In this document: in pieces, positions 1-64,000 of the stretch
Layout of the letters: each line of letters starts with the position of its first letter
Position numbering within the stretch: the stretch's first letter is position 1
Origin: Flavicella sediminum
Lineage (GTDB): Bacteria; Bacteroidota; Bacteroidia; Flavobacteriales; Flavobacteriaceae
Reading direction: 5' to 3'
Assembly: GCF_006381105.1 (NCBI RefSeq)
Contig: NZ_VDET01000002.1
Span: 587,223 to 651,222 of the forward strand
Length of the DNA: 64,000 nucleotides
Made by a program: the position numbers and the translations under genes
The notes under the pieces: generated by a model
What the model was told of the DNA's origin: nothing
Database searches by the model: none
What the model saw: only the letters and a program-made list of their open reading frames with translations

Positions 1-539
1 CTGAAGAACTAAAAAACGACCACGAACTGCAAGTCATATTTGCTTTTATTGTCTGTTTTGGTTTTGCCGTAGCTACCGCATTTTTCGGACTATCCGCTGC
101 GTTAGGAGCTTTTGTTGGTGGTATGGTTGTAAATGCATCAAAATCTACAGAATGGTTTCACCACAGCTTACACTCTTTTAGGATTTTATTTGTCGCCATC
201 TTTTTTGTTTCCATTGGTATGCTAATCGACTTAAAATTTTTAATGGAGCATATTAAAATTGTCGGACTTTTATTATTTGCCGTCTACTTTTGCAATCACC
301 TCATCAATACGCTGGTTATTTATTATTTCGGAAAAAACTGGAAAGACAGTCTGTATGGCGGTGCATTATTAGCTCAAATTGGTGAGCTTAGTTTTCTATT
401 AGCTTCCAGTGCTTTTTATTCAGGTATTGTTTCTGACTTTGAATACCAACTAACCATTATTGTCATTTCACTGACTTTATTAATTAGCCCTTTTTGGATT
501 GCTACAACAAAAAAGCTACTGCTCCTTATGAAAAATTAA
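1..539 (+). CDS. CPA2-family cation:proton antiporter, C-terminal part (partial)
   Basis: The reading frame is open from base 3 of the window, so the gene starts upstream and only its last about 178 residues are visible. The fragment consists of hydrophobic segments with the motif FGLSAALGAFVGGM, then a soluble turn and IFFVSIGMLIDL. This pattern is typical of the Kef/NapA-like Na+(K+)/H+ exchanger fold (CPA2 family), an inner-membrane antiporter for ion and pH homeostasis. The protein ends right after the last membrane helix, so no C-terminal TrkA-N (KTN) regulatory domain is present. That argues for a simple Na+/H+ exchanger rather than a full KefB/KefC. Ion specificity cannot be read from this fragment. 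The following gene is an MscS channel on the same strand 75 nt downstream, which fits an osmotic and ion homeostasis neighbourhood. Confidence 0.85.
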   Translation, partial: EELKNDHELQVIFAFIVCFGFAVATAFFGLSAALGAFVGGMVVNASKSTEWFHHSLHSFRILFVAIFFVSIGMLIDLKFLMEHIKIVGLLLFAVYFCNHLINTLVIYYFGKNWKDSLYGGALLAQIGELSFLLASSAFYSGIVSDFEYQLTIIVISLTLLISPFWIATTKKLLLLMKN

Positions 540-614
540 AGCTGGACTAGTTATGGAAAGAAATCCTTTGTACTTTTACATATATTAAAGTCCTTTAAAC
601 AAATAGCCCTTAGA

Positions 615-1439
615 ATGGATGCAGTCAATACATTTTTAAATATCTCTATTCCTTTTGGTACAGATGTTCATATTTCTATAAAATCGATATTGCTAACTGT
701 ACTTCTGTTTTTTATAGCTTCTATGGTGTTACGAGCTATTCGAAAAATTGTGACTCGAAAACTATCAGATGATGATAGTTTGAAATTCATTAATTTCTTT
801 GCTTACATCAAATACTTTATCTTTTTAATCATCTTTTTGGTGACCTTAAACAATAGCGGGGTTGAAATTACCGCTATTCTTACAGGTGCTGCTGCCTTAA
901 TGATTGGTGTTGGTTTGGCCTTGCAGACTTTATTTCAAGATATTATTAGTGGTGTACTCATATTGGTTGATCAGTCATTACAAGTAAATGATGTTATTGA
1001 ACTGGAAGGAAAAACAGGAAAAGTAATCAGTGTTAATTTAAGAACCACGAGAATGCTGACTACTTCTAATAAAATATTAATCATTCCGAACCATTTATTT
1101 TTAACAAATACTTTATACAACTGGACACAAAATGAAGTCGTAGTAAGAGAAATGGTAAAAGTTGGTGTAGCCTACGGAAGTGATGTTGCTTTGGTTAGAG
1201 ATCTTTTATTAGAAGCTGCAAATTCTGTAGATAGTGTTTTAAAAAACCCAGCACCTACCGTTCTTTTTACTGAATTTGGCGACAGTTCATTGAACTTCCA
1301 ATTAGCCGTTTCTTTAAAAGACAGTTTTATAGCCAGAATGCCCAAAAGTGAATTGCATTTTAAAATTGATGAATTGTTTAGAAAACACAATATAACCATA
1401 CCATTTCCTCAAAGAGATGTACATATTTACAAACACTAA
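615..1439 (+). CDS. Small MscS-family mechanosensitive ion channel
   Basis: This 274-residue protein is about the length of E. coli MscS. Two or three N-terminal membrane helices are followed by the pore-lining TM3 pattern rich in Gly and Ala (GAAALMIGVGLALQTLF, about residues 91-107). The beta domain follows, with VNDVIELEGKTGKV and the IPNHLFL segment, then a C-terminal alpha/beta domain. MscS channels open on membrane tension and release solutes during hypo-osmotic shock. The gene is 75 nt downstream of the antiporter on the same strand and ends 12 nt before the convergent neighbour, itself another MscS homologue. Family assignment is secure; gating and solute preference are unknown. Confidence 0.93.
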   Translation: MDAVNTFLNISIPFGTDVHISIKSILLTVLLFFIASMVLRAIRKIVTRKLSDDDSLKFINFFAYIKYFIFLIIFLVTLNNSGVEITAILTGAAALMIGVGLALQTLFQDIISGVLILVDQSLQVNDVIELEGKTGKVISVNLRTTRMLTTSNKILIIPNHLFLTNTLYNWTQNEVVVREMVKVGVAYGSDVALVRDLLLEAANSVDSVLKNPAPTVLFTEFGDSSLNFQLAVSLKDSFIARMPKSELHFKIDELFRKHNITIPFPQRDVHIYKH

Positions 1440-1451
1440 ACTTTGCACTAC

Positions 1452-2354
1452 TTACTCTGCATCATTTTTATGAATATTGGTAATTTCTAAAGTACTTGTA
1501 CCAATCATAATTATAGCATCATATTTTGCAATTTCATCGAGTATTTTTGTAAACATCACATCTTTAGTGCTTCGTCTATTTTTATAATCAACAATATAGC
1601 GAATGGTAAAGGTGATCCAGTTTTCATCAAAAACTAAGGTTACTACAGGATTTACATTGGCTTCTTCCACTCGAAACTTATTGGCTAATTCTTGCCAACT
1701 TTTTCTACTTCTATCTGCAAAATCACCGCAAACTTCATTGGCCACATCGGCAAATACTTTTTTTGCTGTATGGTAATCACTTTCTGTACGAATAGGAATG
1801 GTAATTTCATCCCATAAAAAAGGATATTCACTAGAATAATTATGCACTTTCTCTTTAAAAATAAAACTATTGGTTAGTGTTACAATTCTACCATTGTACA
1901 AATCGCCATTTACCCAATCTCCTATTTCCATAAGTGTGGTATTTAGCACGCCAATATCCACAATATCTCCTTTTACATCTCCAATTTTTACGCGCTGTCC
2001 AATTTGAACAGCATTGGTAGTAACAATATTTACCCAACCTGCAATACTGATAATAACCTCTTGCAGAGCAAAAGCAATTCCTGCCCCAGCAACTCCCATT
2101 GCCGTTCCAATATTCCCTAATTTATCATTGTAAACAAATAAAACAATGGCAATAAACAGGATATAACTAAACAGGTTGATAATTTTTCTCGTCTTGTACT
2201 TATTATCCGTACTTCTTACTTTCTTATTTAAGTTTTTTAAAATTATTTTACTAATAATACTAACTATCACAACCCCAATAAAAATTATCAGTAATCGTCT
2301 TAAGCTATCACTCTCTGCAAGTTCTTTTAAAAAAAGTATCACTTCATTTTCCAT
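1452..2354 (-). CDS. MscS-family mechanosensitive ion channel
   Basis: The 300-residue protein has an N-terminal anchor helix (LLIIFIGVVIVSIISKIIL), a second helix (YILFIAIVLFVYN) and an MscS TM3 segment GVAGAGIAFALQEVIISIAG. A beta domain follows with GQRVKIGDVKGDIVDIGVL and TLTNSFIF. After the beta domain the C-terminal part carries extra residues compared with the 274-residue paralogue, including the stretch FADRSRKSWQELANKF, so it may belong to a distinct MscS subclass. It starts 3 nt after the stop of the upstream 611-residue MscS homologue, so the two are very probably co-transcribed. Function as a tension-gated channel is inferred from the family. Confidence 0.9.
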   Translation of the reverse strand: MENEVILFLKELAESDSLRRLLIIFIGVVIVSIISKIILKNLNKKVRSTDNKYKTRKIINLFSYILFIAIVLFVYNDKLGNIGTAMGVAGAGIAFALQEVIISIAGWVNIVTTNAVQIGQRVKIGDVKGDIVDIGVLNTTLMEIGDWVNGDLYNGRIVTLTNSFIFKEKVHNYSSEYPFLWDEITIPIRTESDYHTAKKVFADVANEVCGDFADRSRKSWQELANKFRVEEANVNPVVTLVFDENWITFTIRYIVDYKNRRSTKDVMFTKILDEIAKYDAIIMIGTSTLEITNIHKNDAE

Positions 2355-2357
2355 AGG

Positions 2358-4193
2358 TTATTTTTTATCTGTAATATAATTTGGAGGAATGGTCAAACCA
2401 CTTCCGTCTCTTTCTGCACGGTAATGCGGTGATAAAATTTCAATTTGTGCCGAGTTAAAATTATCCTGAATATTTGCATGAATTTCCGAATAGGTTTTTG
2501 CCGACAATTTCGGTTTTTTAGTATACGCATTCAACTCATAACTCACATAAAAATCGTCCAAACTTGTTTGTAACACAAACGGTTTTGGGTCGTCTAATAC
2601 ATTTTTAGCACTCGTTGCAGCACTGATCAGCAACTCATGAACTTGAGGCCAAGGAACATCATAACCAATGGTAACCGTTGTATGTAAAATTAAACCTAGG
2701 TTGGTTGCACTAGAACTATAATTAATGGTACTACCATTTAAAATAGATGCATTTGGAATGGTAATATCTTCATTTTTAGCGGTTCTAATTCTGGTTACCA
2801 ACATAGTTTTTTCAATAACATCTCCCGTAGTATCTGCAATCTTAACACGATCTCCAATTTTAAAAGCACGCATATAAGTAATCACCAAACCAGCAATAAT
2901 ATTTCCAATTGCAGAAGAAGATCCTAGTGAAATTAACACCCCTAAAAATACACTTACCCCTTGAAATACGTTGGAATCACTTCCTGGTAAATAAGGAAAA
3001 ATAACCACAAACGAAAAAGCATAAATGATGATTTTTAATAAATTGAAGGTAGGCTTTGCCCAATCAGGATAAAAACCTGGAATTTTCAACTTTTTCTTTT
3101 CAATTTCCAAAGCCAAAAACCCTAAAAATCGAACGATAGATTTGGCTACAAAAATGATAATCACAATGGCTATCAATGATGGAATAAAGCTAACAAAACC
3201 AAAAAAGATGTTTTTTAGCGGACTAGAAATTAAACCGATTAAAGTATCTGCTATGCTTTTGGTACTTGGAAAAATACTAAAAACCACAGGCAATGATAAA
3301 TACAAAACAAAGGCGATGACAAAGTATCGGAATACCTTAAATAAAAAGTCGATAATTTGAAGCTCTCGTTCTGTCGACAAGAATTCATAATTTTTAAATT
3401 TAATTCCCTTTATATTGTGTTTGAATTTTAGTTTTATTTTTTCATTGACATATTTAATTCCCTTGTTCAAATATTTTATTAAAAAATAAAATATCAGAAT
3501 GGTTAACACCAATACCACAATACGTATTATCAAGGCAAAGAAATTATTCTGTGCTTGGTAATCTTTAATTTTTACCACCAACAAAGCACGTAAACTTTCT
3601 GCTATTTCTTTTTTAGGCTTGTCTTCCCAAAAAGCATCCTTATTGGTAATACTGGTAATAATTACGTCTCCATGAATCAAGTCAAAAGAATCCTCTCCTT
3701 CTTCAATAATTAATAATTCTTCTTTATAACTATTGTTATTGATAAGGTTTTCTAATTTATGTTGAATTCTTTCTGCACGTTCTGAAGGAGAAAAAGAACC
3801 CAACTTCGAATAGATATAATACACCGTATCTTTAAAAAAGAGCACAGGAACCCCTTTCGCATTGGCACGCAAAGAATCTATTTCTTGTTTGGCTTTTAAA
3901 TCTCTAGAGACTTGTACGTTTTTTAAAGAATCTATTTTAAACTGCAAACGTGCTTTCTTTCTTTTATCACGAGTGGTAAGTTCATTAATTTGTTGTTGCA
4001 ACACTATTTGCTGAATACTATCAGACATATTGATAGAATCAATAGCCGACATCATTTTTTTTGTTTGGTCTTGTTGCGTATTTAGAATGGAATCTTTTTT
4101 TGCATTTGGAATAGAATCATTTTGCGAAAAAGCAATTGTAGAAAAAAAGAAAACGAGTAAGGTTAAAAAAGACGTTTTAACTGCTGCTGTCAT
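2358..4193 (-). CDS. Large MscS-family mechanosensitive channel with periplasmic domain
   Basis: This 611-residue protein begins with a signal peptide (TSFLTLLVFFFSTIAFSQ). A periplasmic region of about 190 residues follows, rich in charged residues and Gln with likely coiled coil, then several membrane helices (about residues 215-430). The canonical MscS core has TM3-like GVLISLGSSSAIGNIIAGLV, the beta domain FKIGDRVKIADTTGDV and IPNASIL. This layout resembles the enlarged MscS types (MscK/YnaI-like or the flavobacterial mechanosensitive channel protein). It heads a two-gene unit with the next MscS gene. Channel function is well supported by the core; the role of the periplasmic segment is unknown. 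Confidence 0.92.
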   Translation of the reverse strand: MTAAVKTSFLTLLVFFFSTIAFSQNDSIPNAKKDSILNTQQDQTKKMMSAIDSINMSDSIQQIVLQQQINELTTRDKRKKARLQFKIDSLKNVQVSRDLKAKQEIDSLRANAKGVPVLFFKDTVYYIYSKLGSFSPSERAERIQHKLENLINNNSYKEELLIIEEGEDSFDLIHGDVIITSITNKDAFWEDKPKKEIAESLRALLVVKIKDYQAQNNFFALIIRIVVLVLTILIFYFLIKYLNKGIKYVNEKIKLKFKHNIKGIKFKNYEFLSTERELQIIDFLFKVFRYFVIAFVLYLSLPVVFSIFPSTKSIADTLIGLISSPLKNIFFGFVSFIPSLIAIVIIIFVAKSIVRFLGFLALEIEKKKLKIPGFYPDWAKPTFNLLKIIIYAFSFVVIFPYLPGSDSNVFQGVSVFLGVLISLGSSSAIGNIIAGLVITYMRAFKIGDRVKIADTTGDVIEKTMLVTRIRTAKNEDITIPNASILNGSTINYSSSATNLGLILHTTVTIGYDVPWPQVHELLISAATSAKNVLDDPKPFVLQTSLDDFYVSYELNAYTKKPKLSAKTYSEIHANIQDNFNSAQIEILSPHYRAERDGSGLTIPPNYITDKK

Positions 4194-4254
4194 AATTGGT
4201 TATTTTGTAAAGAAATATACAATATAAATTATTGATATATATAAACCTTTGTTG

Positions 4255-5142
4255 CTAAAATGTAAATAAAGAATAACCTAAAGACAGGCCTAGCCAAGGT
4301 TTTGAATTGTATTTCCACTGGTTGGTATGTTTTCCCAAACCTAAATCCGTACCTGCTGTGATACCAAAGGTGAATTTTTGATAAGAATATAGAAACCCCA
4401 TTCCCACAGAAATCAATGCAGTTCTTTGAACTTTTTCTTCATCGTTTTCATCTAAATAATTAAATTCCAAGTTATCTGTTCCTAAAAAAACACCTGTGGT
4501 AAATTTAGAATCGTAACTTTCATTGTCCACTTTTTCTCGAAACACAAATTTGGTAACTCCCCAAGTATAGCCAAACAAAGCACCTAAGTTTGCTCCTGTA
4601 CTAAATTCTACTTCATCAGCAAATCTAATTTTCAAAGGCACACTTAACGCATTAAAAGACCACTGGCGAAATGTAAGCGAAATTGCTTGTCTATTTTTCA
4701 ATTCAAAAAAGTAATAAATATCTCTATTCAAATAATCAGTTGTATCTACTTTTGCCAACCAAGGATTTATATAAATTCTATTGTCCACAAATTTCACATT
4801 CCCTTTGATACGCCCAACATTTGGTTTAAATATTTTCGTCCAAACACTCGGTTTCTTATTAATCCCTATTTCATTAAACTTCACGTTTTTATAGAGCGAT
4901 TCTGTTTGAATAAAATCATCGCTGTCTTTTGTTTTCAACTTTAAGACCGTCTCTTTTTTAGCCAGTTTTGTTTTTAAACTTACTTTATCTTTATTTCGTT
5001 TGGTCAAATTTTCTGACGCTGGCTTTTCAGGAATATAATACCGTTTTTTATAGGAGTCTTGTGCATAATTTACATAGCTGCAAAATAGCAAAATCAAGGT
5101 AAAGGCTGTTTTCATCGTTTTAAAGCTGTACTTTCGATTCAT
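4255..5142 (-). CDS. Secreted or outer-membrane protein of unknown function
   Basis: I do not recognise the family. The 295-residue product starts with a short basic stretch and a signal peptide (MKTAFTLILLFCSYVNYAQ); an internal ATG at 5115 would start directly at the signal peptide and is an alternative. A lysine-rich linker (about residues 35-100) precedes a C-terminal half with alternating hydrophobic and polar residues and aromatic ends (for example the final GLSLGYSLFTF), as in an outer-membrane beta-barrel. It follows the MscS pair on the same strand but with its own upstream gap. Confidence 0.7.
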   Translation of the reverse strand: MNRKYSFKTMKTAFTLILLFCSYVNYAQDSYKKRYYIPEKPASENLTKRNKDKVSLKTKLAKKETVLKLKTKDSDDFIQTESLYKNVKFNEIGINKKPSVWTKIFKPNVGRIKGNVKFVDNRIYINPWLAKVDTTDYLNRDIYYFFELKNRQAISLTFRQWSFNALSVPLKIRFADEVEFSTGANLGALFGYTWGVTKFVFREKVDNESYDSKFTTGVFLGTDNLEFNYLDENDEEKVQRTALISVGMGFLYSYQKFTFGITAGTDLGLGKHTNQWKYNSKPWLGLSLGYSLFTF

Positions 5143-5211
5143 ATTTTTATTTTAACAATCAAAGCTTGCTTTTCTAAGTGGCCTTTTTGATTTCAACATG
5201 AAAATAATAAT

Positions 5212-5219
5212 TATTTTTG
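5212..5219 (+). promoter_or_regulatory. Promoter -7 box for the DUF502 gene
   Basis: TATTTTTG matches the Bacteroidota -7 consensus TAnnTTTG. A TTTG (5186-5189) lies 22 nt upstream as a possible -33 element. The position excludes translation starts at 5217 or earlier and supports the ATG at 5256. Confidence 0.55.
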
Positions 5220-5255
5220 ATATCAAACCAGAACAAACACTTTATTATAACTCTT

Positions 5256-5825
5256 ATGAACAAATTAATCACCTATTTTATTCAAGGTCTACTGTATATT
5301 GCTCCAATAGGAATCACCGCATATGTTATTTACAATATATTGATCTTTATTTACGACAACTCACAACAACTCATCAATGCTCTTTTTGGTATAGAAGTTC
5401 CAGGTTTAGGAGTTGTAGCTATCGTTCTTTTTTTAATACTGGTGGGTTTCTTAGGAAAAACAATTATTGCCAAACCTTTAAAAGCCATCTTCAGAAAAAT
5501 ACTCACAAAAATTCCCTTATTAAATTTTATTCATAGTGCTTTAAACGATTTATTTTCTGCTTTTGTTGGAAAGGACAAAAAATTTAACAAACCTGTTTTG
5601 GTAAAAATCAATCACGAATCCAATCTTGAAAAATTAGGATTTGTTACAGAAGAAGATTTATCTGCCTTAGGTTTAAACGGAAAAGTAGCGGTGTATTTTC
5701 CACATTCTTATAATTTTTCTGGTGAATTATTTATTGTGGATGCAAGTTCCGTTTCTCAATTAAACATCGATTCTAGTAAAGTCATGAAGTTTATTGTATC
5801 GGCTGGAGTTACAGGTTGGAAATAA
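5256..5825 (+). CDS. DUF502 family membrane protein
   Basis: This 189-residue protein has two N-terminal membrane helices (GLLYIAPIGITAYVIYNILI and VPGLGVVAIVLFLILVGFLG). A soluble domain follows with FIHSALNDLFSAF, GFVTEEDL and VAVYFPHSYNFSGELFIV. These are hallmarks of the DUF502 family, whose biochemical role is not established; a plant homologue is linked to vesicle trafficking. A start 39 nt further upstream is possible but would lie at the edge of the promoter box at 5212-5219, so I use the ATG at 5256. It converges on aat. Confidence 0.85.
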   Translation: MNKLITYFIQGLLYIAPIGITAYVIYNILIFIYDNSQQLINALFGIEVPGLGVVAIVLFLILVGFLGKTIIAKPLKAIFRKILTKIPLLNFIHSALNDLFSAFVGKDKKFNKPVLVKINHESNLEKLGFVTEEDLSALGLNGKVAVYFPHSYNFSGELFIVDASSVSQLNIDSSKVMKFIVSAGVTGWK

Positions 5826-5842
5826 CACAAGCACTGTTAACC

Positions 5843-6481
5843 CTACTGTTCAAGCAGTTGTCTAAAAATAGCTCTTGGAATTTCTTCAGCACCCAAACTC
5901 GCCAAATGATCGTTATAGACTTGGCAATCTATGAGTTTGTAATTTTCTTTTTCTAATTTCTGAGCAAGGCTAATAAAGGCTACTTTTGAAGCATTGCTCT
6001 TTTTACTAAACATGCTTTCTCCGCAAAAAACATCACCCAAATCAACACCATACAAACCACCTACCAACTCTTCACCACACCAAACTTCTACCGATTTTGC
6101 GATTCCTTTTTTATGCAATTCTATATAGGCATTTTGCATATCATCGGTAATCCAAGTTCCCAATCCGTCACCGCGTTCTATCGACTTGCATTGATAAATA
6201 ACTTCTTCAAAAGCTGTGTTAAAAGTGACCGTAAAAATTTTATCTCGTAACACTTTACGCATGCTTTTTGAAATTTTCAATTCGTCAAAAAACAACACCA
6301 TTCTAGGATCCGGACTATACCAAATAATAGGTTCTCCTTCAGAATACCATGGAAAAATTCCATTTGTATAGGCGTTTATCAATCTTTCCGAAGACAAATC
6401 TCCACCCAAAGCCAAAACACCGTCTTTGTTTGCATTTTCAATATCCGGAAAATTCTTATTCTTATCTGAAAGCCATACCAT
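5843..6481 (-). CDS. aat: Leucyl/phenylalanyl-tRNA--protein transferase
   Basis: Aat attaches Leu or Phe from charged tRNA to the N-terminal Lys or Arg of proteins, marking them for ClpAP through the N-end rule. The 212-residue product has the family's signature stretches: GVLALGGDLSSERLINAY, NGIFPWYSEGEPIIWYSPDPR, GLGTWITDDMQNAY, EVWCGEELVGGLYGV and GESMFS near the C-terminus. Length is slightly below E. coli Aat (234). A TATTTTTG box ends only four nucleotides before the ATG, suggesting a leaderless transcript. It is divergent to the Crp/Fnr regulator. Confidence 0.96.
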   Translation of the reverse strand: MVWLSDKNKNFPDIENANKDGVLALGGDLSSERLINAYTNGIFPWYSEGEPIIWYSPDPRMVLFFDELKISKSMRKVLRDKIFTVTFNTAFEEVIYQCKSIERGDGLGTWITDDMQNAYIELHKKGIAKSVEVWCGEELVGGLYGVDLGDVFCGESMFSKKSNASKVAFISLAQKLEKENYKLIDCQVYNDHLASLGAEEIPRAIFRQLLEQ

Positions 6482-6485
6482 GCCG

Positions 6486-6493
6486 CAAAAATA
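6486..6493 (-). promoter_or_regulatory. Promoter -7 box of aat
   Basis: Reading the minus strand, TATTTTTG matches TAnnTTTG and is followed by CGGC and then the aat ATG. Transcription would start at or within a few bases of the start codon. Confidence 0.5.
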
Positions 6494-6527
6494 TGGAAAG
6501 AAATACTTGTTTTTACATCAGTCTTCA

Positions 6528-6547
6528 ACTAATTATAGTAAATTAGT
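6528..6547. promoter_or_regulatory. Inverted repeat in the aat/crp intergenic region
   Basis: The arms ACTAATT and AATTAGT are separated by 6 nt, in the divergent promoter region 40-60 nt upstream of the Crp/Fnr gene. It could be an operator or a short hairpin. It does not match the GTAAC-type palindromes found upstream of the sulfur genes. Confidence 0.3.
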
Positions 6548-6586
6548 CTCTGCTTTACAAACTAATTTTATGCTGTACTTTTTGAT

Positions 6587-7219
6587 ATGCTTGAAGAACT
6601 AAAAAAACATTATGGATATCTTTTTGAAGACCAACTCTTAGAAGAAATTAACAACGTAAGTACGCTAAAAGACATTCCCGAAGGAACCAAAATAATTGAG
6701 GTAGGTCAAACCTTAAGTAAAATGCCTTTGTTGCTAGAAGGAGCTATAAAAATACTTAGAGATGACGACAAAGGAGATGAATTGCTATTGTATTTTTTAG
6801 AAAAAGGAGATACCTGCGCCATGACCTTAACTTGCTGTACCGGAAATGCAAAAAGTGAAATTAAAGCCATTACGGAAATTGACACCAAACTTATTATGGT
6901 ACCTATTCAATACATGGAAATTTGGATGGGTAAGTACAAATCGTGGAGAGATTTTGTTTTACAAAGCTACCAAGCAAGAATGTTGGAATTATTAGATACC
7001 ATTGATAAAATTGCCTTTTTAAAAATGGACGAACGCCTTTTAAACTACTTAAAAGACAAAGCCATGATCAATGGAAACACCCTAATAAAAACTACACATC
7101 AAGAAATCGCTTATGAATTGCACACCTCTCGTGTGGTGGTTTCTAGACTCTTAAAAAAGTTAGAACAACAAAAAATCATCATTCTACATAGAAATTCACT
7201 TGAACTATTGAATATTTAA
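6587..7219 (+). CDS. Crp/Fnr-family transcriptional regulator with vicinal cysteines
   Basis: The 210-residue protein has an N-terminal cyclic-nucleotide-binding-like beta-roll (about 25-125), a long dimerisation helix, and a C-terminal winged helix with TTHQEIAYELHTSRVVVSRLLKKLE as the HTH. The cNMP-pocket arginine motif of true CRP is not evident. Instead the beta-roll carries TCAMTLTCCTGNAKSE, giving a Cys pair plus one more Cys. It sits directly before a SulP transporter and a persulfide dioxygenase, so it is a plausible regulator of sulfur stress, with thiols as the sensor (inference). Two matched palindromes upstream of the next two genes are its likely operators. Confidence 0.92.
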   Translation: MLEELKKHYGYLFEDQLLEEINNVSTLKDIPEGTKIIEVGQTLSKMPLLLEGAIKILRDDDKGDELLLYFLEKGDTCAMTLTCCTGNAKSEIKAITEIDTKLIMVPIQYMEIWMGKYKSWRDFVLQSYQARMLELLDTIDKIAFLKMDERLLNYLKDKAMINGNTLIKTTHQEIAYELHTSRVVVSRLLKKLEQQKIIILHRNSLELLNI

Positions 7220-7226
7220 AAGCACT

Positions 7227-7240
7227 GTAACAATTGTTAC
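7227..7240. promoter_or_regulatory. Palindromic operator upstream of the SulP gene
   Basis: GTAACAATTGTTAC is a perfect 14-bp palindrome. Its centre is 33 bp upstream of the centre of the TATTTTTG -7 box at 7263-7270, which puts it near -40, the classical position for class II activation by Crp/Fnr proteins. A second copy with the same spacing lies at 9017-9030. Confidence 0.65.
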
Positions 7241-7262
7241 TGTCAGAACTTTCGTTCTCTTC

Positions 7263-7270
7263 TATTTTTG
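7263..7270 (+). promoter_or_regulatory. Promoter -7 box of the SulP gene
   Basis: TATTTTTG matches TAnnTTTG and leaves a 16-nt spacer to the ATG. No good -33 TTG is seen, consistent with dependence on an activator at the upstream palindrome. Confidence 0.6.
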
Positions 7271-7286
7271 CTAAAAATAAAAATAG

Positions 7287-9020
7287 ATGCTCAAAAATAT
7301 ATTTCCTTTTTTAGTCTGGCTTCCTACCTATAAGGCCGCTTATTTAAAAAAAGATATCATAGCCGGAATTACGGTTGGCGTATTGCTAATTCCTCAAGGA
7401 ATGGCCTATGCATTTATTGCAGGATTACCACCTGAATTTGGACTTTATGCTGCTTTAACCCCACAGGTCGTCTATGCTTTTTTAGGTACTTCTAGGCAAT
7501 TAGCTGTTGGTCCCGTTGCCATGGATTCTTTATTGGTCGCTTCCGGGTTAGGTGCTTTAGCCATAAGCGGAATTGACAATTATATTGCCATGGCGGTATT
7601 CCTAGCCTTATTTATGGGAACCCTACAAATGCTCCTAGGACTTTTAAAATTTGGTTTTTTAGTAAATTTTCTTTCCAAACCTATTATTAGTGCTTTTACT
7701 TCGGCGGCGGCTCTACTTATTGGTTTAAGTCAATTAAAAAACCTAACCGGAATTCCCTTTTCCAATTCAGGAAACACCTTTTCAAAATTAAACTCCATCA
7801 TTCATCATTTTTTCGAAATCAATTGGAACATTACCGTTCTTGGTTTCTTAAGTATCCTAAGTATTATACTCATCAATAAATACCTTAAAAAAATACCTTC
7901 AGGAATTTTTATGGTGGTTAGTTCTATCTTATTTTCCTACCTCTTCAATTTTTCTAATTTACATATTGCTCTAGTAGAAACGGTACCAGCTGGCTTGCCT
8001 AATTTTGTGATTCCAAGTTTTTCTATGGAAAATATTTCTGCCCTTTTCCCAATAGCATTAACATTGGCATTGGTTGCTTTTATGGAAGCCACAGCAGTTT
8101 CAAAATCCTTAGAAGAAAAACAAAACGAATACAAAATAGACAACAACAAAGAATTAGTCGCCTTAGGATTTGCCAATATAATTGGTTCCTTTTTTCAATC
8201 CTACCCTACCACAGGTGGTTTTTCACGCTCGGCTGTCAATGCACAAACAGGGGCCAAAACAACCATTGCATTATTGGTTAGCGCCGCAATAATCGCCATT
8301 ACTTTAGTCTTTTTAACACCCTTATTTTACTACTTGCCCAAAGCTGTTTTAGCGGCAATTATTTTAGTGGCTATCTCAAAACTTATCGATCTTAAGTTCC
8401 CTAAACAATTGCTGAAATCAAGAAAAGATGAATTCAGCTTATATATAATCACCTTTTTTACCACCTTATTTATTGGTATCACAGAAGGTATTTTATTGGG
8501 TACACTACTCTCTCTTATTTTAATGATTTACAGAACTTCAAAACCACATATAGCCGTACTCGGAAATGTAAAAGGCAGCGATTACTATAAAAATATTTAC
8601 AGATTTGAATCGGATGTTATAGAACGAGAAGATTTACTTATTATTCGTTTTGACGCACAATTGTACTTTGGAAATAAAGATTATTTCAACGAAAATATTT
8701 TAAGACTGGTCAAAAACAAAAAACAGATCAAAGGAATTATTATCAATGCGGAAGCTATTAATTATATAGATAGTAGCGCCAATTTTATGCTCCTTCAATT
8801 GATTCAAGAATTGCAAGCTAAATCAATCAAAGTCATTATTTCTGGAGCCATAGGCCCTACTAGAGATATTATTTTCACAGAAGGAATTGCAGAACTTATT
8901 GGCAAAGAAAATTTATTTATAAGAACCTTTGAAGCCGTATGTTTCTTCGATTTTAAATGCACACCTTCTAGCCTTCAACAAAAAATAACACAGCAATCAA
9001 AAACAACAAAACCTTCGTAA
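7287..9020 (+). CDS. SulP family inorganic anion transporter with STAS domain
   Basis: The 577-residue protein has a SulP signature near the N-terminus (IIAGITVGVLLIPQGMAYA, about residues 25-43), the PEFGLYAALTP motif and about 12 membrane helices to residue 400. A cytoplasmic STAS domain follows (about 425-560, with GIIINAEAINYIDSSANFML). Family members carry sulfate, bicarbonate or other anions across the inner membrane. Its place between a Crp/Fnr regulator and a persulfide dioxygenase suggests an oxidised sulfur anion such as sulfate, sulfite or thiosulfate, as inference. The stop codon lies inside the operator for the next gene. Confidence 0.93.
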   Translation: MLKNIFPFLVWLPTYKAAYLKKDIIAGITVGVLLIPQGMAYAFIAGLPPEFGLYAALTPQVVYAFLGTSRQLAVGPVAMDSLLVASGLGALAISGIDNYIAMAVFLALFMGTLQMLLGLLKFGFLVNFLSKPIISAFTSAAALLIGLSQLKNLTGIPFSNSGNTFSKLNSIIHHFFEINWNITVLGFLSILSIILINKYLKKIPSGIFMVVSSILFSYLFNFSNLHIALVETVPAGLPNFVIPSFSMENISALFPIALTLALVAFMEATAVSKSLEEKQNEYKIDNNKELVALGFANIIGSFFQSYPTTGGFSRSAVNAQTGAKTTIALLVSAAIIAITLVFLTPLFYYLPKAVLAAIILVAISKLIDLKFPKQLLKSRKDEFSLYIITFFTTLFIGITEGILLGTLLSLILMIYRTSKPHIAVLGNVKGSDYYKNIYRFESDVIEREDLLIIRFDAQLYFGNKDYFNENILRLVKNKKQIKGIIINAEAINYIDSSANFMLLQLIQELQAKSIKVIISGAIGPTRDIIFTEGIAELIGKENLFIRTFEAVCFFDFKCTPSSLQQKITQQSKTTKPS

Positions 9021-9030
9021 CAAAGGTTAC
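9017..9030. promoter_or_regulatory. Palindromic operator upstream of the persulfide dioxygenase gene
   Basis: GTAACAAAGGTTAC has the same half-sites (GTAAC and GTTAC, spaced by 4) as the site at 7227-7240. Its centre is also 33 bp upstream of the centre of a TAnnTTTG box (9053-9060). Confidence 0.6.
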
Positions 9031-9052
9031 AAATAGGAACAAACCCTTAGAC

Positions 9053-9060
9053 TAACTTTG
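9053..9060 (+). promoter_or_regulatory. Promoter -7 box of the persulfide dioxygenase gene
   Basis: TAACTTTG matches TAnnTTTG. Transcription would begin near 9064, downstream of the possible TTG start at 9058, so translation must start at the ATG at 9082. Confidence 0.6.
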
Positions 9061-9081
9061 TCGAACATAAAACAAGAACAA

Positions 9082-10485
9082 ATGGAAATTGAACAAATTT
9101 ATACAGGATGTTTAGCACAAGGTGCTTATTATATCGAAAGTAATGGAGAGGTTGCCATTATAGATCCTTTACGGGAAGTACAGCCTTATTTAGATATGGC
9201 CACGAAAAACAACGCTAAAATTAAATATGTTTTTGAAACACATTTTCATGCTGATTTTGTGAGTGGACATGTTACCTTGGCTGAAAAATCTGGTGCCGAT
9301 ATTATTTATGGTCCCTTAGCAAATCCTACTTTTAAAGCCACAATTGCAGAAGACCAACAAATTTTCGAATTGGGAAATATCAAAATAAAAGTTTTACATA
9401 CCCCAGGGCATACCATGGAAAGTACTTCTTACTTATTACTAGATGAAGCAGGAAAAGAACATGCTATTTTTACTGGCGACACCTTGTTTTTAGGAGATGT
9501 TGGGAGACCTGATTTAGCTCAAAAAGCAGCGAGTATGACGCAAGAAGATCTTGCGGGAATATTATTCGACAGTTTGCGAAATAAAATAATGCCATTGCAT
9601 GATGACCTAATTGTGTATCCAGGGCATGGAGCAGGTTCTGCCTGTGGAAAAAATTTAAGCAAAGAAACGACAGGTACACTTGGTGAACAAAAAGAAACCA
9701 ACTATGCGTTAAGAAAAGACATGACCAAAGAGGAGTTCATTAAAGAGGTAACTGACGGACTTTTACCGCCGCCTCAATACTTCCCTTTAAATGTTAAAAT
9801 GAACAAACAAGGCTACAAAGATATTTCTGAAGTAATACAATCTGGAACTCATGCTTTAAATGCTGATGATTTTGAAAAAACTGCCAACGACAGTGAGGCT
9901 TTGATTTTAGATGTACGTTCTCAAGAAGAATTTGCCAAAGGTCATATCCCAAATTCAATTTTTATTGGAATAGATGGAGGATTTGCTCCTTGGGTAGGTG
10001 CTTTAATTGGAGATACTTTACAACCCATCCTATTAATTATTCCTAAAGGAAGAGAAGAAGAAACAATTACCAGAATGGCACGTGTTGGTTTCGACAATAC
10101 CTTGGGCTATTTAGAAGGTGGTTTTGAAACCTGGAAGAATGCAAGCAAAGAATATGATACTGTAAATTCTATTTCAGCAGCAGCCCTAAAGGACACTATC
10201 GAAGATGCACTTATTTACGATGTAAGAAAAAATTCAGAGTTTTTATCTGAACGAATTCCTTCAGCTGTCAATACACCGCTTTCTGCAATAAACGATCATT
10301 TAAAAGATTTCCCTAAAGAAGAACGCTTTTATATTCATTGCGCAGGTGGCTACAGAAGCATGATTGCTGCTTCCATTTTAAAAAGTAGAGGTATTCACAA
10401 TTTCACAGATATTAGCGGCGGATTTGCAGCTATTAAGGAATCGGACATAGCAACGACAAATTACGTATGTCCATCAACACTATAA
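9082..10485 (+). CDS. CstB-like persulfide dioxygenase with two rhodanese domains
   Basis: The 467-residue protein begins with a metallo-beta-lactamase fold of the ETHE1/persulfide dioxygenase type: THFHADFVSGH, LHTPGHTMEST and FTGDTLFLGDVGRPDL carry the non-haem iron ligands. Two rhodanese domains follow. The first (about 265-365) has IPKGREEE where the catalytic Cys loop should be, so it is a pseudo-rhodanese. The second (about 375-465) has the active loop HCAGGYRS. This order matches staphylococcal CstB, which oxidises persulfides and makes thiosulfate. I chose the ATG over a TTG 24 nt upstream because that TTG is part of the -7 box. The next two genes, 13 nt on, encode a YeeE-type transporter in two halves. 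Confidence 0.93.
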   Translation: MEIEQIYTGCLAQGAYYIESNGEVAIIDPLREVQPYLDMATKNNAKIKYVFETHFHADFVSGHVTLAEKSGADIIYGPLANPTFKATIAEDQQIFELGNIKIKVLHTPGHTMESTSYLLLDEAGKEHAIFTGDTLFLGDVGRPDLAQKAASMTQEDLAGILFDSLRNKIMPLHDDLIVYPGHGAGSACGKNLSKETTGTLGEQKETNYALRKDMTKEEFIKEVTDGLLPPPQYFPLNVKMNKQGYKDISEVIQSGTHALNADDFEKTANDSEALILDVRSQEEFAKGHIPNSIFIGIDGGFAPWVGALIGDTLQPILLIIPKGREEETITRMARVGFDNTLGYLEGGFETWKNASKEYDTVNSISAAALKDTIEDALIYDVRKNSEFLSERIPSAVNTPLSAINDHLKDFPKEERFYIHCAGGYRSMIAASILKSRGIHNFTDISGGFAAIKESDIATTNYVCPSTL

Positions 10486-10498
10486 ACAAAAAACACAC

Positions 10499-11047
10499 AT
10501 GGAATTAATTTACGGCCCTTGGCCTTGGTATATAGGAGGAATTATGATTGCAATTGTCATGTTTCTATTATTAATGATGGGAAAAACTTTCGGGGTTTCC
10601 TCTAACCTAAGAACCTTATGTACCATTTGTGGTGCAGGGAATAAAAGTGATTTTTTCAAATTTAATTGGAAAACACAAAAATGGAATCTTTTGGTAATTA
10701 CAGGCGCTGCAATTGGTGGTTTTATTGCTACTAATTTTTTAAGCACTGATATGAGTATTGCTTTAAACCCAGCAACTGTTGAAAATTTAGACAGCCTTGG
10801 ATTTGAAAACGCAGGAGCAAGTTATTTACCTGCCGAATTGTTTCAATTTACCTCTATTAAAAGCATTGTTCTGCTTGCCCTTGGTGGTTTATTGGTAGGT
10901 TTTGGAACACGATATGCCGGAGGTTGTACTTCTGGACATGCCATTTCAGGTTTAAGTAATTTACAACTACCTTCTTTAATTGCTGTTATTGGCTTTTTTA
11001 TTGGGGGACTTACCATGATTCATTTACTATTCCCTTTAATTTTTTAA
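10499..11047 (+). CDS. YeeE/YedE family transporter, first half
   Basis: The 182-residue membrane protein has about five hydrophobic segments and the family motif [18 protein letters not shown] (about residues 139-156), whose Cys is central to thiosulfate passage in YeeE (TsuA) proteins. It also has an N-terminal CTICGAG stretch. In many bacteria YeeE is one longer chain; here the second half is the next gene, 3 nt downstream. It lies 13 nt after the persulfide dioxygenase and is probably in the same transcript. Substrate is inferred to be thiosulfate or a related reduced sulfur species; direction of transport is not known. Confidence 0.9.
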
Positions 11048-11050
11048 ACT

Positions 11051-11464
11051 ATGAAATCACTATCTTATTTAGCCATTGGAATTCTATTTGGAATAACCAT
11101 GTTAAAATCAGAAGCCGCATCTTGGTTTCGAATTTATGAAATGTTCCAATTTCAATCCTTTCACATGTACGGAATCATAGGTGTTTCAGTAGTTCTTGGC
11201 GTACTGATAACAGCACTTATAAAGAAATATAAAATCAAAGCCTTTGATGGATCCTCTATCGAATTTAACGACAAAGATTATAGCATTAAACGATATCTTT
11301 TTGGAGGAATTCTGTTTGGATTAGGTTGGGCATTGTCAGGCGCTTGTCCTGGCCCAATGTTTACGCTAGCAGGTGCAGGTTTTTTACCGATACTAATCGT
11401 TATTGTATTTGCCGTATTCGGAACCTACTTATATGGGGTTTTAAAAGACAAATTACCTCATTAA
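11051..11464 (+). CDS. YeeE/YedE family transporter, second half (DUF6691-like)
   Basis: The 137-residue membrane protein has four helices and a motif parallel to its neighbour, GILFGLGWALSGACPGPMF (about residues 84-102), again with a Cys in the conserved loop. It starts 3 nt after the first half and ends the sulfur operon just before a strong bidirectional terminator. The two halves probably assemble into one pore-forming unit like full-length YeeE. Confidence 0.9.
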   Translation: MKSLSYLAIGILFGITMLKSEAASWFRIYEMFQFQSFHMYGIIGVSVVLGVLITALIKKYKIKAFDGSSIEFNDKDYSIKRYLFGGILFGLGWALSGACPGPMFTLAGAGFLPILIVIVFAVFGTYLYGVLKDKLPH

Positions 11465-11485
11465 AAGTGACATTATTTCTACATA

Positions 11486-11520
11486 AAAAAAGGCTGTTTG
11501 AACATTCAAACAGCCTTTTT
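11486..11520. terminator. Bidirectional intrinsic terminator
   Basis: The 11-bp stem GGCTGTTTGAA/TTCAAACAGCC is flanked by A and T runs on both sides. It ends the sulfur operon (+) and the GNAT-nitrilase gene (-). Confidence 0.9.
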
Positions 11521-11522
11521 AT

Positions 11523-13046
11523 TTATCTTTTTCTCAACTCAAACAAATCTTTTCTCCGATCCTTTAAGTTTTTTACGCTACCAAATTGATTCAATTCTTT
11601 CAACAAAGAAAGATCTACATCGGCAATTAAAATCATTTCCGTATTGGTTGTCGCTTCTGCTTTTATTCCATTTGCAGGAAATGCAAAATCACAAGGTGTA
11701 AATACCATCGACTGTGCAAATTGAATATCCATATTATGCACTTTAGGTAAATTCCCAACACTACCAGCAATGGCTACATAACATTCGTTTTCAATAGCTC
11801 TAGCCTGTGCACAATGACGAACCCTAGAATAGCCATTTTGTGTGTCCGTTAAAAAAGGGATAAATAAAATATCCATTCCTTCATCGGCCAACAGTCTACT
11901 CAATTCTGGAAATTCAGAATCGTAACAAATCAATATTCCTATTTTACCACAATCTGTGTCGAAGGTTTTTAATTCGTGTCCACCTTGCATACCCCAAACC
12001 TTCGCTTCATCAGGTGTAACATGTAATTTCTCATAACGCTCTGTAGTCCCATCTCTTTTGCACAAATAGCCAACATTGTACAACAAATCATCTTTCATTT
12101 CAGGCATACTCCCCGTAATGATATTGATGTTATAAGAAATAGCCAATTCAGAAAATTTTTGAACAATGGCTTCTGTATGTTTCGACAATTCTCTAATAGC
12201 TTCCGATTCAGGCAAATGGTTATTATCGGCCATTAAAGGTGCATTAAAAAACTCTGGAAACAGTGCAAAATCTGAACGATATCCTGAAACGGCATCGACA
12301 AAGTACTCTGCCTGCTGCATCAACTCTTCCAAATCTTTGTACAATCGCATTTGCCATTGTATCAAACCTAAACGCACCACTGTTTTTGTAGCGTTTGCCT
12401 TTTTAGGTGTTTTTTTATAGTAAATATTATCCCATTCCAAAAGCACAGCAAACTCATTAGAAGCTTCATCACCTTCTAAATAACCTTTCAATACTTTTGC
12501 AGGATGAAAATCGTTCGAGATTTGAAAATTTAAAACGGGATCATGAATTTCTTTTCGTTTTACTTTTTCAATATACTCCTTAGGTCCCATTTCCTCAGAA
12601 AACTTATGATAATTTGGGATTCGACCTCCAAAGGCAATACCTCGTAAATTCAAACGCTCCGTCAATTCCTTTCTGTAATCGTACAGCCTTCTTCCCAAAC
12701 GCAGACCTCTATATTCTGGCTTGATAAAAACATCAATTCCATACAATACATCACCCGCAGCGGTATGTGTACTAAAGGTATAATTTCCCGTAATTTCAGC
12801 ATAGGTATGATGCTCATCAAACTGATCGTAATCGACCATAATAGACAAAGCACAACCGGCTAGTTGGTTATTTACTTTAAGTACTATTTGACCTTCCGGA
12901 AATTTATCTATCAAGGCTTTGATATGACTTTCTTTCCAATAAGAATCGGGCATGGATGGATATGCCTGAATCATTGCCGCCTTTAACGCTTGATAATCAT
13001 TAAGCGTTAAAAGTTGCAACTCAATATTTTCTATATCTTTAATCAT
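11523..13046 (-). CDS. Fused GNAT acetyltransferase / carbon-nitrogen hydrolase
   Basis: The 507-residue protein joins an N-terminal GNAT domain (about 10-200; acetyl-CoA loop region YRGLRLGRRLYD) to a C-terminal nitrilase-superfamily domain (about 220-500). The nitrilase triad is visible: Glu in FPEFFNAP, Lys in YEKLHVTPDE and Cys in ILICYDSEFPE. The fusion is known in Bacteroidota and Proteobacteria as a bifunctional GNAT/carbon-nitrogen hydrolase; its substrates are not firmly established. It lies 3' of the polyamine genes on the same strand, so an acylated amine substrate is possible, but this is inference. Confidence 0.93.
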   Translation of the reverse strand: MIKDIENIELQLLTLNDYQALKAAMIQAYPSMPDSYWKESHIKALIDKFPEGQIVLKVNNQLAGCALSIMVDYDQFDEHHTYAEITGNYTFSTHTAAGDVLYGIDVFIKPEYRGLRLGRRLYDYRKELTERLNLRGIAFGGRIPNYHKFSEEMGPKEYIEKVKRKEIHDPVLNFQISNDFHPAKVLKGYLEGDEASNEFAVLLEWDNIYYKKTPKKANATKTVVRLGLIQWQMRLYKDLEELMQQAEYFVDAVSGYRSDFALFPEFFNAPLMADNNHLPESEAIRELSKHTEAIVQKFSELAISYNINIITGSMPEMKDDLLYNVGYLCKRDGTTERYEKLHVTPDEAKVWGMQGGHELKTFDTDCGKIGILICYDSEFPELSRLLADEGMDILFIPFLTDTQNGYSRVRHCAQARAIENECYVAIAGSVGNLPKVHNMDIQFAQSMVFTPCDFAFPANGIKAEATTNTEMILIADVDLSLLKELNQFGSVKNLKDRRKDLFELRKR

Positions 13047-13096
13047 TGTTTTACTGAGTGTACCTCAGCTTATTTAGGTATTTATTTGTTCGTATT

Positions 13097-13501
13097 TTAT
13101 GTATTAGAAAAAATAGTATTCTGTGTGGTAAAGGTTTTAAATTCAATAATATACCCATTCGGATCTTTGATAAAGAAAGAAGAATGTGCCCCCGTTTTGT
13201 TTTTTAAAAAATCAGTTTTAGAAATAATATTGCTCGATTGTAATTTTTCATACAAATCTGACCACAAGTTATTTTCTAAAATCACACCAAAGTGAAAGGA
13301 AGGTAAAACTTCTTTTTCAAAGGTATAGCTAGGGTACTCAAAATTAAACTTCCCTGATTTATTAAAAGTCAACTGATTCCCATACAAATTGATATCTAAC
13401 CAATTAGAAGCACTTCTACCTAAGGCTGCCCCTAAGGTTTGCGTATAGAATTTTTTCGTTTCCTCTAAGTTTGTACACGGTAATGATATGTGAAAATTCA
13501 T
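13097..13501 (-). CDS. VOC family (glyoxalase/bleomycin-resistance fold) protein
   Basis: The 134-residue protein shows paired beta-alpha-beta-beta-beta modules: the opening HISLPCTNLEETKKFYTQTL and the closing SFFIKDPNGYIIEFK are typical of VOC enzymes. The second metal-ligand position (Glu in IIEFK) is present and the first His is in FHISLP. Substrate cannot be deduced; lyases, dioxygenases and resistance proteins share the fold. It sits between the 89-residue protein and the nitrilase fusion on the same strand. Confidence 0.88.
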   Translation of the reverse strand: MNFHISLPCTNLEETKKFYTQTLGAALGRSASNWLDINLYGNQLTFNKSGKFNFEYPSYTFEKEVLPSFHFGVILENNLWSDLYEKLQSSNIISKTDFLKNKTGAHSSFFIKDPNGYIIEFKTFTTQNTIFSNT

Positions 13502-13518
13502 GGTTTTACTTTTTTTAA

Positions 13519-13788
13519 TTATTCAAAAGAATCAGCATAGTCATCATCGATAGAGTTTTCAAAATCTCCGTCGTCTTCAAAACTTTCCATGGTAGTGATT
13601 AACTGCTTGCTCACTTTTACTAAATACACTGTATCTTCTGTTCTAACTTCCACAGCTTTTATGGTTTCGTTTTTAGAATTTTTAAAAGCGATGATATCTT
13701 CCGACTCGTAGCCGTCAGGATATTTTTCAATTAAAAGATTTAAAATATCCTCCGTCAGTTTGTTATAATCTACAATAATTCTTTTCAT
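13519..13788 (-). CDS. Small acidic protein of unknown function
   Basis: I do not recognise this 89-residue protein. It has an N-terminal alpha/beta part (IIVDYNKLTEDILNLLIEKY), a middle section with charged beta strands and a strongly acidic C-terminus (EDDGDFENSIDDDYADSFE). It starts 4 nt after the stop of the deoxyhypusine-synthase-like gene, so it is the fourth gene of the polyamine operon by position. No catalytic motif is apparent. Confidence 0.75.
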   Translation of the reverse strand: MKRIIVDYNKLTEDILNLLIEKYPDGYESEDIIAFKNSKNETIKAVEVRTEDTVYLVKVSKQLITTMESFEDDGDFENSIDDDYADSFE

Positions 13789-13792
13789 TTTA

Positions 13793-14767
13793 TTACATAT
13801 TTAAAATGGACGCAAATACAAGTGGCGCAACTATCGTTGCATCACTCTCTATGATAAATTTAGGGGTATCAATATCTAATTTCCCCCAAGTAATTTTTTC
13901 ATTTGGCACGGCTCCTGAATAAGACCCGTAACTAGTTGTTGAATCCGAAATTTGACAGAAATAACTCCAAAATGGAATCTCTGTCATTTCCATATCTTGG
14001 TACAACATTGGCACCACACAAATAGGAAAATCTCCTGCAATTCCTCCTCCAATTTGGAAAAACCCAATACCATCCTTAGAATTTTTCGCATACCAATCTG
14101 CCAAATACGTCATGTATTCAATTCCAGATTTCATGGTACTTGCTTTTAATTCTCCCTTCATTACATAAGAAGCAAAAATATTCCCCATGGTACTGTCTTC
14201 CCAACCTGGGACTACAATGGGTAAGTTTTTTTCTGCTGCTGCATACATCCAAGAGTCTTTCAAATCAATTTCATAATACTCTTCTAGTACTCCAGACAAA
14301 AGCATTTTATACATATACTCATGCGGAAAATAACGTTCGCCTTTTTCTTCAGCATCTTTCCATATTTTAAAAATATGTTTTTGCAATCTTCTAAAAGCCG
14401 TGTCTTCAGGAATACAAGTATCTGTTACACGATTTAGGCCTTTTTCCAATAAATCCCACTCGTCTTGCGGAGTTAAATCGCGGTAGTTTGGAATACGCTT
14501 GTAATGAGAGTGCGCCACCAAATTCATGATATCTTCCTCTAAGTTAGCTCCTGTACAGGAAACGATTTGCACTTTGTCTTGGCGAATCATTTCAGCAAAA
14601 ATTTTCCCCAATTCTGCTGTACTCATTGCCCCAGCAAGAGACACCAACATTTTAGATCCTTTTTCTAATTGCACTTTGTATTCTGCTGCCGCATCTACTA
14701 CTGTAGCCGCATTGAAATGTAAATAATATTTTTCTATAAATTCTGATACTGGCCCTTTAGTACTCAT
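13793..14767 (-). CDS. Deoxyhypusine synthase-like protein (probable polyamine enzyme)
   Basis: The 324-residue protein belongs to the deoxyhypusine synthase (DHS) fold. The catalytic Lys motif WGK is kept in PNEKITWGKLDIDTPKF, matching Trp327-Gly-Lys329 of human DHS, as is the following SDATIVAPL. In the GGG loop, GGGIAGDFPICVV replaces the HHIAN stretch of eukaryotic DHS, so a His at the active site is missing. Bacteria have no eIF5A, and bacterial DHS homologues are thought to make homospermidine or related amines from NAD+, putrescine and/or spermidine. The chosen ATG overlaps the agmatinase stop by 11 nt; a 22-residue upstream extension lies within speB and is rejected. It follows the two enzymes that make putrescine, which supports use of putrescine. 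Confidence 0.88.
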   Translation of the reverse strand: MSTKGPVSEFIEKYYLHFNAATVVDAAAEYKVQLEKGSKMLVSLAGAMSTAELGKIFAEMIRQDKVQIVSCTGANLEEDIMNLVAHSHYKRIPNYRDLTPQDEWDLLEKGLNRVTDTCIPEDTAFRRLQKHIFKIWKDAEEKGERYFPHEYMYKMLLSGVLEEYYEIDLKDSWMYAAAEKNLPIVVPGWEDSTMGNIFASYVMKGELKASTMKSGIEYMTYLADWYAKNSKDGIGFFQIGGGIAGDFPICVVPMLYQDMEMTEIPFWSYFCQISDSTTSYGSYSGAVPNEKITWGKLDIDTPKFIIESDATIVAPLVFASILNM

Positions 14768-15695
14768 CTTCGTTGTCTTTAAATTTTGTTGCTTTTTTTG
14801 ATTCATTTTCTGAATAATCTGTGTATTCATCACCTTCCTCGATATTTTTGAACTTATAGCTCAACATTTTGTAATATAATTTTGCGGCTAAAAAATCTGA
14901 ATTTTTAAGCACCTCATTTGGACATAATTCCACCATATCAAAACCAACTACATTTTTCTCATTAAAAAGTCTTTGTAAAAACTCTAATGTTTCATACCAA
15001 AATAATCCTCCCGGTTCTGGCGTCCCTGTTGCCGGAAAAATAGATGGATCTAATGCATCTAAATCCAAAGTTATAAAAACATTTTTAGTACACAAATCAA
15101 TTACTTCATCCATCCAATATTCATTGGTAGCCATATCATGCGCAAAGAAAACCTTCTCCTCATCCATGATCGTTTTTTCCAGAGCATCCATGCTTCGAAT
15201 TCCAACTTGAATTAAATTGGTGGTCTGACTTGCTTCATATACCGCGCAGGCATGATTGCATTTGGTTCCTTCGTATTCCGGACGCAAATCGGCATGTGCA
15301 TCAATATGAAGCACCGTTAAATTATCATAACATTCATTAAAAGCACGAATACTTCCAATAGAAATAGAATGCTCACCACCAAACAAGGTGACGAATTTAT
15401 TTTTTTGAATGTATTTTTTTGTCGTTTCATGCACGGCAGCCACCATTGCTTCCGGAGATGAATTTTCCGTCACTGCATCAGCCAAATAAATACCTTGTTT
15501 GTATACCTCAGAAGCGGTTTCTATATCATACAACTCCATATTCTCAGAAGCTTCTAAAAAAGCATCAGGACCTTTATCAGCTCCTTTTTGCCAAGTACTT
15601 GTTCCGTCATAAGGAACAGGAATTAAAACAATTTTCGACTTGTTTGATGTTGCGTATTCATTAGGAATACCTGCATAAGTTTTTCTAGTTTCCAT
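14757..15695 (-). CDS. speB: Agmatinase
   Basis: SpeB hydrolyses agmatine to putrescine and urea. The 312-residue protein has the ureohydrolase manganese motifs: GGEHSISIGSI, HIDAHADLR and ITLDLDALDPS, the last followed by TGTPEPGG. Residues 285-312 form a charged C-terminal tail (EEGDEYTDYSENESKKATK). It overlaps the arginine decarboxylase stop by 11 nt, and its own stop overlaps the next ATG by 11 nt, so translation of the three is probably coupled. Confidence 0.95.
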   Translation of the reverse strand: METRKTYAGIPNEYATSNKSKIVLIPVPYDGTSTWQKGADKGPDAFLEASENMELYDIETASEVYKQGIYLADAVTENSSPEAMVAAVHETTKKYIQKNKFVTLFGGEHSISIGSIRAFNECYDNLTVLHIDAHADLRPEYEGTKCNHACAVYEASQTTNLIQVGIRSMDALEKTIMDEEKVFFAHDMATNEYWMDEVIDLCTKNVFITLDLDALDPSIFPATGTPEPGGLFWYETLEFLQRLFNEKNVVGFDMVELCPNEVLKNSDFLAAKLYYKMLSYKFKNIEEGDEYTDYSENESKKATKFKDNEDEY

Positions 15696-17082
15696 AACCC
15701 AAAATTTCTAACATTTCTTTTGCTTCTTGTTGAGGTGCAAATAACTCAGTTTTTATAGTTCCTTCTTCGTCTTTACTAATTAAAATATGTTTTGGTGTAG
15801 GAATCAAACAGTGTTGAATTCCTCCAAAACCACCAATAGATTCTTGATAAGCTCCTGTATTAAAGAAACCAAGATATAAAGGTTTTTCTTTGTCGTATTT
15901 CGGCAAATAAATAGCATTTGTATGCTGTTCACTATTGTAATAATCATCACTATCACAAGTCAAGCCACCTAACAAAACACGTTCATAGGAATCGTTCCAT
16001 CTATTTACGGGCAATAAAATAAAACGTTTATTGATAGCCCATGTATCTGGCAATGTGGTGATAAATGAAGAATCAATCATGTTCCATTTTTCACGATCGT
16101 TTTGTTGCTTTTGGTACAATACTTTGTAAATAGCACCACCACTTTCGCCTACTGTATAGCTTCCAAATTCCGTAAAAATATTTGGCGGATCGACATGCCC
16201 TTCAGCACAGGTAATTTGAATTTGGTTGACAATTTCATCAATCATATATTCATAATCATAATCGAACACCAAAGAGTTTTTAATAGGAAAACCTCCACCA
16301 ATATTTAAACTATCCAATGTTGGGCATATCTTTTTTAGGGCCACATAAACCTTCAAACATTTGTGCAATTCATTCCAATAGTAAGCCGTATCTCGAATAC
16401 CTGTATTGATAAAAAAATGCAACATTTTTAAATTTACATCTGGATTTTTTTCTATTTGATTCTTGTAAAAAGGCACGATGTTTTTATACCCAATTCCCAA
16501 TCTACTTGTATAAAAAGCAAATTTTGGTTCCTCTTCAGAAGCAATTCGAATACCTACATTGAACGGATCGTTTATTCTTTCAGACAGCAAACTGATTTCT
16601 TCATAATTGTCGATGATAGGAATACAATTTTCATGTCCGCTATTGATCAAATTAGCGATATTAATGACATATTGATCTCTTTTAAACCCGTTACACAAAA
16701 CAAAGGAATCGTTCTTTATTTGACCTATTTTCTTTAAGTTTTCAATAATTTCAATATCAAAAGCAGAAGATGTTTCGATATGGATATCATTCTTTAAAGC
16801 CTCTTCCAACACAAATTTAAAGTGCGAGCTTTTTGTACAATAACAATAGTGGTATTTACCTGGATATTGGTGTTTTTCAAACGCTTTTGCAAACCATTGG
16901 TGCACGTTATTGATATTCTCTGATATCTTCGGTAAATAATTAAATTTTAAGGGTGTACCATATTTTTCAACCAATGCATTTAAATCGATTCCATGGAATT
17001 TAAGTCCATCTTTTTCCATAGAAAATTCTTCCTGCGGAAAAAAATATGTTTGATCTATAAGATCTTTGTATTTAGTTTTCAT
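15685..17082 (-). CDS. speA: Arginine decarboxylase (alanine-racemase-fold type)
   Basis: The 465-residue protein has the alanine-racemase-like PLP barrel followed by a Greek-key domain. The PLP lysine is in YHYCYCTKSSHFKFV (about residue 88), and the Gly-rich phosphate loop is in LNIGGGFPIK. It is much shorter than E. coli SpeA (658) and is the Bacteroidota form placed with diaminopimelate/ornithine decarboxylases. Arginine specificity is inferred from the agmatinase encoded directly downstream with an 11-nt overlap. It heads the operon speA-speB-DHS-like-small protein. Confidence 0.92.
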   Translation of the reverse strand: MKTKYKDLIDQTYFFPQEEFSMEKDGLKFHGIDLNALVEKYGTPLKFNYLPKISENINNVHQWFAKAFEKHQYPGKYHYCYCTKSSHFKFVLEEALKNDIHIETSSAFDIEIIENLKKIGQIKNDSFVLCNGFKRDQYVINIANLINSGHENCIPIIDNYEEISLLSERINDPFNVGIRIASEEEPKFAFYTSRLGIGYKNIVPFYKNQIEKNPDVNLKMLHFFINTGIRDTAYYWNELHKCLKVYVALKKICPTLDSLNIGGGFPIKNSLVFDYDYEYMIDEIVNQIQITCAEGHVDPPNIFTEFGSYTVGESGGAIYKVLYQKQQNDREKWNMIDSSFITTLPDTWAINKRFILLPVNRWNDSYERVLLGGLTCDSDDYYNSEQHTNAIYLPKYDKEKPLYLGFFNTGAYQESIGGFGGIQHCLIPTPKHILISKDEEGTIKTELFAPQQEAKEMLEILGYGN

Positions 17083-17169
17083 TTTTTTTGAATAGCAAAT
17101 ATTAATATAATATAAATTGTAAGTTTCACTAACCTAGAGGAAAGTGTTTTTAAAAGTTACAAAATAGTA

Positions 17170-17337
17170 TTATATGGTAAGCTGTTTTTGTCCTGATTTG
17201 GCAAAAACAACCGCTGCTATTTTAATAAAATAAGATACTACAGAAGTTAGCTCTAAAATTCGATTGCCTATCTGATAAGCTGCTTTTGGATATGACTTCC
17301 TAATTTCCAAACGCTCGAAACTATAAACACTTTTCAT
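17170..17337 (-). CDS. Possible small protein, maybe a remnant of a four-helix-bundle protein
   Basis: An uninterrupted 55-codon frame starts with ATG and reads MKSVYSFERLEIRKSYPKAA at its N-terminus, followed by a hydrophobic stretch (VVSYFIKIAAVVFA). The YSFERLEI opening weakly recalls Bacteroidota four-helix-bundle proteins (often YSFEKLEVW), but it is less than half their usual length of about 120. It could be a degenerate remnant or a real small membrane-associated peptide. Confidence 0.3.
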   Translation of the reverse strand: MKSVYSFERLEIRKSYPKAAYQIGNRILELTSVVSYFIKIAAVVFAKSGQKQLTI

Positions 17338-17411
17338 AATAATGTTCAGCTAATAGCCACGACAAATAAACTGTTTTTTTTAATACGAAAAACAAAATGT
17401 AAAAAAAAAAC

Positions 17412-17450
17412 AAAAAAAAATGCTGTTTGAAAATTCAAACAGCATTTTGA
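17412..17450. terminator. Intrinsic terminator of the rplM-tsf operon
   Basis: The 11-bp stem TGCTGTTTGAA/TTCAAACAGCA (17421-17444) has a long A run on its left, giving the U tract for minus-strand transcription. The loop is two bases. Confidence 0.85.
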
Positions 17451-17468
17451 TATTATAATCGGAAAAGC

Positions 17469-18437
17469 TTATCCTAAAGCAACTCTTGAGAAGTTTACTA
17501 CAGAAACATCACCTAATGTTTGCACATATTCAGCAACTGTTTTCTTTTCGTCTTTAATGAAGTTTTGATCCAAAAGACAAAGCTCTTGGTCTAAAGAGGT
17601 ATTATCAGAGATAAATCTCTCTAATTTTCCAGGTAAAATTCTATCCCAAATTTTCTCTGGTTTCCCTTCAGCTTTCAATTCTTCTTGTAACTGTACTTTT
17701 GTAGCTTCAATAATTTCGTCAGTTAATTGCGATTTAGAAATAAAAGTAGGGATGTTTTTCAATGTCTTTCCTAATCTTCCTAATTCAATATTATCTTTCT
17801 CAATTACAGCGATACGAGCTTCTGTTTCAGCAGCAACAAATTCAGGATCTAAATCTTTGTAAGACAAAGTTTTTGCACCCATTGCGGCAGCTTGCATAGC
17901 TAAATCTTTAGCAACTGTTTCAACACCATCAACATTAGCAGATAAACCTACTAAAGAAGCGATTTTGTTTCCAACATGAATATAAGATCCAACATAAGGA
18001 GCTTCAACTCTTGTAAAGTCATTAAGATCAATTTTTTCACCGATAACTCCCGTTTGCTCAATTAATTTTTCAGCAACAGTAATTCCACCGAAATCAGACG
18101 CTAAGAAATCTTCTTTTGTTGTATAGTTCAAAGCTTGTTCAGCCAACTTAGTAGCCATCTCAACAAAGCTTTCGTTCTTTCCAACGAAATCAGTTTCACA
18201 TCCTAATACTATAGAAACACCAACGGTATTATCTGCATTTACTTTTGCAATTGCAGCACCCTCAGATGATTCTCTGTCAGCTCTTTTGGCAGCAACTTTT
18301 TGTCCTTTTTTTCTAAGAACGTCAATTGCTTTGTCAAAATCCCCTTCAGCCTCAACTAAGGCTTTTTTACAATCCATCATTCCAGACCCTGTTGCTTTAC
18401 GCAACTTCATAACGTCTGCAGCTTTAATTTCTGCCAT
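17469..18437 (-). CDS. tsf: Translation elongation factor Ts
   Basis: EF-Ts exchanges GDP for GTP on EF-Tu. The 322-residue protein opens with the UBA-like N-terminal domain AADVMKLRKATGSGMMDCKKALVEAEGDFDKAIDVLRKKG (given here as the motifs KLRKATGSGMMDCKKAL and GDFDKAIDVLRKKG) and has ETDFVGKNESF, the contact region with EF-Tu. It is longer than E. coli EF-Ts (283) because of a larger core, as usual in Bacteroidota. It is the last gene of rplM-rpsI-rpsB-tsf, 59 nt after rpsB. Confidence 0.97.
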   Translation of the reverse strand: MAEIKAADVMKLRKATGSGMMDCKKALVEAEGDFDKAIDVLRKKGQKVAAKRADRESSEGAAIAKVNADNTVGVSIVLGCETDFVGKNESFVEMATKLAEQALNYTTKEDFLASDFGGITVAEKLIEQTGVIGEKIDLNDFTRVEAPYVGSYIHVGNKIASLVGLSANVDGVETVAKDLAMQAAAMGAKTLSYKDLDPEFVAAETEARIAVIEKDNIELGRLGKTLKNIPTFISKSQLTDEIIEATKVQLQEELKAEGKPEKIWDRILPGKLERFISDNTSLDQELCLLDQNFIKDEKKTVAEYVQTLGDVSVVNFSRVALG

Positions 18438-18496
18438 GATAATCTTTTTTTTGTTTGTTACACTTTTTGTTTCTTTCGAAACAAACTAAATGGTTC

Positions 18497-19270
18497 TTAT
18501 TTTTCTTCTTTTACTTCTGGAGTTTCAACAACTGCTGCTGGAGCTTCTGCAACTGGAGCTGCTTCTGCTTTATCTTTAGAAGCTTTTCTGTTGTTTAATC
18601 CACCTGCGATTGCATCGATCACATATCCTAAAACTTTTTCAATAGATTTAGAAGCATCATCATTTGCTGGAATTACATAATCAACTAATCTAGGATCAGA
18701 GTTAGTATCAACCAAAGCAAAAACTGGAATATTTAATTTTTGAGCTTCAGAAACAGCAATGTGCTCTTTCTTTACATCAACTACAAAAATAGCACCTGGC
18801 AAACGAGTCATATCAGAGATAGAACCTAAATTCTTTTCTAATTTTGCTCTTTGACGGTCAATTTGTAATTGCTCTCTTTTAGATAATGCTGCGAAAGAAC
18901 CATCTAATTTCATTCTATCAATTTGAGCCATTTTCTTAACAGCTTTTCTGATAGTAACAAAGTTAGTTAACATTCCTCCAGGCCATCTTTCAGTAATGTA
19001 AGGCATGTTAATTGAAGCTGCTTTATCAGCAACAATATCTTTAGCTTGTTTTTTAGTAGCTACAAATAAAATTTTTCTTCCTGATGCTGCAATTTTTTCT
19101 AATGCAATTGAAGATTCTTCTACTTTCGCTGCTGTTTTGTAAAGATCTATAATGTGTACTCCATTACGTTCCGTATAAATATAAGGAGCCATGTTTGGAT
19201 TCCACTTTCTAGTAAGGTGACCGAAGTGTACACCTGCATCTAATAATTCTTTAATTTCGATGTTTGCCAT
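18497..19270 (-). CDS. rpsB: 30S ribosomal protein S2
   Basis: This 257-residue protein has the S2 signatures ELLDAGVHFGHLTRKWNPNM near the N-terminus and PGAIFVVDVKKEHIAVSEA with TNSDPRLVDYVIPANDDA later on. An Ala/Glu/Pro/Lys-rich C-terminal tail (from about 228) extends it beyond the E. coli protein. I start at MANIEIKEL; an 11-residue upstream extension has no family support. A 169-nt leader with hairpins separates it from rpsI. Confidence 0.97.
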   Translation of the reverse strand: MANIEIKELLDAGVHFGHLTRKWNPNMAPYIYTERNGVHIIDLYKTAAKVEESSIALEKIAASGRKILFVATKKQAKDIVADKAASINMPYITERWPGGMLTNFVTIRKAVKKMAQIDRMKLDGSFAALSKREQLQIDRQRAKLEKNLGSISDMTRLPGAIFVVDVKKEHIAVSEAQKLNIPVFALVDTNSDPRLVDYVIPANDDASKSIEKVLGYVIDAIAGGLNNRKASKDKAEAAPVAEAPAAVVETPEVKEEK

Positions 19271-19354
19271 TTTTGTTTTGTTTACGTTCTCTATGGATAG
19301 CAATACTTAAGTAGCGTTTACTAAAACGGTCTTAACTATTTAGATGCTAAACAA

Positions 19355-19414
19355 ACCCTGCCGAAACAGGGCTTCGATAACTTGTTTAAAATAATATTTC
19401 GCCCAAATTGGGCA
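19355..19414 (-). promoter_or_regulatory. Hairpins in the rpsB leader
   Basis: Two compact inverted repeats lie in the rpsI-rpsB gap: CCCTG-6 nt-CAGGG (19356-19371) and the palindrome-like GCCCAAATTGGGC (19401-19413). Neither is followed by a T run, so they are not ordinary terminators. They may form an autoregulatory r-protein leader, but no known leader family is matched by eye. Confidence 0.35.
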
Positions 19415-19439
19415 TTGAATAAAAATCCAATAAAACGGA

Positions 19440-19826
19440 TTAACGTTTCGAGAATTGGAATTTTTTTCTTGCTTTCTTTTGTCCAAATTTCTTACGTTCA
19501 ACCATTCTTGGGTCTCTAGTAAGTAATCCTTCTGGTTTCAATACCAATCTGTAATCAGCATCAATTTCACATAAAGCTCTAGAGATTGCCAAACGAATTG
19601 CTTCTGCTTGACCAGTTACTCCACCTCCAAATACGTTTACTTTGATGTCGAAAGATTCAACATGCTCCGTTAACATTAATGGTTGTTGTACTTTATATCT
19701 TAAAGTTGAAGTTGTAAAGTAATCTTCAAAACTTCTATTGTTTACTGTAATGTTTCCTTTTCCGTCAGATAAGTAAACACGTGCTACAGCCGTTTTTCTT
19801 CTTCCTATTTTGTGAATAGTCTCCAT
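19440..19826 (-). CDS. rpsI: 30S ribosomal protein S9
   Basis: The 128-residue protein has the usual S9 pattern: [13 protein letters not shown] at the start, [19 protein letters not shown] in the middle and a basic C-terminal tail ending KKFQFSKR that reaches the ribosomal P site. It begins 1 nt after the rplM stop, so it is in one operon with it. Confidence 0.98.
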
Positions 19827-19827
19827 A

Positions 19828-20283
19828 TTATCTAAGGTCGTTTAAGTTAAATGCTTTAGGCTCTTGAGCTGTTTGTTGGTGCTCAGTTCCAGCATATACA
19901 TATAAATTTCTAAAAAGTGCTGCTCCTAATTTATTTTTAGGTAACATTCCTTTTACAGCCTTCTCTACTAAACGAGTAGGATCTTTTTCGAACATTTCTG
20001 TTGCCGTTAAAGATCTTTGACCTCCTGGATATCCTGTGTGACGGATGTAAGATTTACCTGTCCATTTGTTTCCAGTTAAAACAATTTTTTCTGCATTGAT
20101 AACTACGATATTGTCACCACAATCAACATGAGGTGTGTAGTTCGTCTTGTATTTACCTCTTATAAGCATTGCTACTTTAGAAGCAAAACGACCCAATGTT
20201 TGTCCGTCCGCATCAACAACCAACCACTCTTTATTTACGGTGTTTTTGTTTGCCGATACTGTTTTGTAACTTAATGTGTTCAT
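19828..20283 (-). CDS. rplM: 50S ribosomal protein L13
   Basis: The 151-residue protein matches L13 over its length: [45 protein letters not shown] and [12 protein letters not shown] with YAGTEH. It is the first gene of the rplM-rpsI-rpsB-tsf operon and is preceded by a good promoter at 20339-20369. Confidence 0.98.
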
Positions 20284-20338
20284 ACACTATTAGTTTTTGT
20301 ATTGATTAATAAAAATTTCTTCCCTTATTAAAGGGCTG

Positions 20339-20369
20339 CAAATATACAATTAATAATCTGTTAGAACAA
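20339..20369 (-). promoter_or_regulatory. Promoter of the rplM operon
   Basis: On the minus strand the -7 box is TATATTTG (20339-20346) with TTG (20367-20369) 20 nt upstream, close to the Bacteroidota TTTG-N19-TAnnTTTG pattern. Confidence 0.7.
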
Positions 20370-20529
20370 CCTAGGGATTGTATTTTTTTATTCTTTGATT
20401 TTTAGGCTACTAGCAAAGCAATCTACGACTCCTACAAACCCTTTCTATTCTTAAAATCAACTTCTAAAATCAGGACCAACTAAACCAATAAATATTTTTC
20501 ACGAAAAGGAAAGACCAAACAGATACAAA

Positions 20530-20562
20530 AAACAAAAACAGCCCTGTAAAGAACTGTTTGTT
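20530..20562 (-). terminator. Weak terminator-like hairpin after the sulfatase-fold gene
   Basis: Minus-strand AAACAG and CTGTTT pair across a 12-nt loop and are followed by a T-rich stretch. The stem is short, so the call is tentative. Confidence 0.35.
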
Positions 20563-20590
20563 ATAAATATGATATAGCTATTTAAAACGA

Positions 20591-22561
20591 TCACTCCGCT
20601 AAATGATCTTGCAAACCTCCATTTTTATACAAATCGTAAGCGGTTTGATAGTACGCTATTAATGTTTGATAAGACAAACTATCTTTTGTCGTCGGCTTTA
20701 ATTCATTTTCCTTTTGCTGCCAATAATACTGACTCCCACTTCCTTCACTATTTAAAACAAGCAGTTGGTCTTTTTTCAACAAACCCAATCGGCGATAATT
20801 TGCTACAAAGGCACGTTCATTTTCTTTTCTTGTTTTACGAATGTCTTGTCCGTAAGAATTACTTGTATAAGTCCAATTTAAATAACCGAACAAGGTTGGA
20901 AAAATATCCATTTGTGAACAAAGTTTTTCGACTTCTTTATTTTCTTGATTTGGTACATTAATTAACATGGCCGGTATGTGGTAACTTTCTACATTAATTT
21001 CTGTTCTTCCCGCACTATAAGCACAATGATCGGACATGATCACAAATACCGTGTTTTTATACCATGGTTTTTTCTTCGCTTTTTCAAAAAATCGTTTCAA
21101 GGCAATATCTGCATATTTTACGGCTCCTTCTCTACTTGTTCCCGAAGGAATTTCTACCACACCTTCTGGATAAGTATACGGTTGATGATTGGAATTATTC
21201 ATTACAAAATTAAAGAAAGGCTTAGCTGTCGCAAACTGTGCATCTGCCACTTTTAAAAGTTTGTTGTAAATATCTTCATCACAAACTCCCCAAGCATTTT
21301 CAAAAGTTACCTCATCATCGTTTATATTGATTCTTTCTGTAGGAAACTGCTTGTCCAATCGATGTTTTTTTCTTCTGTCTACTACGTCAAAACCATTGTT
21401 TCCAAAATAGCTGTTCATATTATCAAAATACCCATCACCTCCATAAAAGAAAGTCCTTGAATAGCCTTTTTCTTTAAATACACTTCCTATGGTATATAAA
21501 GGTTTGGTTTGCTTTCTTTTGACAATACTTCTACCTGGCGTTGGTGGAATAGCCAAGGTAATGGCTTCCAATCCGCGAATTGTTCTTGTTCCTACAGCAT
21601 ATAAATTTGAATAGGCTATAGATTCTTTGTACAAAGAATCTAGCGTCGGTGTCCAATTTTTAGCATTCCCAAAACGCTGTAAATAACGTGCGTTTAAACT
21701 TTCTAAACCTATAAAAATTACATTAGGCTTTAGTTCTTCTCCCTTATTAAATACCGTTCTTCGAATACTAAACGCCTCTTGTTGAAGAGAATCTCCTTGA
21801 ACCGTCACTATTTTTTTAATTTTCTGAAAAGCCGCGTCTCGATCTATTTTCTCATAAAAATCATCATAACTCAATTCGTTGCTTTGGTAAGCCGCAAAAA
21901 AAGAATGGATTCCCGATTTGGCCAATTCATTTTCAAAACGATTTTCAAAAATCTCTGCCGACTTGTTTTGCACGAAAAAATAAAAACCCGCTGTAACAAA
22001 GACAATACACAGTGTAGGAATTAATTTCTGAACAAAATTTAAGCGACAACAAAACGTGTTTTCAAAAGCTTTTTTACGTTTTACAATTCTCATAGAGACA
22101 AACGTAATAAACACGATAACCCCAACCAACAAAGGAATAGGATACGATTCATTGATATTCTCTAAAACCTCATAGGTATACAACAGGTAATCTACCGCAA
22201 TAAAATTAAATCTTCTTTGATACTCTTGCCAAAAGGTAATTTCTGATAAAAAAGAAAACACCACACAAAACAACAACAAAGAATAGAAAAAATAAGTAAT
22301 CCACCTGTCCAGTTTACAACCATGAAATCGAGTGGGAATCAACAATAAATAAATGGCATATGGAAGAATAAAATAAGAGATACTTCCAAGATCAAAAAAC
22401 AAGCCCGTTCCAAATATTTTAAACAAGGTGATGATAGAAAAATCAATTTCTCCAAGGGCTGTCACATATAAAACACTTCGTATTACAAATGAAAAAATTA
22501 AAAATGTAACCGTAAAAGCTTTTAAAAGCGAAAACCTATTGGGGGAAATTAAAAATGACAT
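20591..22561 (-). CDS. LTA synthase-like membrane sulfatase-fold protein
   Basis: The 656-residue protein has five N-terminal membrane helices (to about residue 210) and a C-terminal extracytoplasmic alkaline-phosphatase/sulfatase-fold domain. The catalytic region has NVIFIGLESL (metal-binding Glu) and VGTRTIRGLEA (a Thr nucleophile as in LtaS), then FFYGGDGYFDNMNSYF and VFVIMSDHCAY (DH metal ligands). LtaS relatives transfer phosphoglycerol or phosphoethanolamine to cell-surface glycans. Gram-negative bacteria have no LTA, so a modifying transferase acting on an envelope glycan is more likely (inference). It starts 11 nt after the TonB receptor gene, so the two are probably co-transcribed. 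Confidence 0.9.
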   Translation of the reverse strand: MSFLISPNRFSLLKAFTVTFLIFSFVIRSVLYVTALGEIDFSIITLFKIFGTGLFFDLGSISYFILPYAIYLLLIPTRFHGCKLDRWITYFFYSLLLFCVVFSFLSEITFWQEYQRRFNFIAVDYLLYTYEVLENINESYPIPLLVGVIVFITFVSMRIVKRKKAFENTFCCRLNFVQKLIPTLCIVFVTAGFYFFVQNKSAEIFENRFENELAKSGIHSFFAAYQSNELSYDDFYEKIDRDAAFQKIKKIVTVQGDSLQQEAFSIRRTVFNKGEELKPNVIFIGLESLNARYLQRFGNAKNWTPTLDSLYKESIAYSNLYAVGTRTIRGLEAITLAIPPTPGRSIVKRKQTKPLYTIGSVFKEKGYSRTFFYGGDGYFDNMNSYFGNNGFDVVDRRKKHRLDKQFPTERININDDEVTFENAWGVCDEDIYNKLLKVADAQFATAKPFFNFVMNNSNHQPYTYPEGVVEIPSGTSREGAVKYADIALKRFFEKAKKKPWYKNTVFVIMSDHCAYSAGRTEINVESYHIPAMLINVPNQENKEVEKLCSQMDIFPTLFGYLNWTYTSNSYGQDIRKTRKENERAFVANYRRLGLLKKDQLLVLNSEGSGSQYYWQQKENELKPTTKDSLSYQTLIAYYQTAYDLYKNGGLQDHLAE

Positions 22562-22572
22562 GCTTTGCGTTA

Positions 22573-24993
22573 TTAGAATTTATAATTGTATCCAAGTCGT
22601 ACGACCTGTGTTTCTTTGTAATCTGCACTTATATAACTAAAGTCTTCCGCAGTAATTTCTTTTTTCAGGACCATGGTATTCAACAAATCAGAAACATTAA
22701 ATACAATTTCACCTTTTCCTTTTTGAATGGTTTTCTTAAATCCTAAATCTATAGAAAAACGTTCTTGAACTTTTCCTTGTGGAATGATATCTGGTGCTAA
22801 ATACACCGCTGAAATTTGTGCTTCTACCTGATTTGGCAAATGGAACATATTATTTAATTTCACATTTCCAGAAACAATATCCTGTGCCGCTGTCGTTACC
22901 GTTGTTTCTGACGGAAACAAGTTAACGACTGTAAAAGCATCAATTTTATTTTGATACATATTGGCATTTAAACTCATAGAATACAAAGGCGAAACTTTTT
23001 GAGAGAAAAGCAATTCAACTCCCGTGTTGTAGCTTTTATTGGCGTTATGATACACATTGTAAATAACAGAAGTTGTTGGCGTTTCAGCATCTCTTGCTGC
23101 AATTCTTGCAATGGTAGCATCTACAATTTTATGATAAGTTGCTGCATATACATAACCATTTAACCAGGTAGTTTTATAACCTAATTCTAAAGCATTCGTA
23201 AATTGAGGTTCCAATTCAGGGTTTCCTACTTTTACCAATTCAACATCGTCGTATTTTGGAAAAATTCGAATATCCAATTCCGTTGGTCTGTCTACTCTGC
23301 GGTTGTAAAAGAACGACACTTTGTTATTCTCATTAATTTTATAGGCCAAACGCATATTAGGAAAAGGCTCCGTATACTGGTATCCATTACTGGCATAGGT
23401 ACTATGATTTTCATTTACCCAATAGGTTAAATCTACATATTCCACACGTACCCCTACTTCCGCTTCATACTTTTCATTTTCATACAAATAATTGGTATAA
23501 GCAGCCGGTATAATTTCTGTATAGGTCGCTTTACCTCCATCAGCTTGATCCACAAAAGCATCACCTGAATCTACAAAAAACTGCATGTCTGTAGGAATAT
23601 TTCTTCGTCTAAATTTTAAACCTGTTTCAATTTTACCGAATTTTAAGGGCTTGGTATAATCCAAATTCACATCTACAACATGCTCATCAGACAACAATTC
23701 AAAATGATTTTCACTTTTAACTAAATTGACATCTGTATTATTAAAAAAGTATTTTTCATCTTCTCTATGAAAGGTATAATTTAAGCCAACATGTAACAGA
23801 TGTCCAGCTTCTTTAAATTTATGTTCATAGTTGGCAGAAGCAATGGCCGTAATTTTTATTTCATCTTCTAAAAAATCCCACAAACGATTTCTTGTAGAAA
23901 AATCTTCGTTAAAGAAAGGCTCCTCACCGTTGTCAATAATATCTTCGAAACTATAAAATACAGAGGCTGTCAATAAATCAGTTTTATTTACTTGCCAATC
24001 TAAACCCGTTTTAAACGTATACAAACCTGTATTTCTATTTCGTCTGGTTTGTCGGTGAACAATCTCCCCATCGTTATACGTTCTGGTTACAAATTCATTT
24101 TTATTCAACGTCTCCTTGTACAAATAATCTCCTTGAAAAAAAGAATTCAATTTTCCTTTTCTATAATTCAACACTACAGAAGGATTTATTTTTGGTGTTT
24201 GCTTGTATTGCGCACCAACCCCAGGGTAATTTTCCTGACGTTCCCACAAAGCACCGGCACCAGCTACCAAACCTATTTTCCCATTAAAACCTTCTTGTTT
24301 ATTTTTTTTGTAAATGATATTGATGATTCCTGCATTTCCACTGGCATCATATTTTGAAGTCGGACTGTTGATAATTTCAATTTTTTCAATTGCAGAAGCG
24401 GGTAAATTATCTAAACTTTTCTGACTACCAAAACCTGTCAAGGCCGTTTGTTTTCCATCTATCAAAATGGTTACTTTATCACTTCCTCTCAACAATACTT
24501 TACCTTCCTGACTTGTAATTCCTGGTAAATTTTGCAAAGCTTGTAAAACAGAACCACCTGCCTGACTCACATTATCTTTTGTGGCAAAGGTTTTTTTATC
24601 CATTTTATTACTTACAGAATTCTTTTTCCCTGTAACCACAACTTCGTTTAAACTATTAGAAGTCTCAACTAAATTGATACTTGGCAAACTTAAATACGGA
24701 CTGATAGACCCCACAAAAAGCTTTTGTGTTTTTGTATCATACCCTACAAAAGAAACCTCCAAACTATAGCTATTCGGTTTTACATCCACCAATACAAAAC
24801 GTCCCTCGTCATCGGTTACCGTTCCTAATACAAAAGCTGAATTATCTGCTTTTTTTAATAACACATTTGCATACGGCAAAGGATGGTTGTTTTCTTGAAC
24901 TATTCCTGAAATAGTTACTTTTTTGTTTTGTGCTACAACAAGTGCTGTAAAAAACAAACCACATAGCAATGCCAAGGCATTTTTTTTATTCAT
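22573..24993 (-). CDS. TonB-dependent receptor / outer-membrane beta-barrel family protein
   Basis: The 806-residue protein has a signal peptide (ALALLCGLFFTALVVAQ) and a carboxypeptidase-regulatory-like beta-sandwich (VTISGIVQENNHPLPYANVLL). A TonB plug follows (residues about 130-230, with LQALQNLPGITSQEGKVLL and SAIEKIEIINSPTSKYDASG), then a large barrel ending VVRLGYNYKF. It belongs to the Bacteroidota receptors with the OMP_b-brl_3 barrel and no SusD partner is nearby. Ligand is unknown. I start at MNKKNALAL; 25 codons upstream overlap polA and lack family support. Confidence 0.92.
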   Translation of the reverse strand: MNKKNALALLCGLFFTALVVAQNKKVTISGIVQENNHPLPYANVLLKKADNSAFVLGTVTDDEGRFVLVDVKPNSYSLEVSFVGYDTKTQKLFVGSISPYLSLPSINLVETSNSLNEVVVTGKKNSVSNKMDKKTFATKDNVSQAGGSVLQALQNLPGITSQEGKVLLRGSDKVTILIDGKQTALTGFGSQKSLDNLPASAIEKIEIINSPTSKYDASGNAGIINIIYKKNKQEGFNGKIGLVAGAGALWERQENYPGVGAQYKQTPKINPSVVLNYRKGKLNSFFQGDYLYKETLNKNEFVTRTYNDGEIVHRQTRRNRNTGLYTFKTGLDWQVNKTDLLTASVFYSFEDIIDNGEEPFFNEDFSTRNRLWDFLEDEIKITAIASANYEHKFKEAGHLLHVGLNYTFHREDEKYFFNNTDVNLVKSENHFELLSDEHVVDVNLDYTKPLKFGKIETGLKFRRRNIPTDMQFFVDSGDAFVDQADGGKATYTEIIPAAYTNYLYENEKYEAEVGVRVEYVDLTYWVNENHSTYASNGYQYTEPFPNMRLAYKINENNKVSFFYNRRVDRPTELDIRIFPKYDDVELVKVGNPELEPQFTNALELGYKTTWLNGYVYAATYHKIVDATIARIAARDAETPTTSVIYNVYHNANKSYNTGVELLFSQKVSPLYSMSLNANMYQNKIDAFTVVNLFPSETTVTTAAQDIVSGNVKLNNMFHLPNQVEAQISAVYLAPDIIPQGKVQERFSIDLGFKKTIQKGKGEIVFNVSDLLNTMVLKKEITAEDFSYISADYKETQVVRLGYNYKF

Positions 24994-25024
24994 AATGATT
25001 TCCTTAAAATATATGTATCCCTTA

Positions 25025-27832
25025 TTAATGTGCTTGCAACCAATTGTCTCCTTGCCCCATTTCAACATCTAAAGGAACAGACATGGTGTACGCATTTTCC
25101 ATTTCCTTTTTAATGATCGGTTTTAGTAACTCAATTTCATCTTTGTGCATATCAAATACCAATTCATCATGTACCTGTAACAACATTTTGGATTTGTAAG
25201 TTCCTGCATCCATTGTTTTTTGAATATTGATCATGGCGATTTTAATAATATCTGCCGCGCTTCCTTGAATAGGTGCATTTACCGCATTTCGTTCATCACC
25301 AGAACGTACCATTCCGTTTTGCGAATTGATATTTTTCAAATAACGTCTTCTTCCTAAAATTGTTTCCACATAGCCATTGTCTCTAGCAAAATCCACTTGT
25401 TTGGCCATATATGCCTTTAAGGTTGGATAGGTTTCGTAATAAGCAGCAATTAAATCTTTGGCCTCTTTTCTTGTCATTCCAGTTTGGTCTGCCAAAGTAA
25501 ACGCCCCTTGACCGTATAAAATCCCAAAATTTACTGCTTTTGCATTGCTACGTTGCGCTCTTGTCACTTCTTCTAAAGGAATATTAAAAACTTTAGCGGC
25601 CGTTGTAGCGTGAATATCTTGTCCGTCTTTAAAAGCCTGAATCATATTTTCTTCTTCACTTAAAGCCGCAATGATACGCAACTCTATTTGAGAATAATCC
25701 GCAGCAAATAAAACATACTCTTCATTTCTAGGCACAAAAGCTTCACGGACTTGTTTTCCTCTTTCCGTTCTAATTGGAATATTTTGAAGATTTGGGTTGT
25801 TAGAACTCAGCCTACCTGTAGCAGCCACTGTTTGTCCGTAGGTTGTATGAATTCTTTTGGTTTTTGGATTTACTTCATTTGGCAAAGCATCTATATAGGT
25901 ACTTTTTAATTTTACCAAACCTCTCCATTCTTGAATCTCTCTAACAATTTCGTGCTCACTCGCCAATTTCGACAAGACATCTTCATTGGTAGCGTATTGA
26001 CCTGTTTTTGTTTTCTTTGGTTTTTCAACCAATTTCATTTTTTCAAACAATACAATCCCCAATTGCTTTGGAGAAGCCAAATTAAAATCTTCACCCGCTT
26101 GTGAATAGATACTCATTTCCAACTCCTGAATATCTTTCGTAATTATTTCAGAAAGCTCAGCTAAATAAACGGTATTTAAATTAATTCCTTCAATTTCCAT
26201 TTTGGCCAAAACCTTCAATAATGGAATTTCTATTTCTGTAAATAGCTTGGTCAAATTATTCGCTTCCAATTCTTTTTGAAACACTTCTTTTAATTGAAAA
26301 GCAATATCCACTTCTTCCACAGCAAAAGCTGCTTGATTTTCAATAGCCACTTGATCAAAAGCTACTAAATTTCTTCCTTTTCCTACAATCGATTCTCTTG
26401 AAATTGTTTGGTAATTCAAATAGGTCTCCGATAATACATTTAAATGGTGACGCATGTCTGGATTTAATAAATAATGGGCCAATTGTGTATCAAACAATTC
26501 TCCTTTTACCAATACACCAAACTGCCCTAAAACTTTACTATCACGTTTTAAATTATGTCCAATTTTCTCTATGGAAGGCTCTTCGAAAAAAGCTTTAAAA
26601 TCGTTTAATATATGTTCATCAGTCAAAGCCACATAATAGCCTTTACCTTTTTCATATGAAAAAGAAATTCCGATAATCACCAATTCCGCAGCATCCGTTT
26701 CCAAACCAAAACAAACAGAATTTTGCTTCAATAAATTTTGAAGTAATAATTTTCTTGCGATGGCAGAATTTACGTATTGATATACATGATTTGTATTTTC
26801 AACAGTAAGAAAACCTGTCACTACTTTTTCTTCTTCCACCAAAGGGCTGGCAAACAAATCTAACTGTGAAGTCTCATTTGCTGTATTGGCAACTGGTGTT
26901 TCTGTCTTTTTTTCTTCAGTAGCAGGCGCTACATTTTGTGTTTCTGTAGTTTTAAATAATTTATTGACCGTTTCTAAAGAGCGTCTAAATTCTAATTCTT
27001 GAAAAACATCATTTACCTTTTGAAAATCTGGCGCACAAAGTAAATAATCTTCCGCATTAAAAGTAACTGGACAATCCAACATAATTGTAGCCAGTTGTTT
27101 CGACAATAATCCTAATTCTTTATTCGCCTCAACCTTTTCTTTCATTTTTCCTTTCAACTCATGTGTATTGGCCAATAAGCCCTCCATACTACCGTAAGCT
27201 TTCAAGAATTTTTTTGCCGTTTTATCTCCTACTCCAGGTAATCCCGGAATATTATCCACAGCATCTCCCATCATTCCTAAATAATCAATGACTTGAAGCG
27301 GGTCTTCTATTTCAAATTTTTCTTTAACTTTTTCAACATCCCAAATTTCAATACCATTCCCCATTCTTGCAGGTCGGTACATAAAAATATTTTCAGAAAC
27401 CAATTGGGCGTAATCCTTATCTGGCGTTACCATATATACTTGGTAGCCTTCTTTCTCTGCTTGCTTAGACAAAGTTCCAATTAAATCATCAGCCTCAATT
27501 CCTTCTCTTTCTACAATTGGAATATTCATGGCCTTCAATATTTCATGAATATAGGGCACGGCAATTTTTATAGCCTCTGGTGTTTCTTGTCGATTGGCTT
27601 TGTATTCAGGAAATGCATCCCTTCGCACATCTGACCCTCCTTTATCAAAAGCAACAGCTAGCAAATCAGGTTTTTCACGACGAATTACATCTAACAAAGA
27701 ATTGGTAAATCCTAATATGGCTGAAGTATCCATACCTTTTGAATTAATTCGTGGATTTTTAATTAACGCATAATAACCTCTAAAGATCAATGCAAATGCA
27801 TCTAATAAAAATACCCGTTTTTGAACTGCCAT
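25025..27832 (-). CDS. polA: DNA polymerase I
   Basis: PolA removes RNA primers and fills gaps. The 935-residue protein has the N-terminal 5' nuclease domain (DAFALIFRGYYAL, GIEADDLIGTL, GDAVDNIPGLPGVG), a 3'-5' exonuclease-like domain (about 325-510) and a C-terminal polymerase domain with motif A FAADYSQIELRI, motif B RSNAKAVNFGILYGQG and motif C LLQVHDELVFD. In the exonuclease-like domain the catalytic set looks eroded: FGLETD replaces FDTETD, and FAVEEVD replaces YAAEDAD, while NLKRD is kept. Proofreading may be weak or absent. The TonB receptor gene starts 31 nt downstream. Confidence 0.97.
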   Translation of the reverse strand: MAVQKRVFLLDAFALIFRGYYALIKNPRINSKGMDTSAILGFTNSLLDVIRREKPDLLAVAFDKGGSDVRRDAFPEYKANRQETPEAIKIAVPYIHEILKAMNIPIVEREGIEADDLIGTLSKQAEKEGYQVYMVTPDKDYAQLVSENIFMYRPARMGNGIEIWDVEKVKEKFEIEDPLQVIDYLGMMGDAVDNIPGLPGVGDKTAKKFLKAYGSMEGLLANTHELKGKMKEKVEANKELGLLSKQLATIMLDCPVTFNAEDYLLCAPDFQKVNDVFQELEFRRSLETVNKLFKTTETQNVAPATEEKKTETPVANTANETSQLDLFASPLVEEEKVVTGFLTVENTNHVYQYVNSAIARKLLLQNLLKQNSVCFGLETDAAELVIIGISFSYEKGKGYYVALTDEHILNDFKAFFEEPSIEKIGHNLKRDSKVLGQFGVLVKGELFDTQLAHYLLNPDMRHHLNVLSETYLNYQTISRESIVGKGRNLVAFDQVAIENQAAFAVEEVDIAFQLKEVFQKELEANNLTKLFTEIEIPLLKVLAKMEIEGINLNTVYLAELSEIITKDIQELEMSIYSQAGEDFNLASPKQLGIVLFEKMKLVEKPKKTKTGQYATNEDVLSKLASEHEIVREIQEWRGLVKLKSTYIDALPNEVNPKTKRIHTTYGQTVAATGRLSSNNPNLQNIPIRTERGKQVREAFVPRNEEYVLFAADYSQIELRIIAALSEEENMIQAFKDGQDIHATTAAKVFNIPLEEVTRAQRSNAKAVNFGILYGQGAFTLADQTGMTRKEAKDLIAAYYETYPTLKAYMAKQVDFARDNGYVETILGRRRYLKNINSQNGMVRSGDERNAVNAPIQGSAADIIKIAMINIQKTMDAGTYKSKMLLQVHDELVFDMHKDEIELLKPIIKKEMENAYTMSVPLDVEMGQGDNWLQAH

Positions 27833-28054
27833 AAAGTGTTGTTTAAATAAGAATGTAAATGTACTGAAAAGCCACCCAATTTAAAAAAGTTTCTGTTTAA
27901 GACCATTGTCTATTTTACGCACGCAAACAAGCAAATTTACACTTTGATAAAATTATTTTCATAAATAACATAAATACAGTATATTGCAAGAGGTCTCGCG
28001 TGTTTTTCACAAAGACTTACAACCAAAATCAATGAAATAGAAAGCTTACGAATT

Positions 28055-28351
28055 ATGACAAAATTTGGAGAACTTATTAACTTAGACATTCCTGTATTAA
28101 TTGACTTTTATTTTGAATGGGACAAAACCGGTAACAATCCGCATGATGTGCTACGCCATGTTGTAGCTGCCTTAGGAGACAAAGCAAAAGTTATAAAAAT
28201 TGACATAGAAAAAAATGAAGTTCTTGCCGATGCCTTGAAAGTAAAAGCAAATCCAACCTTTATTATTTACAAAGGAGGCACTATGAAATGGCGCCAGTCT
28301 GGAGAAATGGATGCAAACACACTGATCAGCCTGGTAGAGCAATACGCTTAA
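28055..28351 (+). CDS. Thioredoxin-fold protein without CxxC
   Basis: The 98-residue protein fits a thioredoxin domain in length and strand order: PVLIDFYFEW, VIKIDIEKNEVLADAL and the cis-Pro loop KANPTFIIYKGG. At the active-site position the sequence is FEWDKTGNNPHDV instead of WCGPC, and the protein has no Cys at all. It therefore cannot act as a disulfide reductase and may be a binding or chaperone-like subunit. Its stop codon overlaps the stop of the convergent deacetylase gene by 4 nt. Confidence 0.85.
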   Translation: MTKFGELINLDIPVLIDFYFEWDKTGNNPHDVLRHVVAALGDKAKVIKIDIEKNEVLADALKVKANPTFIIYKGGTMKWRQSGEMDANTLISLVEQYA

Positions 28352-28992
28352 ATATTCAATTTTTTAAATACAAAACCTTCTTTTGAAAAATGTGCTAAAA
28401 CTTTAGGCAGTGCATATTTCATATTTTCTGCTGCTTTTACACTGTCGTGAAAAACCACAATAGAACCATCTTCTACATTTTTTAAAACATTAGAAAAACA
28501 TTCTTTTGCACTTGTGTTCGTATCAAAGTCAGCACTTAATACATCCCACATAACAATTTTATAGCCCAACTTTCGCAAGTATTTAGACTGCGAGCATTTT
28601 ATCTTTCCATAAGGTGGTCGCATTATTTTTGGCGAATAGCCTAATTTCACTTCAAGAAGTTTTTCAGTGGCAAGCACATTTTCTTTATAGACAGACAAAT
28701 TTTCCTTCCAGCCTTTTACATGTTGAAAAGTATGATTTCCTACCTGATGTCCTGCCGAAACAATGGCCTCAAAAACATCTGGATGTTTTTCTATATTATT
28801 ACCTATGCAAAAAAAAGTAGCTTTTGCATTAAATTCCCTTAACTCGTTGAGAACCCATTCCGTAATTTCAGGAATGGGTCCATCATCAAAAGTTAAATAG
28901 ATCGTTTTTTGATCTGTTTTAGGAATTGCCCAAATATAATTCTTCAATAATTTTTGGAACCATTTTGGAATTTTTATGAAAAATGAATTCAA
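28348..28992 (-). CDS. Polysaccharide deacetylase (NodB homology) family protein
   Basis: The 214-residue protein carries the NodB motifs: IYLTFDDGPIPEITEWVL (motif 1 with the two Asp), GNHTFQH (motif 2, His-x-x-x-His), RPPYGKIK (motif 3) and VVFHDSVKAAENM near the end (motif 5). Such enzymes remove N-acetyl groups from peptidoglycan, chitin or exopolysaccharide. A signal sequence is not obvious, so location is unclear. It starts 12 nt after the DUF2723 gene on the same strand and may be co-transcribed with it. Confidence 0.92.
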   Translation of the reverse strand: MNSFFIKIPKWFQKLLKNYIWAIPKTDQKTIYLTFDDGPIPEITEWVLNELREFNAKATFFCIGNNIEKHPDVFEAIVSAGHQVGNHTFQHVKGWKENLSVYKENVLATEKLLEVKLGYSPKIMRPPYGKIKCSQSKYLRKLGYKIVMWDVLSADFDTNTSAKECFSNVLKNVEDGSIVVFHDSVKAAENMKYALPKVLAHFSKEGFVFKKLNI

Positions 28993-29004
28993 TAGTTTTT
29001 TGTA

Positions 29005-32000
29005 TTATTCACCCAATAAATGTTCGTAAAGCTTCATATGTTCTATAAATTGAACTTTTATTGTTTGCGCATAATCACCCTCTTTTTCATAGCGATCTAC
29101 ATCTCTCAACACACTACGATACATATTCAAGTTACGTTCAATTTCATCGAAAATACCGTCTAAATAAAACTCATCAAACAAAGCATAATACTGTAAATTT
29201 TCTTGAAAAACTTCTATCAACATATTAGAAATTAGGCGTGCTTTAGCTGTTTTTCCTAATCTGTAATAATAATCTGGATAGCCCAAACAAATTCCATAAT
29301 GTCCATATTCACGTATCGGCATTTTATCCAAGCTTAAATCTAATATTTCTTCAGCTCTAACAGAATCTCCTTCTTTTAACAAAGCATCTGCCAAGCGCAT
29401 CATATTGTTTCTAAATGAAATAGAATTTTTTCTAGACTCTACATCTAAATAAACATTATAAGTATCTACTTCACTCCAATCCCAATTTTTAACAGTGGCA
29501 TACATGGCATCCGTATCTACACGACCCATTTCAAACATACTACCATTATTTTCAGTTTTAATAGGCACAAATTTATACGCCAAACCATCCAACTGCAAAT
29601 AGTCTTTCAACCAAATATATTCTTCAGCAGCATGTGCACCTCCTGTAAAATACAAAGCTTGCTTCCAATTGTTATTCGCCAATATATCCAACATCAAGAT
29701 TCTATTTTTCGTCAAACCTTGTTCATCAACATCAATATCAATAAAAGGAACAATAGAAGCTGAATCTTTTTCAGCAACAATTCCATTTGCCAACACAGCT
29801 TGTTTGTCTACCGTTAAACGAATTTTATTGGTAGGATAGAATTTTTCTTTGTGACCATTATCTGTTTCAAAATAAGTTCTCTCATCATCAGAAGCAATCC
29901 ACGTCATGAAGTTTTTAATATCCCAACGTGCTTTTGACTGTGGATAATGATAAGCCACATCCAAAGTACCATGCTTGTATTGATCATGTGTTAACTGTGA
30001 AGGTATAGGAGCCGCATCATAAGTTTTACGCTTCATTTGATCAATATACCAGTCGGTAGCAAAAAGACTACTGTTGACCAATTTAATATCGGTTCTATAA
30101 TTCTCAACCTCTTGCATATACCAAAGCGGAAAAGTATCATTATCACCAATGGTAAACATTATGGCGTTTTCCTGACAAGAATCTAAATAAGCTTTGGCAT
30201 TAAAATGTGCACTATAACGTCCAGATCTATCATGATCATCCCAGTTTTCAGAAGCCATTAATGCAGGAACTGCAAAAAAGCTAATTACCGTAACAGCAAT
30301 AGACACTGTCTTAGGACTCATAAATGCTTTTAAATAATCATACAGCGCATACACTCCGAATCCGATCCAAATAGCAAACACATAAAACGAACCTACCACA
30401 GCATAATCACGTTCTCTAGGCTCAAAAGGTTTTGGATTGGTATAGAAAATAATAGCCAAACCTGTAAACGCAAAGAATAGCAACAAGGTATAAAAATTGT
30501 TTTGATCTTTTTTAAGTTGATAAATCAATCCGATTAACCCTAAAATAAGAGGGAAAAAGAAATAGGTGTTTCTTCCCTTATTCTTTTCTACATCTTGCGG
30601 TAAATTGGTTTGAGGTCCTAAGCGCATTTCATCAATAAAATCAATTCCGCTCAACCAATTCCCATTCAATAAATCTAAATTTCCTTGTACATCATTCTGT
30701 CTACCCACAAAATTCCACATCAAATAACGACCGTACATATACCCAAATTGGTAGGTCATCATAAAATAAATATTCTTTGAAAAGCTTGGTCTTTCTTTGC
30801 TTTTTGGATCAATTCCTGCAATAGCTTTGTAATTTTCTATAGCAGCAGGATTTGTCATACGCGGTATAAAACCTTTGTGTTCATCCGTATAAACAGGGCT
30901 CGAATTTTTGTAATTATTTACAATAACATACTTTCCTGCTTTTTCATCCTTTTCATATTTTGGCTTATCGTCCTTGTACACATTTTCACCAGAAGCATCT
31001 TTTTTCTGCTGTCTGTTAAACGTGATGGAGTAGTAGGTATCGTAAAAAACATTGGCATCCCCATATTGTTCACGATTGTAATAGGCTAATAATTCACGTG
31101 CACTTGAAGGATTATTTTCATTAATCGTCGTATTTGTATTTGATCGAATTGGCAACATTAACCAACAAGAAAAACCGATCATGATAAACAACACCGACAA
31201 GGTTAAGGTATTTGCCAAGAACTGTTTCTTTTTTCGAGTATACTTCAAACCAAAATAAAAGACAGCGGCCAAAACCAAACCTGCAATTACACTTCCTGAA
31301 TTAAACGGCATTCCTACAGAATTCACAAAAAACAATTCGGAAGCACTAAAGAATTTCAAAGTAAACGGAAATAAAAATTTAAACACAAAAGCCAAGACCA
31401 AAATAGCCACCACATTAGCAATTACAAATTGCTTTGGGTTCAGATTTTTATAATTCTTATAGATATAAACAAATACAATAGAAGGAATAACCAACAACGA
31501 TAGAATATGCACCCCAAATGAAAGTCCAACCACAAAACTAATCAGCAACAACCATTTGTTCCCTCTAGGCTCATTCATTTCGTTTTCCCATTTTAAGGCC
31601 AACCAAAACAGTAAAGCCATTAAAAAAGAAGACATAGCATATACCTCAGCTTCTACAGCACTAAACCAAAAACTATCAGAAAACGTATACGCCAAAGAAC
31701 CAACCAGTCCACTTCCTAATATAGCAATTGCCTTGTTATCTGTTAGTTCTCCTGACTTCAAAGCCAATTTTTTCGACAAATTCGTTACAGTCCAAAACAT
31801 AAACAAAATAGTAAATGCACTTGCCAAACCAGACATAAAATTCACCATTTTGGCAACCTCCGTCAATTCCGATGTAAACATTGCGAAAAAGGCACCTAGC
31901 ATTTGGAACAAAGGAGCTCCAGGTGGATGCCCTACTTCCAATTTCACAGAAGTGGCAATATACTCTCCACAATCCCAATAACTAACTGTAGGTTCTAGCG

Positions 32001-32082
32001 TTAAAGTGTAGGTAAGCAATGCAACGGCAAAAACTACCCAACCTAAAATAATATTTAATTTCTTATAATTTGTCAAAAACAT
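29005..32082 (-). CDS. DUF2723 / GT117-type membrane glycosyltransferase
   Basis: The 1025-residue protein starts with a helix and the family motif LEPTVSYWDCGEYIATSVKLEVGHPPGAP (seen as SYWDCGEYIA followed by GHPPGAPLFQ, residues about 33-60). A dozen membrane helices run to about residue 620, then come GDNDTFPLWYMQEVENYRTD and a long soluble C-terminal part. DUF2723 proteins are classed as GT117 and related to protein O-mannosyltransferases, with Asp/Glu in the first periplasmic loop as base. The substrate is unknown; O-glycosylation of exported proteins is a reasonable guess in Bacteroidota. Confidence 0.92.
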   Translation of the reverse strand: MFLTNYKKLNIILGWVVFAVALLTYTLTLEPTVSYWDCGEYIATSVKLEVGHPPGAPLFQMLGAFFAMFTSELTEVAKMVNFMSGLASAFTILFMFWTVTNLSKKLALKSGELTDNKAIAILGSGLVGSLAYTFSDSFWFSAVEAEVYAMSSFLMALLFWLALKWENEMNEPRGNKWLLLISFVVGLSFGVHILSLLVIPSIVFVYIYKNYKNLNPKQFVIANVVAILVLAFVFKFLFPFTLKFFSASELFFVNSVGMPFNSGSVIAGLVLAAVFYFGLKYTRKKKQFLANTLTLSVLFIMIGFSCWLMLPIRSNTNTTINENNPSSARELLAYYNREQYGDANVFYDTYYSITFNRQQKKDASGENVYKDDKPKYEKDEKAGKYVIVNNYKNSSPVYTDEHKGFIPRMTNPAAIENYKAIAGIDPKSKERPSFSKNIYFMMTYQFGYMYGRYLMWNFVGRQNDVQGNLDLLNGNWLSGIDFIDEMRLGPQTNLPQDVEKNKGRNTYFFFPLILGLIGLIYQLKKDQNNFYTLLLFFAFTGLAIIFYTNPKPFEPRERDYAVVGSFYVFAIWIGFGVYALYDYLKAFMSPKTVSIAVTVISFFAVPALMASENWDDHDRSGRYSAHFNAKAYLDSCQENAIMFTIGDNDTFPLWYMQEVENYRTDIKLVNSSLFATDWYIDQMKRKTYDAAPIPSQLTHDQYKHGTLDVAYHYPQSKARWDIKNFMTWIASDDERTYFETDNGHKEKFYPTNKIRLTVDKQAVLANGIVAEKDSASIVPFIDIDVDEQGLTKNRILMLDILANNNWKQALYFTGGAHAAEEYIWLKDYLQLDGLAYKFVPIKTENNGSMFEMGRVDTDAMYATVKNWDWSEVDTYNVYLDVESRKNSISFRNNMMRLADALLKEGDSVRAEEILDLSLDKMPIREYGHYGICLGYPDYYYRLGKTAKARLISNMLIEVFQENLQYYALFDEFYLDGIFDEIERNLNMYRSVLRDVDRYEKEGDYAQTIKVQFIEHMKLYEHLLGE

Positions 32083-32310
32083 AGGGCTCTTTATAAAATG
32101 CGCATGCGAATTTAATAATTAAAAATGAATAAAAATTAGAAACACACGCGATAGACCTCATTTTGATTTCTTTTTTAGAATCTTTAACAGATAAATTTCA
32201 AATTGACTCGTTTCCAAGTTCATTTCCAAATTTCCTCAAATTTTTTATTCTGTCTAAAATTCTGTGAATCAACCACACAAGAAAAAATATTAAAAAAAAA
32301 TCAAAAAACG
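32083..32310. other. AT-rich upstream region of the DUF2723 gene
   Basis: I see no ORF in this stretch and no confident -7 box for the DUF2723 gene on the minus strand. Confidence 0.4.
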
Positions 32311-32341
32311 TTTGCAAGATTGAAAGTTTAGCTTAAATTTG
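32311..32341 (+). promoter_or_regulatory. Promoter of tRNA-Gln
   Basis: TTTG (32311-32314), a 19-nt spacer and TAAATTTG (32334-32341) give a textbook Bacteroidota promoter, 17 nt before the tRNA. Confidence 0.8.
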
Positions 32342-32358
32342 CACCCGCAATAAGCAAT

Positions 32359-32429
32359 TGACCCATGGTGTAATGGTAGCACTCCGGTTTTTGGTATCGT
32401 CAGTCAAGGTTCGAGTCCTTGTGGGTCAA
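32359..32429 (+). tRNA. tRNA-Gln (anticodon TTG)
   Basis: The 71-nt cloverleaf has acceptor arms TGACCCA/TGGGTCA, a D arm GTGT/GCAC, an anticodon loop TTTTGGT with TTG, and a T arm CAAGG-TTCGAGT-CCTTG. Base pair 27-43 is mismatched. CCA is not encoded. A strong terminator follows. Confidence 0.93.
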
Positions 32430-32443
32430 CAAAAGCAATTTGT

Positions 32444-32478
32444 AAAAAAGCTAATCTTTCTGAGATTAGCTTTTTTTT
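32444..32478 (+). terminator. Terminator of tRNA-Gln
   Basis: The stem AAGCTAATCT/AGATTAGCTT with a 5-nt loop is followed by an 8-T run. Confidence 0.88.
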
Positions 32479-32527
32479 GTTTTACGAAACTCCGCTAACT
32501 TTTTTAAAAAAACTATTTAAAAACAAC

Positions 32528-32559
32528 AAAGAGCTACACTTTCGTGTAACTCTTTGTTT
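32528..32559 (-). terminator. Terminator of tRNA-Asn copy 1
   Basis: The arms AAAGAGCTACAC and GTGTAACTCTTT (one G-U pair) enclose loop TTTC. On the minus strand it is followed by TTGTTGTTTT. A near-identical copy follows the second tRNA-Asn. Confidence 0.75.
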
Positions 32560-32562
32560 TGC

Positions 32563-32636
32563 TCCCCCTCTTGGGCTCGAACCAAGGACCCTCTGATTAA
32601 CAGTCAGATGCTCTAACCAACTGAGCTAAGGAGGAA
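32563..32636 (-). tRNA. tRNA-Asn (anticodon GTT), copy 1
   Basis: The 74-nt cloverleaf read on the minus strand has acceptor TCCTCCT/AGGGGGA, D arm GCTC/GAGC, anticodon stem TCTGA and loop CTGTTAA with GTT, and T arm CTTGG-TTCGAGC-CCAAG. The tRNA body is identical to copy 2 at 42191-42264. Confidence 0.95.
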
Positions 32637-32669
32637 TTTAATCCAGCAAAAATTTTCGTTTTGCGAGTG

Positions 32670-32699
32670 CAAATATAACTATTATTTTAAGTCTTACAA
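32670..32699 (-). promoter_or_regulatory. Promoter of tRNA-Asn copy 1
   Basis: The minus strand reads TTG, 19 nt, TATATTTG, a standard Bacteroidota promoter. It is shared, with few changes, by copy 2. Confidence 0.78.
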
Positions 32700-32868
32700 G
32701 TACAAAAAAACATTTTTTTGTTTTTTTGTACTTAATTAGAATTCTTAAAAACACATACCTCAACCAAATCAAGATTCATCTCAACAATTTCAAGAGCCAA
32801 AACCTCAAGCAACCAACTGATTTTAAAAGGATTTTTATATATCTTCGCTGCAAAATTTCATCCAACTT

Positions 32869-35112
32869 ATGATTTTAAACTTCTTTACTAAATACAATCT
32901 ATTTAAACCATCGACACTTATAATACTACTTCTACTAACAGCTTGTAGTCGGAAAAATTATGACGAGCCCAAGGTTTCTTTAGAAAACTATGAAATTGAA
33001 GAGGGTTTCCAACTAGATGTTATTGCTTCAGAACCTTTTATTGAGGCCCCTGTAGCTATGGACTTTGACAACAAAGGGCGTATATGGACTGTAGAAATGA
33101 AAGGTTATATGCAAAACCTAGAAGGAACTGGAGAAGAAATGCCCAATGGAAGAATTACTATTCTGGAGGACTGGGACAATGATGGCATCACAGATCATAC
33201 GAAAATATTTATGGATGGCTTAGTACTGCCCAGGGCTATTGCTCATGTATATGGAGGTTTACTATATGCCGAACCGCCAAATTTATGGTTTGTAGATATT
33301 GAAAATGACAAACCCATCAATAAAGTATTGGTAGATGCCAACTTTACACATGGAGGAAACGTTGAACACCAACCCAATGGCTTAATGCTGCATTTAGACA
33401 ACTGGATTTACAATGCCAAATCGAGTTCTAGATACCAACGCAAAAACGGAAAATGGCTCAAGGAAAAAACTTCATTTAGAGGACAATGGGGTATTAGTAA
33501 AGATAATTTTGGTAGAATCTATTTTAACAACAACTCCGCCCAACTAAGAGGAGATTTGGTACTTCCTAATACGCATAACAAAAACCAAGCTCAATCACCA
33601 AAGGCTTCTTTAGCAAAATACCTTACTACAGACCAAAGAGTATACCCATTGCACGCCACTGCTGTAAACCGCGGATATGTAAAAGGAAATTTAGACAAAG
33701 ACAGTTTACTAATTCGCATAACTGCTGCCTGTGGACCTGTTATCTACAGAGGAGATCAATTTCCTACTGAATATTCTGAAAACGCATTTGTTTGCGCCCC
33801 TGAAGCCAATTTAATAAAACGAAATATTCTAACTTTTGATACAATAGACATCCATGCGAAACAAGCCATACCTAAAAAGGAATTTATCGCCTCTACAGAT
33901 GAAGGTTTTCGACCTGTAAATTTATTTAACGGACCTGATGGAAACTTGTACATTGTGGATATGCACCGAGGAATTCTTCAAGACAAAGCTTTTTTAACCG
34001 ATTATTTAAAAAACCTTTACGCAAAAAAAGAATTGGACACCATAATTGGCATGGGAAGAATTTTAAAAATATCTAGAAAAAACGCCACTAAAAACAAACC
34101 AATCAACTTAAACAAACTTACTGTTTCAGAATGGCTGAACTTATTAAAACATAAAAACGGCTGGATTAGAGACAAGGCTCAACACATACTCATTTATCGT
34201 TACGAGCAAACGGCTATCCCTATGTTAAAAGAAATGGTTTTCGACACAGAGCACCCAATAACACAACTTCATGCACTGCATACACTAAACGGACTTGATG
34301 CCTTAGATTTTGACTACTTAAACAAAATACTTGAAAAACACACCAATACCAAAACCATTAGCCATACTTTGGTTCTTTTAGAAAAATTCGCATCAAAAAA
34401 TCACTTTCCCACTTTTTTTAATTCTATAAAAAAACTACACGCTAAAAACAACGATCTTATCGATTTATACCTTGCTAATTCTCTAGGAAATTGGGCAAAT
34501 ATCTCTAGCCCACCTATTTTTGATTTTTTAAATGAAATTGCACGAAGACATACTGCCAAAAAAATACACATTGAAGGAATTGTATCCAGCTTAAATAACA
34601 AAGAAAACGAATACTTAAGTCATTTCCAAAACAACAAAAAAGACTCACTTACCGAAGCCTTAAAAGCATGCATCTACAACAAAAAAAATCAAGCGCTCAA
34701 CAACAAAAAGAAAAAAACATCAAAAGCTATTAAAGCTGGACAAAAAATATTTAAAAACATCTGTGCTACCTGCCATGGCGATACAGGTGCAGGAATTGAC
34801 GGATTAGCACCACCGTTCATAAACTCAGAATACGTTAGTGGCTCAGCAGAACGCTTAGGCTTAATTTTACTTCACGGACTTTCAGGTCCATTGCATGTTG
34901 ATGGTAAATTATACGAATTAGGTGCCACCATGCCTGGCTTAGGAAACAATCCAACCTACAAAGACAAAGACATCCAAAATTTAATTTTATACCTACAAAA
35001 CAATTTCGCAGGAAAAACGAGCACGATAAGTATCGAAAAAATCAAATCTCTTAGACAAAGAAAACCTAAATCAGGTGTTTATACAGAAGAAGAATTATTA
35101 AAAATTAATTAA
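32869..35112 (+). CDS. PVC-type heme-binding lipoprotein: beta-propeller plus cytochrome c domain
   Basis: The 747-residue protein has a lipoprotein signal ending LLLLTACSR, so it is anchored in an envelope membrane. The next 390 residues form a sorbosone/glucose dehydrogenase-like beta-propeller (FQLDVIASEPFIEAPVAMDF, DGNLYIVDMHRGILQD). A helical repeat region follows (about 415-600), and then a c-type cytochrome domain with heme motif CATCH (about 632-636) and a Met ligand in TMPGL. This architecture matches the PVC-type heme-binding CxxCH proteins, which probably oxidise a sugar or alcohol and pass electrons on. No electron partner is encoded here. The coding sequence is unusually Lys/Asn-rich. 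Confidence 0.9.
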   Translation: MILNFFTKYNLFKPSTLIILLLLTACSRKNYDEPKVSLENYEIEEGFQLDVIASEPFIEAPVAMDFDNKGRIWTVEMKGYMQNLEGTGEEMPNGRITILEDWDNDGITDHTKIFMDGLVLPRAIAHVYGGLLYAEPPNLWFVDIENDKPINKVLVDANFTHGGNVEHQPNGLMLHLDNWIYNAKSSSRYQRKNGKWLKEKTSFRGQWGISKDNFGRIYFNNNSAQLRGDLVLPNTHNKNQAQSPKASLAKYLTTDQRVYPLHATAVNRGYVKGNLDKDSLLIRITAACGPVIYRGDQFPTEYSENAFVCAPEANLIKRNILTFDTIDIHAKQAIPKKEFIASTDEGFRPVNLFNGPDGNLYIVDMHRGILQDKAFLTDYLKNLYAKKELDTIIGMGRILKISRKNATKNKPINLNKLTVSEWLNLLKHKNGWIRDKAQHILIYRYEQTAIPMLKEMVFDTEHPITQLHALHTLNGLDALDFDYLNKILEKHTNTKTISHTLVLLEKFASKNHFPTFFNSIKKLHAKNNDLIDLYLANSLGNWANISSPPIFDFLNEIARRHTAKKIHIEGIVSSLNNKENEYLSHFQNNKKDSLTEALKACIYNKKNQALNNKKKKTSKAIKAGQKIFKNICATCHGDTGAGIDGLAPPFINSEYVSGSAERLGLILLHGLSGPLHVDGKLYELGATMPGLGNNPTYKDKDIQNLILYLQNNFAGKTSTISIEKIKSLRQRKPKSGVYTEEELLKIN

Positions 35113-35419
35113 CAGGCAAAAAGAATTAAACCCCTTCCCTATTCTAAAAAGGAGTCATTAAATACAGAACATTTCTTTTCATATTAAAATTACAAAACTT
35201 TAACATACATATACTAAAATCCGACTTTTACATTCACAAATTTCAGTATATTTGCACTAAATTCTCAGCCCCTATTATATTTAATTTATTGTTTCCTTAA
35301 ACCCGTTTTAAGAAAACTAAAAATCAGAATGACAACTATCTAGAAAAACCTTTCATGATAGAGAAACTTCTGCTTTTTACAACAAGTATTATTTTGTTTA
35401 ACGCAAAAAATTGTTAGTT
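35113..35419. other. Intergenic region before the large T9SS protein
   Basis: This 307-nt stretch has no ORF. A TATATTTG box at 35247-35254 could drive the next gene with a 5' leader of about 160 nt. Confidence 0.5.
35247..35254 (+). promoter_or_regulatory. Promoter -7 box of the large T9SS protein gene
   Basis: TATATTTG fits TAnnTTTG. No convincing -33 TTG is seen upstream. Confidence 0.45.
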
Positions 35420-38400
35420 ATGTATAGTATTTTAAAATTAACGAAAACATTTGGGGAAATGTTTCGTTCTAACTTCGGTCTAAGAATCATTCTCTTACTA
35501 ATTTCAGGAATAACATCCTTTTCAATACACGCACAGTCTTGCCCTACAGTTCAAAGCAATGGTGTTTTTAACCCTAGTGATGATGTAGTAATTACCTCTT
35601 ACCATCAAAGTATTGCCAGAACGGCTAGTGGCGACTTTGTAGCATGGGGAGAAGACATGGCTGCCACGGGGAGTGACGCTACTTCTCTAACAGTCATAAA
35701 TAGCACCAATGGATATAATTATGGAGGCACGGTCAGACATTTTGCACTCTCAGGAAACACTGATGGACAAGCATTTTTAGCAACCACTACAAGCCTATAT
35801 GCCTGGGGAGGTACAGGAGAAGTTGTAAACACCAATTTTGTAACAGGCTCTGCTTTTGCTGAAATGAAAAACCTACCTTTTACAGGTGCCGAAATAAAAG
35901 ATTTACACGCCAATTCTGATGTGCTTTTTGTAACCTTAAACAGCGGAAAAGTATGGGTAGCTTCATCAAATACAGCTCCCAACGGAAATACGAGTACCGA
36001 TACTAGTATTTGGCAAAAAGTAAAAACAAATGCTACTACAGATTTAACCAACGTAAAACAAGTAACAGGTTCTAAAGTTGGAGGATATGCCTTGCTAAAC
36101 AATGGAGACATATACGCATGGGGTAATCAAGTGTCACTAGGAAATGGTGCTTCTCCTCAAAATTTATCATATGCGACAAAAATGACAGCTCCTCCTGTAT
36201 CTATCAGCTACATTGCAACCATCTTTGATAATGGAGGCGCTTCTGGTTTGCTAGCTTTAGGTACAGATAAAAAAGTATATGGTATTGGTGAAAGTACGAG
36301 TGAACAAATAATAAATTCAGCAACAAGCTCTGTTAACTCTTGGACCGCCATTCAAAAATCAGCAGGTGTAGACTTAACCGGAGTCATTTATCTAGCTACT
36401 TCTCACACCTCAGAAGAATACGCAAGTGCCGCTGTCATTGTAGAAGGAAACGAAGCTTCCAATAATAAAGGTATTTTATATTCTTGGGGAGACAACACCA
36501 GTAGTTACAATGCCATTGCACATGGAACAGATGACTTTATTAGCTACCCAAGCACACCTCCTTCTTTTACAGTAGGCTACGATGACCCTGCAGCAATAAG
36601 TGTTGGTGGCCATGCAATCACCTACTTTAACAGAGCCAATGGTGGTAGTATTTGTTTCGCTGGTCATATAACAAATGGTAGTGAGGGAGGATTAACTACA
36701 GGAGACGGATCTTCATTTGAATGTGTTGTTCCTAACGACATAGAATTATGTGGCATACAACAAACAATCACTGCTAATAATGATGCAGGAACCCACAACC
36801 AAGGTGCTACCGGAACTACTATTATAGACGCTTTAACAAACGATGTATTAAACGGAAACACAAACCCGACAGAAGTTACGGAGGTAACCGTATCACAAAT
36901 AAGCTCTACAAACGCAGGGGTAACTATTAATAGCAATGGTCAGGTTAACGTAACCAATACAGTACCGTTAGGTACTTACACTATCGTTTATGAAATTTGT
37001 GAAGTAGGTATCGATTACTCGAACTGCTCGCAAGCAACTGTTACCATTCAAGTAATTGAAGATGCCGATGGAGATGGATTAATGGACGCTAACGATTTGG
37101 ATGCAGATAATGACGGAATTTTAAACACCGATGAAGGACTTTGTACTCCTACATCTATTAACGGAGATCATGCCTATTCTTCTACTACTGTTTCTGGTAA
37201 TGTTGACAAAGGAGATAAAGCAGCAACTGGCAATGGAGGTGACAAAGCCAAACTAAAAAGTGATGGCGCAAGTATTCGTATTAACTTAAGAAATGGAAAC
37301 GTTATTTATGATGATCTTTTCATTAGCATTAGAGCTCGAAAAAAGGACAACAACAATAACAATAAAATGCAAGTCCAACAAAGCAATTCAACCTCTGGAC
37401 CTTGGACAAACACGCAAGTATTTTCATTTGACGATAAAGACACCTATTACAACAAACAATATCAATTAAACGGAGACGCCAAATACATTTTAATAACTTA
37501 TCTAAGAGAAAAAAAGGATTTAGAAGTTGACAATGTTAGCTATCCAGATTTCACTATCCCTTGTACCAGTACAGATACAGATGGAGATGGCGTACCTAAT
37601 TATTTAGATTTAGACTCAGACAATGATGGCTGTCCGGATGCCATTGAAGCTGCAGTTCCTTCCGCTTTAAAATCAAGCGGAGTAAATGAAACAGATGGTA
37701 TAGCTGATGCTACTGAAAACGCTGTTATTGACACTTCTTACGATGCAATAGGAACCAATGGTTATGCCAACAGCTTGGAAGACGTTGACACAAATGCTGC
37801 AAATACACTGAACACCTATACAACTACAAACTACAACACCTACGCAATAGACAATACAAAAAATGGCTGCGGAACACCTATGATTACGCAAGTTTACTGG
37901 AAAGGATCCGAAAAGATTATAGAAATCACCAATAACAATACCACTAAAATTGTAGTTCCATACGCAGCAAATGTAAATTTCTTTGACGGAGGTATAACAA
38001 CCTCTAGAACAGCAACAGGTGTAAACAACTCAGAAATTGGAGCAGGTAATTCAATCTTGTTTGCTGCCTCATCCGGTTCCATTACCGCTCAAATAAAATC
38101 AGGTGTTTCTACTGTAAACAATGCGGGTGTAACTGCATTCGACAACTCTAATGATATTATTACTGTGTCTAGAAGTGGAAAAGCAAACCATACTATTGCC
38201 TGGGATTCGCGAATAGATGTTATTCAAAATTTAGCAAATAACACCTCTTTTGTCCGTATAGACGAAACTTTAATGCCTAACACAGATTATACCGCTAGTG
38301 AATGGGTAGCTTTTATTAATGACGACTTAGACCCTTACAGAGTATTAAACTTAGGTGGACCTGAAAGACACCCTCATGACCCATTGTTATCCGAAATTAC

Positions 38401-40651
38401 TTCAGGCGTAAATACTGAAGCGAATGCCCTCTTAGGACTCCATCGATTTGGAACAACAACCAGAACAAGTAATAATTGGAACAATGGCTATCCAGACAGA
38501 TCTCGTTTTGTTATTATAGATGAAAACTACAACCATTCTAGCGAAAAATTAAGCGCAAGGAAATTAAAAATAGCAAGCAACAGCATCTTTTCAGTAAGTG
38601 ACCATCTATTAGTAGTAACCAATGATATTACCTTAACAAACACCGATGATCAAATCCGATTAATTGGAACGGCACAGTTGGTACAAACACATACTTCTAA
38701 CACAAAAGTCTCTGGTAGCGGAAAATTACTGGTAGATCAAAATTCGACAATATCTAGCTTATACAGATACAATTATTTGAGTAGTCCAGTGAACACAACT
38801 GGAGAAACAACATACACCATAGAATCAGTATTAAAAGATGGTACAGCTGCCCTAGATGCCACTACACCTATTGGCTCCATAGCCAAAGACATCAATTTTA
38901 TAGCTGGCTATGACGGAGCCACTACCGACCCTATATCTTTAGCAGATTACTGGGTATACACCTACTCACCGTCAGCTGATGGAAGATCTAATTGGCTACA
39001 TAAATACGAAAACGGAACGATCCCACAAACAGATGGATTCATTATGAAGGGTCCTGGAAGAGCACAAAATTACACATTCGCAGGAACTCCAAAGGACGGA
39101 GACTTAAGTTCAAGTCCTCATTTAGGAGCCTATGAATCCTATTTAGTAGGAAACCCTTACCCGTCAGCCATAAGTGTTAAGAAATTCATAGAAGACAATA
39201 TAAACTCAACTTCAGCAACTTTATATTTTTGGCAACATGTAACTCAAAAGGACAGTACCAGCACAAGCAGCTCTGGTCATAATTTCGCAGGCTATATCGG
39301 TGGCTATGCTACCAGAAACATCTCCATGGGTTTATCTGCAAATGACCCTACAAACGTAAGCGCTTTTGATATTTCTCTAGAAGCCGAAGACGCTTTTATA
39401 GATGGCTCTACAACTAACAACGGTGGAGAAACTGCAGTAGCAATTTCTGGATTTACAAACTATGTAGAATTCCGTAATATTATTAAAGGAGTTGATGCTT
39501 TAAAAATAAATTACAAATCCGATTCAAGTAAGAAATTCATTCTTAAAATAGACAATGTTAGCAAAGGAGAATTTACCCTACAACCAAGCTCCTCAACTTA
39601 CCTAACTCACACTATTGACATTTGTGTTCAAGCGGGAAGCGACGTAACGCTAATATCCAACGACGCAAACACAGCCTATATAAATCTTTTACAACTAGCG
39701 GATGACGATGGAAATATTAGCTGCGTACCAAGTGCCGGAGGTTCTGATGCAAATTTAGTTCCGGGTCCTTATATTCCTATTGGACAAGGCTTCTTTATTC
39801 AAGGAGATGCAGATGGCGGACCAATCGTATTTAACAATAGTCAAAGAGAATTTAAAATTGAAGAATCTGGCACATCTGTATTTTTTAAAGGCTCAAAAAA
39901 ATCTACATCAAAAACAGCTGCAAAGGTTTCAAGCTCTGAGTACGCATTGCCTTTTGTTAAACTGGGTATGGACTTTTTAAATGAAGAAGCAACAAGTATT
40001 CATAGACGTGTAGGCGTATCATTTCACCCAGGTAACTCTTTTGCTTTTGACAAAGGTTACGACAGTCAAGTGTACGATTTAGGACTTACTGATGTTTATT
40101 GGAATTTACCAAATGACGACACTAAATACATCATTGCAGGTGTACAGGAAATCTCACCCGACTTAGAAGTTCCGTTTGACATTGTTATGAATTACGACGG
40201 AAGTGTAGCCATACAAATAGATGAAATAGATTATATAGATAGCGATGTGTTTATCAAAGATAAGCTTACAAACAAAACATATCCGCTAGATGAAAACACC
40301 GTAGCCCTTCAATTAACAAAAGGAACACATACCGATAGATTTGCTTTAACTTTTAGTGGCACCGAATTATCCATACATGAGGAAGAAAACAATTCAATCA
40401 ATAAAGATTTCATCGCTTTTACAGATAGATCAACGCGAGAAATTGTTATACAAAATCATGGTCAACAAAAAATACGAGCTATAGAATTACTTTCTATACT
40501 AGGACAAAAAGTGCTGCAATGGGAAAGTTTTGATTCTAAAACAATAGAACATCGACTCGCAACAAAGAATTTACCTAGTGCAGTTTACATAGTACATATT
40601 CATACTAACAAAGGCCGAATATCTAAAAAAATAATTGTCAAAACAGAATAA
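35420..40651 (+). CDS. Large multidomain secreted protein with T9SS sorting domain
   Basis: The 1743-residue protein is exported by a signal peptide ending FSIHAQS and carries a C-terminal type A T9SS sorting domain (from about 1660: IELLSILGQKVLQW, LPSAVYIVHIHTNKG). Between them lie RCC1-like propeller repeats (about 55-380; repeated WG motifs such as FVAWGED, LYAWGGT, IYAWGNQ and LYSWGDN), an Ig-like segment, and thrombospondin type 3 calcium repeats (DADGDGLMDANDLDADNDG near 547 and DTDGDGVPNYLDLDSDNDG near 718). A lamin-tail-like domain lies near 820-970 and a lectin-like beta-sandwich near 1325-1440. It is probably an adhesin or surface-scaffold protein. I use the ATG at 35420 rather than a TTG three codons upstream. 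Confidence 0.9.
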   Translation: MYSILKLTKTFGEMFRSNFGLRIILLLISGITSFSIHAQSCPTVQSNGVFNPSDDVVITSYHQSIARTASGDFVAWGEDMAATGSDATSLTVINSTNGYNYGGTVRHFALSGNTDGQAFLATTTSLYAWGGTGEVVNTNFVTGSAFAEMKNLPFTGAEIKDLHANSDVLFVTLNSGKVWVASSNTAPNGNTSTDTSIWQKVKTNATTDLTNVKQVTGSKVGGYALLNNGDIYAWGNQVSLGNGASPQNLSYATKMTAPPVSISYIATIFDNGGASGLLALGTDKKVYGIGESTSEQIINSATSSVNSWTAIQKSAGVDLTGVIYLATSHTSEEYASAAVIVEGNEASNNKGILYSWGDNTSSYNAIAHGTDDFISYPSTPPSFTVGYDDPAAISVGGHAITYFNRANGGSICFAGHITNGSEGGLTTGDGSSFECVVPNDIELCGIQQTITANNDAGTHNQGATGTTIIDALTNDVLNGNTNPTEVTEVTVSQISSTNAGVTINSNGQVNVTNTVPLGTYTIVYEICEVGIDYSNCSQATVTIQVIEDADGDGLMDANDLDADNDGILNTDEGLCTPTSINGDHAYSSTTVSGNVDKGDKAATGNGGDKAKLKSDGASIRINLRNGNVIYDDLFISIRARKKDNNNNNKMQVQQSNSTSGPWTNTQVFSFDDKDTYYNKQYQLNGDAKYILITYLREKKDLEVDNVSYPDFTIPCTSTDTDGDGVPNYLDLDSDNDGCPDAIEAAVPSALKSSGVNETDGIADATENAVIDTSYDAIGTNGYANSLEDVDTNAANTLNTYTTTNYNTYAIDNTKNGCGTPMITQVYWKGSEKIIEITNNNTTKIVVPYAANVNFFDGGITTSRTATGVNNSEIGAGNSILFAASSGSITAQIKSGVSTVNNAGVTAFDNSNDIITVSRSGKANHTIAWDSRIDVIQNLANNTSFVRIDETLMPNTDYTASEWVAFINDDLDPYRVLNLGGPERHPHDPLLSEITSGVNTEANALLGLHRFGTTTRTSNNWNNGYPDRSRFVIIDENYNHSSEKLSARKLKIASNSIFSVSDHLLVVTNDITLTNTDDQIRLIGTAQLVQTHTSNTKVSGSGKLLVDQNSTISSLYRYNYLSSPVNTTGETTYTIESVLKDGTAALDATTPIGSIAKDINFIAGYDGATTDPISLADYWVYTYSPSADGRSNWLHKYENGTIPQTDGFIMKGPGRAQNYTFAGTPKDGDLSSSPHLGAYESYLVGNPYPSAISVKKFIEDNINSTSATLYFWQHVTQKDSTSTSSSGHNFAGYIGGYATRNISMGLSANDPTNVSAFDISLEAEDAFIDGSTTNNGGETAVAISGFTNYVEFRNIIKGVDALKINYKSDSSKKFILKIDNVSKGEFTLQPSSSTYLTHTIDICVQAGSDVTLISNDANTAYINLLQLADDDGNISCVPSAGGSDANLVPGPYIPIGQGFFIQGDADGGPIVFNNSQREFKIEESGTSVFFKGSKKSTSKTAAKVSSSEYALPFVKLGMDFLNEEATSIHRRVGVSFHPGNSFAFDKGYDSQVYDLGLTDVYWNLPNDDTKYIIAGVQEISPDLEVPFDIVMNYDGSVAIQIDEIDYIDSDVFIKDKLTNKTYPLDENTVALQLTKGTHTDRFALTFSGTELSIHEEENNSINKDFIAFTDRSTREIVIQNHGQQKIRAIELLSILGQKVLQWESFDSKTIEHRLATKNLPSAVYIVHIHTNKGRISKKIIVKTE

Positions 40652-40654
40652 CAA

Positions 40655-40690
40655 CAAAAAAGCCTTAATCTAAAAATTAAGGCTTTTTTC
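40655..40690. terminator. Bidirectional terminator
   Basis: The stem AAGCCTTAAT/ATTAAGGCTT is flanked by A and T runs. It ends the large T9SS gene (+) and the GH88/105 gene (-). Confidence 0.9.
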
Positions 40691-40708
40691 TCAAATAGAT
40701 TCTTGTAT

Positions 40709-41815
40709 TTACTTAGCATACAATTTTAGCAATTCTGACCCTGCGCATAAAAAAGCACCGGTACCATACACTTCAGTTTTATCTTCCCAAGCTTGTCCTG
40801 GAGCAGCTCCGATTGGCTGCACATAGCCTAGCATTCCTTCAGAAGTTATATACCCCGTTAAAGCAGTCCATGCTTTTTGAACAGCAGGTTCATAAGAATC
40901 ACGATCCAAAATTTCATTATTTATTCCCCAAGCCAAACCATAGGTAAAAAAGGAAGTACCACTTGTTTCTGGTGTCGGGTAAAATTCATCTCCTAACAAA
41001 CTCATGGCCCAATGTCCTTTTTCTGATTGAATTTTCAAAAGCTTCTTAGCCATCTTCTTGTAAATCTTCAAAAAGTATTTGTACTCTTTCTGTTTTGGAT
41101 CTAATTCATTTAAAATATTCACCAAACCTGCAAACACCCAACCATTACCACGTGACCAAAATATTTTAGTCCCATGATCTAGCTGATTTTCAAATCGTTC
41201 ATCTCTATAATACAAACACTCTTTCCTATCAAAAAGAAAATCTGTCGTGGCTTTGTATTCCGAAACCATAAAATCTAGATAAACTTGTTTTCCGGTAATT
41301 TTATACATTTGAGCAAAAACTGGAGGAGACATAAACAAAGCATCACACCAATTCCATCTATCTTGATGAAATGGCGTTTTCCAATTTAATTTACTTTGCG
41401 AGGGATGGTAGATGATGAAATCTAATTGTTTTTGAGTAGACTTGAGCATCTCTTTATCTCCATATTTACGAAACAACTGACAATACAACTGACCAATCGT
41501 ATGATCATCTGCATGGTATTTTCTAAAGTGTAAGTTCCATTGCTGCTCCTCTCCAATTCCTTTTAACCATTCGTAATATTTTTCATCACCTGCAATAGCT
41601 GCCCATTTTTCCATTCCTACATACAAAGCACCATTGGTCCAATCCGCAATATGATGTGGCTTTTTCCTACCACTATAATTCTCCTTAAAATTTTCTATTT
41701 GCCAATCAGCAACACGTTTCATTTCATTTTTAACCTGTTCTGGTTTTATAGCTTGTGCACAAACAACAGCAGGCATCCAAATTAGCGCAAAGACTAACAA
41801 CAACTTTCTTTTCAT
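40709..41815 (-). CDS. Secreted glycoside hydrolase of the GH88/GH105 type
   Basis: The 368-residue protein has a signal peptide ending AVVCAQA and an alpha6/alpha6 barrel of the unsaturated glucuronyl/rhamnogalacturonyl hydrolase (YteR-like) family. Characteristic stretches are ADDHTIGQLYCQLF (catalytic-type Asp), HQDRWNWCDALFMSPPVF, FWSRGNGWVFAGL and TSGTSFFTYGLAWGIN. Such enzymes hydrate the unsaturated uronic acid left at chain ends by polysaccharide lyases. No lyase, SusCD pair or sugar kinase is near, so it is not part of a visible PUL. The operon position is single-gene with its own promoter. Confidence 0.9.
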   Translation of the reverse strand: MKRKLLLVFALIWMPAVVCAQAIKPEQVKNEMKRVADWQIENFKENYSGRKKPHHIADWTNGALYVGMEKWAAIAGDEKYYEWLKGIGEEQQWNLHFRKYHADDHTIGQLYCQLFRKYGDKEMLKSTQKQLDFIIYHPSQSKLNWKTPFHQDRWNWCDALFMSPPVFAQMYKITGKQVYLDFMVSEYKATTDFLFDRKECLYYRDERFENQLDHGTKIFWSRGNGWVFAGLVNILNELDPKQKEYKYFLKIYKKMAKKLLKIQSEKGHWAMSLLGDEFYPTPETSGTSFFTYGLAWGINNEILDRDSYEPAVQKAWTALTGYITSEGMLGYVQPIGAAPGQAWEDKTEVYGTGAFLCAGSELLKLYAK

Positions 41816-41839
41816 ATTTTTCTTTTTTTATAATTTGAC

Positions 41840-41847
41840 CAAATATA
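41840..41847 (-). promoter_or_regulatory. Promoter -7 box of the GH88/105 gene
   Basis: Minus-strand TATATTTG lies 24 nt upstream of the ATG. Confidence 0.6.
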
Positions 41848-41967
41848 AAAGAAAATATTTGCAAACACCATTAGATGCGGAGCTTACGAAAACGTCTAGC
41901 AGTTATCTGTTTATTAGGAAACGATATATGTGCAACCCTTTCTACAACCGAAACAAGTAAAAGGACA

Positions 41968-42006
41968 GAAAAAAAAACGTCCTAAAGAAAATTTACTTTA
42001 AGACGC
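41968..42006 (-). terminator. Terminator of tRNA-Ala
   Basis: Minus-strand GTCTTAAAG and CTTTAGGAC pair (one G-U) around an 8-nt loop and are followed by a 9-T run. Confidence 0.75.
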
Positions 42007-42018
42007 TTATATTTAATG

Positions 42019-42092
42019 TGGAGAAGATGGGAGTCGAACCCACGACCTCTTGACTGCCAGTCAAACGCTCTAGCCAGCTGAGCTACATCCCC
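42019..42092 (-). tRNA. tRNA-Ala (anticodon GGC)
   Basis: The 74-nt cloverleaf on the minus strand has acceptor GGGGATG/CTTCTCC with the G3-U70 alanine identity pair, D arm GCTC/GAGC, anticodon loop CTGGCAG (GGC) and T loop TTCGACT. Acceptor pair 6-67 is a T-T mismatch. CCA is not encoded. Confidence 0.93.
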
Positions 42093-42155
42093 GAAAGATG
42101 TGGCTAATATAATAAAGTTTTGTTGTACGACTTCTAAAAAAACAATCCAAAACAA

Positions 42156-42186
42156 AAAAGAGCTACACTTCCGTGTAACTCTTTGT
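42156..42186 (-). terminator. Terminator of tRNA-Asn copy 2
   Basis: AAAGAGCTACAC and GTGTAACTCTTT enclose loop TTCC. It is nearly identical to the terminator of copy 1. Confidence 0.75.
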
Positions 42187-42190
42187 TTTG

Positions 42191-42264
42191 CTCCCCCTCT
42201 TGGGCTCGAACCAAGGACCCTCTGATTAACAGTCAGATGCTCTAACCAACTGAGCTAAGGAGGA
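42191..42264 (-). tRNA. tRNA-Asn (anticodon GTT), copy 2
   Basis: The body is identical to the copy at 32563-32636: acceptor TCCTCCT/AGGGGGA, anticodon loop CTGTTAA, T loop TTCGAGC. Promoter and terminator are also duplicated. Confidence 0.95.
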
Positions 42265-42298
42265 ATTTAATCCAGCAAACGTTTCCGTTTTGCGAATG

Positions 42299-42328
42299 CA
42301 AATATAACTATTATTTTAACTTTCACAA
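42299..42328 (-). promoter_or_regulatory. Promoter of tRNA-Asn copy 2
   Basis: The minus strand reads TTG, 19 nt, TATATTTG, with the same box and spacing as copy 1. Confidence 0.78.
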
Positions 42329-42479
42329 GCTAAAAAAACTTTTTTCACAGTAAAAAAAAACAAGTCCAAATTTTTTACTGGTAACCAATAGTTTACACAA
42401 TTATAATTTTTATTATTTCATAACTATTTCTAAGTTGTAAAGAATAAAAATTACTCCGTCTAAAATCAAAATTATAAAA

Positions 42480-43073
42480 ATGGACCAAATACTTCAAAAA
42501 AGCTTCAAAAAAGGAATTAGCTATCAAGACTATAGAAATCTAGTAAGCACTTTGGTAGAACAAAAAAAATCTACGGGAAACGAACAAAGCGACGATCTGT
42601 CAAATTACACCAGCTTAAACAACAGCCGGATGAAACGTCTGGACAAAACTCTAAAAATTTCGACAGAGAAATTAGAAAAAATCAAACAGAATAAACACAA
42701 ACAAACCTGGTTATTAATTACAGAAAGTTGGTGTGGAGATGCAGCGCAAACAGTTCCAATGATCAATAAAATTGCAGAAGCTTCGGAAAACATTGATTTA
42801 AAAATTGTTTTAAGAGATGAGAATGACGAATTGATGCAGCAATTTTTAACCAACGGAAACAAAGCCATTCCTATTCTTATTGGAGTCGACAAAAAAACAA
42901 ATACAGCCCTAAATAATTGGGGACCTAGACCTACGACGGCTGCCAAATTAGTAAATGATTATAAAAAGGAACATGGAGGTTTGGATGCGCAATTTAAAGA
43001 AGATCTTCAAAAATGGTACAACAAAGACAAAGGTCAAGATACTTTGGAAGACATACTTAATCTCTTTTTCTAA
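42480..43073 (+). CDS. Thioredoxin-like family protein with single active-site Cys
   Basis: The 197-residue protein has an N-terminal helical region and a thioredoxin fold from about residue 70. The active-site stretch is ITESWCGDAAQTVPMI, with CGDA in place of CGPC, and the cis-Pro loop is NKAIPILIGVD. This fits the Thioredoxin_9 type, common in Bacteroidota, which has a WCGD motif. With one Cys it could form mixed disulfides or bind a ligand; a classical dithiol reaction is excluded. No partner gene is adjacent. Confidence 0.88.
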   Translation: MDQILQKSFKKGISYQDYRNLVSTLVEQKKSTGNEQSDDLSNYTSLNNSRMKRLDKTLKISTEKLEKIKQNKHKQTWLLITESWCGDAAQTVPMINKIAEASENIDLKIVLRDENDELMQQFLTNGNKAIPILIGVDKKTNTALNNWGPRPTTAAKLVNDYKKEHGGLDAQFKEDLQKWYNKDKGQDTLEDILNLFF

Positions 43074-43456
43074 AAATAACAAGAATCCAATTCACCTTTA
43101 CTATTTTAATAATGTCTTATTAAAAATTATTTGAACCCATTTACTCGAACTAATAGATTCTTAAATTCTAGACATCCTAAGCGCTTATTTCACTTAAACA
43201 CGCACAATAATAAATACTTATAAATTTAATCGAATACTACTTGTTCCCAAATCTGAGTCTGAGCTTAGCTAAACGGCAGTTAAAATCACAACAATAATAT
43301 GCACTAAAAAATATTTTAAGCTTCAAAAAATATCGTTATTTTAGCATTTCAAATAACCGATACAAAAATCACAAAATGGTTGCGTAAAAAAAGTATAAAA
43401 TATTAAGAACCCCTAAGCATTACAAATAATTATTAATTCCCTAAATTAACATTATT
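43074..43456. other. Non-coding AT-rich stretch
   Basis: I see no ORF, tRNA or clear hairpin-terminator in these 383 nt between the thioredoxin-like gene and the zinc-ribbon ORF. Confidence 0.4.
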
Positions 43457-43636
43457 TTGAAAAATTGCCCTAACTGTCAGTCTAAATTTAGACGAAGAAT
43501 AAAGAGAACCAACACTTTACGATTAATTCCATTTATCAGACTCTATCTTTGTGAAAGTTGTCATGAAAAATATTATTGGAACACGCTTCTTAGAATTAGC
43601 AGTAAAAGAAAATCAAAATTTAAAAAAAAACTTTAA
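43457..43636 (+). CDS. Small zinc-ribbon protein (probable TTG start)
   Basis: A 59-codon frame encodes CPNC at residues 4-7 and CESC at 32-35, with a basic spacer (FRRRIKRTN) and a Lys/Arg-rich tail. The layout CPxC, Arg-rich spacer, then LYLCESCHEKYYW resembles small bacterial zinc-ribbon proteins that read RPYRCxxCxxRFW after the spacer. There is no ATG in frame upstream before a stop at 43442, so the start must be TTG at 43457 or an ATT. It lies about 230 nt before sucA on the same strand. Function is unknown; nucleic acid or membrane contact through the basic face is a guess. Confidence 0.55.
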   Translation: MKNCPNCQSKFRRRIKRTNTLRLIPFIRLYLCESCHEKYYWNTLLRISSKRKSKFKKKL

Positions 43637-43817
43637 ATAGGAACCAAATCCGACAATATGCTTGTTTACCATAAATAAACAAGACGTTTACTTACATAGA
43701 ATATGGTCATTTGCTATTTTTAAATATAGAAATTAACAGAAAAAATAAAATCTGTTATATTTAATTGCATTTTTTACAAATCGTAAAGATATGAGCGGTC
43801 ATTCTACGAAAACGTTG

Positions 43818-43825
43818 TATTTTTG
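43818..43825 (+). promoter_or_regulatory. Promoter -7 box of sucA
   Basis: TATTTTTG matches TAnnTTTG, 38 nt before the sucA ATG. Confidence 0.55.
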
Positions 43826-43863
43826 CTAAGGTTTTCATTAAAACACCGAGTATTCTATAAAAT

Positions 43864-46605
43864 ATGGACAAATTTTCGTTCTTAAACGCAGCACATACAG
43901 GCTTCATTGCCGATTTATACGACCAGTATTTAATCAATCCTGATTCCGTAGAACCTAGTTGGAAAAGTTTTTTTCAAGGTTATGACCTAGCCAATGAAGA
44001 ATACGGCGACGACAAGGAAAACACTAATATTGATATTCCTGAACATGTAAACAAAGAATTTCGTGTTATTGAATTGATCAATGGATATCGTTCTCGTGGA
44101 CATTTATTCACGAAAACAAATCCTGTTCGTGAAAGACGACAATACAAACCTACTTTAGCAATCGAGAATTTTGGTCTATCAAAAGTAGATTTAGACACCG
44201 TTTTTAGCGCAAGTGAAATTCTAGATTTAAAACCTACAAAGCTTTCTAAAATTATAGAAACTTTAGAATTGATGTATTGCGACTCTATTGGAGTGGAATA
44301 CATGTATATTCGAAACCCAGAAGAAATTAGATGGTGGCAAGAACGTTTGAACAAAAACAACAACCATCCTTCTTATAATGTAGATTCTAAAAAATACATT
44401 CTATCGAAATTAAATCAAGCTGTTGGGTTTGAAGATTTCTTACAAACAAAATATGTAGGTCAAAAACGTTTTTCTCTTGAAGGAGGAGAAGCTTTGATTC
44501 CTGCAATTTCTGTAGCATTACGAGATGCTGCCGAAAAATTTGGCGTAAAAGAATGTGTATTAGGAATGGCACATAGAGGTCGTTTAAATACTTTAACCAA
44601 TATCTTTAAAAAACCTGTCCGCGATTTATTTTCTGAATTTGAAGGAAAAGACTTTGATGACGAACATATTGATGGTGATGTAAAATACCATATGGGACTT
44701 ACACTTAGTAAGACTTTCCAAAATGGTGAAGTGATGAAAATGAACCTAGTTCCTAATCCATCACATTTAGAAACTGTTGCTCCTGTAGCAGAAGGTATTG
44801 CCAGAGCAAAAATTGACAGAAAATACAAAGGTGATGATTCAAAAATATTACCAATAATTGTACATGGTGATGCCGCCATTGCTGGTCAAGGAATTGTATA
44901 CGAAGTAACTCAAATGAGTAAATTACCGGGTTACAAAACTGGTGGTACTTTACATATGGTTGTAAATAACCAAGTTGGATTTACAACAAATTACTTAGAT
45001 GCACGATCAAGTACTTATTGCACCGATGTTGCCAAAGTAACTTTATCACCTGTACTACATGTGAATGCAGATGATGTAGAAGCTGTTTGCCATGCTGTAG
45101 AATTGGCCGTTGAATTTAGAATGAAATTCAAACGTGATATATTTATTGACTTGTTAGGGTACCGTAAATACGGTCATAATGAAGGTGATGAACCTCGTTT
45201 TACACAACCTAATTTGTACAAATCTATTGCAAAACATAAAAACCCTAAAGACATCTATGTTGATAAATTGATCCAAGAAGGATCGATTGATGCAGCGTAT
45301 GCAAAACAAATAAAAGACGAATTTAAAAGTATGTTGGAAGAACAATTCCAAAAAGCAAAAGAAGATTCCACTTCTAAAGTGGTTCCTTTTATGCAACATA
45401 CTTGGAAAGATTTTATTCGTGAAAAATTAGAGGCAATGTTGTCTCCAATAGATACAACATATCCTATTCAAAATTTAAAAGAAATTGCAAAAGTAGTTTC
45501 TACCGTGCCGGAAGGTGTGAAATTTGTAAGAAAAGCGGAACGTATTGTTAAAGGTCGTGATAAGATGGTTTTTGAAACCAACAAGCTTGACTGGGGAATG
45601 GGAGAAACTTTAGCTTATGGATCATTAATGGAAGAAGGATACAATGTCCGTATTTCAGGCCAAGATGTTGAGCGTGGTACTTTTAGTCACCGACATGCCA
45701 TTTTACGTGATGAAATTACAGAAGACCGTATCAACCTATTAAACACGAACCCTAAAAACAAAGGTGAAATGTTTATCTATAATTCACTACTTTCTGAGTA
45801 TGGGGTGCTAGGTTTTGATTATGGATACGCTATGGCAAATCCAAATACTTTAACTATTTGGGAAGCACAATTTGGAGATTTCAACAACGGAGCACAAATT
45901 ATGTTTGACCAATATATTTCTGCTGCTGAAGACAAATGGAAACTACAAAACGGTATTGTTGTTTTATTACCTCATGGATATGAAGGACAAGGTTCTGAGC
46001 ATTCATCTGCAAGAATAGAGCGCTTTTTACAATTATGTGCCGAAGACAATATGACCGTTGCAGACTGTACAACACCTGCCAACATGTATCATTTGTTACG
46101 TCGCCATATGAAACGTAAGCACCGTAAACCTTTAATTGTATTTACACCTAAAAGTTTATTACGTCATCCTAAAGCGGTAAACCCTATTGAAGAGTTTGCA
46201 CAAGGAGGCTTCCAAGAAGTTATTGACGACACTATTGCACCAGAAAATGTCACTAAATTAGTTTTCTGTACAGGAAAATTCTACTATGAATTATTAGAAG
46301 AACGTGAATCAACAGAAAGAGACGATATTGCCTTGGTGCGTATTGAACAATTATTCCCTTTACATGAGGAAAAAATTCAAGCAGCAATTGACAGATATCC
46401 AAATGTGAAAGAATATGTATGGGCACAAGAAGAACCTAAAAACATGGGAGCTTGGAGTTATATGTTGCAACGATTTAACTTGGCAAAGTTAAGTGTCGCT
46501 TCTAGAAAATATTACTCAGTACCTGCTGCTGGTTCATCGGCTAGATTTAAACGAAGACAACGAGCAGTGATTGATATGGTTTTCAACCCAGAGTTAAATA
46601 AATAG
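43864..46605 (+). CDS. sucA: 2-oxoglutarate dehydrogenase E1 component
   Basis: SucA is the thiamine-diphosphate E1 of the 2-oxoglutarate dehydrogenase complex of the TCA cycle. The 913-residue protein begins with the E1 N-terminal E2-binding segment (LYDQYLINPDSVEPSWKSFF), then has GMAHRGRLNTL, the ThDP/Mg motif HGDAAIAGQGIVYE and VVNNQVGFTT. The transketolase-like pyrimidine domain has VERGTFSHRHA and LPHGYEGQGSEHSSARIERFL. Length is close to E. coli SucA (933). sucB follows 150 nt downstream, with a repeat-like palindrome between the two. Confidence 0.97.
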   Translation: MDKFSFLNAAHTGFIADLYDQYLINPDSVEPSWKSFFQGYDLANEEYGDDKENTNIDIPEHVNKEFRVIELINGYRSRGHLFTKTNPVRERRQYKPTLAIENFGLSKVDLDTVFSASEILDLKPTKLSKIIETLELMYCDSIGVEYMYIRNPEEIRWWQERLNKNNNHPSYNVDSKKYILSKLNQAVGFEDFLQTKYVGQKRFSLEGGEALIPAISVALRDAAEKFGVKECVLGMAHRGRLNTLTNIFKKPVRDLFSEFEGKDFDDEHIDGDVKYHMGLTLSKTFQNGEVMKMNLVPNPSHLETVAPVAEGIARAKIDRKYKGDDSKILPIIVHGDAAIAGQGIVYEVTQMSKLPGYKTGGTLHMVVNNQVGFTTNYLDARSSTYCTDVAKVTLSPVLHVNADDVEAVCHAVELAVEFRMKFKRDIFIDLLGYRKYGHNEGDEPRFTQPNLYKSIAKHKNPKDIYVDKLIQEGSIDAAYAKQIKDEFKSMLEEQFQKAKEDSTSKVVPFMQHTWKDFIREKLEAMLSPIDTTYPIQNLKEIAKVVSTVPEGVKFVRKAERIVKGRDKMVFETNKLDWGMGETLAYGSLMEEGYNVRISGQDVERGTFSHRHAILRDEITEDRINLLNTNPKNKGEMFIYNSLLSEYGVLGFDYGYAMANPNTLTIWEAQFGDFNNGAQIMFDQYISAAEDKWKLQNGIVVLLPHGYEGQGSEHSSARIERFLQLCAEDNMTVADCTTPANMYHLLRRHMKRKHRKPLIVFTPKSLLRHPKAVNPIEEFAQGGFQEVIDDTIAPENVTKLVFCTGKFYYELLEERESTERDDIALVRIEQLFPLHEEKIQAAIDRYPNVKEYVWAQEEPKNMGAWSYMLQRFNLAKLSVASRKYYSVPAAGSSARFKRRQRAVIDMVFNPELNK

Positions 46606-46642
46606 ACAGTTACAGGCATTCGCCTTTGATAAAACAAAAACG

Positions 46643-46691
46643 CTTCGACAAGCTCAGCGTACAATAAATAAGCACCCTGAGCTTGTCGAAG
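46643..46691. repeat. REP-like inverted repeat between sucA and sucB
   Basis: CTTCGACAAGCTCAG (46643-46657) and its exact reverse complement CTGAGCTTGTCGAAG (46677-46691) are separated by 19 nt. The sequence resembles short interspersed palindromes seen scattered in many bacterial genomes. It is GC-rich compared with its surroundings. Confidence 0.6.
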
Positions 46692-46755
46692 GGTAAAGAA
46701 ATTAACAAACAAAATTGTTCTTGAAAAAAGAGCAAGAAATTTAAAATTAGTAACA

Positions 46756-47973
46756 ATGATTTTAGAAATGAAAGTTCCTTCTCCGGGGGAATCAATTACA
46801 GAAGTAGAAATAGCATCTTGGTTAGTAGAAGATGGAGATTATGTTGAAAAAGATCAGCCTATTGCTGAAGTAGATTCTGACAAAGCGACTTTAGAATTGC
46901 CTGCTGAAGAAAGTGGAATTATTACTTTAAAAGCTGAAGAAGGCGATGCTGTTGAAGTTGGTGCTGTTGTTTGTTTAATTGACATGGAAGGTGCTAAGCC
47001 AGAAGGAAGTTCAGAAGCTGCTACTGCCGCTCCTGCAAAAGAAGAAGCTCCGGCTGCTCCTGTTGTAGAAGCTCTAAAAGCTACGGAAGCTGCAACTTAT
47101 GCTACGGGATCCGCTGCTCCTGCTGCACAAAAAATTCTTGACGAAAAAGGGATTGACAATGCGGCTGTTGCCGGTACTGGAAAAGATGGAAGAATTACCA
47201 AAGAAGATGCTTTAAACGCAACTCCTGCCATGGGTACTTCTAATGGAAGTCGTGGAACAGAGCGTAAAAAAATGTCTATGCTGCGAAGAAAAGTAGCACA
47301 ACGTTTGGTTGCTGTAAAAAATGATACCGCTATGTTAACTACGTTCAACGAAGTAAACATGCAACCTATTTTTGATCTAAGAAATCAGTACAAAGAAACT
47401 TTCAAAGCCAAACATGGCGTTGGATTAGGATTTATGTCTTTCTTTACTTTGGCTGTTACTAGAGCTTTAGAATTGTATCCTGATGTCAACTCAATGATTG
47501 ATGGTGATTTCCAAATTAAAAACGATTTTGCTGATATTTCTATAGCAGTATCTGGTCCTAAAGGATTGATGGTACCTGTCATTAGAAATGCTGAAAACTT
47601 ATCTTTTAGAGGTGTTGAAAGCGAAGTAAAACGTTTGGCCTTAAGAGCTCGTGATGGACAAATTACAGTAGATGAAATGACAGGTGGTACGTTTACTATC
47701 ACAAACGGTGGTGTATTTGGTTCTATGTTATCTACGCCAATTATCAACCCTCCTCAGTCTGCAATTTTAGGAATGCACAATATTGTTGAGCGCCCAATGG
47801 CTGTTAATGGTCAAGTAGTTATTCAACCAATTATGTATGTTGCTTTATCATACGATCATAGAATTGTAGATGGTAAAGAATCTGTTGGTTTCTTAGTAGC
47901 TATAAAAGAAGCTATAGAAAATCCGATTGAATTGTTGATGAACAACAATCCTAAAAAAGCATTGGAATTATAA
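46756..47973 (+). CDS. sucB: Dihydrolipoyllysine succinyltransferase (2-oxoglutarate dehydrogenase E2)
   Basis: The 405-residue E2 subunit has a lipoyl domain with the lipoylated Lys in [11 protein letters not shown] (about residue 43). An Ala/Pro/Glu-rich linker follows, then a peripheral subunit-binding domain ([20 protein letters not shown], about 120-160) and a catalytic core ending with the active-site [12 protein letters not shown] (His and Asp). It passes succinyl groups to CoA. It is 150 nt downstream of sucA and terminates at a strong hairpin. Confidence 0.97.
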
Positions 47974-48030
47974 AATAATTCTTACAAAAGAAGACTCAAT
48001 TTATTGAACTTCTAATTCCTACTTTATATA

Positions 48031-48065
48031 AAACCCCGAATAGAAATTCTATTCGGGGTTTTTCG
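48031..48065 (+). terminator. Terminator of sucB
   Basis: The stem AACCCCGAATAG/CTATTCGGGGTT, loop AAATT, ends in a T run. A weaker relative with the same sequence core follows the next gene. Confidence 0.88.
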
Positions 48066-48342
48066 TTGCTATAAAAACATTTATGAGTGATCATTTTTAA
48101 AGTTCAATCCAAAAAAAAACTAAAAACACCATTGTAAGTTTTTTGTAGAGCTGCAAAAACAATTACAACAACTTAACATCAACACAACATACAAGTATTA
48201 ATGACTTAACAAAAAACGTTGAAACCCGCAATAATCATAGAAAACAATAGATTTTTTATCTGTAAAGCTTTTATACAGGCTTTTAATTAAAATTCACGAA
48301 TTCATAGTATTAGCTTTAGTTATAACTTAAACCCAATATATT
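48066..48342. other. Non-coding leader region of the T9SS protein
   Basis: Beyond the sucB terminator I see no gene in this region. A box TAGCTTTA (one mismatch to TAnnTTTG) near 48310 is the only promoter-like site. Confidence 0.4.
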
Positions 48343-50445
48343 ATGAAAAAAATTACACTCTTATTAGTACTCCTTTTGACAGCTTCATTTGGATATTCTC
48401 AAGATCCAACAACCACGGCACCCACACCAACCAGTGCTGCCATAGATGTTATATCTGTATACAGTGATGCATATACAAGCATTGCGACAAACTTAAACCC
48501 TTCATGGGGACAAGCTACTACCCAGTCAGAAATTGTAGTTAGTTCAGACCATATCATAAAGTACGCTAACTTGAACTACCAAGGTACAGAATACACAAAC
48601 CCAACTGACGTATCTGCAATGGAATATGTTCATTTGGACTATTATACGACTGATGCTACTGCTTTTCAATTTTTCTTAATTGCAGGAGGTGAAAATGCAT
48701 ACGATGTTGCAGCAACAGATGGAATTACAACTGGGCAATGGGTTGGAATCGACATTCCGTTAAGTTTCTATGTAGAAGCCGGAAGAAATCTTACCGCTGC
48801 TTTCCAGTTCAAAACCGTAGGTAACGGAACACTTTATTTAGACAATATCTATTTTTGGAAAAACCCAGCTGCTGCAGGAACGGATGCTTCTCTTAGCGCA
48901 CTAACTGTAGATGGAGATGCCATTTCTGGTTTCGGATCATTAACAACAAGCTATGCTATTGAACTTGCCGCTGATGCCACTACTGTTCCAACTGTTGTAG
49001 CAACTCCAACAGACGGAAGCGCAACTACCCAAATTACAAATGCGTCAAGCCTTCCTGGAGCTACAACAATTTTGGTAACCGCCCAAGATGGAATCACCAC
49101 GAATACAGTAACAATAAACTTTACCTTAGACCCTACACCAGCTACGGCAGCTCCTGCACCAACACAAAACAGTGCTGATGTCATTTCCGTTTATAGCGAC
49201 ACATACTCTAGTAATGCGACAAACCTAAATCCTGGTTGGGGCCAAGCAACAACTTTCTCAGAAATTCAAATCAGCTCTAACAACCTCTTGAAATATGCGA
49301 ACTTGAACTACCAAGGAATGGAGTACACTAGCTCAGATGTTTCCGCAATGGAATATATTCATTTAGATTACCATACAAATGATGCCACTGCACTACAGTT
49401 TTTCTTAATTGCAGGGGGAGAAAATGGTTATGATATTGCCGCAACAGATGGAATCACAACTGGACAATGGGTTGGTATTGATATTCCTTTGAGTTTTTAT
49501 TCAAATGCGGGTAGAAATCTTGCCGCAGCCATACAATTCAAAACTGTAGGTAATGGAACAATATTTTTAGACAATATCTATTTTTGGAGAGCTACTGTAG
49601 ATCCTTTAACTGATGCAACGCTAACAGATATACAAATAGATAGCGAAACCGTATCTGGATTCTCTTCTGCAGAATTAAACTATGACGTAGTATTGCCAAA
49701 AGGAACAACAAGTATTCCTCAAATTACAACAGCAACTAAATCGCAAAGTGGAGCTAATGCTGTAATTACACAAGCTACTCAACTACCTGGAGATGCGACT
49801 GTGGTTGTTACATCTGAGGACACCAATACCGTAAAAACATATACCATATCATTTTCTGTAGACACAAATACTCCCTGTGAAGGAAATTCAACTGAAAGTC
49901 AACAAGGAGAATTTGCCGTAGGCTACAATTATTCCTTTGAAACTTTAGGGAACGGAGATGTTCGTATTTCGTTTGAATTATTAGATGACGTAGAAGGAAT
50001 TGTAGGTTTTTTATGGGAAGAAAGCCCGTTTAGTGAAACAGGTATGACCAATACATCTGGCTCTATTTATTCAGCAGATGTTTCAGGAAAAACGAATGGA
50101 GAAGTAATTAGTTTTGGATGTAAATTTGCATGGGCTGGTAGTTTTGGAATCACAAAATACTTCTCATATACCGTAGGTGACACTTGTTCTTTGGGACTAA
50201 ATGATTACAAAATTGAAGGACTTGAAACTTATCCAAATCCAACCAACAATCAATGGTTTCTTTCTACCAAAGATCAAATTATGAAATCAATCGAAGTCTA
50301 TAATATTTTAGGTGAAAGGGTTCTTTCATTACATCCAAATTCTTCATCAGCAACAGTTGATGCTTCCAACTTGACTTCTGGAATGTATATTTCAAAAATC
50401 ACGACTGCATTAGGAAGTGAAAGCAAAATGTTAATCAAGAACTAG
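48343..50445 (+). CDS. Secreted T9SS protein with duplicated carbohydrate-binding-like module
   Basis: The 700-residue protein has a signal peptide ending SFGYSQDP and a type A T9SS sorting domain (from about residue 625: LETYPNPTNNQWF, IEVYNILGERVLSL). Two copies of a module of about 140 residues (about 34-175 and 278-416) share DVISVYSDxY, NLNPxWGQATT, LKYANLNYQG, and FFLIAGGEN with YLDNIYFW. Each is followed by a cadherin-like beta-sandwich (DASLSALTVDGDAISGF and DATLTDIQIDSETVSGF). A further beta-rich domain precedes the tail. It is likely an exported surface protein binding a glycan; the ligand is unknown. Confidence 0.9.
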   Translation: MKKITLLLVLLLTASFGYSQDPTTTAPTPTSAAIDVISVYSDAYTSIATNLNPSWGQATTQSEIVVSSDHIIKYANLNYQGTEYTNPTDVSAMEYVHLDYYTTDATAFQFFLIAGGENAYDVAATDGITTGQWVGIDIPLSFYVEAGRNLTAAFQFKTVGNGTLYLDNIYFWKNPAAAGTDASLSALTVDGDAISGFGSLTTSYAIELAADATTVPTVVATPTDGSATTQITNASSLPGATTILVTAQDGITTNTVTINFTLDPTPATAAPAPTQNSADVISVYSDTYSSNATNLNPGWGQATTFSEIQISSNNLLKYANLNYQGMEYTSSDVSAMEYIHLDYHTNDATALQFFLIAGGENGYDIAATDGITTGQWVGIDIPLSFYSNAGRNLAAAIQFKTVGNGTIFLDNIYFWRATVDPLTDATLTDIQIDSETVSGFSSAELNYDVVLPKGTTSIPQITTATKSQSGANAVITQATQLPGDATVVVTSEDTNTVKTYTISFSVDTNTPCEGNSTESQQGEFAVGYNYSFETLGNGDVRISFELLDDVEGIVGFLWEESPFSETGMTNTSGSIYSADVSGKTNGEVISFGCKFAWAGSFGITKYFSYTVGDTCSLGLNDYKIEGLETYPNPTNNQWFLSTKDQIMKSIEVYNILGERVLSLHPNSSSATVDASNLTSGMYISKITTALGSESKMLIKN

Positions 50446-50495
50446 TAATTTTATACAACGAACAAATAAAAGTTCACTTTTATAATACTTAAATA

Positions 50496-50530
50496 TAAAA
50501 CCTCGAATAGAAATTCTGTTCGGGGTTTTT
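50496..50530 (+). terminator. Terminator after the T9SS protein gene
   Basis: AACCTCGAATAG pairs with CTGTTCGGGGTT (two non-Watson-Crick pairs) and is followed by a T run. It is a diverged copy of the sucB terminator sequence. Confidence 0.75.
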
Positions 50531-50697
50531 CTCTTTGTCTCATTTCAACAAAATTCAAAAAAATTTCCATTCAAATTCATACGAATAACATTTTACAATA
50601 CTTTAACAAACTCAATTCTGTATGACCATGTTCAAACTAAAAAAACGCTTAACTTAGCTAGTCCAAATATTATTTCAATTTTAAAACATAAAAAACT

Positions 50698-51336
50698 ATG
50701 GCAACATTAAGACTTGGAGATATTGCTCCAGATTTTACAGCAGAAACATCAGAAGGAACTATTAATTTTCATCAATGGCTAGGTGAATCTTGGGGATTGT
50801 TATTTTCTCATCCTGCAGATTATACGCCAGTTTGTACTACAGAATTAGGAACCGTAGCTAAATACACTGAACAGTTCAACCAAAGAAATGTAAAAGTAGC
50901 CGCATTAAGTGTAGACGGTGTTGAATCTCATAAAGGTTGGATCAAAGACATCAATGAAACTCAAAACACAACGGTCAACTTTCCAATCATTGCAGATGAG
51001 GATAAAAAAGTAGCTAATTTGTACGATATGATTCACCCAAAAGCAGACAATAACCTAACGGTTCGTTCTGTGTTTATCATCGCACCAGATAAAACCATCA
51101 AATTAATGATTACCTACCCTGCTTCAACAGGACGTAATTTTGATGAATTGATTCGAGTTATTGATTCTTTACAATTAACGGCTTACCATAAAGTAGCCAC
51201 TCCTGCCAATTGGCAAGACGGTGATGACTGTGTGGTAGTGCCAGCAATTAAAACAGAAGATATTGCAGCCATTTTTCCTAAAGGATTTACTGAAGTAAAA
51301 CCTTATTTAAGAATGACTCCGCAACCGAATAAATAA
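50698..51336 (+). CDS. Peroxiredoxin, 1-Cys (Prx6) type
   Basis: The 212-residue protein is of the Prx6/AhpC-TSA type. The peroxidatic Cys is in FSHPADYTPVCTTELG (about residue 47), and the partner Thr and Arg are in the usual places. The C-terminal 1-cysPrx domain has GDDCVVVPAIKTED and KGFTEVKPYLRM. It reduces peroxides in the cytoplasm. It converges on a second, frameshifted peroxiredoxin with a terminator between them. Confidence 0.94.
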   Translation: MATLRLGDIAPDFTAETSEGTINFHQWLGESWGLLFSHPADYTPVCTTELGTVAKYTEQFNQRNVKVAALSVDGVESHKGWIKDINETQNTTVNFPIIADEDKKVANLYDMIHPKADNNLTVRSVFIIAPDKTIKLMITYPASTGRNFDELIRVIDSLQLTAYHKVATPANWQDGDDCVVVPAIKTEDIAAIFPKGFTEVKPYLRMTPQPNK

Positions 51337-51356
51337 TACATTTACTGCTTATTTTA

Positions 51357-51391
51357 AAATATCCCTTAATGAAACACATTAAGGGATATTT
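51357..51391. terminator. Bidirectional terminator between two peroxiredoxin genes
   Basis: The arms AATATCCCTTAAT and ATTAAGGGATATT with a 7-nt loop have A and T runs outside. Confidence 0.85.
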
Positions 51392-51472
51392 ATTTTTACT
51401 ACATATATTTTTGTATGACTTCTTTAACGGTTTGACTGTCCTCTGCAGCTTTCACTGCATTGTTTTTATAAA

Positions 51473-51976
51473 TCAATTTCCCTTTCTATCAAAAACAAAG
51501 GTCCAACGTGATGTGGTTACATTTCTTTTTAAGAACACTTCCAAACCATCCAATTCTCTTTTAATACTTCGCTCCCCTAGTTTTGATGGTACGCCAAATA
51601 ATTTCGCAATCACACCATCTGCATCAGAAAGCAACGGAAAATTTAAATTGTAAGCATCTCTAAAATGTGCTAAATTTTTTACTTCATCTCCACTTACCCC
51701 AATTACTTGTACGTTCAAAGCATCGAAACTTGCTTTGTCATCTCTATAAGCACAAGCTTGTTTGGTACAACCACCTGTCATGGCGGCCGGGTAAAAATAC
51801 ACCACCAAAAAATCAGACTTTACATTTTTTACCGATTTCCATTCTTTTCCTGAGGCGTCCAATGCAGAAAATTTCGGTATATTATCTCCTAAATTCAGTT
51901 CCTTAGTCTGAGCGTTTATTTGCAAACCTAAGAACAAAATTAACCCTACAAAAAAGTAGTTCATTCTATTTTTCAT
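51473..51976 (-). CDS. Exported PrxQ/BCP-type peroxiredoxin, C-terminus cut by a frameshift
   Basis: The product (about 167 residues from MKNRMNYFF) has a signal peptide (YFFVGLILFLGLQINAQ) and an AhpC/TSA fold with peroxidatic Cys in FYPAAMTGGCTKQACAYRDD, which carries the resolving Cys five residues on as in PrxQ. It stops after TFVFDRKGN. The next bases in the +1 frame encode LIYKNNAVKAAEDSQTV and on to YM, ending at a TAG near 51399-51401, which is just the missing C-terminal strand and helix of this family. A single-base loss in the run GGGAAA explains the break. The gene is therefore either recently damaged or the assembly has an error. Confidence 0.75.
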   Translation of the reverse strand: MKNRMNYFFVGLILFLGLQINAQTKELNLGDNIPKFSALDASGKEWKSVKNVKSDFLVVYFYPAAMTGGCTKQACAYRDDKASFDALNVQVIGVSGDEVKNLAHFRDAYNLNFPLLSDADGVIAKLFGVPSKLGERSIKRELDGLEVFLKRNVTTSRWTFVFDRKGN

Positions 51977-52071
51977 ATTATAAAATTTATTAGCGAAACT
52001 ACACTTTTTATTTCTTTTTTTAAACTTGCTCTTTCTGAAGTCCAAATTCAAATCAGCAAAATTTGAATACT

Positions 52072-52079
52072 TATATTTG
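52072..52079 (+). promoter_or_regulatory. Promoter -7 box of the ClC gene
   Basis: TATATTTG lies 21 nt before the ATG of the chloride channel gene. Confidence 0.6.
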
Positions 52080-52100
52080 CAGCATCAAAGTAATTGACAA

Positions 52101-53375
52101 ATGAACGCCTTCAAAAAAAGAATTGCACTTTCCGACTATCCGAAACTAAGTATTTACCTACTAAAATGGTTAGCGCTAGCCATTGTTTCAGGAATTTTTG
52201 TAGGATCCGCATCTGCCTTACTTTTGGTTTCTTTATTTAAAGCTACGGATTATCGCGAAGCGAACCCATGGATAATTTGGTTGCTACCCATTGGTGGACT
52301 TATTATTGGTTTGTTATACCATTACTATGGTAAAAGTGTGGTAAAAGGAAACAACCAACTGATTGATGAATTGCACAGCCCAAAAGATATTGTTCCTTTT
52401 AAAATGGCGCCTTTGGTTTATATTGGAACCGTAATTACACATTTATTTGGAGGATCTGCTGGACGTGAGGGAACGGCTGTTCAGATGGGTGGCGCTATTG
52501 TTGACCAACTTTCCAAAATATTGAAATTCGGAAAAAATGATCGTAAAATTCTTATGGTTATGGGAATTTCCGCAGGTTTTGCTTCTGTTTTTGGAACTCC
52601 TTTAGCAGGTGCTATTTTTGCTTTGGAAGTTTTAGTTATTGGCCGCATGCGCTACGATGCAATTTTACCCAGTTTTTTAGCTGCCGTTATTGCCGATTAT
52701 ATTTGTAATTTATGGGGTGTTCCTCATACACATTACCATATCAATTTTGTTCCTGAGATGGGTGTTCTTGCTTTTTTTATAGCCATTGTAAGTGGAATTA
52801 TTTTTGGGGTCGTTAGTACCTATTTCTCTAAAGGAATCCATTGGTTTCAAAACATTGCTTCAAAAATTAAATACCCACCTTTACGTCCTTTTATAGGCGG
52901 AATTATCATTGCTCTTTGTATCTTTTTACTAGGAACAACAAAATATATTGGATTAGGAATTCCTACCATTGTTGAAGCTTTTGAAACCCCATTGCCCTAT
53001 TACGATTTTGCTATTAAAATTTTGCTAACCACATTTACCATTGGTGTTGGATTTAAAGGTGGTGAGGTAACTCCACTTTTCTTTATTGGCGCAACTCTAG
53101 GAAATGCTTTGGCTTTATTTCTACCCTTGCCCATGGCTTTATTAGCAGGAATGGGATTTGTCGCTGTTTTTTCTGGTGCCACCAATACACCAATTGCCTG
53201 TACTATTATGGGTATTGAATTATTCGGTATGGAAGCGGGCGTATTTATTGCCATTGCTTGTGTAACGGCTTATTTATTCTCAGGAAACACCGGAATTTAT
53301 TCTTCTCAAATTATTGGTTCTGCCAAAAGTGATACTTTACAAAATACCGAAGGAAAATCGCTGAGTGAATTTTAA
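52101..53375 (+). CDS. ClC-family chloride channel or transporter
   Basis: The 424-residue membrane protein has the ClC selectivity-filter regions: GSAGREGTAVQMGG (corresponding to GREGP), GFKGGEVTPLFFIGATLG and FSGATNTPIACTIMGIELFG. About ten or more helices are predicted and there is no C-terminal CBS domain. The gating-Glu position of GREGP is retained (Glu in GREGT). Whether it is a Cl-/H+ exchanger or a fluoride or chloride channel cannot be said. It converges on a retropepsin-like protease gene. Confidence 0.92.
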   Translation: MNAFKKRIALSDYPKLSIYLLKWLALAIVSGIFVGSASALLLVSLFKATDYREANPWIIWLLPIGGLIIGLLYHYYGKSVVKGNNQLIDELHSPKDIVPFKMAPLVYIGTVITHLFGGSAGREGTAVQMGGAIVDQLSKILKFGKNDRKILMVMGISAGFASVFGTPLAGAIFALEVLVIGRMRYDAILPSFLAAVIADYICNLWGVPHTHYHINFVPEMGVLAFFIAIVSGIIFGVVSTYFSKGIHWFQNIASKIKYPPLRPFIGGIIIALCIFLLGTTKYIGLGIPTIVEAFETPLPYYDFAIKILLTTFTIGVGFKGGEVTPLFFIGATLGNALALFLPLPMALLAGMGFVAVFSGATNTPIACTIMGIELFGMEAGVFIAIACVTAYLFSGNTGIYSSQIIGSAKSDTLQNTEGKSLSEF

Positions 53376-53423
53376 GAATTTATTTTTTCGACTCAAAACC
53401 AAGAACTAAAGACTTATTAACTG

Positions 53424-53861
53424 TTATTTCAAATACAATAACTTCTTTTTATAATCAATAATAGCTTCCCCTTTCATTAACACATCAGCACCAATTATTC
53501 CATGAATTTGTTTAGCGCCATGCTCTTCCAAAGCTTGATTTACATGCGACAAATTAAAAACAACCAAGTCTAACTTCGCCGTTTTCCAAACATCTAATTT
53601 TAGTTTATTATTTGTCGATTTTAAGGTCTCCATATTGGTAGCTCCCGCTCCTGAAGCTTTTGTGTCTGAATCCGTAGTTTCTACTTTAAAATAAGTAACC
53701 GAATCAAAACCGATGCAAGAATTTGATGCCCCGGTATCTAGTATAAAACGACCTTTGCTTCCGTTTAATTTTCCTTTTAATACCAAATGATTGGTTTTCG
53801 TTATTTTAAAAGGAATTCGATGGTATCCTTTTTTTGATAAGGTTTTCTTTAGGCTTGACAT
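53424..53861 (-). CDS. Retropepsin-like aspartic protease
   Basis: The 145-residue protein has one aspartic protease lobe with the active-site motif FILDTGASNSCIG (about residues 38-50) and a flap-like region followed by IHGIIGADVLM (hydrophobic-hydrophobic-Gly). Single-lobe proteases of this type work as dimers. No signal peptide is evident. It is divergent from the TatD gene with only a short intergenic gap. Confidence 0.9.
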   Translation of the reverse strand: MSSLKKTLSKKGYHRIPFKITKTNHLVLKGKLNGSKGRFILDTGASNSCIGFDSVTYFKVETTDSDTKASGAGATNMETLKSTNNKLKLDVWKTAKLDLVVFNLSHVNQALEEHGAKQIHGIIGADVLMKGEAIIDYKKKLLYLK

Positions 53862-53868
53862 TTTATTC

Positions 53869-53876
53869 TATTTTTG
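53869..53876 (+). promoter_or_regulatory. Promoter -7 box of the TatD gene
   Basis: TATTTTTG matches TAnnTTTG, 84 nt before the chosen TatD ATG, which supports a start downstream of the one at 53874. Confidence 0.5.
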
Positions 53877-53960
53877 CCAAAGATATTAAGCAGAATTGAA
53901 ACTATTTGGTTTCCACCAAAAATTCTGAAACAATTAACGATTCAAAGAATCAATAGCAAT

Positions 53961-54725
53961 ATGATTACCGATACACATACCCATTTATACAGCGAACAAT
54001 TTGACGAAGACAGACATGAAGTGATACAGCGTTCAATTGACGCAGGTGTTACCCGTTTTTTTATTCCTGCCATCGATAGCGAATACACACAATCCATGTT
54101 AGATTTAGAAGCGGCCTATCCAGAAAACATCTTTTTAATGATGGGATTACACCCAACCCATGTAAAAGAAAATGTTGAAGAAGAGTTAGCCCTGATCAAA
54201 GAATGGATTGACAAACGTACGTTTTATGCCATAGGCGAAATTGGTATGGATTTGTATTGGGATCAAACTTATTTAAAAGAACAACAATATGCCTTTAGAA
54301 CCCAAATTCAATGGGCAAAAGAAAGAAAAATGCCCATTAATATTCATTGTAGAAATGCCTTTGATGAAGTATTTGAAATTTTAAAAGAAGAAAAAAGCGA
54401 GGATTTATTTGGAATTTTTCATTGTTTTACTGGAAATTTAGAACAAGCCAAACAAGCTGTTTCCTTAAATATGAAATTAGGAATTGGCGGGGTTGTGACT
54501 TTTAAAAACGGAAAAATAGATAAATTTTTAAATGAAATTCCACTTAGTGAAATCGTTTTAGAAACCGATGCACCTTACCTTGCTCCCACTCCTTATAGAG
54601 GGAAGCGAAATGAAAGCAGTTATTTAACAAATGTGATTGGAAAATTGGTCGACATTTACGGGTTGCCCTTTGATGAAATTGCCCGAATTACCACAGAAAA
54701 TTCCAAAGCCATATTTAAAATATAA
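53961..54725 (+). CDS. TatD family metal-dependent hydrolase
   Basis: The 254-residue protein has all TatD metal-ligand motifs: ITDTHTHLYSEQF (HxH), AIGEIGMDLYW (Glu), INIHCRNAFDE (His), GIFHCFTGN (His) and VLETDAPYLAP (Asp). TatD proteins are TIM-barrel nucleases (3'-5' DNase activity) linked to DNA repair or apoptosis-like processes. The upstream 29 codons are rejected because they lie over or next to the promoter and lack similarity. Confidence 0.94.
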   Translation: MITDTHTHLYSEQFDEDRHEVIQRSIDAGVTRFFIPAIDSEYTQSMLDLEAAYPENIFLMMGLHPTHVKENVEEELALIKEWIDKRTFYAIGEIGMDLYWDQTYLKEQQYAFRTQIQWAKERKMPINIHCRNAFDEVFEILKEEKSEDLFGIFHCFTGNLEQAKQAVSLNMKLGIGGVVTFKNGKIDKFLNEIPLSEIVLETDAPYLAPTPYRGKRNESSYLTNVIGKLVDIYGLPFDEIARITTENSKAIFKI

Positions 54726-54739
54726 GTCGTGTTTAAGCT

Positions 54740-55837
54740 ATGAAAAAAAGTCTATTAATTTTAATTGCATTTAATGTTTTTACAACACTCTCCTTTGGGC
54801 AAAATGAACGAAAATATTGGAGTGTCGGCCAACTGACTTGGGAGGATTTCAAAGAAGAAAGACTTGAAATTCGCGGATCAATTCCCGCTTTGTATTTAAC
54901 CTATGAACAGGAAAAAACTAAAATAAAAAACACAACTATAAACCGCATCAAAGCCATTGCGTTTATCAACACAGAAAACTCTTTTGTGGATCTAAAAGCT
55001 AAAAACGATCAGATTCTTTATTACCATCAAATTGAGTTTGACATACTTGAATATTACAGGAGAAAACTACAAACAGAATTGTACAATGCGTCTTATGCTT
55101 TTAATATAGAAGCGAAACTTAACGGAATTAAAGAGCAACTTTTAGATGAACTAGATCGTTTTAGAGTTGCATCACATTATAGTTCTAATAAAGAAGCATT
55201 AGACACTTGGAAAACAACTATTTCAAAAAAATTAGAACATACAGATCCAGACCCTATTCCTGAAACCATAGATAGAAATTTTAGTTATGGTGGGTATTTT
55301 GGAATCGAGCATGCTTTTGCCAGCAATTCTTTAAACAAATCCATCAAACCGGGAATTGGTTTAACATTTGGTCTTGATTTTGGTTGGAAAAAATCGCTGT
55401 TTTCTTTAAACACCAATTTGATATTTATAAAATTAAAAGAAGATTTATTTCTGAAAGAACAACTTTTTAAAGATAAAAAATATGGAATGGCCCTAGCAAG
55501 CTTTACATATGGCTATCCTATCATGGAAAATCGTAAATTTAAACTCACTCCTTTTATTGGTTACGGAATTACCGAGATTTCTGAAAGAACTGAGGAAGAA
55601 AATTCCTTTCGTACTATTTCTTCTGACATCCATTACGGCCTCAATTTCGATTATAAATTCAAAAACACATTAAATCTAGTCCCTAATTTTATGAATAGAA
55701 AAACAAGAATGGACCTATTTTTAAGAACTCGAGTGTACATTGCTAAGTCCAACTTTAATGCGGAATTCCAAGGGAACACAATTAATATAGGTTTTCTGTT
55801 TGGAGGAAATGAAAGAAAAATTAATCTAAGAAAATAA
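54740..55837 (+). CDS. Secreted protein: degenerate DUF922-like domain plus barrel
   Basis: This 365-residue protein has a signal peptide ending TLSFGQNE. Residues about 25-180 resemble the DUF922-like protein encoded at 56314-56895: WSVGQLTWEDF matches WSKTRVLQWDDF, and YHQIEFDILEYYRRKLQ matches IHERLHLDIAELFARKIR. The metal-ligand HERLH is HQIEF here, so a protease activity is unlikely. The remaining part (about 195-365) has outer-membrane beta-barrel features: GIGLTFGLDFGW and alternating strands ending INIGFLFGGNE. The role is unknown. It is 14 nt from TatD and 5 nt from the next gene, so these three are probably co-transcribed. Confidence 0.75.
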   Translation: MKKSLLILIAFNVFTTLSFGQNERKYWSVGQLTWEDFKEERLEIRGSIPALYLTYEQEKTKIKNTTINRIKAIAFINTENSFVDLKAKNDQILYYHQIEFDILEYYRRKLQTELYNASYAFNIEAKLNGIKEQLLDELDRFRVASHYSSNKEALDTWKTTISKKLEHTDPDPIPETIDRNFSYGGYFGIEHAFASNSLNKSIKPGIGLTFGLDFGWKKSLFSLNTNLIFIKLKEDLFLKEQLFKDKKYGMALASFTYGYPIMENRKFKLTPFIGYGITEISERTEEENSFRTISSDIHYGLNFDYKFKNTLNLVPNFMNRKTRMDLFLRTRVYIAKSNFNAEFQGNTINIGFLFGGNERKINLRK

Positions 55838-55842
55838 ACAAA

Positions 55843-56322
55843 ATGAAATTAGAAAAAATAGCCGTGGCAACACCCCTAGGAATTGCAAAAATTAATGGAG
55901 ATGCTGATGGAGTTCGTTCTCTAATTTTCACCGATAAAAAAAGCCCTGTTACCAAAGTAATTCCTGAAGTATTGCAAGAATGTGTGACACAGTTGGAAGA
56001 ATATTTTAACGGAACAAGAACAGAATTCACTGTAAAAATAAATCCACAAGGAACTGAATTTCAAAGAAAAACATGGAAAAGTCTACAAGCTATTTCCTAT
56101 GGTAAAACAATGAGTTATTTGGAACAAAGTAAAGTTTTAAACAAACCCAAAGCTATTAGAGCTGTGGCCAATGCCAATGGAAAAAATTTATTGGCCATCA
56201 TCATTCCTTGCCATAGAGTTATTGGAACTGACGGATCTCTTACGGGCTATGCAGGTGGTTTGTGGCGAAAAAAATGGTTGTTAGAACACGAAAGCGAAAA
56301 CAAACAGCAATCTTTATTTTAA
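55843..56322 (+). CDS. ogt: Methylated-DNA--protein-cysteine S-methyltransferase
   Basis: This repair protein takes methyl groups from O6-methylguanine onto its own Cys. The 159-residue protein has the active-site motif IIPCHRVIG (about residue 124), the RAVANANGKN stretch and TGYAGGLWRKKWLLEHE at the C-terminus, all standard for the MGMT/Ogt family. It starts 5 nt after the preceding gene and overlaps the end of the convergent DUF922-like gene by 9 nt. Confidence 0.95.
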   Translation: MKLEKIAVATPLGIAKINGDADGVRSLIFTDKKSPVTKVIPEVLQECVTQLEEYFNGTRTEFTVKINPQGTEFQRKTWKSLQAISYGKTMSYLEQSKVLNKPKAIRAVANANGKNLLAIIIPCHRVIGTDGSLTGYAGGLWRKKWLLEHESENKQQSLF

Positions 56323-56895
56323 GTAATTTTCGTATTCAAACTGTTGTAAACTCTTTAACTCCCTTGCTATTTTTTCACCCCAAGCTACATTTTCCAGAAG
56401 CTTGGTGCCATGATTTGTTGCTTCGTCATATTGTTTTTGATACAATCTGCTAGCCTGCCATAATTTTGTATAGGTTTCTATATACCGATCATAATTGGCA
56501 ATATTTGCTTTTTTTAATGCTGAAAAAGCTTTTCTAATTTTCCGAGCAAACAGTTCAGCAATATCTAAATGCAATCTTTCATGAATCAAAACCTCTTTTT
56601 CTTCAGTAAATTTCCACGACTTCTTTTTATAAAAATTCACCAAAACATTTAAACGCCTATAATTCTTTATGTTGTTATGCTGATCCACCAAAAGATTTAC
56701 AGGAAGTAATTCTATTTTATGACTCGTAAGTGCATAAGCATAAATATTGGGATCCGTTTTTCCTGTAAAATCGTCCCATTGCAGCACCCTTGTTTTGCTC
56801 CAAGAAATAATGGTATCATTATCATACAACACCGGTTTTTGAGCTTTTAACTGAAAACAAATCAACAATACTCCAACCGAAAAAAACAACTTCAT
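56314..56895 (-). CDS. DUF922-like secreted putative metalloprotease
   Basis: The 193-residue protein has a signal peptide ending CFQLKAQ and the pattern WSKTRVLQWDDFTGKTD typical of DUF922 N-termini. A zinc-binding-like helix VLIHERLHLDIAELFARKIR (about 102-121) follows, with HExxH-type ligands plus Asp as in DUF922, and a helical C-terminus. DUF922 proteins are predicted Zn-dependent peptidases; activity has not been shown to my knowledge. It is convergent with ogt and shares a domain with the protein at 54740-55837. Confidence 0.8.
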   Translation of the reverse strand: MKLFFSVGVLLICFQLKAQKPVLYDNDTIISWSKTRVLQWDDFTGKTDPNIYAYALTSHKIELLPVNLLVDQHNNIKNYRRLNVLVNFYKKKSWKFTEEKEVLIHERLHLDIAELFARKIRKAFSALKKANIANYDRYIETYTKLWQASRLYQKQYDEATNHGTKLLENVAWGEKIARELKSLQQFEYENYLK

Positions 56896-57022
56896 AACAC
56901 TTTTTTAAAGTCAAAAATAATTCTATTGTAAGAAGCTCCCAAAATATTCTTTAAAATAAAAAAACAACATTGGAAACTACTTATTCAAAAATAACTTCCC
57001 GAATTTTCATTATAATTTAAAC

Positions 57023-57030
57023 TATTTTTG
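57023..57030 (+). promoter_or_regulatory. Promoter -7 box of the 1123-residue outer-membrane protein
   Basis: TATTTTTG matches TAnnTTTG, 23 nt before the ATG. Confidence 0.5.
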
Positions 57031-57053
57031 CAACTCAAACGTTATTTCATTTC

Positions 57054-60000
57054 ATGAATAAAATTGGATTGCTTTTCTTTTTAATGCTAGGGTTTGCTGC
57101 AACTGCACAAAGCCGCCTTTCCAATTACAAAACCATTACTTTAAACCTTACCAAAGATACTTTGCAATTCTCAAAAGTAAGTGTCAACCCCTATGAATTT
57201 TCCATAAAAGAAAAGGGAAAACTCATTCCTAAATCGGCTTATAAAGTAGATTTTGGAAAAGGACTGTTGTACATCGACTCAAAAAAATATTCGAAAATAA
57301 AAATCAACTATACCGCCTACCCAGAATTTTTAACAAAAACCTATAAAATTTTCGACGAAGAAATAATTGTACCCTATAGAACCCTGCACAGTAAAAAATA
57401 CAAATTTAACAAGTCTAAAAAAAGAGCTGAAAAGCCTTTTGAAGGTTTGAATACACAAGGTAGTTTGGTGCGAGGTGTCACCGTTGGAAACAATCAAGAT
57501 GCTGTTTTAAATTCTACTCTCGATTTGCAAGTCTCTGGAAAACTGTCTGACAAAGTGAATTTAAGAGCCACCATTTCAGACAGCAATATTCCCATTCAAA
57601 AAAATGGATATTCTCAAAATATTGAAGAATTTGACCGCGTGTATATTGAATTATTTTCTGACTATTGGAATGTACAAGCTGGAGATGTTATTTTAAACAA
57701 TGACGAAACAGAATTTTTAAAATTCAATAAAAAAGTTTCTGGACTGGCAGCAAAAACACATTGGACAAACAACGAATCCAAAACCAATGTTTTAGCTTCT
57801 GGTGCCTTGGTTAGAGGTCAGTTTACCCGACAAATTTTTACAGGGGTTGAAGGAAACCAAGGTCCATATAAATTAAGTGGTCCTAATGGAGAATTGTTTA
57901 TCATTATTCTTTCTGGAAGTGAGACCGTATATGTGAATGGAATCCCTTTAAAAAGAGGCGAACAAAATGATTATACTATTGACTACAACACGGCAGAGAT
58001 AACTTTTACCACCACCTATCCTATTACGGCAAATATGAGGATTAGCACGGAGTTTCAATATTCTGACAAAAACTATACACGTTTTGTTACCTATAACAAA
58101 GCAGAATTTAAAACAGATAAATTAAAAATTGGTGGTTATTTTTACAATGAAAATGATTCAAAAAACCAACCCCTTCAACAAAATTTATCAGACGAGCAAA
58201 AAGAAATTTTAAGAGATGCCGGAAATGATCCTTCAAAAATGTTTGCCAGTAGTGGCTATTTAGAAAGTTCCGACGAAAATAAAATTCAATATCAAAAAAC
58301 CACTGGTGGAATTTTTGAATACATAGAAGATAAAAACAACAATGAAGAATACTACAATGTTAATTTTAAATTTGTGGGCAGCAATAAGGGGGCTTATGTT
58401 TTTTCGAGAAGTACGCCAACTGGAAAAATTTATGAGTACATCGGTACAAATCAAGGTGACTACAACCCCTTAACACAGTTGGTTGCTCCTACTAAATTAC
58501 AAGTAGCCCTTAGTAAGCTAAGCTACAAGCCTACAGAAAACACAAGTCTTGAATCGGAAGTTGCTTTTAGTAATAACGATGCCAATTTATTTTCTAACCT
58601 TGATGATGAACAAAACAAAGGTTTGGCTGCCAAAGTAAATTGGACACAGGTGTATGCCAACAAACAATGGTTGGTAAAAAGTAAGGTGAATTTTGATTAT
58701 TTGCATAAAAATTTTACTACTGTACAACCTTTGTACAATATTGAATTTTCTCGTGATTGGGGATTGACAACAGAAATTGGAAATCAAGAATTTATAAAAT
58801 CCGACTTAGAACTTTCTAACAAAAAAAACACAGCCTTTGTTTATTCTTTTGAAAAATTAAACTTAGGTGAATCCTACAAAGGGTACCGACATATTTTTGA
58901 TGCGAATATGCAAGTGGGCAATACTAGTTTTAGCAGTAATACCCGTATTTTAGAAAACAAAACCGCTTTGGCAGTTACCTCTTTTTTACGCGCCAATGCC
59001 ACTGTCAAACATCATTTTAAAAAATCGTGGATTGGAACTTCTATGGCTATGGAAGATTATCAGACGAAAGATAAAATCTCCAAAAAACTGGAACTAGTCT
59101 CACAAAAATTCAACTCCTACGATGCTTTCTTTGGAATTGGAGATAGCACAAAAGTATTTACCAAATTCGGAGTCAACTTTCGAAAAAACGACAGTGTAAA
59201 ATCTGAAAAACTGACGGAAGTAAATGCTTCGAATAACTATTATATACGTTCTAAATTAATTCAGAATAAAAAAACAGATTTGGCTATTTATGCCAACTAC
59301 AGAACGGTCAAAAATAAGTTTTCAGAAAACACCACCTCCTTGAACTCACGTATCAATTACCGTCAAAAATTATTTAAAAACTTCATCAACTTGTCTACCC
59401 TATTTGAAACGGGTTCAGGCGTATTACCCAAACAAGAATTCACCTATGTAAAAACAGAACCAGGGCAAGGATTTTATACATGGATTGATTACAATAATAA
59501 CGGCACACAAGAATTTAATGAATTTGAAGTTGCCAAATTCTCTGATCAAGCCAGTTATTTACGAGTAGCACTACCTTCCTTAAACTATATAAAAATTCAT
59601 CAGAAAAAAATTAGCCAGTCCTTACATTTAGATTTTGCTGTTTTTGAAAAAAATAACGGTTTTACAAAAATAATATCCCAGTTTTACAACCAATCCTACC
59701 TTTTAATGGATAGTAAAAATGAACGAATAGGAACAGGTTTTGATTTAAATCCTTTCCGAATTTCAACAGACAATACACTTGACTTGCAATACAATTTTAA
59801 AAATAGTTTGTTTTTTAGAAAAGCTTTACAAAAACACTCTACCACTTATATCTATACAAAATCGAAAGTAAAAAGTAATTTAGGAATTGGTTTTCAAGAA
59901 AATGAATCGAAATTAAATCAGTTGCAATACCAACATAGAATTGGTTTTTATTGGTTACTTAAAATAAACACCAGCACCAATCTTATTCAAAATACTTCCG

Positions 60001-60425
60001 AAAATTTTGAAGAAAGAAATTACCAAATTCAAACAGAAAAATTGAATCCGAGTATTACTTTTAGGCATACTAAAAACACCAATTTTACAGTAAATTACGA
60101 ATACATCCTAAAAAATGAAAGCTTAAACACTTCCAATCTAAAAGCACATAAAATGGGTACAGAATTTCAATATTCACATCCTAAAAAAGGAGCCTTAATT
60201 GCAGATTTTAACTTTCATAAAAACACGTATACAGGCGACAATAACACGGCTATTTCCTATCAAATGTTAGATGGATTACAACCTGGAAACAATTATATAT
60301 GGAATGTAATTCTTCAAAAAAAACTTACCAAAACCCTGCATTTAAACGTCAATTATTCAGGAAGAAAAAGCAGTGAAATTCATACAATTCATACCGGAAC
60401 AGTTCAGGTAAGAGCCAATTTTTAA
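57054..60425 (+). CDS. Large outer-membrane protein, probably a beta-barrel
   Basis: I do not recognise a named gene. The 1123-residue protein has a signal peptide (IGLLFFLMLGFAATAQ) and a periplasmic-like N-terminal region (to about 150). A segment follows with GNQGPYKLSGPNGELFIIIL, ETVYVNGIPLKRGEQNDYTI and DYNTAEITFTTTYPI, a pattern shared by large Bacteroidota surface proteins. The C-terminal two thirds show alternating strands and end VQVRANF, as a barrel. DYNNNGTQEFNEFEVAKF (about 810-827) looks like an EF-hand-like calcium loop. It has its own promoter, and two small barrels follow on the same strand. Confidence 0.8.
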   Translation: MNKIGLLFFLMLGFAATAQSRLSNYKTITLNLTKDTLQFSKVSVNPYEFSIKEKGKLIPKSAYKVDFGKGLLYIDSKKYSKIKINYTAYPEFLTKTYKIFDEEIIVPYRTLHSKKYKFNKSKKRAEKPFEGLNTQGSLVRGVTVGNNQDAVLNSTLDLQVSGKLSDKVNLRATISDSNIPIQKNGYSQNIEEFDRVYIELFSDYWNVQAGDVILNNDETEFLKFNKKVSGLAAKTHWTNNESKTNVLASGALVRGQFTRQIFTGVEGNQGPYKLSGPNGELFIIILSGSETVYVNGIPLKRGEQNDYTIDYNTAEITFTTTYPITANMRISTEFQYSDKNYTRFVTYNKAEFKTDKLKIGGYFYNENDSKNQPLQQNLSDEQKEILRDAGNDPSKMFASSGYLESSDENKIQYQKTTGGIFEYIEDKNNNEEYYNVNFKFVGSNKGAYVFSRSTPTGKIYEYIGTNQGDYNPLTQLVAPTKLQVALSKLSYKPTENTSLESEVAFSNNDANLFSNLDDEQNKGLAAKVNWTQVYANKQWLVKSKVNFDYLHKNFTTVQPLYNIEFSRDWGLTTEIGNQEFIKSDLELSNKKNTAFVYSFEKLNLGESYKGYRHIFDANMQVGNTSFSSNTRILENKTALAVTSFLRANATVKHHFKKSWIGTSMAMEDYQTKDKISKKLELVSQKFNSYDAFFGIGDSTKVFTKFGVNFRKNDSVKSEKLTEVNASNNYYIRSKLIQNKKTDLAIYANYRTVKNKFSENTTSLNSRINYRQKLFKNFINLSTLFETGSGVLPKQEFTYVKTEPGQGFYTWIDYNNNGTQEFNEFEVAKFSDQASYLRVALPSLNYIKIHQKKISQSLHLDFAVFEKNNGFTKIISQFYNQSYLLMDSKNERIGTGFDLNPFRISTDNTLDLQYNFKNSLFFRKALQKHSTTYIYTKSKVKSNLGIGFQENESKLNQLQYQHRIGFYWLLKINTSTNLIQNTSENFEERNYQIQTEKLNPSITFRHTKNTNFTVNYEYILKNESLNTSNLKAHKMGTEFQYSHPKKGALIADFNFHKNTYTGDNNTAISYQMLDGLQPGNNYIWNVILQKKLTKTLHLNVNYSGRKSSEIHTIHTGTVQVRANF

Positions 60426-60491
60426 GTGAGATTTATTTTTATCAAACCTATTTATTTTCAGATATAAAATAGTAGCTTAGCCGCAAAAAAA

Positions 60492-61031
60492 ATGAAAAAA
60501 TTTGTATTACTCTTCGCATGCTTTTCGACAATCCTTAGTCATTCACAAAAAGTAAATGAAATAAAAGTTGATGCTTTCGATTTAATCGTCACAAAATCTC
60601 TTGAAGTTTCTTATGAAAAAATTCTGAATGAAGATAACTCAATTGGGCTTTCTGTTTTTGTTCCAATTTCTGAAGCACAAGAAGTGACAGACTATAGCCG
60701 TTTACGATTTTCATCAACCTTATTTTATCGAGTTTTCTTTTCAGAAAAACACGCTAAAGGTTTTTTTGTAGAAGGTTTCGGAATGTTCAACAGCAAAGAC
60801 AACGAAACTCAAACTTATAATCACTCCATTGATCGCTTTGAATATGAAAACACCAAGGATTTTGCCTTAGGAATTTCAATAGGCGGTAAATGGGTAACAA
60901 AACGCGGCTTTACTGCTGAAATGTCTATTGGTGTTGGTAGAAATTTATTTGCAAATGAAAACAACGACTTTCGATCTGATGAAGAAAATCTTGTTACAAG
61001 AGGCGGTATTTCTATTGGAAAACGATTCTAA
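60492..61031 (+). CDS. Small outer-membrane beta-barrel protein, paralogue 1
   Basis: The 179-residue protein has a signal peptide ending LSHSQKVNE and repeated strands (IKVDAFDLIVTKSLEVSYEK, FFVEGFGMF, FTAEMSIGVGRNLF) ending GGISIGKRF. It resembles DUF3575-type small barrels. It is a paralogue of the protein 51 nt downstream. Confidence 0.8.
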   Translation: MKKFVLLFACFSTILSHSQKVNEIKVDAFDLIVTKSLEVSYEKILNEDNSIGLSVFVPISEAQEVTDYSRLRFSSTLFYRVFFSEKHAKGFFVEGFGMFNSKDNETQTYNHSIDRFEYENTKDFALGISIGGKWVTKRGFTAEMSIGVGRNLFANENNDFRSDEENLVTRGGISIGKRF

Positions 61032-61049
61032 AAAACAAATTATTAGTAG

Positions 61050-61057
61050 TACATTTG
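61050..61057 (+). promoter_or_regulatory. Promoter -7 box of barrel paralogue 2
   Basis: TACATTTG matches TAnnTTTG in the 51-nt gap between the two paralogues, 25 nt before the second ATG. Confidence 0.5.
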
Positions 61058-61082
61058 CAAGCATAACATGAAATAAAATAGA

Positions 61083-61595
61083 ATGAAAAAATTACTATTA
61101 TTCTTCGTACTAACTCTAAGTTTAACGATGAACGCTCAAAAAACAAATGAAATCAAATTAGATGTCTTTGATATTTTAGCATTAAAAACATTAGACATTT
61201 CTTTTGAACATGTCCTAAATTCAGAATCATCTGTAGGTGTGGCTGTATTATTTAATTTTGAAAAAAAATCATCAAGCTTCCGTTATTCTGAAGAATTCAC
61301 TTTGACACCTTACTACAGACAACATTTGTTTGACAAAGGAAATGTAAAGTTTTTTGGAGAATTATTTGGTTCTTTAAATTCGGGAGACATTGAACTTACA
61401 CAGCTTCAGATAGAAGCAGACAAGGACGACACCTACACAGATTTTGCCTTAGGTTTAGGGTTTGGAGGAAAATATGTTTCTAATCATGGTTTCGTTGTAG
61501 ATTTCCACGCGGGTATTGGTAGAAATTTATTCAACACTGAAGATTCTAGAGAGATTGTTCCTAGACTTGGAATATCTGTAGGTAAAAGTTTCTAA
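61083..61595 (+). CDS. Small outer-membrane beta-barrel protein, paralogue 2
   Basis: The 170-residue protein has a signal peptide ending LTMNAQKTNE and the same strand pattern as its neighbour: IKLDVFDILALKTLDISFEH, FFGELFGSLNSGD, DFALGLGFGGKYVS and VDFHAGIGRNLF. It ends LGISVGKSF. It is probably a tandem duplicate of 60492-61031. Confidence 0.8.
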   Translation: MKKLLLFFVLTLSLTMNAQKTNEIKLDVFDILALKTLDISFEHVLNSESSVGVAVLFNFEKKSSSFRYSEEFTLTPYYRQHLFDKGNVKFFGELFGSLNSGDIELTQLQIEADKDDTYTDFALGLGFGGKYVSNHGFVVDFHAGIGRNLFNTEDSREIVPRLGISVGKSF

Positions 61596-61613
61596 TCAGA
61601 AATTAACAAACAT

Positions 61614-61648
61614 AAAAAAACCGATTTGTAAATTACAAATCGGTTTTT
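61614..61648. terminator. Bidirectional terminator
   Basis: CCGATTTGT and ACAAATCGG pair around AAATT, with A and T runs outside. It ends the barrel gene (+) and the bacilliredoxin gene (-). Confidence 0.88.
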
Positions 61649-61665
61649 TTATGTGCTCCTATGTA

Positions 61666-62079
61666 TTACTTGCAATAAGTAGCATAAGCTTCAGCCAAAT
61701 GATCTGCAATCATTTCAGCAGAACGACCTTCAATATGGTGACGCTCTAACATATGTACTAAATTTCCATCTTTAAACAAAGCTACTGCTGGTGATGATGG
61801 AGGAAAAGGAATCATAAATTCTCTTGCTTTTCCAACAGCTGCACCATCTACTCCTGCAAATACTGTTGCTAAGTTTGTTGGTTTTGCCGCTCCTGCTAAA
61901 GAAGCAATAACTCCTGGACGAGCTGTACCTGCAGCACATCCACATACAGAGTTTACCACTACCAAAGTAGTTCCTGCTAATTTTATCGTATTTTCAACTT
62001 CTTCTGGACTTTTCAAAGCAGCAAATCCTGCTTCTACCAATTGCGCTTCCATTGGCGCTGTTAATTCTTGTGGATACAT
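61666..62079 (-). CDS. BrxA/BrxB family bacilliredoxin
   Basis: Bacilliredoxins remove bacillithiol from proteins. The 137-residue protein has the family start [20 protein letters not shown] and the active-site motif [14 protein letters not shown], then [19 protein letters not shown] and [10 protein letters not shown]. The upstream 33-residue extension in the same frame is rejected because a TATCTTTG promoter box lies at 62116-62123. Bacteroidota such as Flavobacterium make bacillithiol, which fits; no bsh gene is in the window. Confidence 0.94.
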
Positions 62080-62115
62080 ATTTTCTAATGCTTTATGATT
62101 ATACTTTTTGAACTG

Positions 62116-62123
62116 CAAAGATA
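62116..62123 (-). promoter_or_regulatory. Promoter -7 box of the bacilliredoxin gene
   Basis: Minus-strand TATCTTTG matches TAnnTTTG, with a CAA (minus TTG) 22 nt upstream. Confidence 0.6.
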
Positions 62124-62355
62124 GGCATTGAAAGTGACATGCATTCAACACGACTATAAATTTCGTTGATAGGAGCATTGCTTTTAGCTTTTAAGACTAT
62201 CTTAACTTTTTAGCAGATCTTCAACAGAAGATTAAAACTATATTTGTGCCTTAATTTTTTTCACATCACAAAAATTAAACATGATCTTCACACGATTTGA
62301 CATGTTAGAAATGTCTCTTGATTTTTGTTTTGTATTAAACTCAATTTTATAAAAA

Positions 62356-63099
62356 ATGGCAAGTTTCACAAAATGGTTAGGTGCTGGCTTAGGATGGTCT
62401 TTTGGCGGTCCAATTGGTGCTTTACTAGGTTTTGTTGTAGGAAATGTAATTGATGGCTTTACCAAAAAAGACATTCAAGATTTTAGACAACAGGCAAACA
62501 ATCATTCCAACAATACACATTCTGGAGATTTTGAAATCAGTTTATTGATTTTGTCCTCCTTTGTCATCAAAGCAGATGGTAAAATAGATCAAAGAGAACT
62601 GGATTTTGTCCGTGCCTACTTTGTAAAAATGTACGGCAAAGACAGAGCCAACCATGCCTTTAAATTATTTAAAGGAATCATGCAAAACAAAGATACCTCT
62701 GTACGTCAAGTTTCTTTACAAATCAGACAGCAAATGCAGCACGCCTCACGCTTGCAATTAATGCATTATTTATTTGCATTGGCCAAGGCCGATGAAATTG
62801 TAACACCGGATGAATTGGACATGCTTCAAAAAATAGCTGGCTACCTAAGCATCAATATCCATGATTTTGAATCTATCAAAGCCATGTTTTACAAAGATTC
62901 CGAAAGTGCTTATAAAATTTTAGAAATTGAAAAATCAGCCACCGATCAAGAACTAAAAGCTGCCTATAGAAAAATGGTCAAAAAACACCATCCCGATAAA
63001 GTAAAACATTTAGGAGATGAACATGTAAAAGGCGCTGAAGAAAAATTCTTAAAAATTCAAGAGGCCTATGAACAAATTAAAAAAGAACGAAGTCTCTAA
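62356..63099 (+). CDS. TerB-like and DnaJ domain protein (DjlA type)
   Basis: The 247-residue protein starts with a glycine-rich hydrophobic segment (GAGLGWSFGGPIGALLGFVVG) that may anchor it, then a TerB-like helical domain (about 55-165, with FVIKADGKIDQREL and ALAKADEIVTPDEL). A J domain is at the C-terminus (about 180-245, with HPDKV). This is the architecture of DjlA-type co-chaperones, which stimulate DnaK at the membrane. It is preceded by a gap of 275 nt and followed by the small-RNA-like array. Confidence 0.93.
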   Translation: MASFTKWLGAGLGWSFGGPIGALLGFVVGNVIDGFTKKDIQDFRQQANNHSNNTHSGDFEISLLILSSFVIKADGKIDQRELDFVRAYFVKMYGKDRANHAFKLFKGIMQNKDTSVRQVSLQIRQQMQHASRLQLMHYLFALAKADEIVTPDELDMLQKIAGYLSINIHDFESIKAMFYKDSESAYKILEIEKSATDQELKAAYRKMVKKHHPDKVKHLGDEHVKGAEEKFLKIQEAYEQIKKERSL

Positions 63100-63225
63100 G
63101 TAATTAGCTCTTCAAAGAGGACGAATAACTTAAACGCCAAATGCATTTTGAAAGCACATTCATGTTATTCAACGAACTAAAGCAACACTTCAGCTAAAAT
63201 TGTAGCAAACAACTTTTCTATACAT
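63100..63225. other. Region between the DnaJ gene and the tandem array
   Basis: I see no gene here; the repeat proper begins at about 63226. Confidence 0.4.
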
Positions 63226-63233
63226 TATCTTTG
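63226..63233 (+). promoter_or_regulatory. Promoter -7 box of array unit 1
   Basis: TATCTTTG matches TAnnTTTG; a TTG about 23 nt upstream could be the -33 element. Confidence 0.55.
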
Positions 63234-63235
63234 AA

Positions 63236-63310
63236 GTGTAATAGTTTAGCTATTACAACTTTTTCATAGCAATTTTCCTCCTTTAGTTTTCGAATTAAAG
63301 GAGGTTTTTT
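63236..63310 (+). ncRNA. Candidate small RNA, unit 1
   Basis: A transcript starting just after the -7 box would be about 75 nt: a hairpin GTAATAG-5 nt-CTATTAC (63238-63256), a single-stranded linker (ACTTTTTCATAGCAATTTT) and an intrinsic terminator CCTCCTTTA/TAAAGGAGG (63277-63304) followed by six T. No ORF of note overlaps it. It is the first of four units. Confidence 0.65.
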
Positions 63311-63477
63311 ATTTGCAATACAGCCCTACTTTTGCCAAATCAAAATACAACACCAAATTAGAAGCTCAATTTAGTTACTTCACTGCTCACACAAACCAGT
63401 CGCAGAGAAAAACACACTCATCGACTGACACAAACCACCAGTCATCGAAAAGCTTGCAAAGCAACACCACTATACAC

Positions 63478-63485
63478 TATCTTTG
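63478..63485 (+). promoter_or_regulatory. Promoter -7 box of array unit 2
   Basis: TATCTTTG with TTG 21 nt upstream, in the order and spacing of the Bacteroidota promoter. Confidence 0.55.
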
Positions 63486-63487
63486 AA

Positions 63488-63561
63488 GTGTAATAGTTCA
63501 TCTATTACATCTTTTTCATAGCAATTTTCCTCCTTTAGTTTTCGAATTAAAGGAGGTTTTT
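63488..63561 (+). ncRNA. Candidate small RNA, unit 2
   Basis: It has the same hairpin (GTAATAG/CTATTAC, loop TTCAT instead of TTTAG) and the same terminator CCTCCTTTA/TAAAGGAGG followed by five T. The loop change with a fixed stem suggests that the stem is under selection. Confidence 0.65.
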
Positions 63562-63729
63562 ATGTGCAATACAGCCCTATTTTTACGTAACCAACTTAAT
63601 AACTCCAAATTAGAAGCTCACTTTAGTTACTTCACTGCTCACACAAACCAGTTACAGAGAAAAATACACCACTCAACACACGCAAACCGTCAGTCGTCGA
63701 AAATCTTTTAAAACAAGTCAACTATAATG

Positions 63730-63737
63730 TATCTTAG
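63730..63737 (+). promoter_or_regulatory. Promoter -7 box of array unit 3 (altered)
   Basis: The box is TATCTTAG, one change from consensus in the TTTG part, so this unit may be weaker. Confidence 0.4.
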
Positions 63738-63739
63738 AA

Positions 63740-63814
63740 GTGTAATAGTTCATCTATTACAACTTTTTCATAGCAATTTTCCTCCTTTAGTTCTCGAATT
63801 AAAGGAGGTTTTTT
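63740..63814 (+). ncRNA. Candidate small RNA, unit 3
   Basis: The hairpin GTAATAG/CTATTAC and the terminator CCTCCTTTA/TAAAGGAGG are intact; the terminator loop differs by one base (TTCTCGA versus TTTTCGA) and six T follow. Confidence 0.6.
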
Positions 63815-63982
63815 ATTTGCAACACAGCCTTACTTATACGTAACCAACTTAATAACTCCATATTAGAAGCTCTAATTGGTCACTACACTGCTCACATAAA
63901 CCAATCACAGAGAAAAACACACTCATCGACTGACACAAACCTCCTGTCATCGAAAAGCTTGTAAAACAACACTACTATTCAC

Positions 63983-63990
63983 TATCTTTG
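63983..63990 (+). promoter_or_regulatory. Promoter -7 box of array unit 4
   Basis: TATCTTTG with TTG 21 nt upstream; the unit continues past the window. Confidence 0.5.
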
Positions 63991-63992
63991 AA

Positions 63993-64000
63993 GTGTAATA
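63993..64000 (+). ncRNA. Candidate small RNA, unit 4 (partial)
   Basis: Only GTGTAATA is seen before the window ends, identical to the start of the other units. Confidence 0.4.

Follow-up and report, generated by a model that had tools for sequence, protein, structure and literature searches.

The question raised by this locus is what a tandem repeat at the end of a stretch of Flavicella sediminum DNA encodes: small-RNA genes, transcription terminators or nothing at all. In the window, i.e. the whole stretch of 64,000 nucleotides that was analysed, TRF calls one array (63218-64000, period 252, 3.1 copies, 85% matches). Boxes of the form TATCTT(T/A)G follow each other in it at distances of 252, 252 and 253 bases, in good agreement with the unit of about 252 bp in the original prediction, and a fifth box lies 253 bases past the fourth, outside the window. 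The window contains three complete units and the start of unit 4. As had been expected, the array continues beyond 64000. It has five units in the genome assembly, a number that is as given by the assembly, and the last unit ends directly before mutS. Runs of N (84 and 70 bases) replace the cores of units 4 and 5 and are probably assembly gaps. The last base of the window directly abuts the first of these runs. The coordinates are collected in Table 1.

Table 1. Features of the tandem array and its upstream neighbour (window numbering)
Feature	Position	Strand	Basis
TerB + DnaJ domain protein, 247 aa, DjlA-like, upstream neighbour of the array	62356..63099	+	Pfam TerB 1.1e-18, DnaJ 8.8e-16
Unit 1 box TATCTTTG, -7 box of sigma-A type	63226..63233	+	sequence; TAnnTTTG consensus (excerpts of PMC9723704)
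Unit 1 predicted sRNA, ~73 nt: hairpin, linker, terminator, T run	63238..63310	+	R1 60.3 bits, R2 68.9 bits
Unit 1 hairpin 1: 7-bp stem, TTTAG loop	63238..63256	+	sequence, covariation
Unit 1 single-stranded linker, predicted seed AACTTTTTCATAGCAATTTT	63257..63276	+	sequence, related copies
Unit 1 terminator hairpin and T run	63277..63310	+	sequence, covariation
Unit 2 box TATCTTTG	63478..63485	+	sequence
Unit 2 predicted sRNA	63490..63562	+	R1 60.5 bits, R2 69.9 bits
Unit 3 box TATCTTAG, one change	63730..63737	+	sequence
Unit 3 predicted sRNA	63742..63814	+	R1 60.6 bits, R2 69 bits
Unit 4 box and first bases of hairpin 1; remaining core N, past the window	63983..64000	+	sequence
N run in unit 4 core, starting inside hairpin 1	64001-64084 (L007 1724-1807)		
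N run in unit 5 core, starting inside hairpin 1	64254-64323 (L007 1977-2046)		

The anatomy of the units had been read correctly from the letters. Units 1 to 3 all consist of a box, a 7-bp stem closed by a TTTAG or TTCAT loop, a fixed linker, and a 9-bp terminator stem with a T run. The pattern TAnnTTTG, the sigma-A consensus of Flavobacterium psychrophilum (excerpts of PMC9723704), is exact in the boxes of units 1 and 2, whereas the box of unit 3 (TATCTTAG, compared with TATCTTTG) has one change. The genes flanking the array encode a DjlA-like co-chaperone, which matches the NCBIfam DjlA model with 3.2e-30 and 105.6 bits, under its cut-off of 162, and MutS; the suggestion of a linked RNA-binding protein or toxin found no support in these neighbours. 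Elsewhere in the window, four tRNA genes (Gln, Asn, Ala, Asn) lie at 32359-42264.

The core is identical at 81 of 85 positions in all three pairwise comparisons of units 1-3 (95%). The core had been described as far better kept than the spacer. This holds for the core, but the spacer is also fairly similar (133/168, 141/168 and 132/168, or 79-84%), as is expected from recent amplification. Spacers of this similarity would suit a plain satellite, amplified by slippage and without further function, as would the interval between the DjlA-like gene and mutS, which holds a single copy in a related species (G003) and five in this genome. The decisive evidence that the array is more than a satellite is that the core recurs without the spacer at other places and in other genomes. 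These include genomes throughout the family as well as viral contigs, and the core shows compensatory changes. The satellite reading is extremely improbable. It is refuted for the core, although it may still describe the origin of the extra copies.

The conserved linker of the core is UUUUUCAUAGCAA, positioned between the hairpin and the terminator. Elsewhere in this genome and in the other five Flavicella genomes, a 20-base piece of the core is found again, either unchanged or with a single change. All 17 copies used have this piece between a hairpin of differing sequence and a terminator. The 19-base linker is present exactly in all six Flavicella genomes, at 1 to 4 places per genome. A covariance model, R1, was built from 11 members, with the array's own tandem units left out, and was then iterated to give R2. 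R1 matches 172 of the 249 Flavobacteriaceae genomes at E 0.01, and R2 with laxer filters found the RNA also in eight of eleven genomes that R1 had missed. All 30 R1 loci that were fetched contain TTTTTCATAGCAA; the weaker matches of other genomes were only partly read. Run over 395 genomes of the phylum at E 0.001, with stricter filters that miss weak copies, R2 matched 22 genomes, every one of them in Flavobacteriaceae. A scan of named genomes gave at least 116 stretches, mainly in Tenacibaculum, Polaribacter, Lutibacter, Aureibaculum, Flavicella and Lutimonas among the matches listed. The constancy of the linker is partly due to ascertainment, because the models and patterns were built on it. 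One weak match (G000:C14:84583) lacks the usual structure and was not counted as a copy.

The check for covariation came out in favour of a structured RNA element. In a 56-member alignment, 98.6% of the cells are paired, two-sided changes occur in 14 of 15 base pairs, and there are 207 two-sided cells compared to a shuffle mean of 45, figures that lean towards the proposed structure because the guided alignment was fitted to it. A measure free of alignment gives a similar picture for hairpin 1: in 51 of the 56 members, no more than 2 of 100 mononucleotide shuffles reach the stability of its region. When RNAalifold was given an unguided MAFFT alignment of 20 members, the terminator was the only structure recovered, since hairpin 1 lies at a variable distance from the seed; the evidence for hairpin 1 comes from the per-sequence folds and the guided alignment. 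Among the named-genome matches listed there are 134 copies. The hairpin-1 region outperforms 48 or more of 50 shuffles in 127 of these and the terminator region in all 134; a TAnnTTTG box is present in 93. A structured, conserved RNA element almost certainly exists. Tandem small-RNA genes are the best reading, supported by the sigma-A type boxes, the two covarying hairpins, the terminator and the family-wide spread. An anti-Shine-Dalgarno role for CCTCCTTT in the array's own terminator was dropped because most other members have CCCACTC or similar there.

Where the RNA was found, genomes carry 1 to 9 copies. The genome under study (77 contigs) has nine: five in the array (two of them with N cores), one before rnpB on contig C6, one on C76 and two on C8. 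A dnaJ-type motif lies no more than 1,650 bases upstream in 57 of the 77 distinct copies with enough upstream sequence (three further copies, with too little, were left out), and 19 of these 57 also precede rnpB. For the named-genome matches listed, the corresponding counts are 64/122 for dnaJ and 51/122 for rnpB, with 16 left out at edges. The displayed single-copy loci (25 after one of 26 was removed by a position filter) are all flanked on the left by a DnaJ reading frame. The distance from the dnaJ stop codon to the seed is 55-147 nt in 24 of them and 229 nt in one. The position downstream of dnaJ is likely to be the ancestral site. One copy in this genome shows the gene order grpE, dnaJ, RNA, rnpB; further copies follow lysS or a cold-shock-domain gene, or lie between the DjlA-like gene and mutS.

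In other genera, too, copies occur in tandem, at distances of 134-487 bases. A four-copy array in another genus (locus L080, G037 C1 570930-572026), with spacings of 263, 281 and 487 bases, adjoins what appears by eye to be the end of an outer-membrane barrel gene. Tenacibaculum sp. MAR_2009_124 has four copies about 2 kb apart (locus L220, positions about 740, 3191, 5202 and 7063), which sit in a degenerate repeat region that has few long reading frames and contains remnants of a repeated small gene.

The placement of the copies bears on a second alternative, in which the units are merely strong intrinsic terminators with an accessory hairpin, insulating after dnaJ and before rnpB or mutS and having no function in trans. 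Many copies do lie between genes of the same strand, the terminator region stands out in each of the 134 copies among the matches listed, and the gap between dnaJ and the RNA contains no other terminator-like site in 21 of the 25 displayed loci. The remaining four, however, already have a separate terminator after dnaJ. Neither a conserved unpaired linker nor a promoter box of its own is needed by a terminator, and five tandem copies are not needed for stopping transcription. We regard this alternative as very unlikely.

The neighbourhood of dnaJ also suggests possible regulation. In F. psychrophilum, grpE-dnaJ belongs to a sigma-54 group tied to protein quality control and envelope stress (excerpts of PMC9723704). 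A TGGCA-N6-TTGC site is present upstream of grpE in genome G135, and a version with one change was found here by eye; no such site was found upstream of grpE in G550. A sigma-54 link of the dnaJ-associated RNA is no more than suggested by these motifs.

The 18-base core is present in 23 viral contigs. R2 matches 17 of these at E 1.1e-4 or better and four at E 0.003-0.02, and two give no match. Both C8 copies of the present genome are probably prophage copies because their flanking reading frames are the same as those in one viral contig. Four viral contigs (L276, L282, L284 and L297) have a common type of hairpin between phage reading frames, GGTAGT..GGAGGGTTAAAACTACC, which in L297 is GGCAGG..CTGTC. 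In the first three the flanking phage frames are on the same strand, so that the terminator is inside a gene cluster.

Rfam scans of the window, the array and related loci gave no sRNA family above threshold; anti-hemB and other weak sub-threshold listings (at most 24.3 bits, compared to 49.5) were taken as chance. The Flavo-1 motif (RF01705), which is likewise flavobacterial and had been named as a candidate, was rejected: it was listed neither in the array (E up to 10) nor in any of 29 related loci (E limit 0.5 or 1). GibS (RF04182) of Bacteroides shares the R1 seed of FopS, but has a second seed, there called R2, and another promoter motif (excerpts of PMC11697453); no GibS match was listed for the array or related loci in the Rfam scans.

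FopS (RF04319) itself, an sRNA family of Bacteroidaceae, requires a closer comparison. According to excerpts of PMC11697453, the FopS RNAs of Bacteroides, a genus without the classical sRNA chaperones of Pseudomonadota, pair with the susC start region and repress it, and associate with the RRM protein RbpB. Their seed, whose consensus starts with GTGTTTTTCATAG, is a single-stranded 5' stretch with no hairpin ahead of it (excerpts of PMC11697453). Like the element described here, they are short multicopy RNAs with a sigma-A type promoter, a terminator and copies in viral contigs. The FopS R1' seed and the present linker have a ten-base seed core, UUUUUCAUAG, in common, and pairing with the start codon of outer-membrane receptor genes is shown for FopS (excerpts of PMC11697453) and predicted here. 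The two RNAs differ in other respects. Only the first ten bases of the R1' seed, TTTTTCATAGTATTAGATTTAAGG, are common; these are followed by CAATTTT here and by TATTAGA in FopS, so that the sequence beyond CAUAG is different. A hairpin precedes the seed here (51/56 members, and 127/134 copies among the named-genome matches listed), and the linkage to dnaJ and the tandem array are found in the present element. With the E limits given for Flavo-1, the Rfam FopS model had no listing for the array or the 29 related loci, whereas in a control it was listed for all six FopS-seed loci given, two of them above threshold. Conversely, R2 reached at most 14.1 bits (E 3) on any FopS locus, the comparison covering 16 of 23. 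A search of this genome at E 0.001 found no RRM_1 (RbpB-type) protein, although the control search found one in Bacteroides ihuae, and no Hfq protein at the same threshold. Membership in FopS was rejected on the covariance model, the architecture, the extended seed and the RbpB partner.

Other systems were compared by description only. The Rfp sRNAs of F. psychrophilum, of which Rfp18 affects metalloprotease mRNAs (excerpts of PMC9723704), are also flavobacterial, and the element may be one of them. LhrC1-7 and Qrr are, like the array, sets of several near-identical sRNA genes, but they have other hosts and targets (excerpts of PMC11697453). No earlier description of the family was identified in the open-licence PMC literature. 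As far as the searches go, the array belongs to a predicted small-RNA family that is new with respect to that literature, though it may be among the Rfp RNAs.

CpxQ and MicL are stress sRNAs that originate at the 3' ends of mRNAs, reduce envelope proteins and depend on Hfq in enterobacteria. The present RNA resembles them in following a chaperone gene and in its predicted pairing with envelope-protein mRNAs. It is unlike them in that Hfq was not found, its own promoter box is usually present, and dnaJ has a terminator of its own in 4/25 loci. A CpxQ-like origin at the 3' end of a chaperone mRNA may be considered; the position fits many loci, but not all.

The linker is mostly unpaired in predicted folds. 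It is antisense to CUAUGAAAAA, which combines a start codon with codons for Lys, and its complement, AAAAUUGCUAUGAAAAAGA, resembles a start region with the Lys codons that signal peptides typically have. Among predicted targets in Flavicella, conservation is best for the start of a TonB-dependent receptor gene, which in this genome encodes 925 residues with a CarboxypepD_reg domain and is followed by a gene for a DUF5689 lipoprotein-like protein. The start is predicted to pair with the linker in all six genomes of the genus (-16.9 to -21.6 kcal/mol) despite differing N-termini; in G005 the paired start is the second of three candidate ATGs. Outside the genus, the orthologue starts of G135 and G185 give -19.1 and -14.6 kcal/mol. 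None of 200 shuffled seeds paired as strongly in any of these eight genomes. The site was not seen in 21 of the 29 orthologues read (21 of the 23 outside the genus), 18 of which carry the RNA; in one of the 21 the start is unreadable, and another reaches -14.5, but with an internal ATG.

A target scan of this genome covered 605 predicted genes from 864 kb. By leftmost ATG, the receptor start ranks second (-17.6 kcal/mol), only two of the 605 reaching -16, and it has the longest register-locked match, 15 bases. When all early ATGs are allowed, six of the 605 starts reach -16. For shared start pairing, the receptor comes first among the 122 reciprocal-best pairs of genes that link this genome with G005. 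Second, and nearly tied (-17.5/-22.1 compared to -17.6/-20.3), is an internal ATG of recA; it was rejected as a target, as it is not a start and no regulation is expected. The next real start after the receptor is that of a secreted protein (-13.6/-17.2).

The genome-wide picture is less distinct. At a duplex energy of -14 kcal/mol or below, the seed finds 9 of 605 starts and shuffled seeds a mean of 5.05 (maximum 13), which is not clearly better. Taking every early ATG, the counts are 18/605 (mean 10.4, maximum 20) and 29/947 (mean 20.75, maximum 37), again without a clear difference. Internal ATG windows outscore the starts at -14 kcal/mol (25/566). A seed that is not clearly above shuffled seeds is a result against a broad regulon. 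A register-locked test, made post hoc, gave p 0.008 to 0.07. Starts that match at least ten bases of the seed are enriched for signal-peptide-like proteins, as judged with a crude home-made predictor (22/35 compared to 221/604, odds ratio 3.1, p 0.0017); in a second genome the same enrichment is 32/58 compared to 266/938 (odds ratio 3.4, p 1.4e-5). This enrichment, which is not significant at 11 bases or more, is partly built in by construction because a Lys-Lys start is common to such proteins.

The conserved 3' end of the linker, AAUUUU, lies mostly beyond the reach of the receptor pairing, and its conservation there makes a protein-binding role possible. The linker might then be mainly the site of an RNA-binding protein and the array a multicopy protein sponge of the CsrB type, the antisense match to starts being secondary. 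Conservation of the whole linker, AAUUUU included, is consistent with such a sponge, and tandem amplification would give more dosage. Neither an RRM_1 nor an Hfq protein was found in the genome, however, these being the two families searched for, and the linker contains the FopS seed decamer, with its best conserved match centred on a start codon. A sponge role of the array is conceivable, though the linker points to start-codon pairing, and we consider the sponge unlikely as the main explanation.

The best reading, made from sequence, is a new family of base-pairing sRNAs that would be similar to FopS in its working but not a member of it, amplified fivefold in this genome. For each complete copy, a small RNA of about 73 nt is the predicted transcript. 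It would be made from the copy's own promoter, and in many species the dnaJ mRNA may carry it as a tail as well. The unpaired linker would base-pair around the start codons of mRNAs that encode exported or surface proteins, and the pairing would block translation initiation, as FopS does in Bacteroides. Judging from the predicted duplexes and the analogy with FopS, trans-acting repression at start codons by the linker is somewhat favoured. The fivefold amplification would result in a higher dosage in this species.

A more specific proposal can be made, which is tentative and has the balance against it. The dnaJ-associated RNA of Flavobacteriaceae, with a seed reading AUG-AAA-AAG, the codons at the beginning of signal peptides, might lower exported proteins as a class under folding strain. 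The Bacteroides FopS seed would then be of independent origin, phages would carry copies, and in the present species the dosage would have been raised fivefold.

To our knowledge, few small RNAs of this phylum are understood. The family described here is widespread in Flavobacteriaceae, recurring in marine flavobacteria, and its preferred place in the genome is next to a chaperone gene. The pairing core that it has in common with FopS is that of a multicopy family of this phylum with a studied mechanism. If the proposed function is true, start-codon antisense control of outer-membrane receptors would have arisen at least twice in the phylum, and would operate in one branch without an RbpB-type protein. 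What phages gain from the RNA is a question prompted by its copies in viral contigs, and the natural fivefold array lends itself to a direct dosage experiment.
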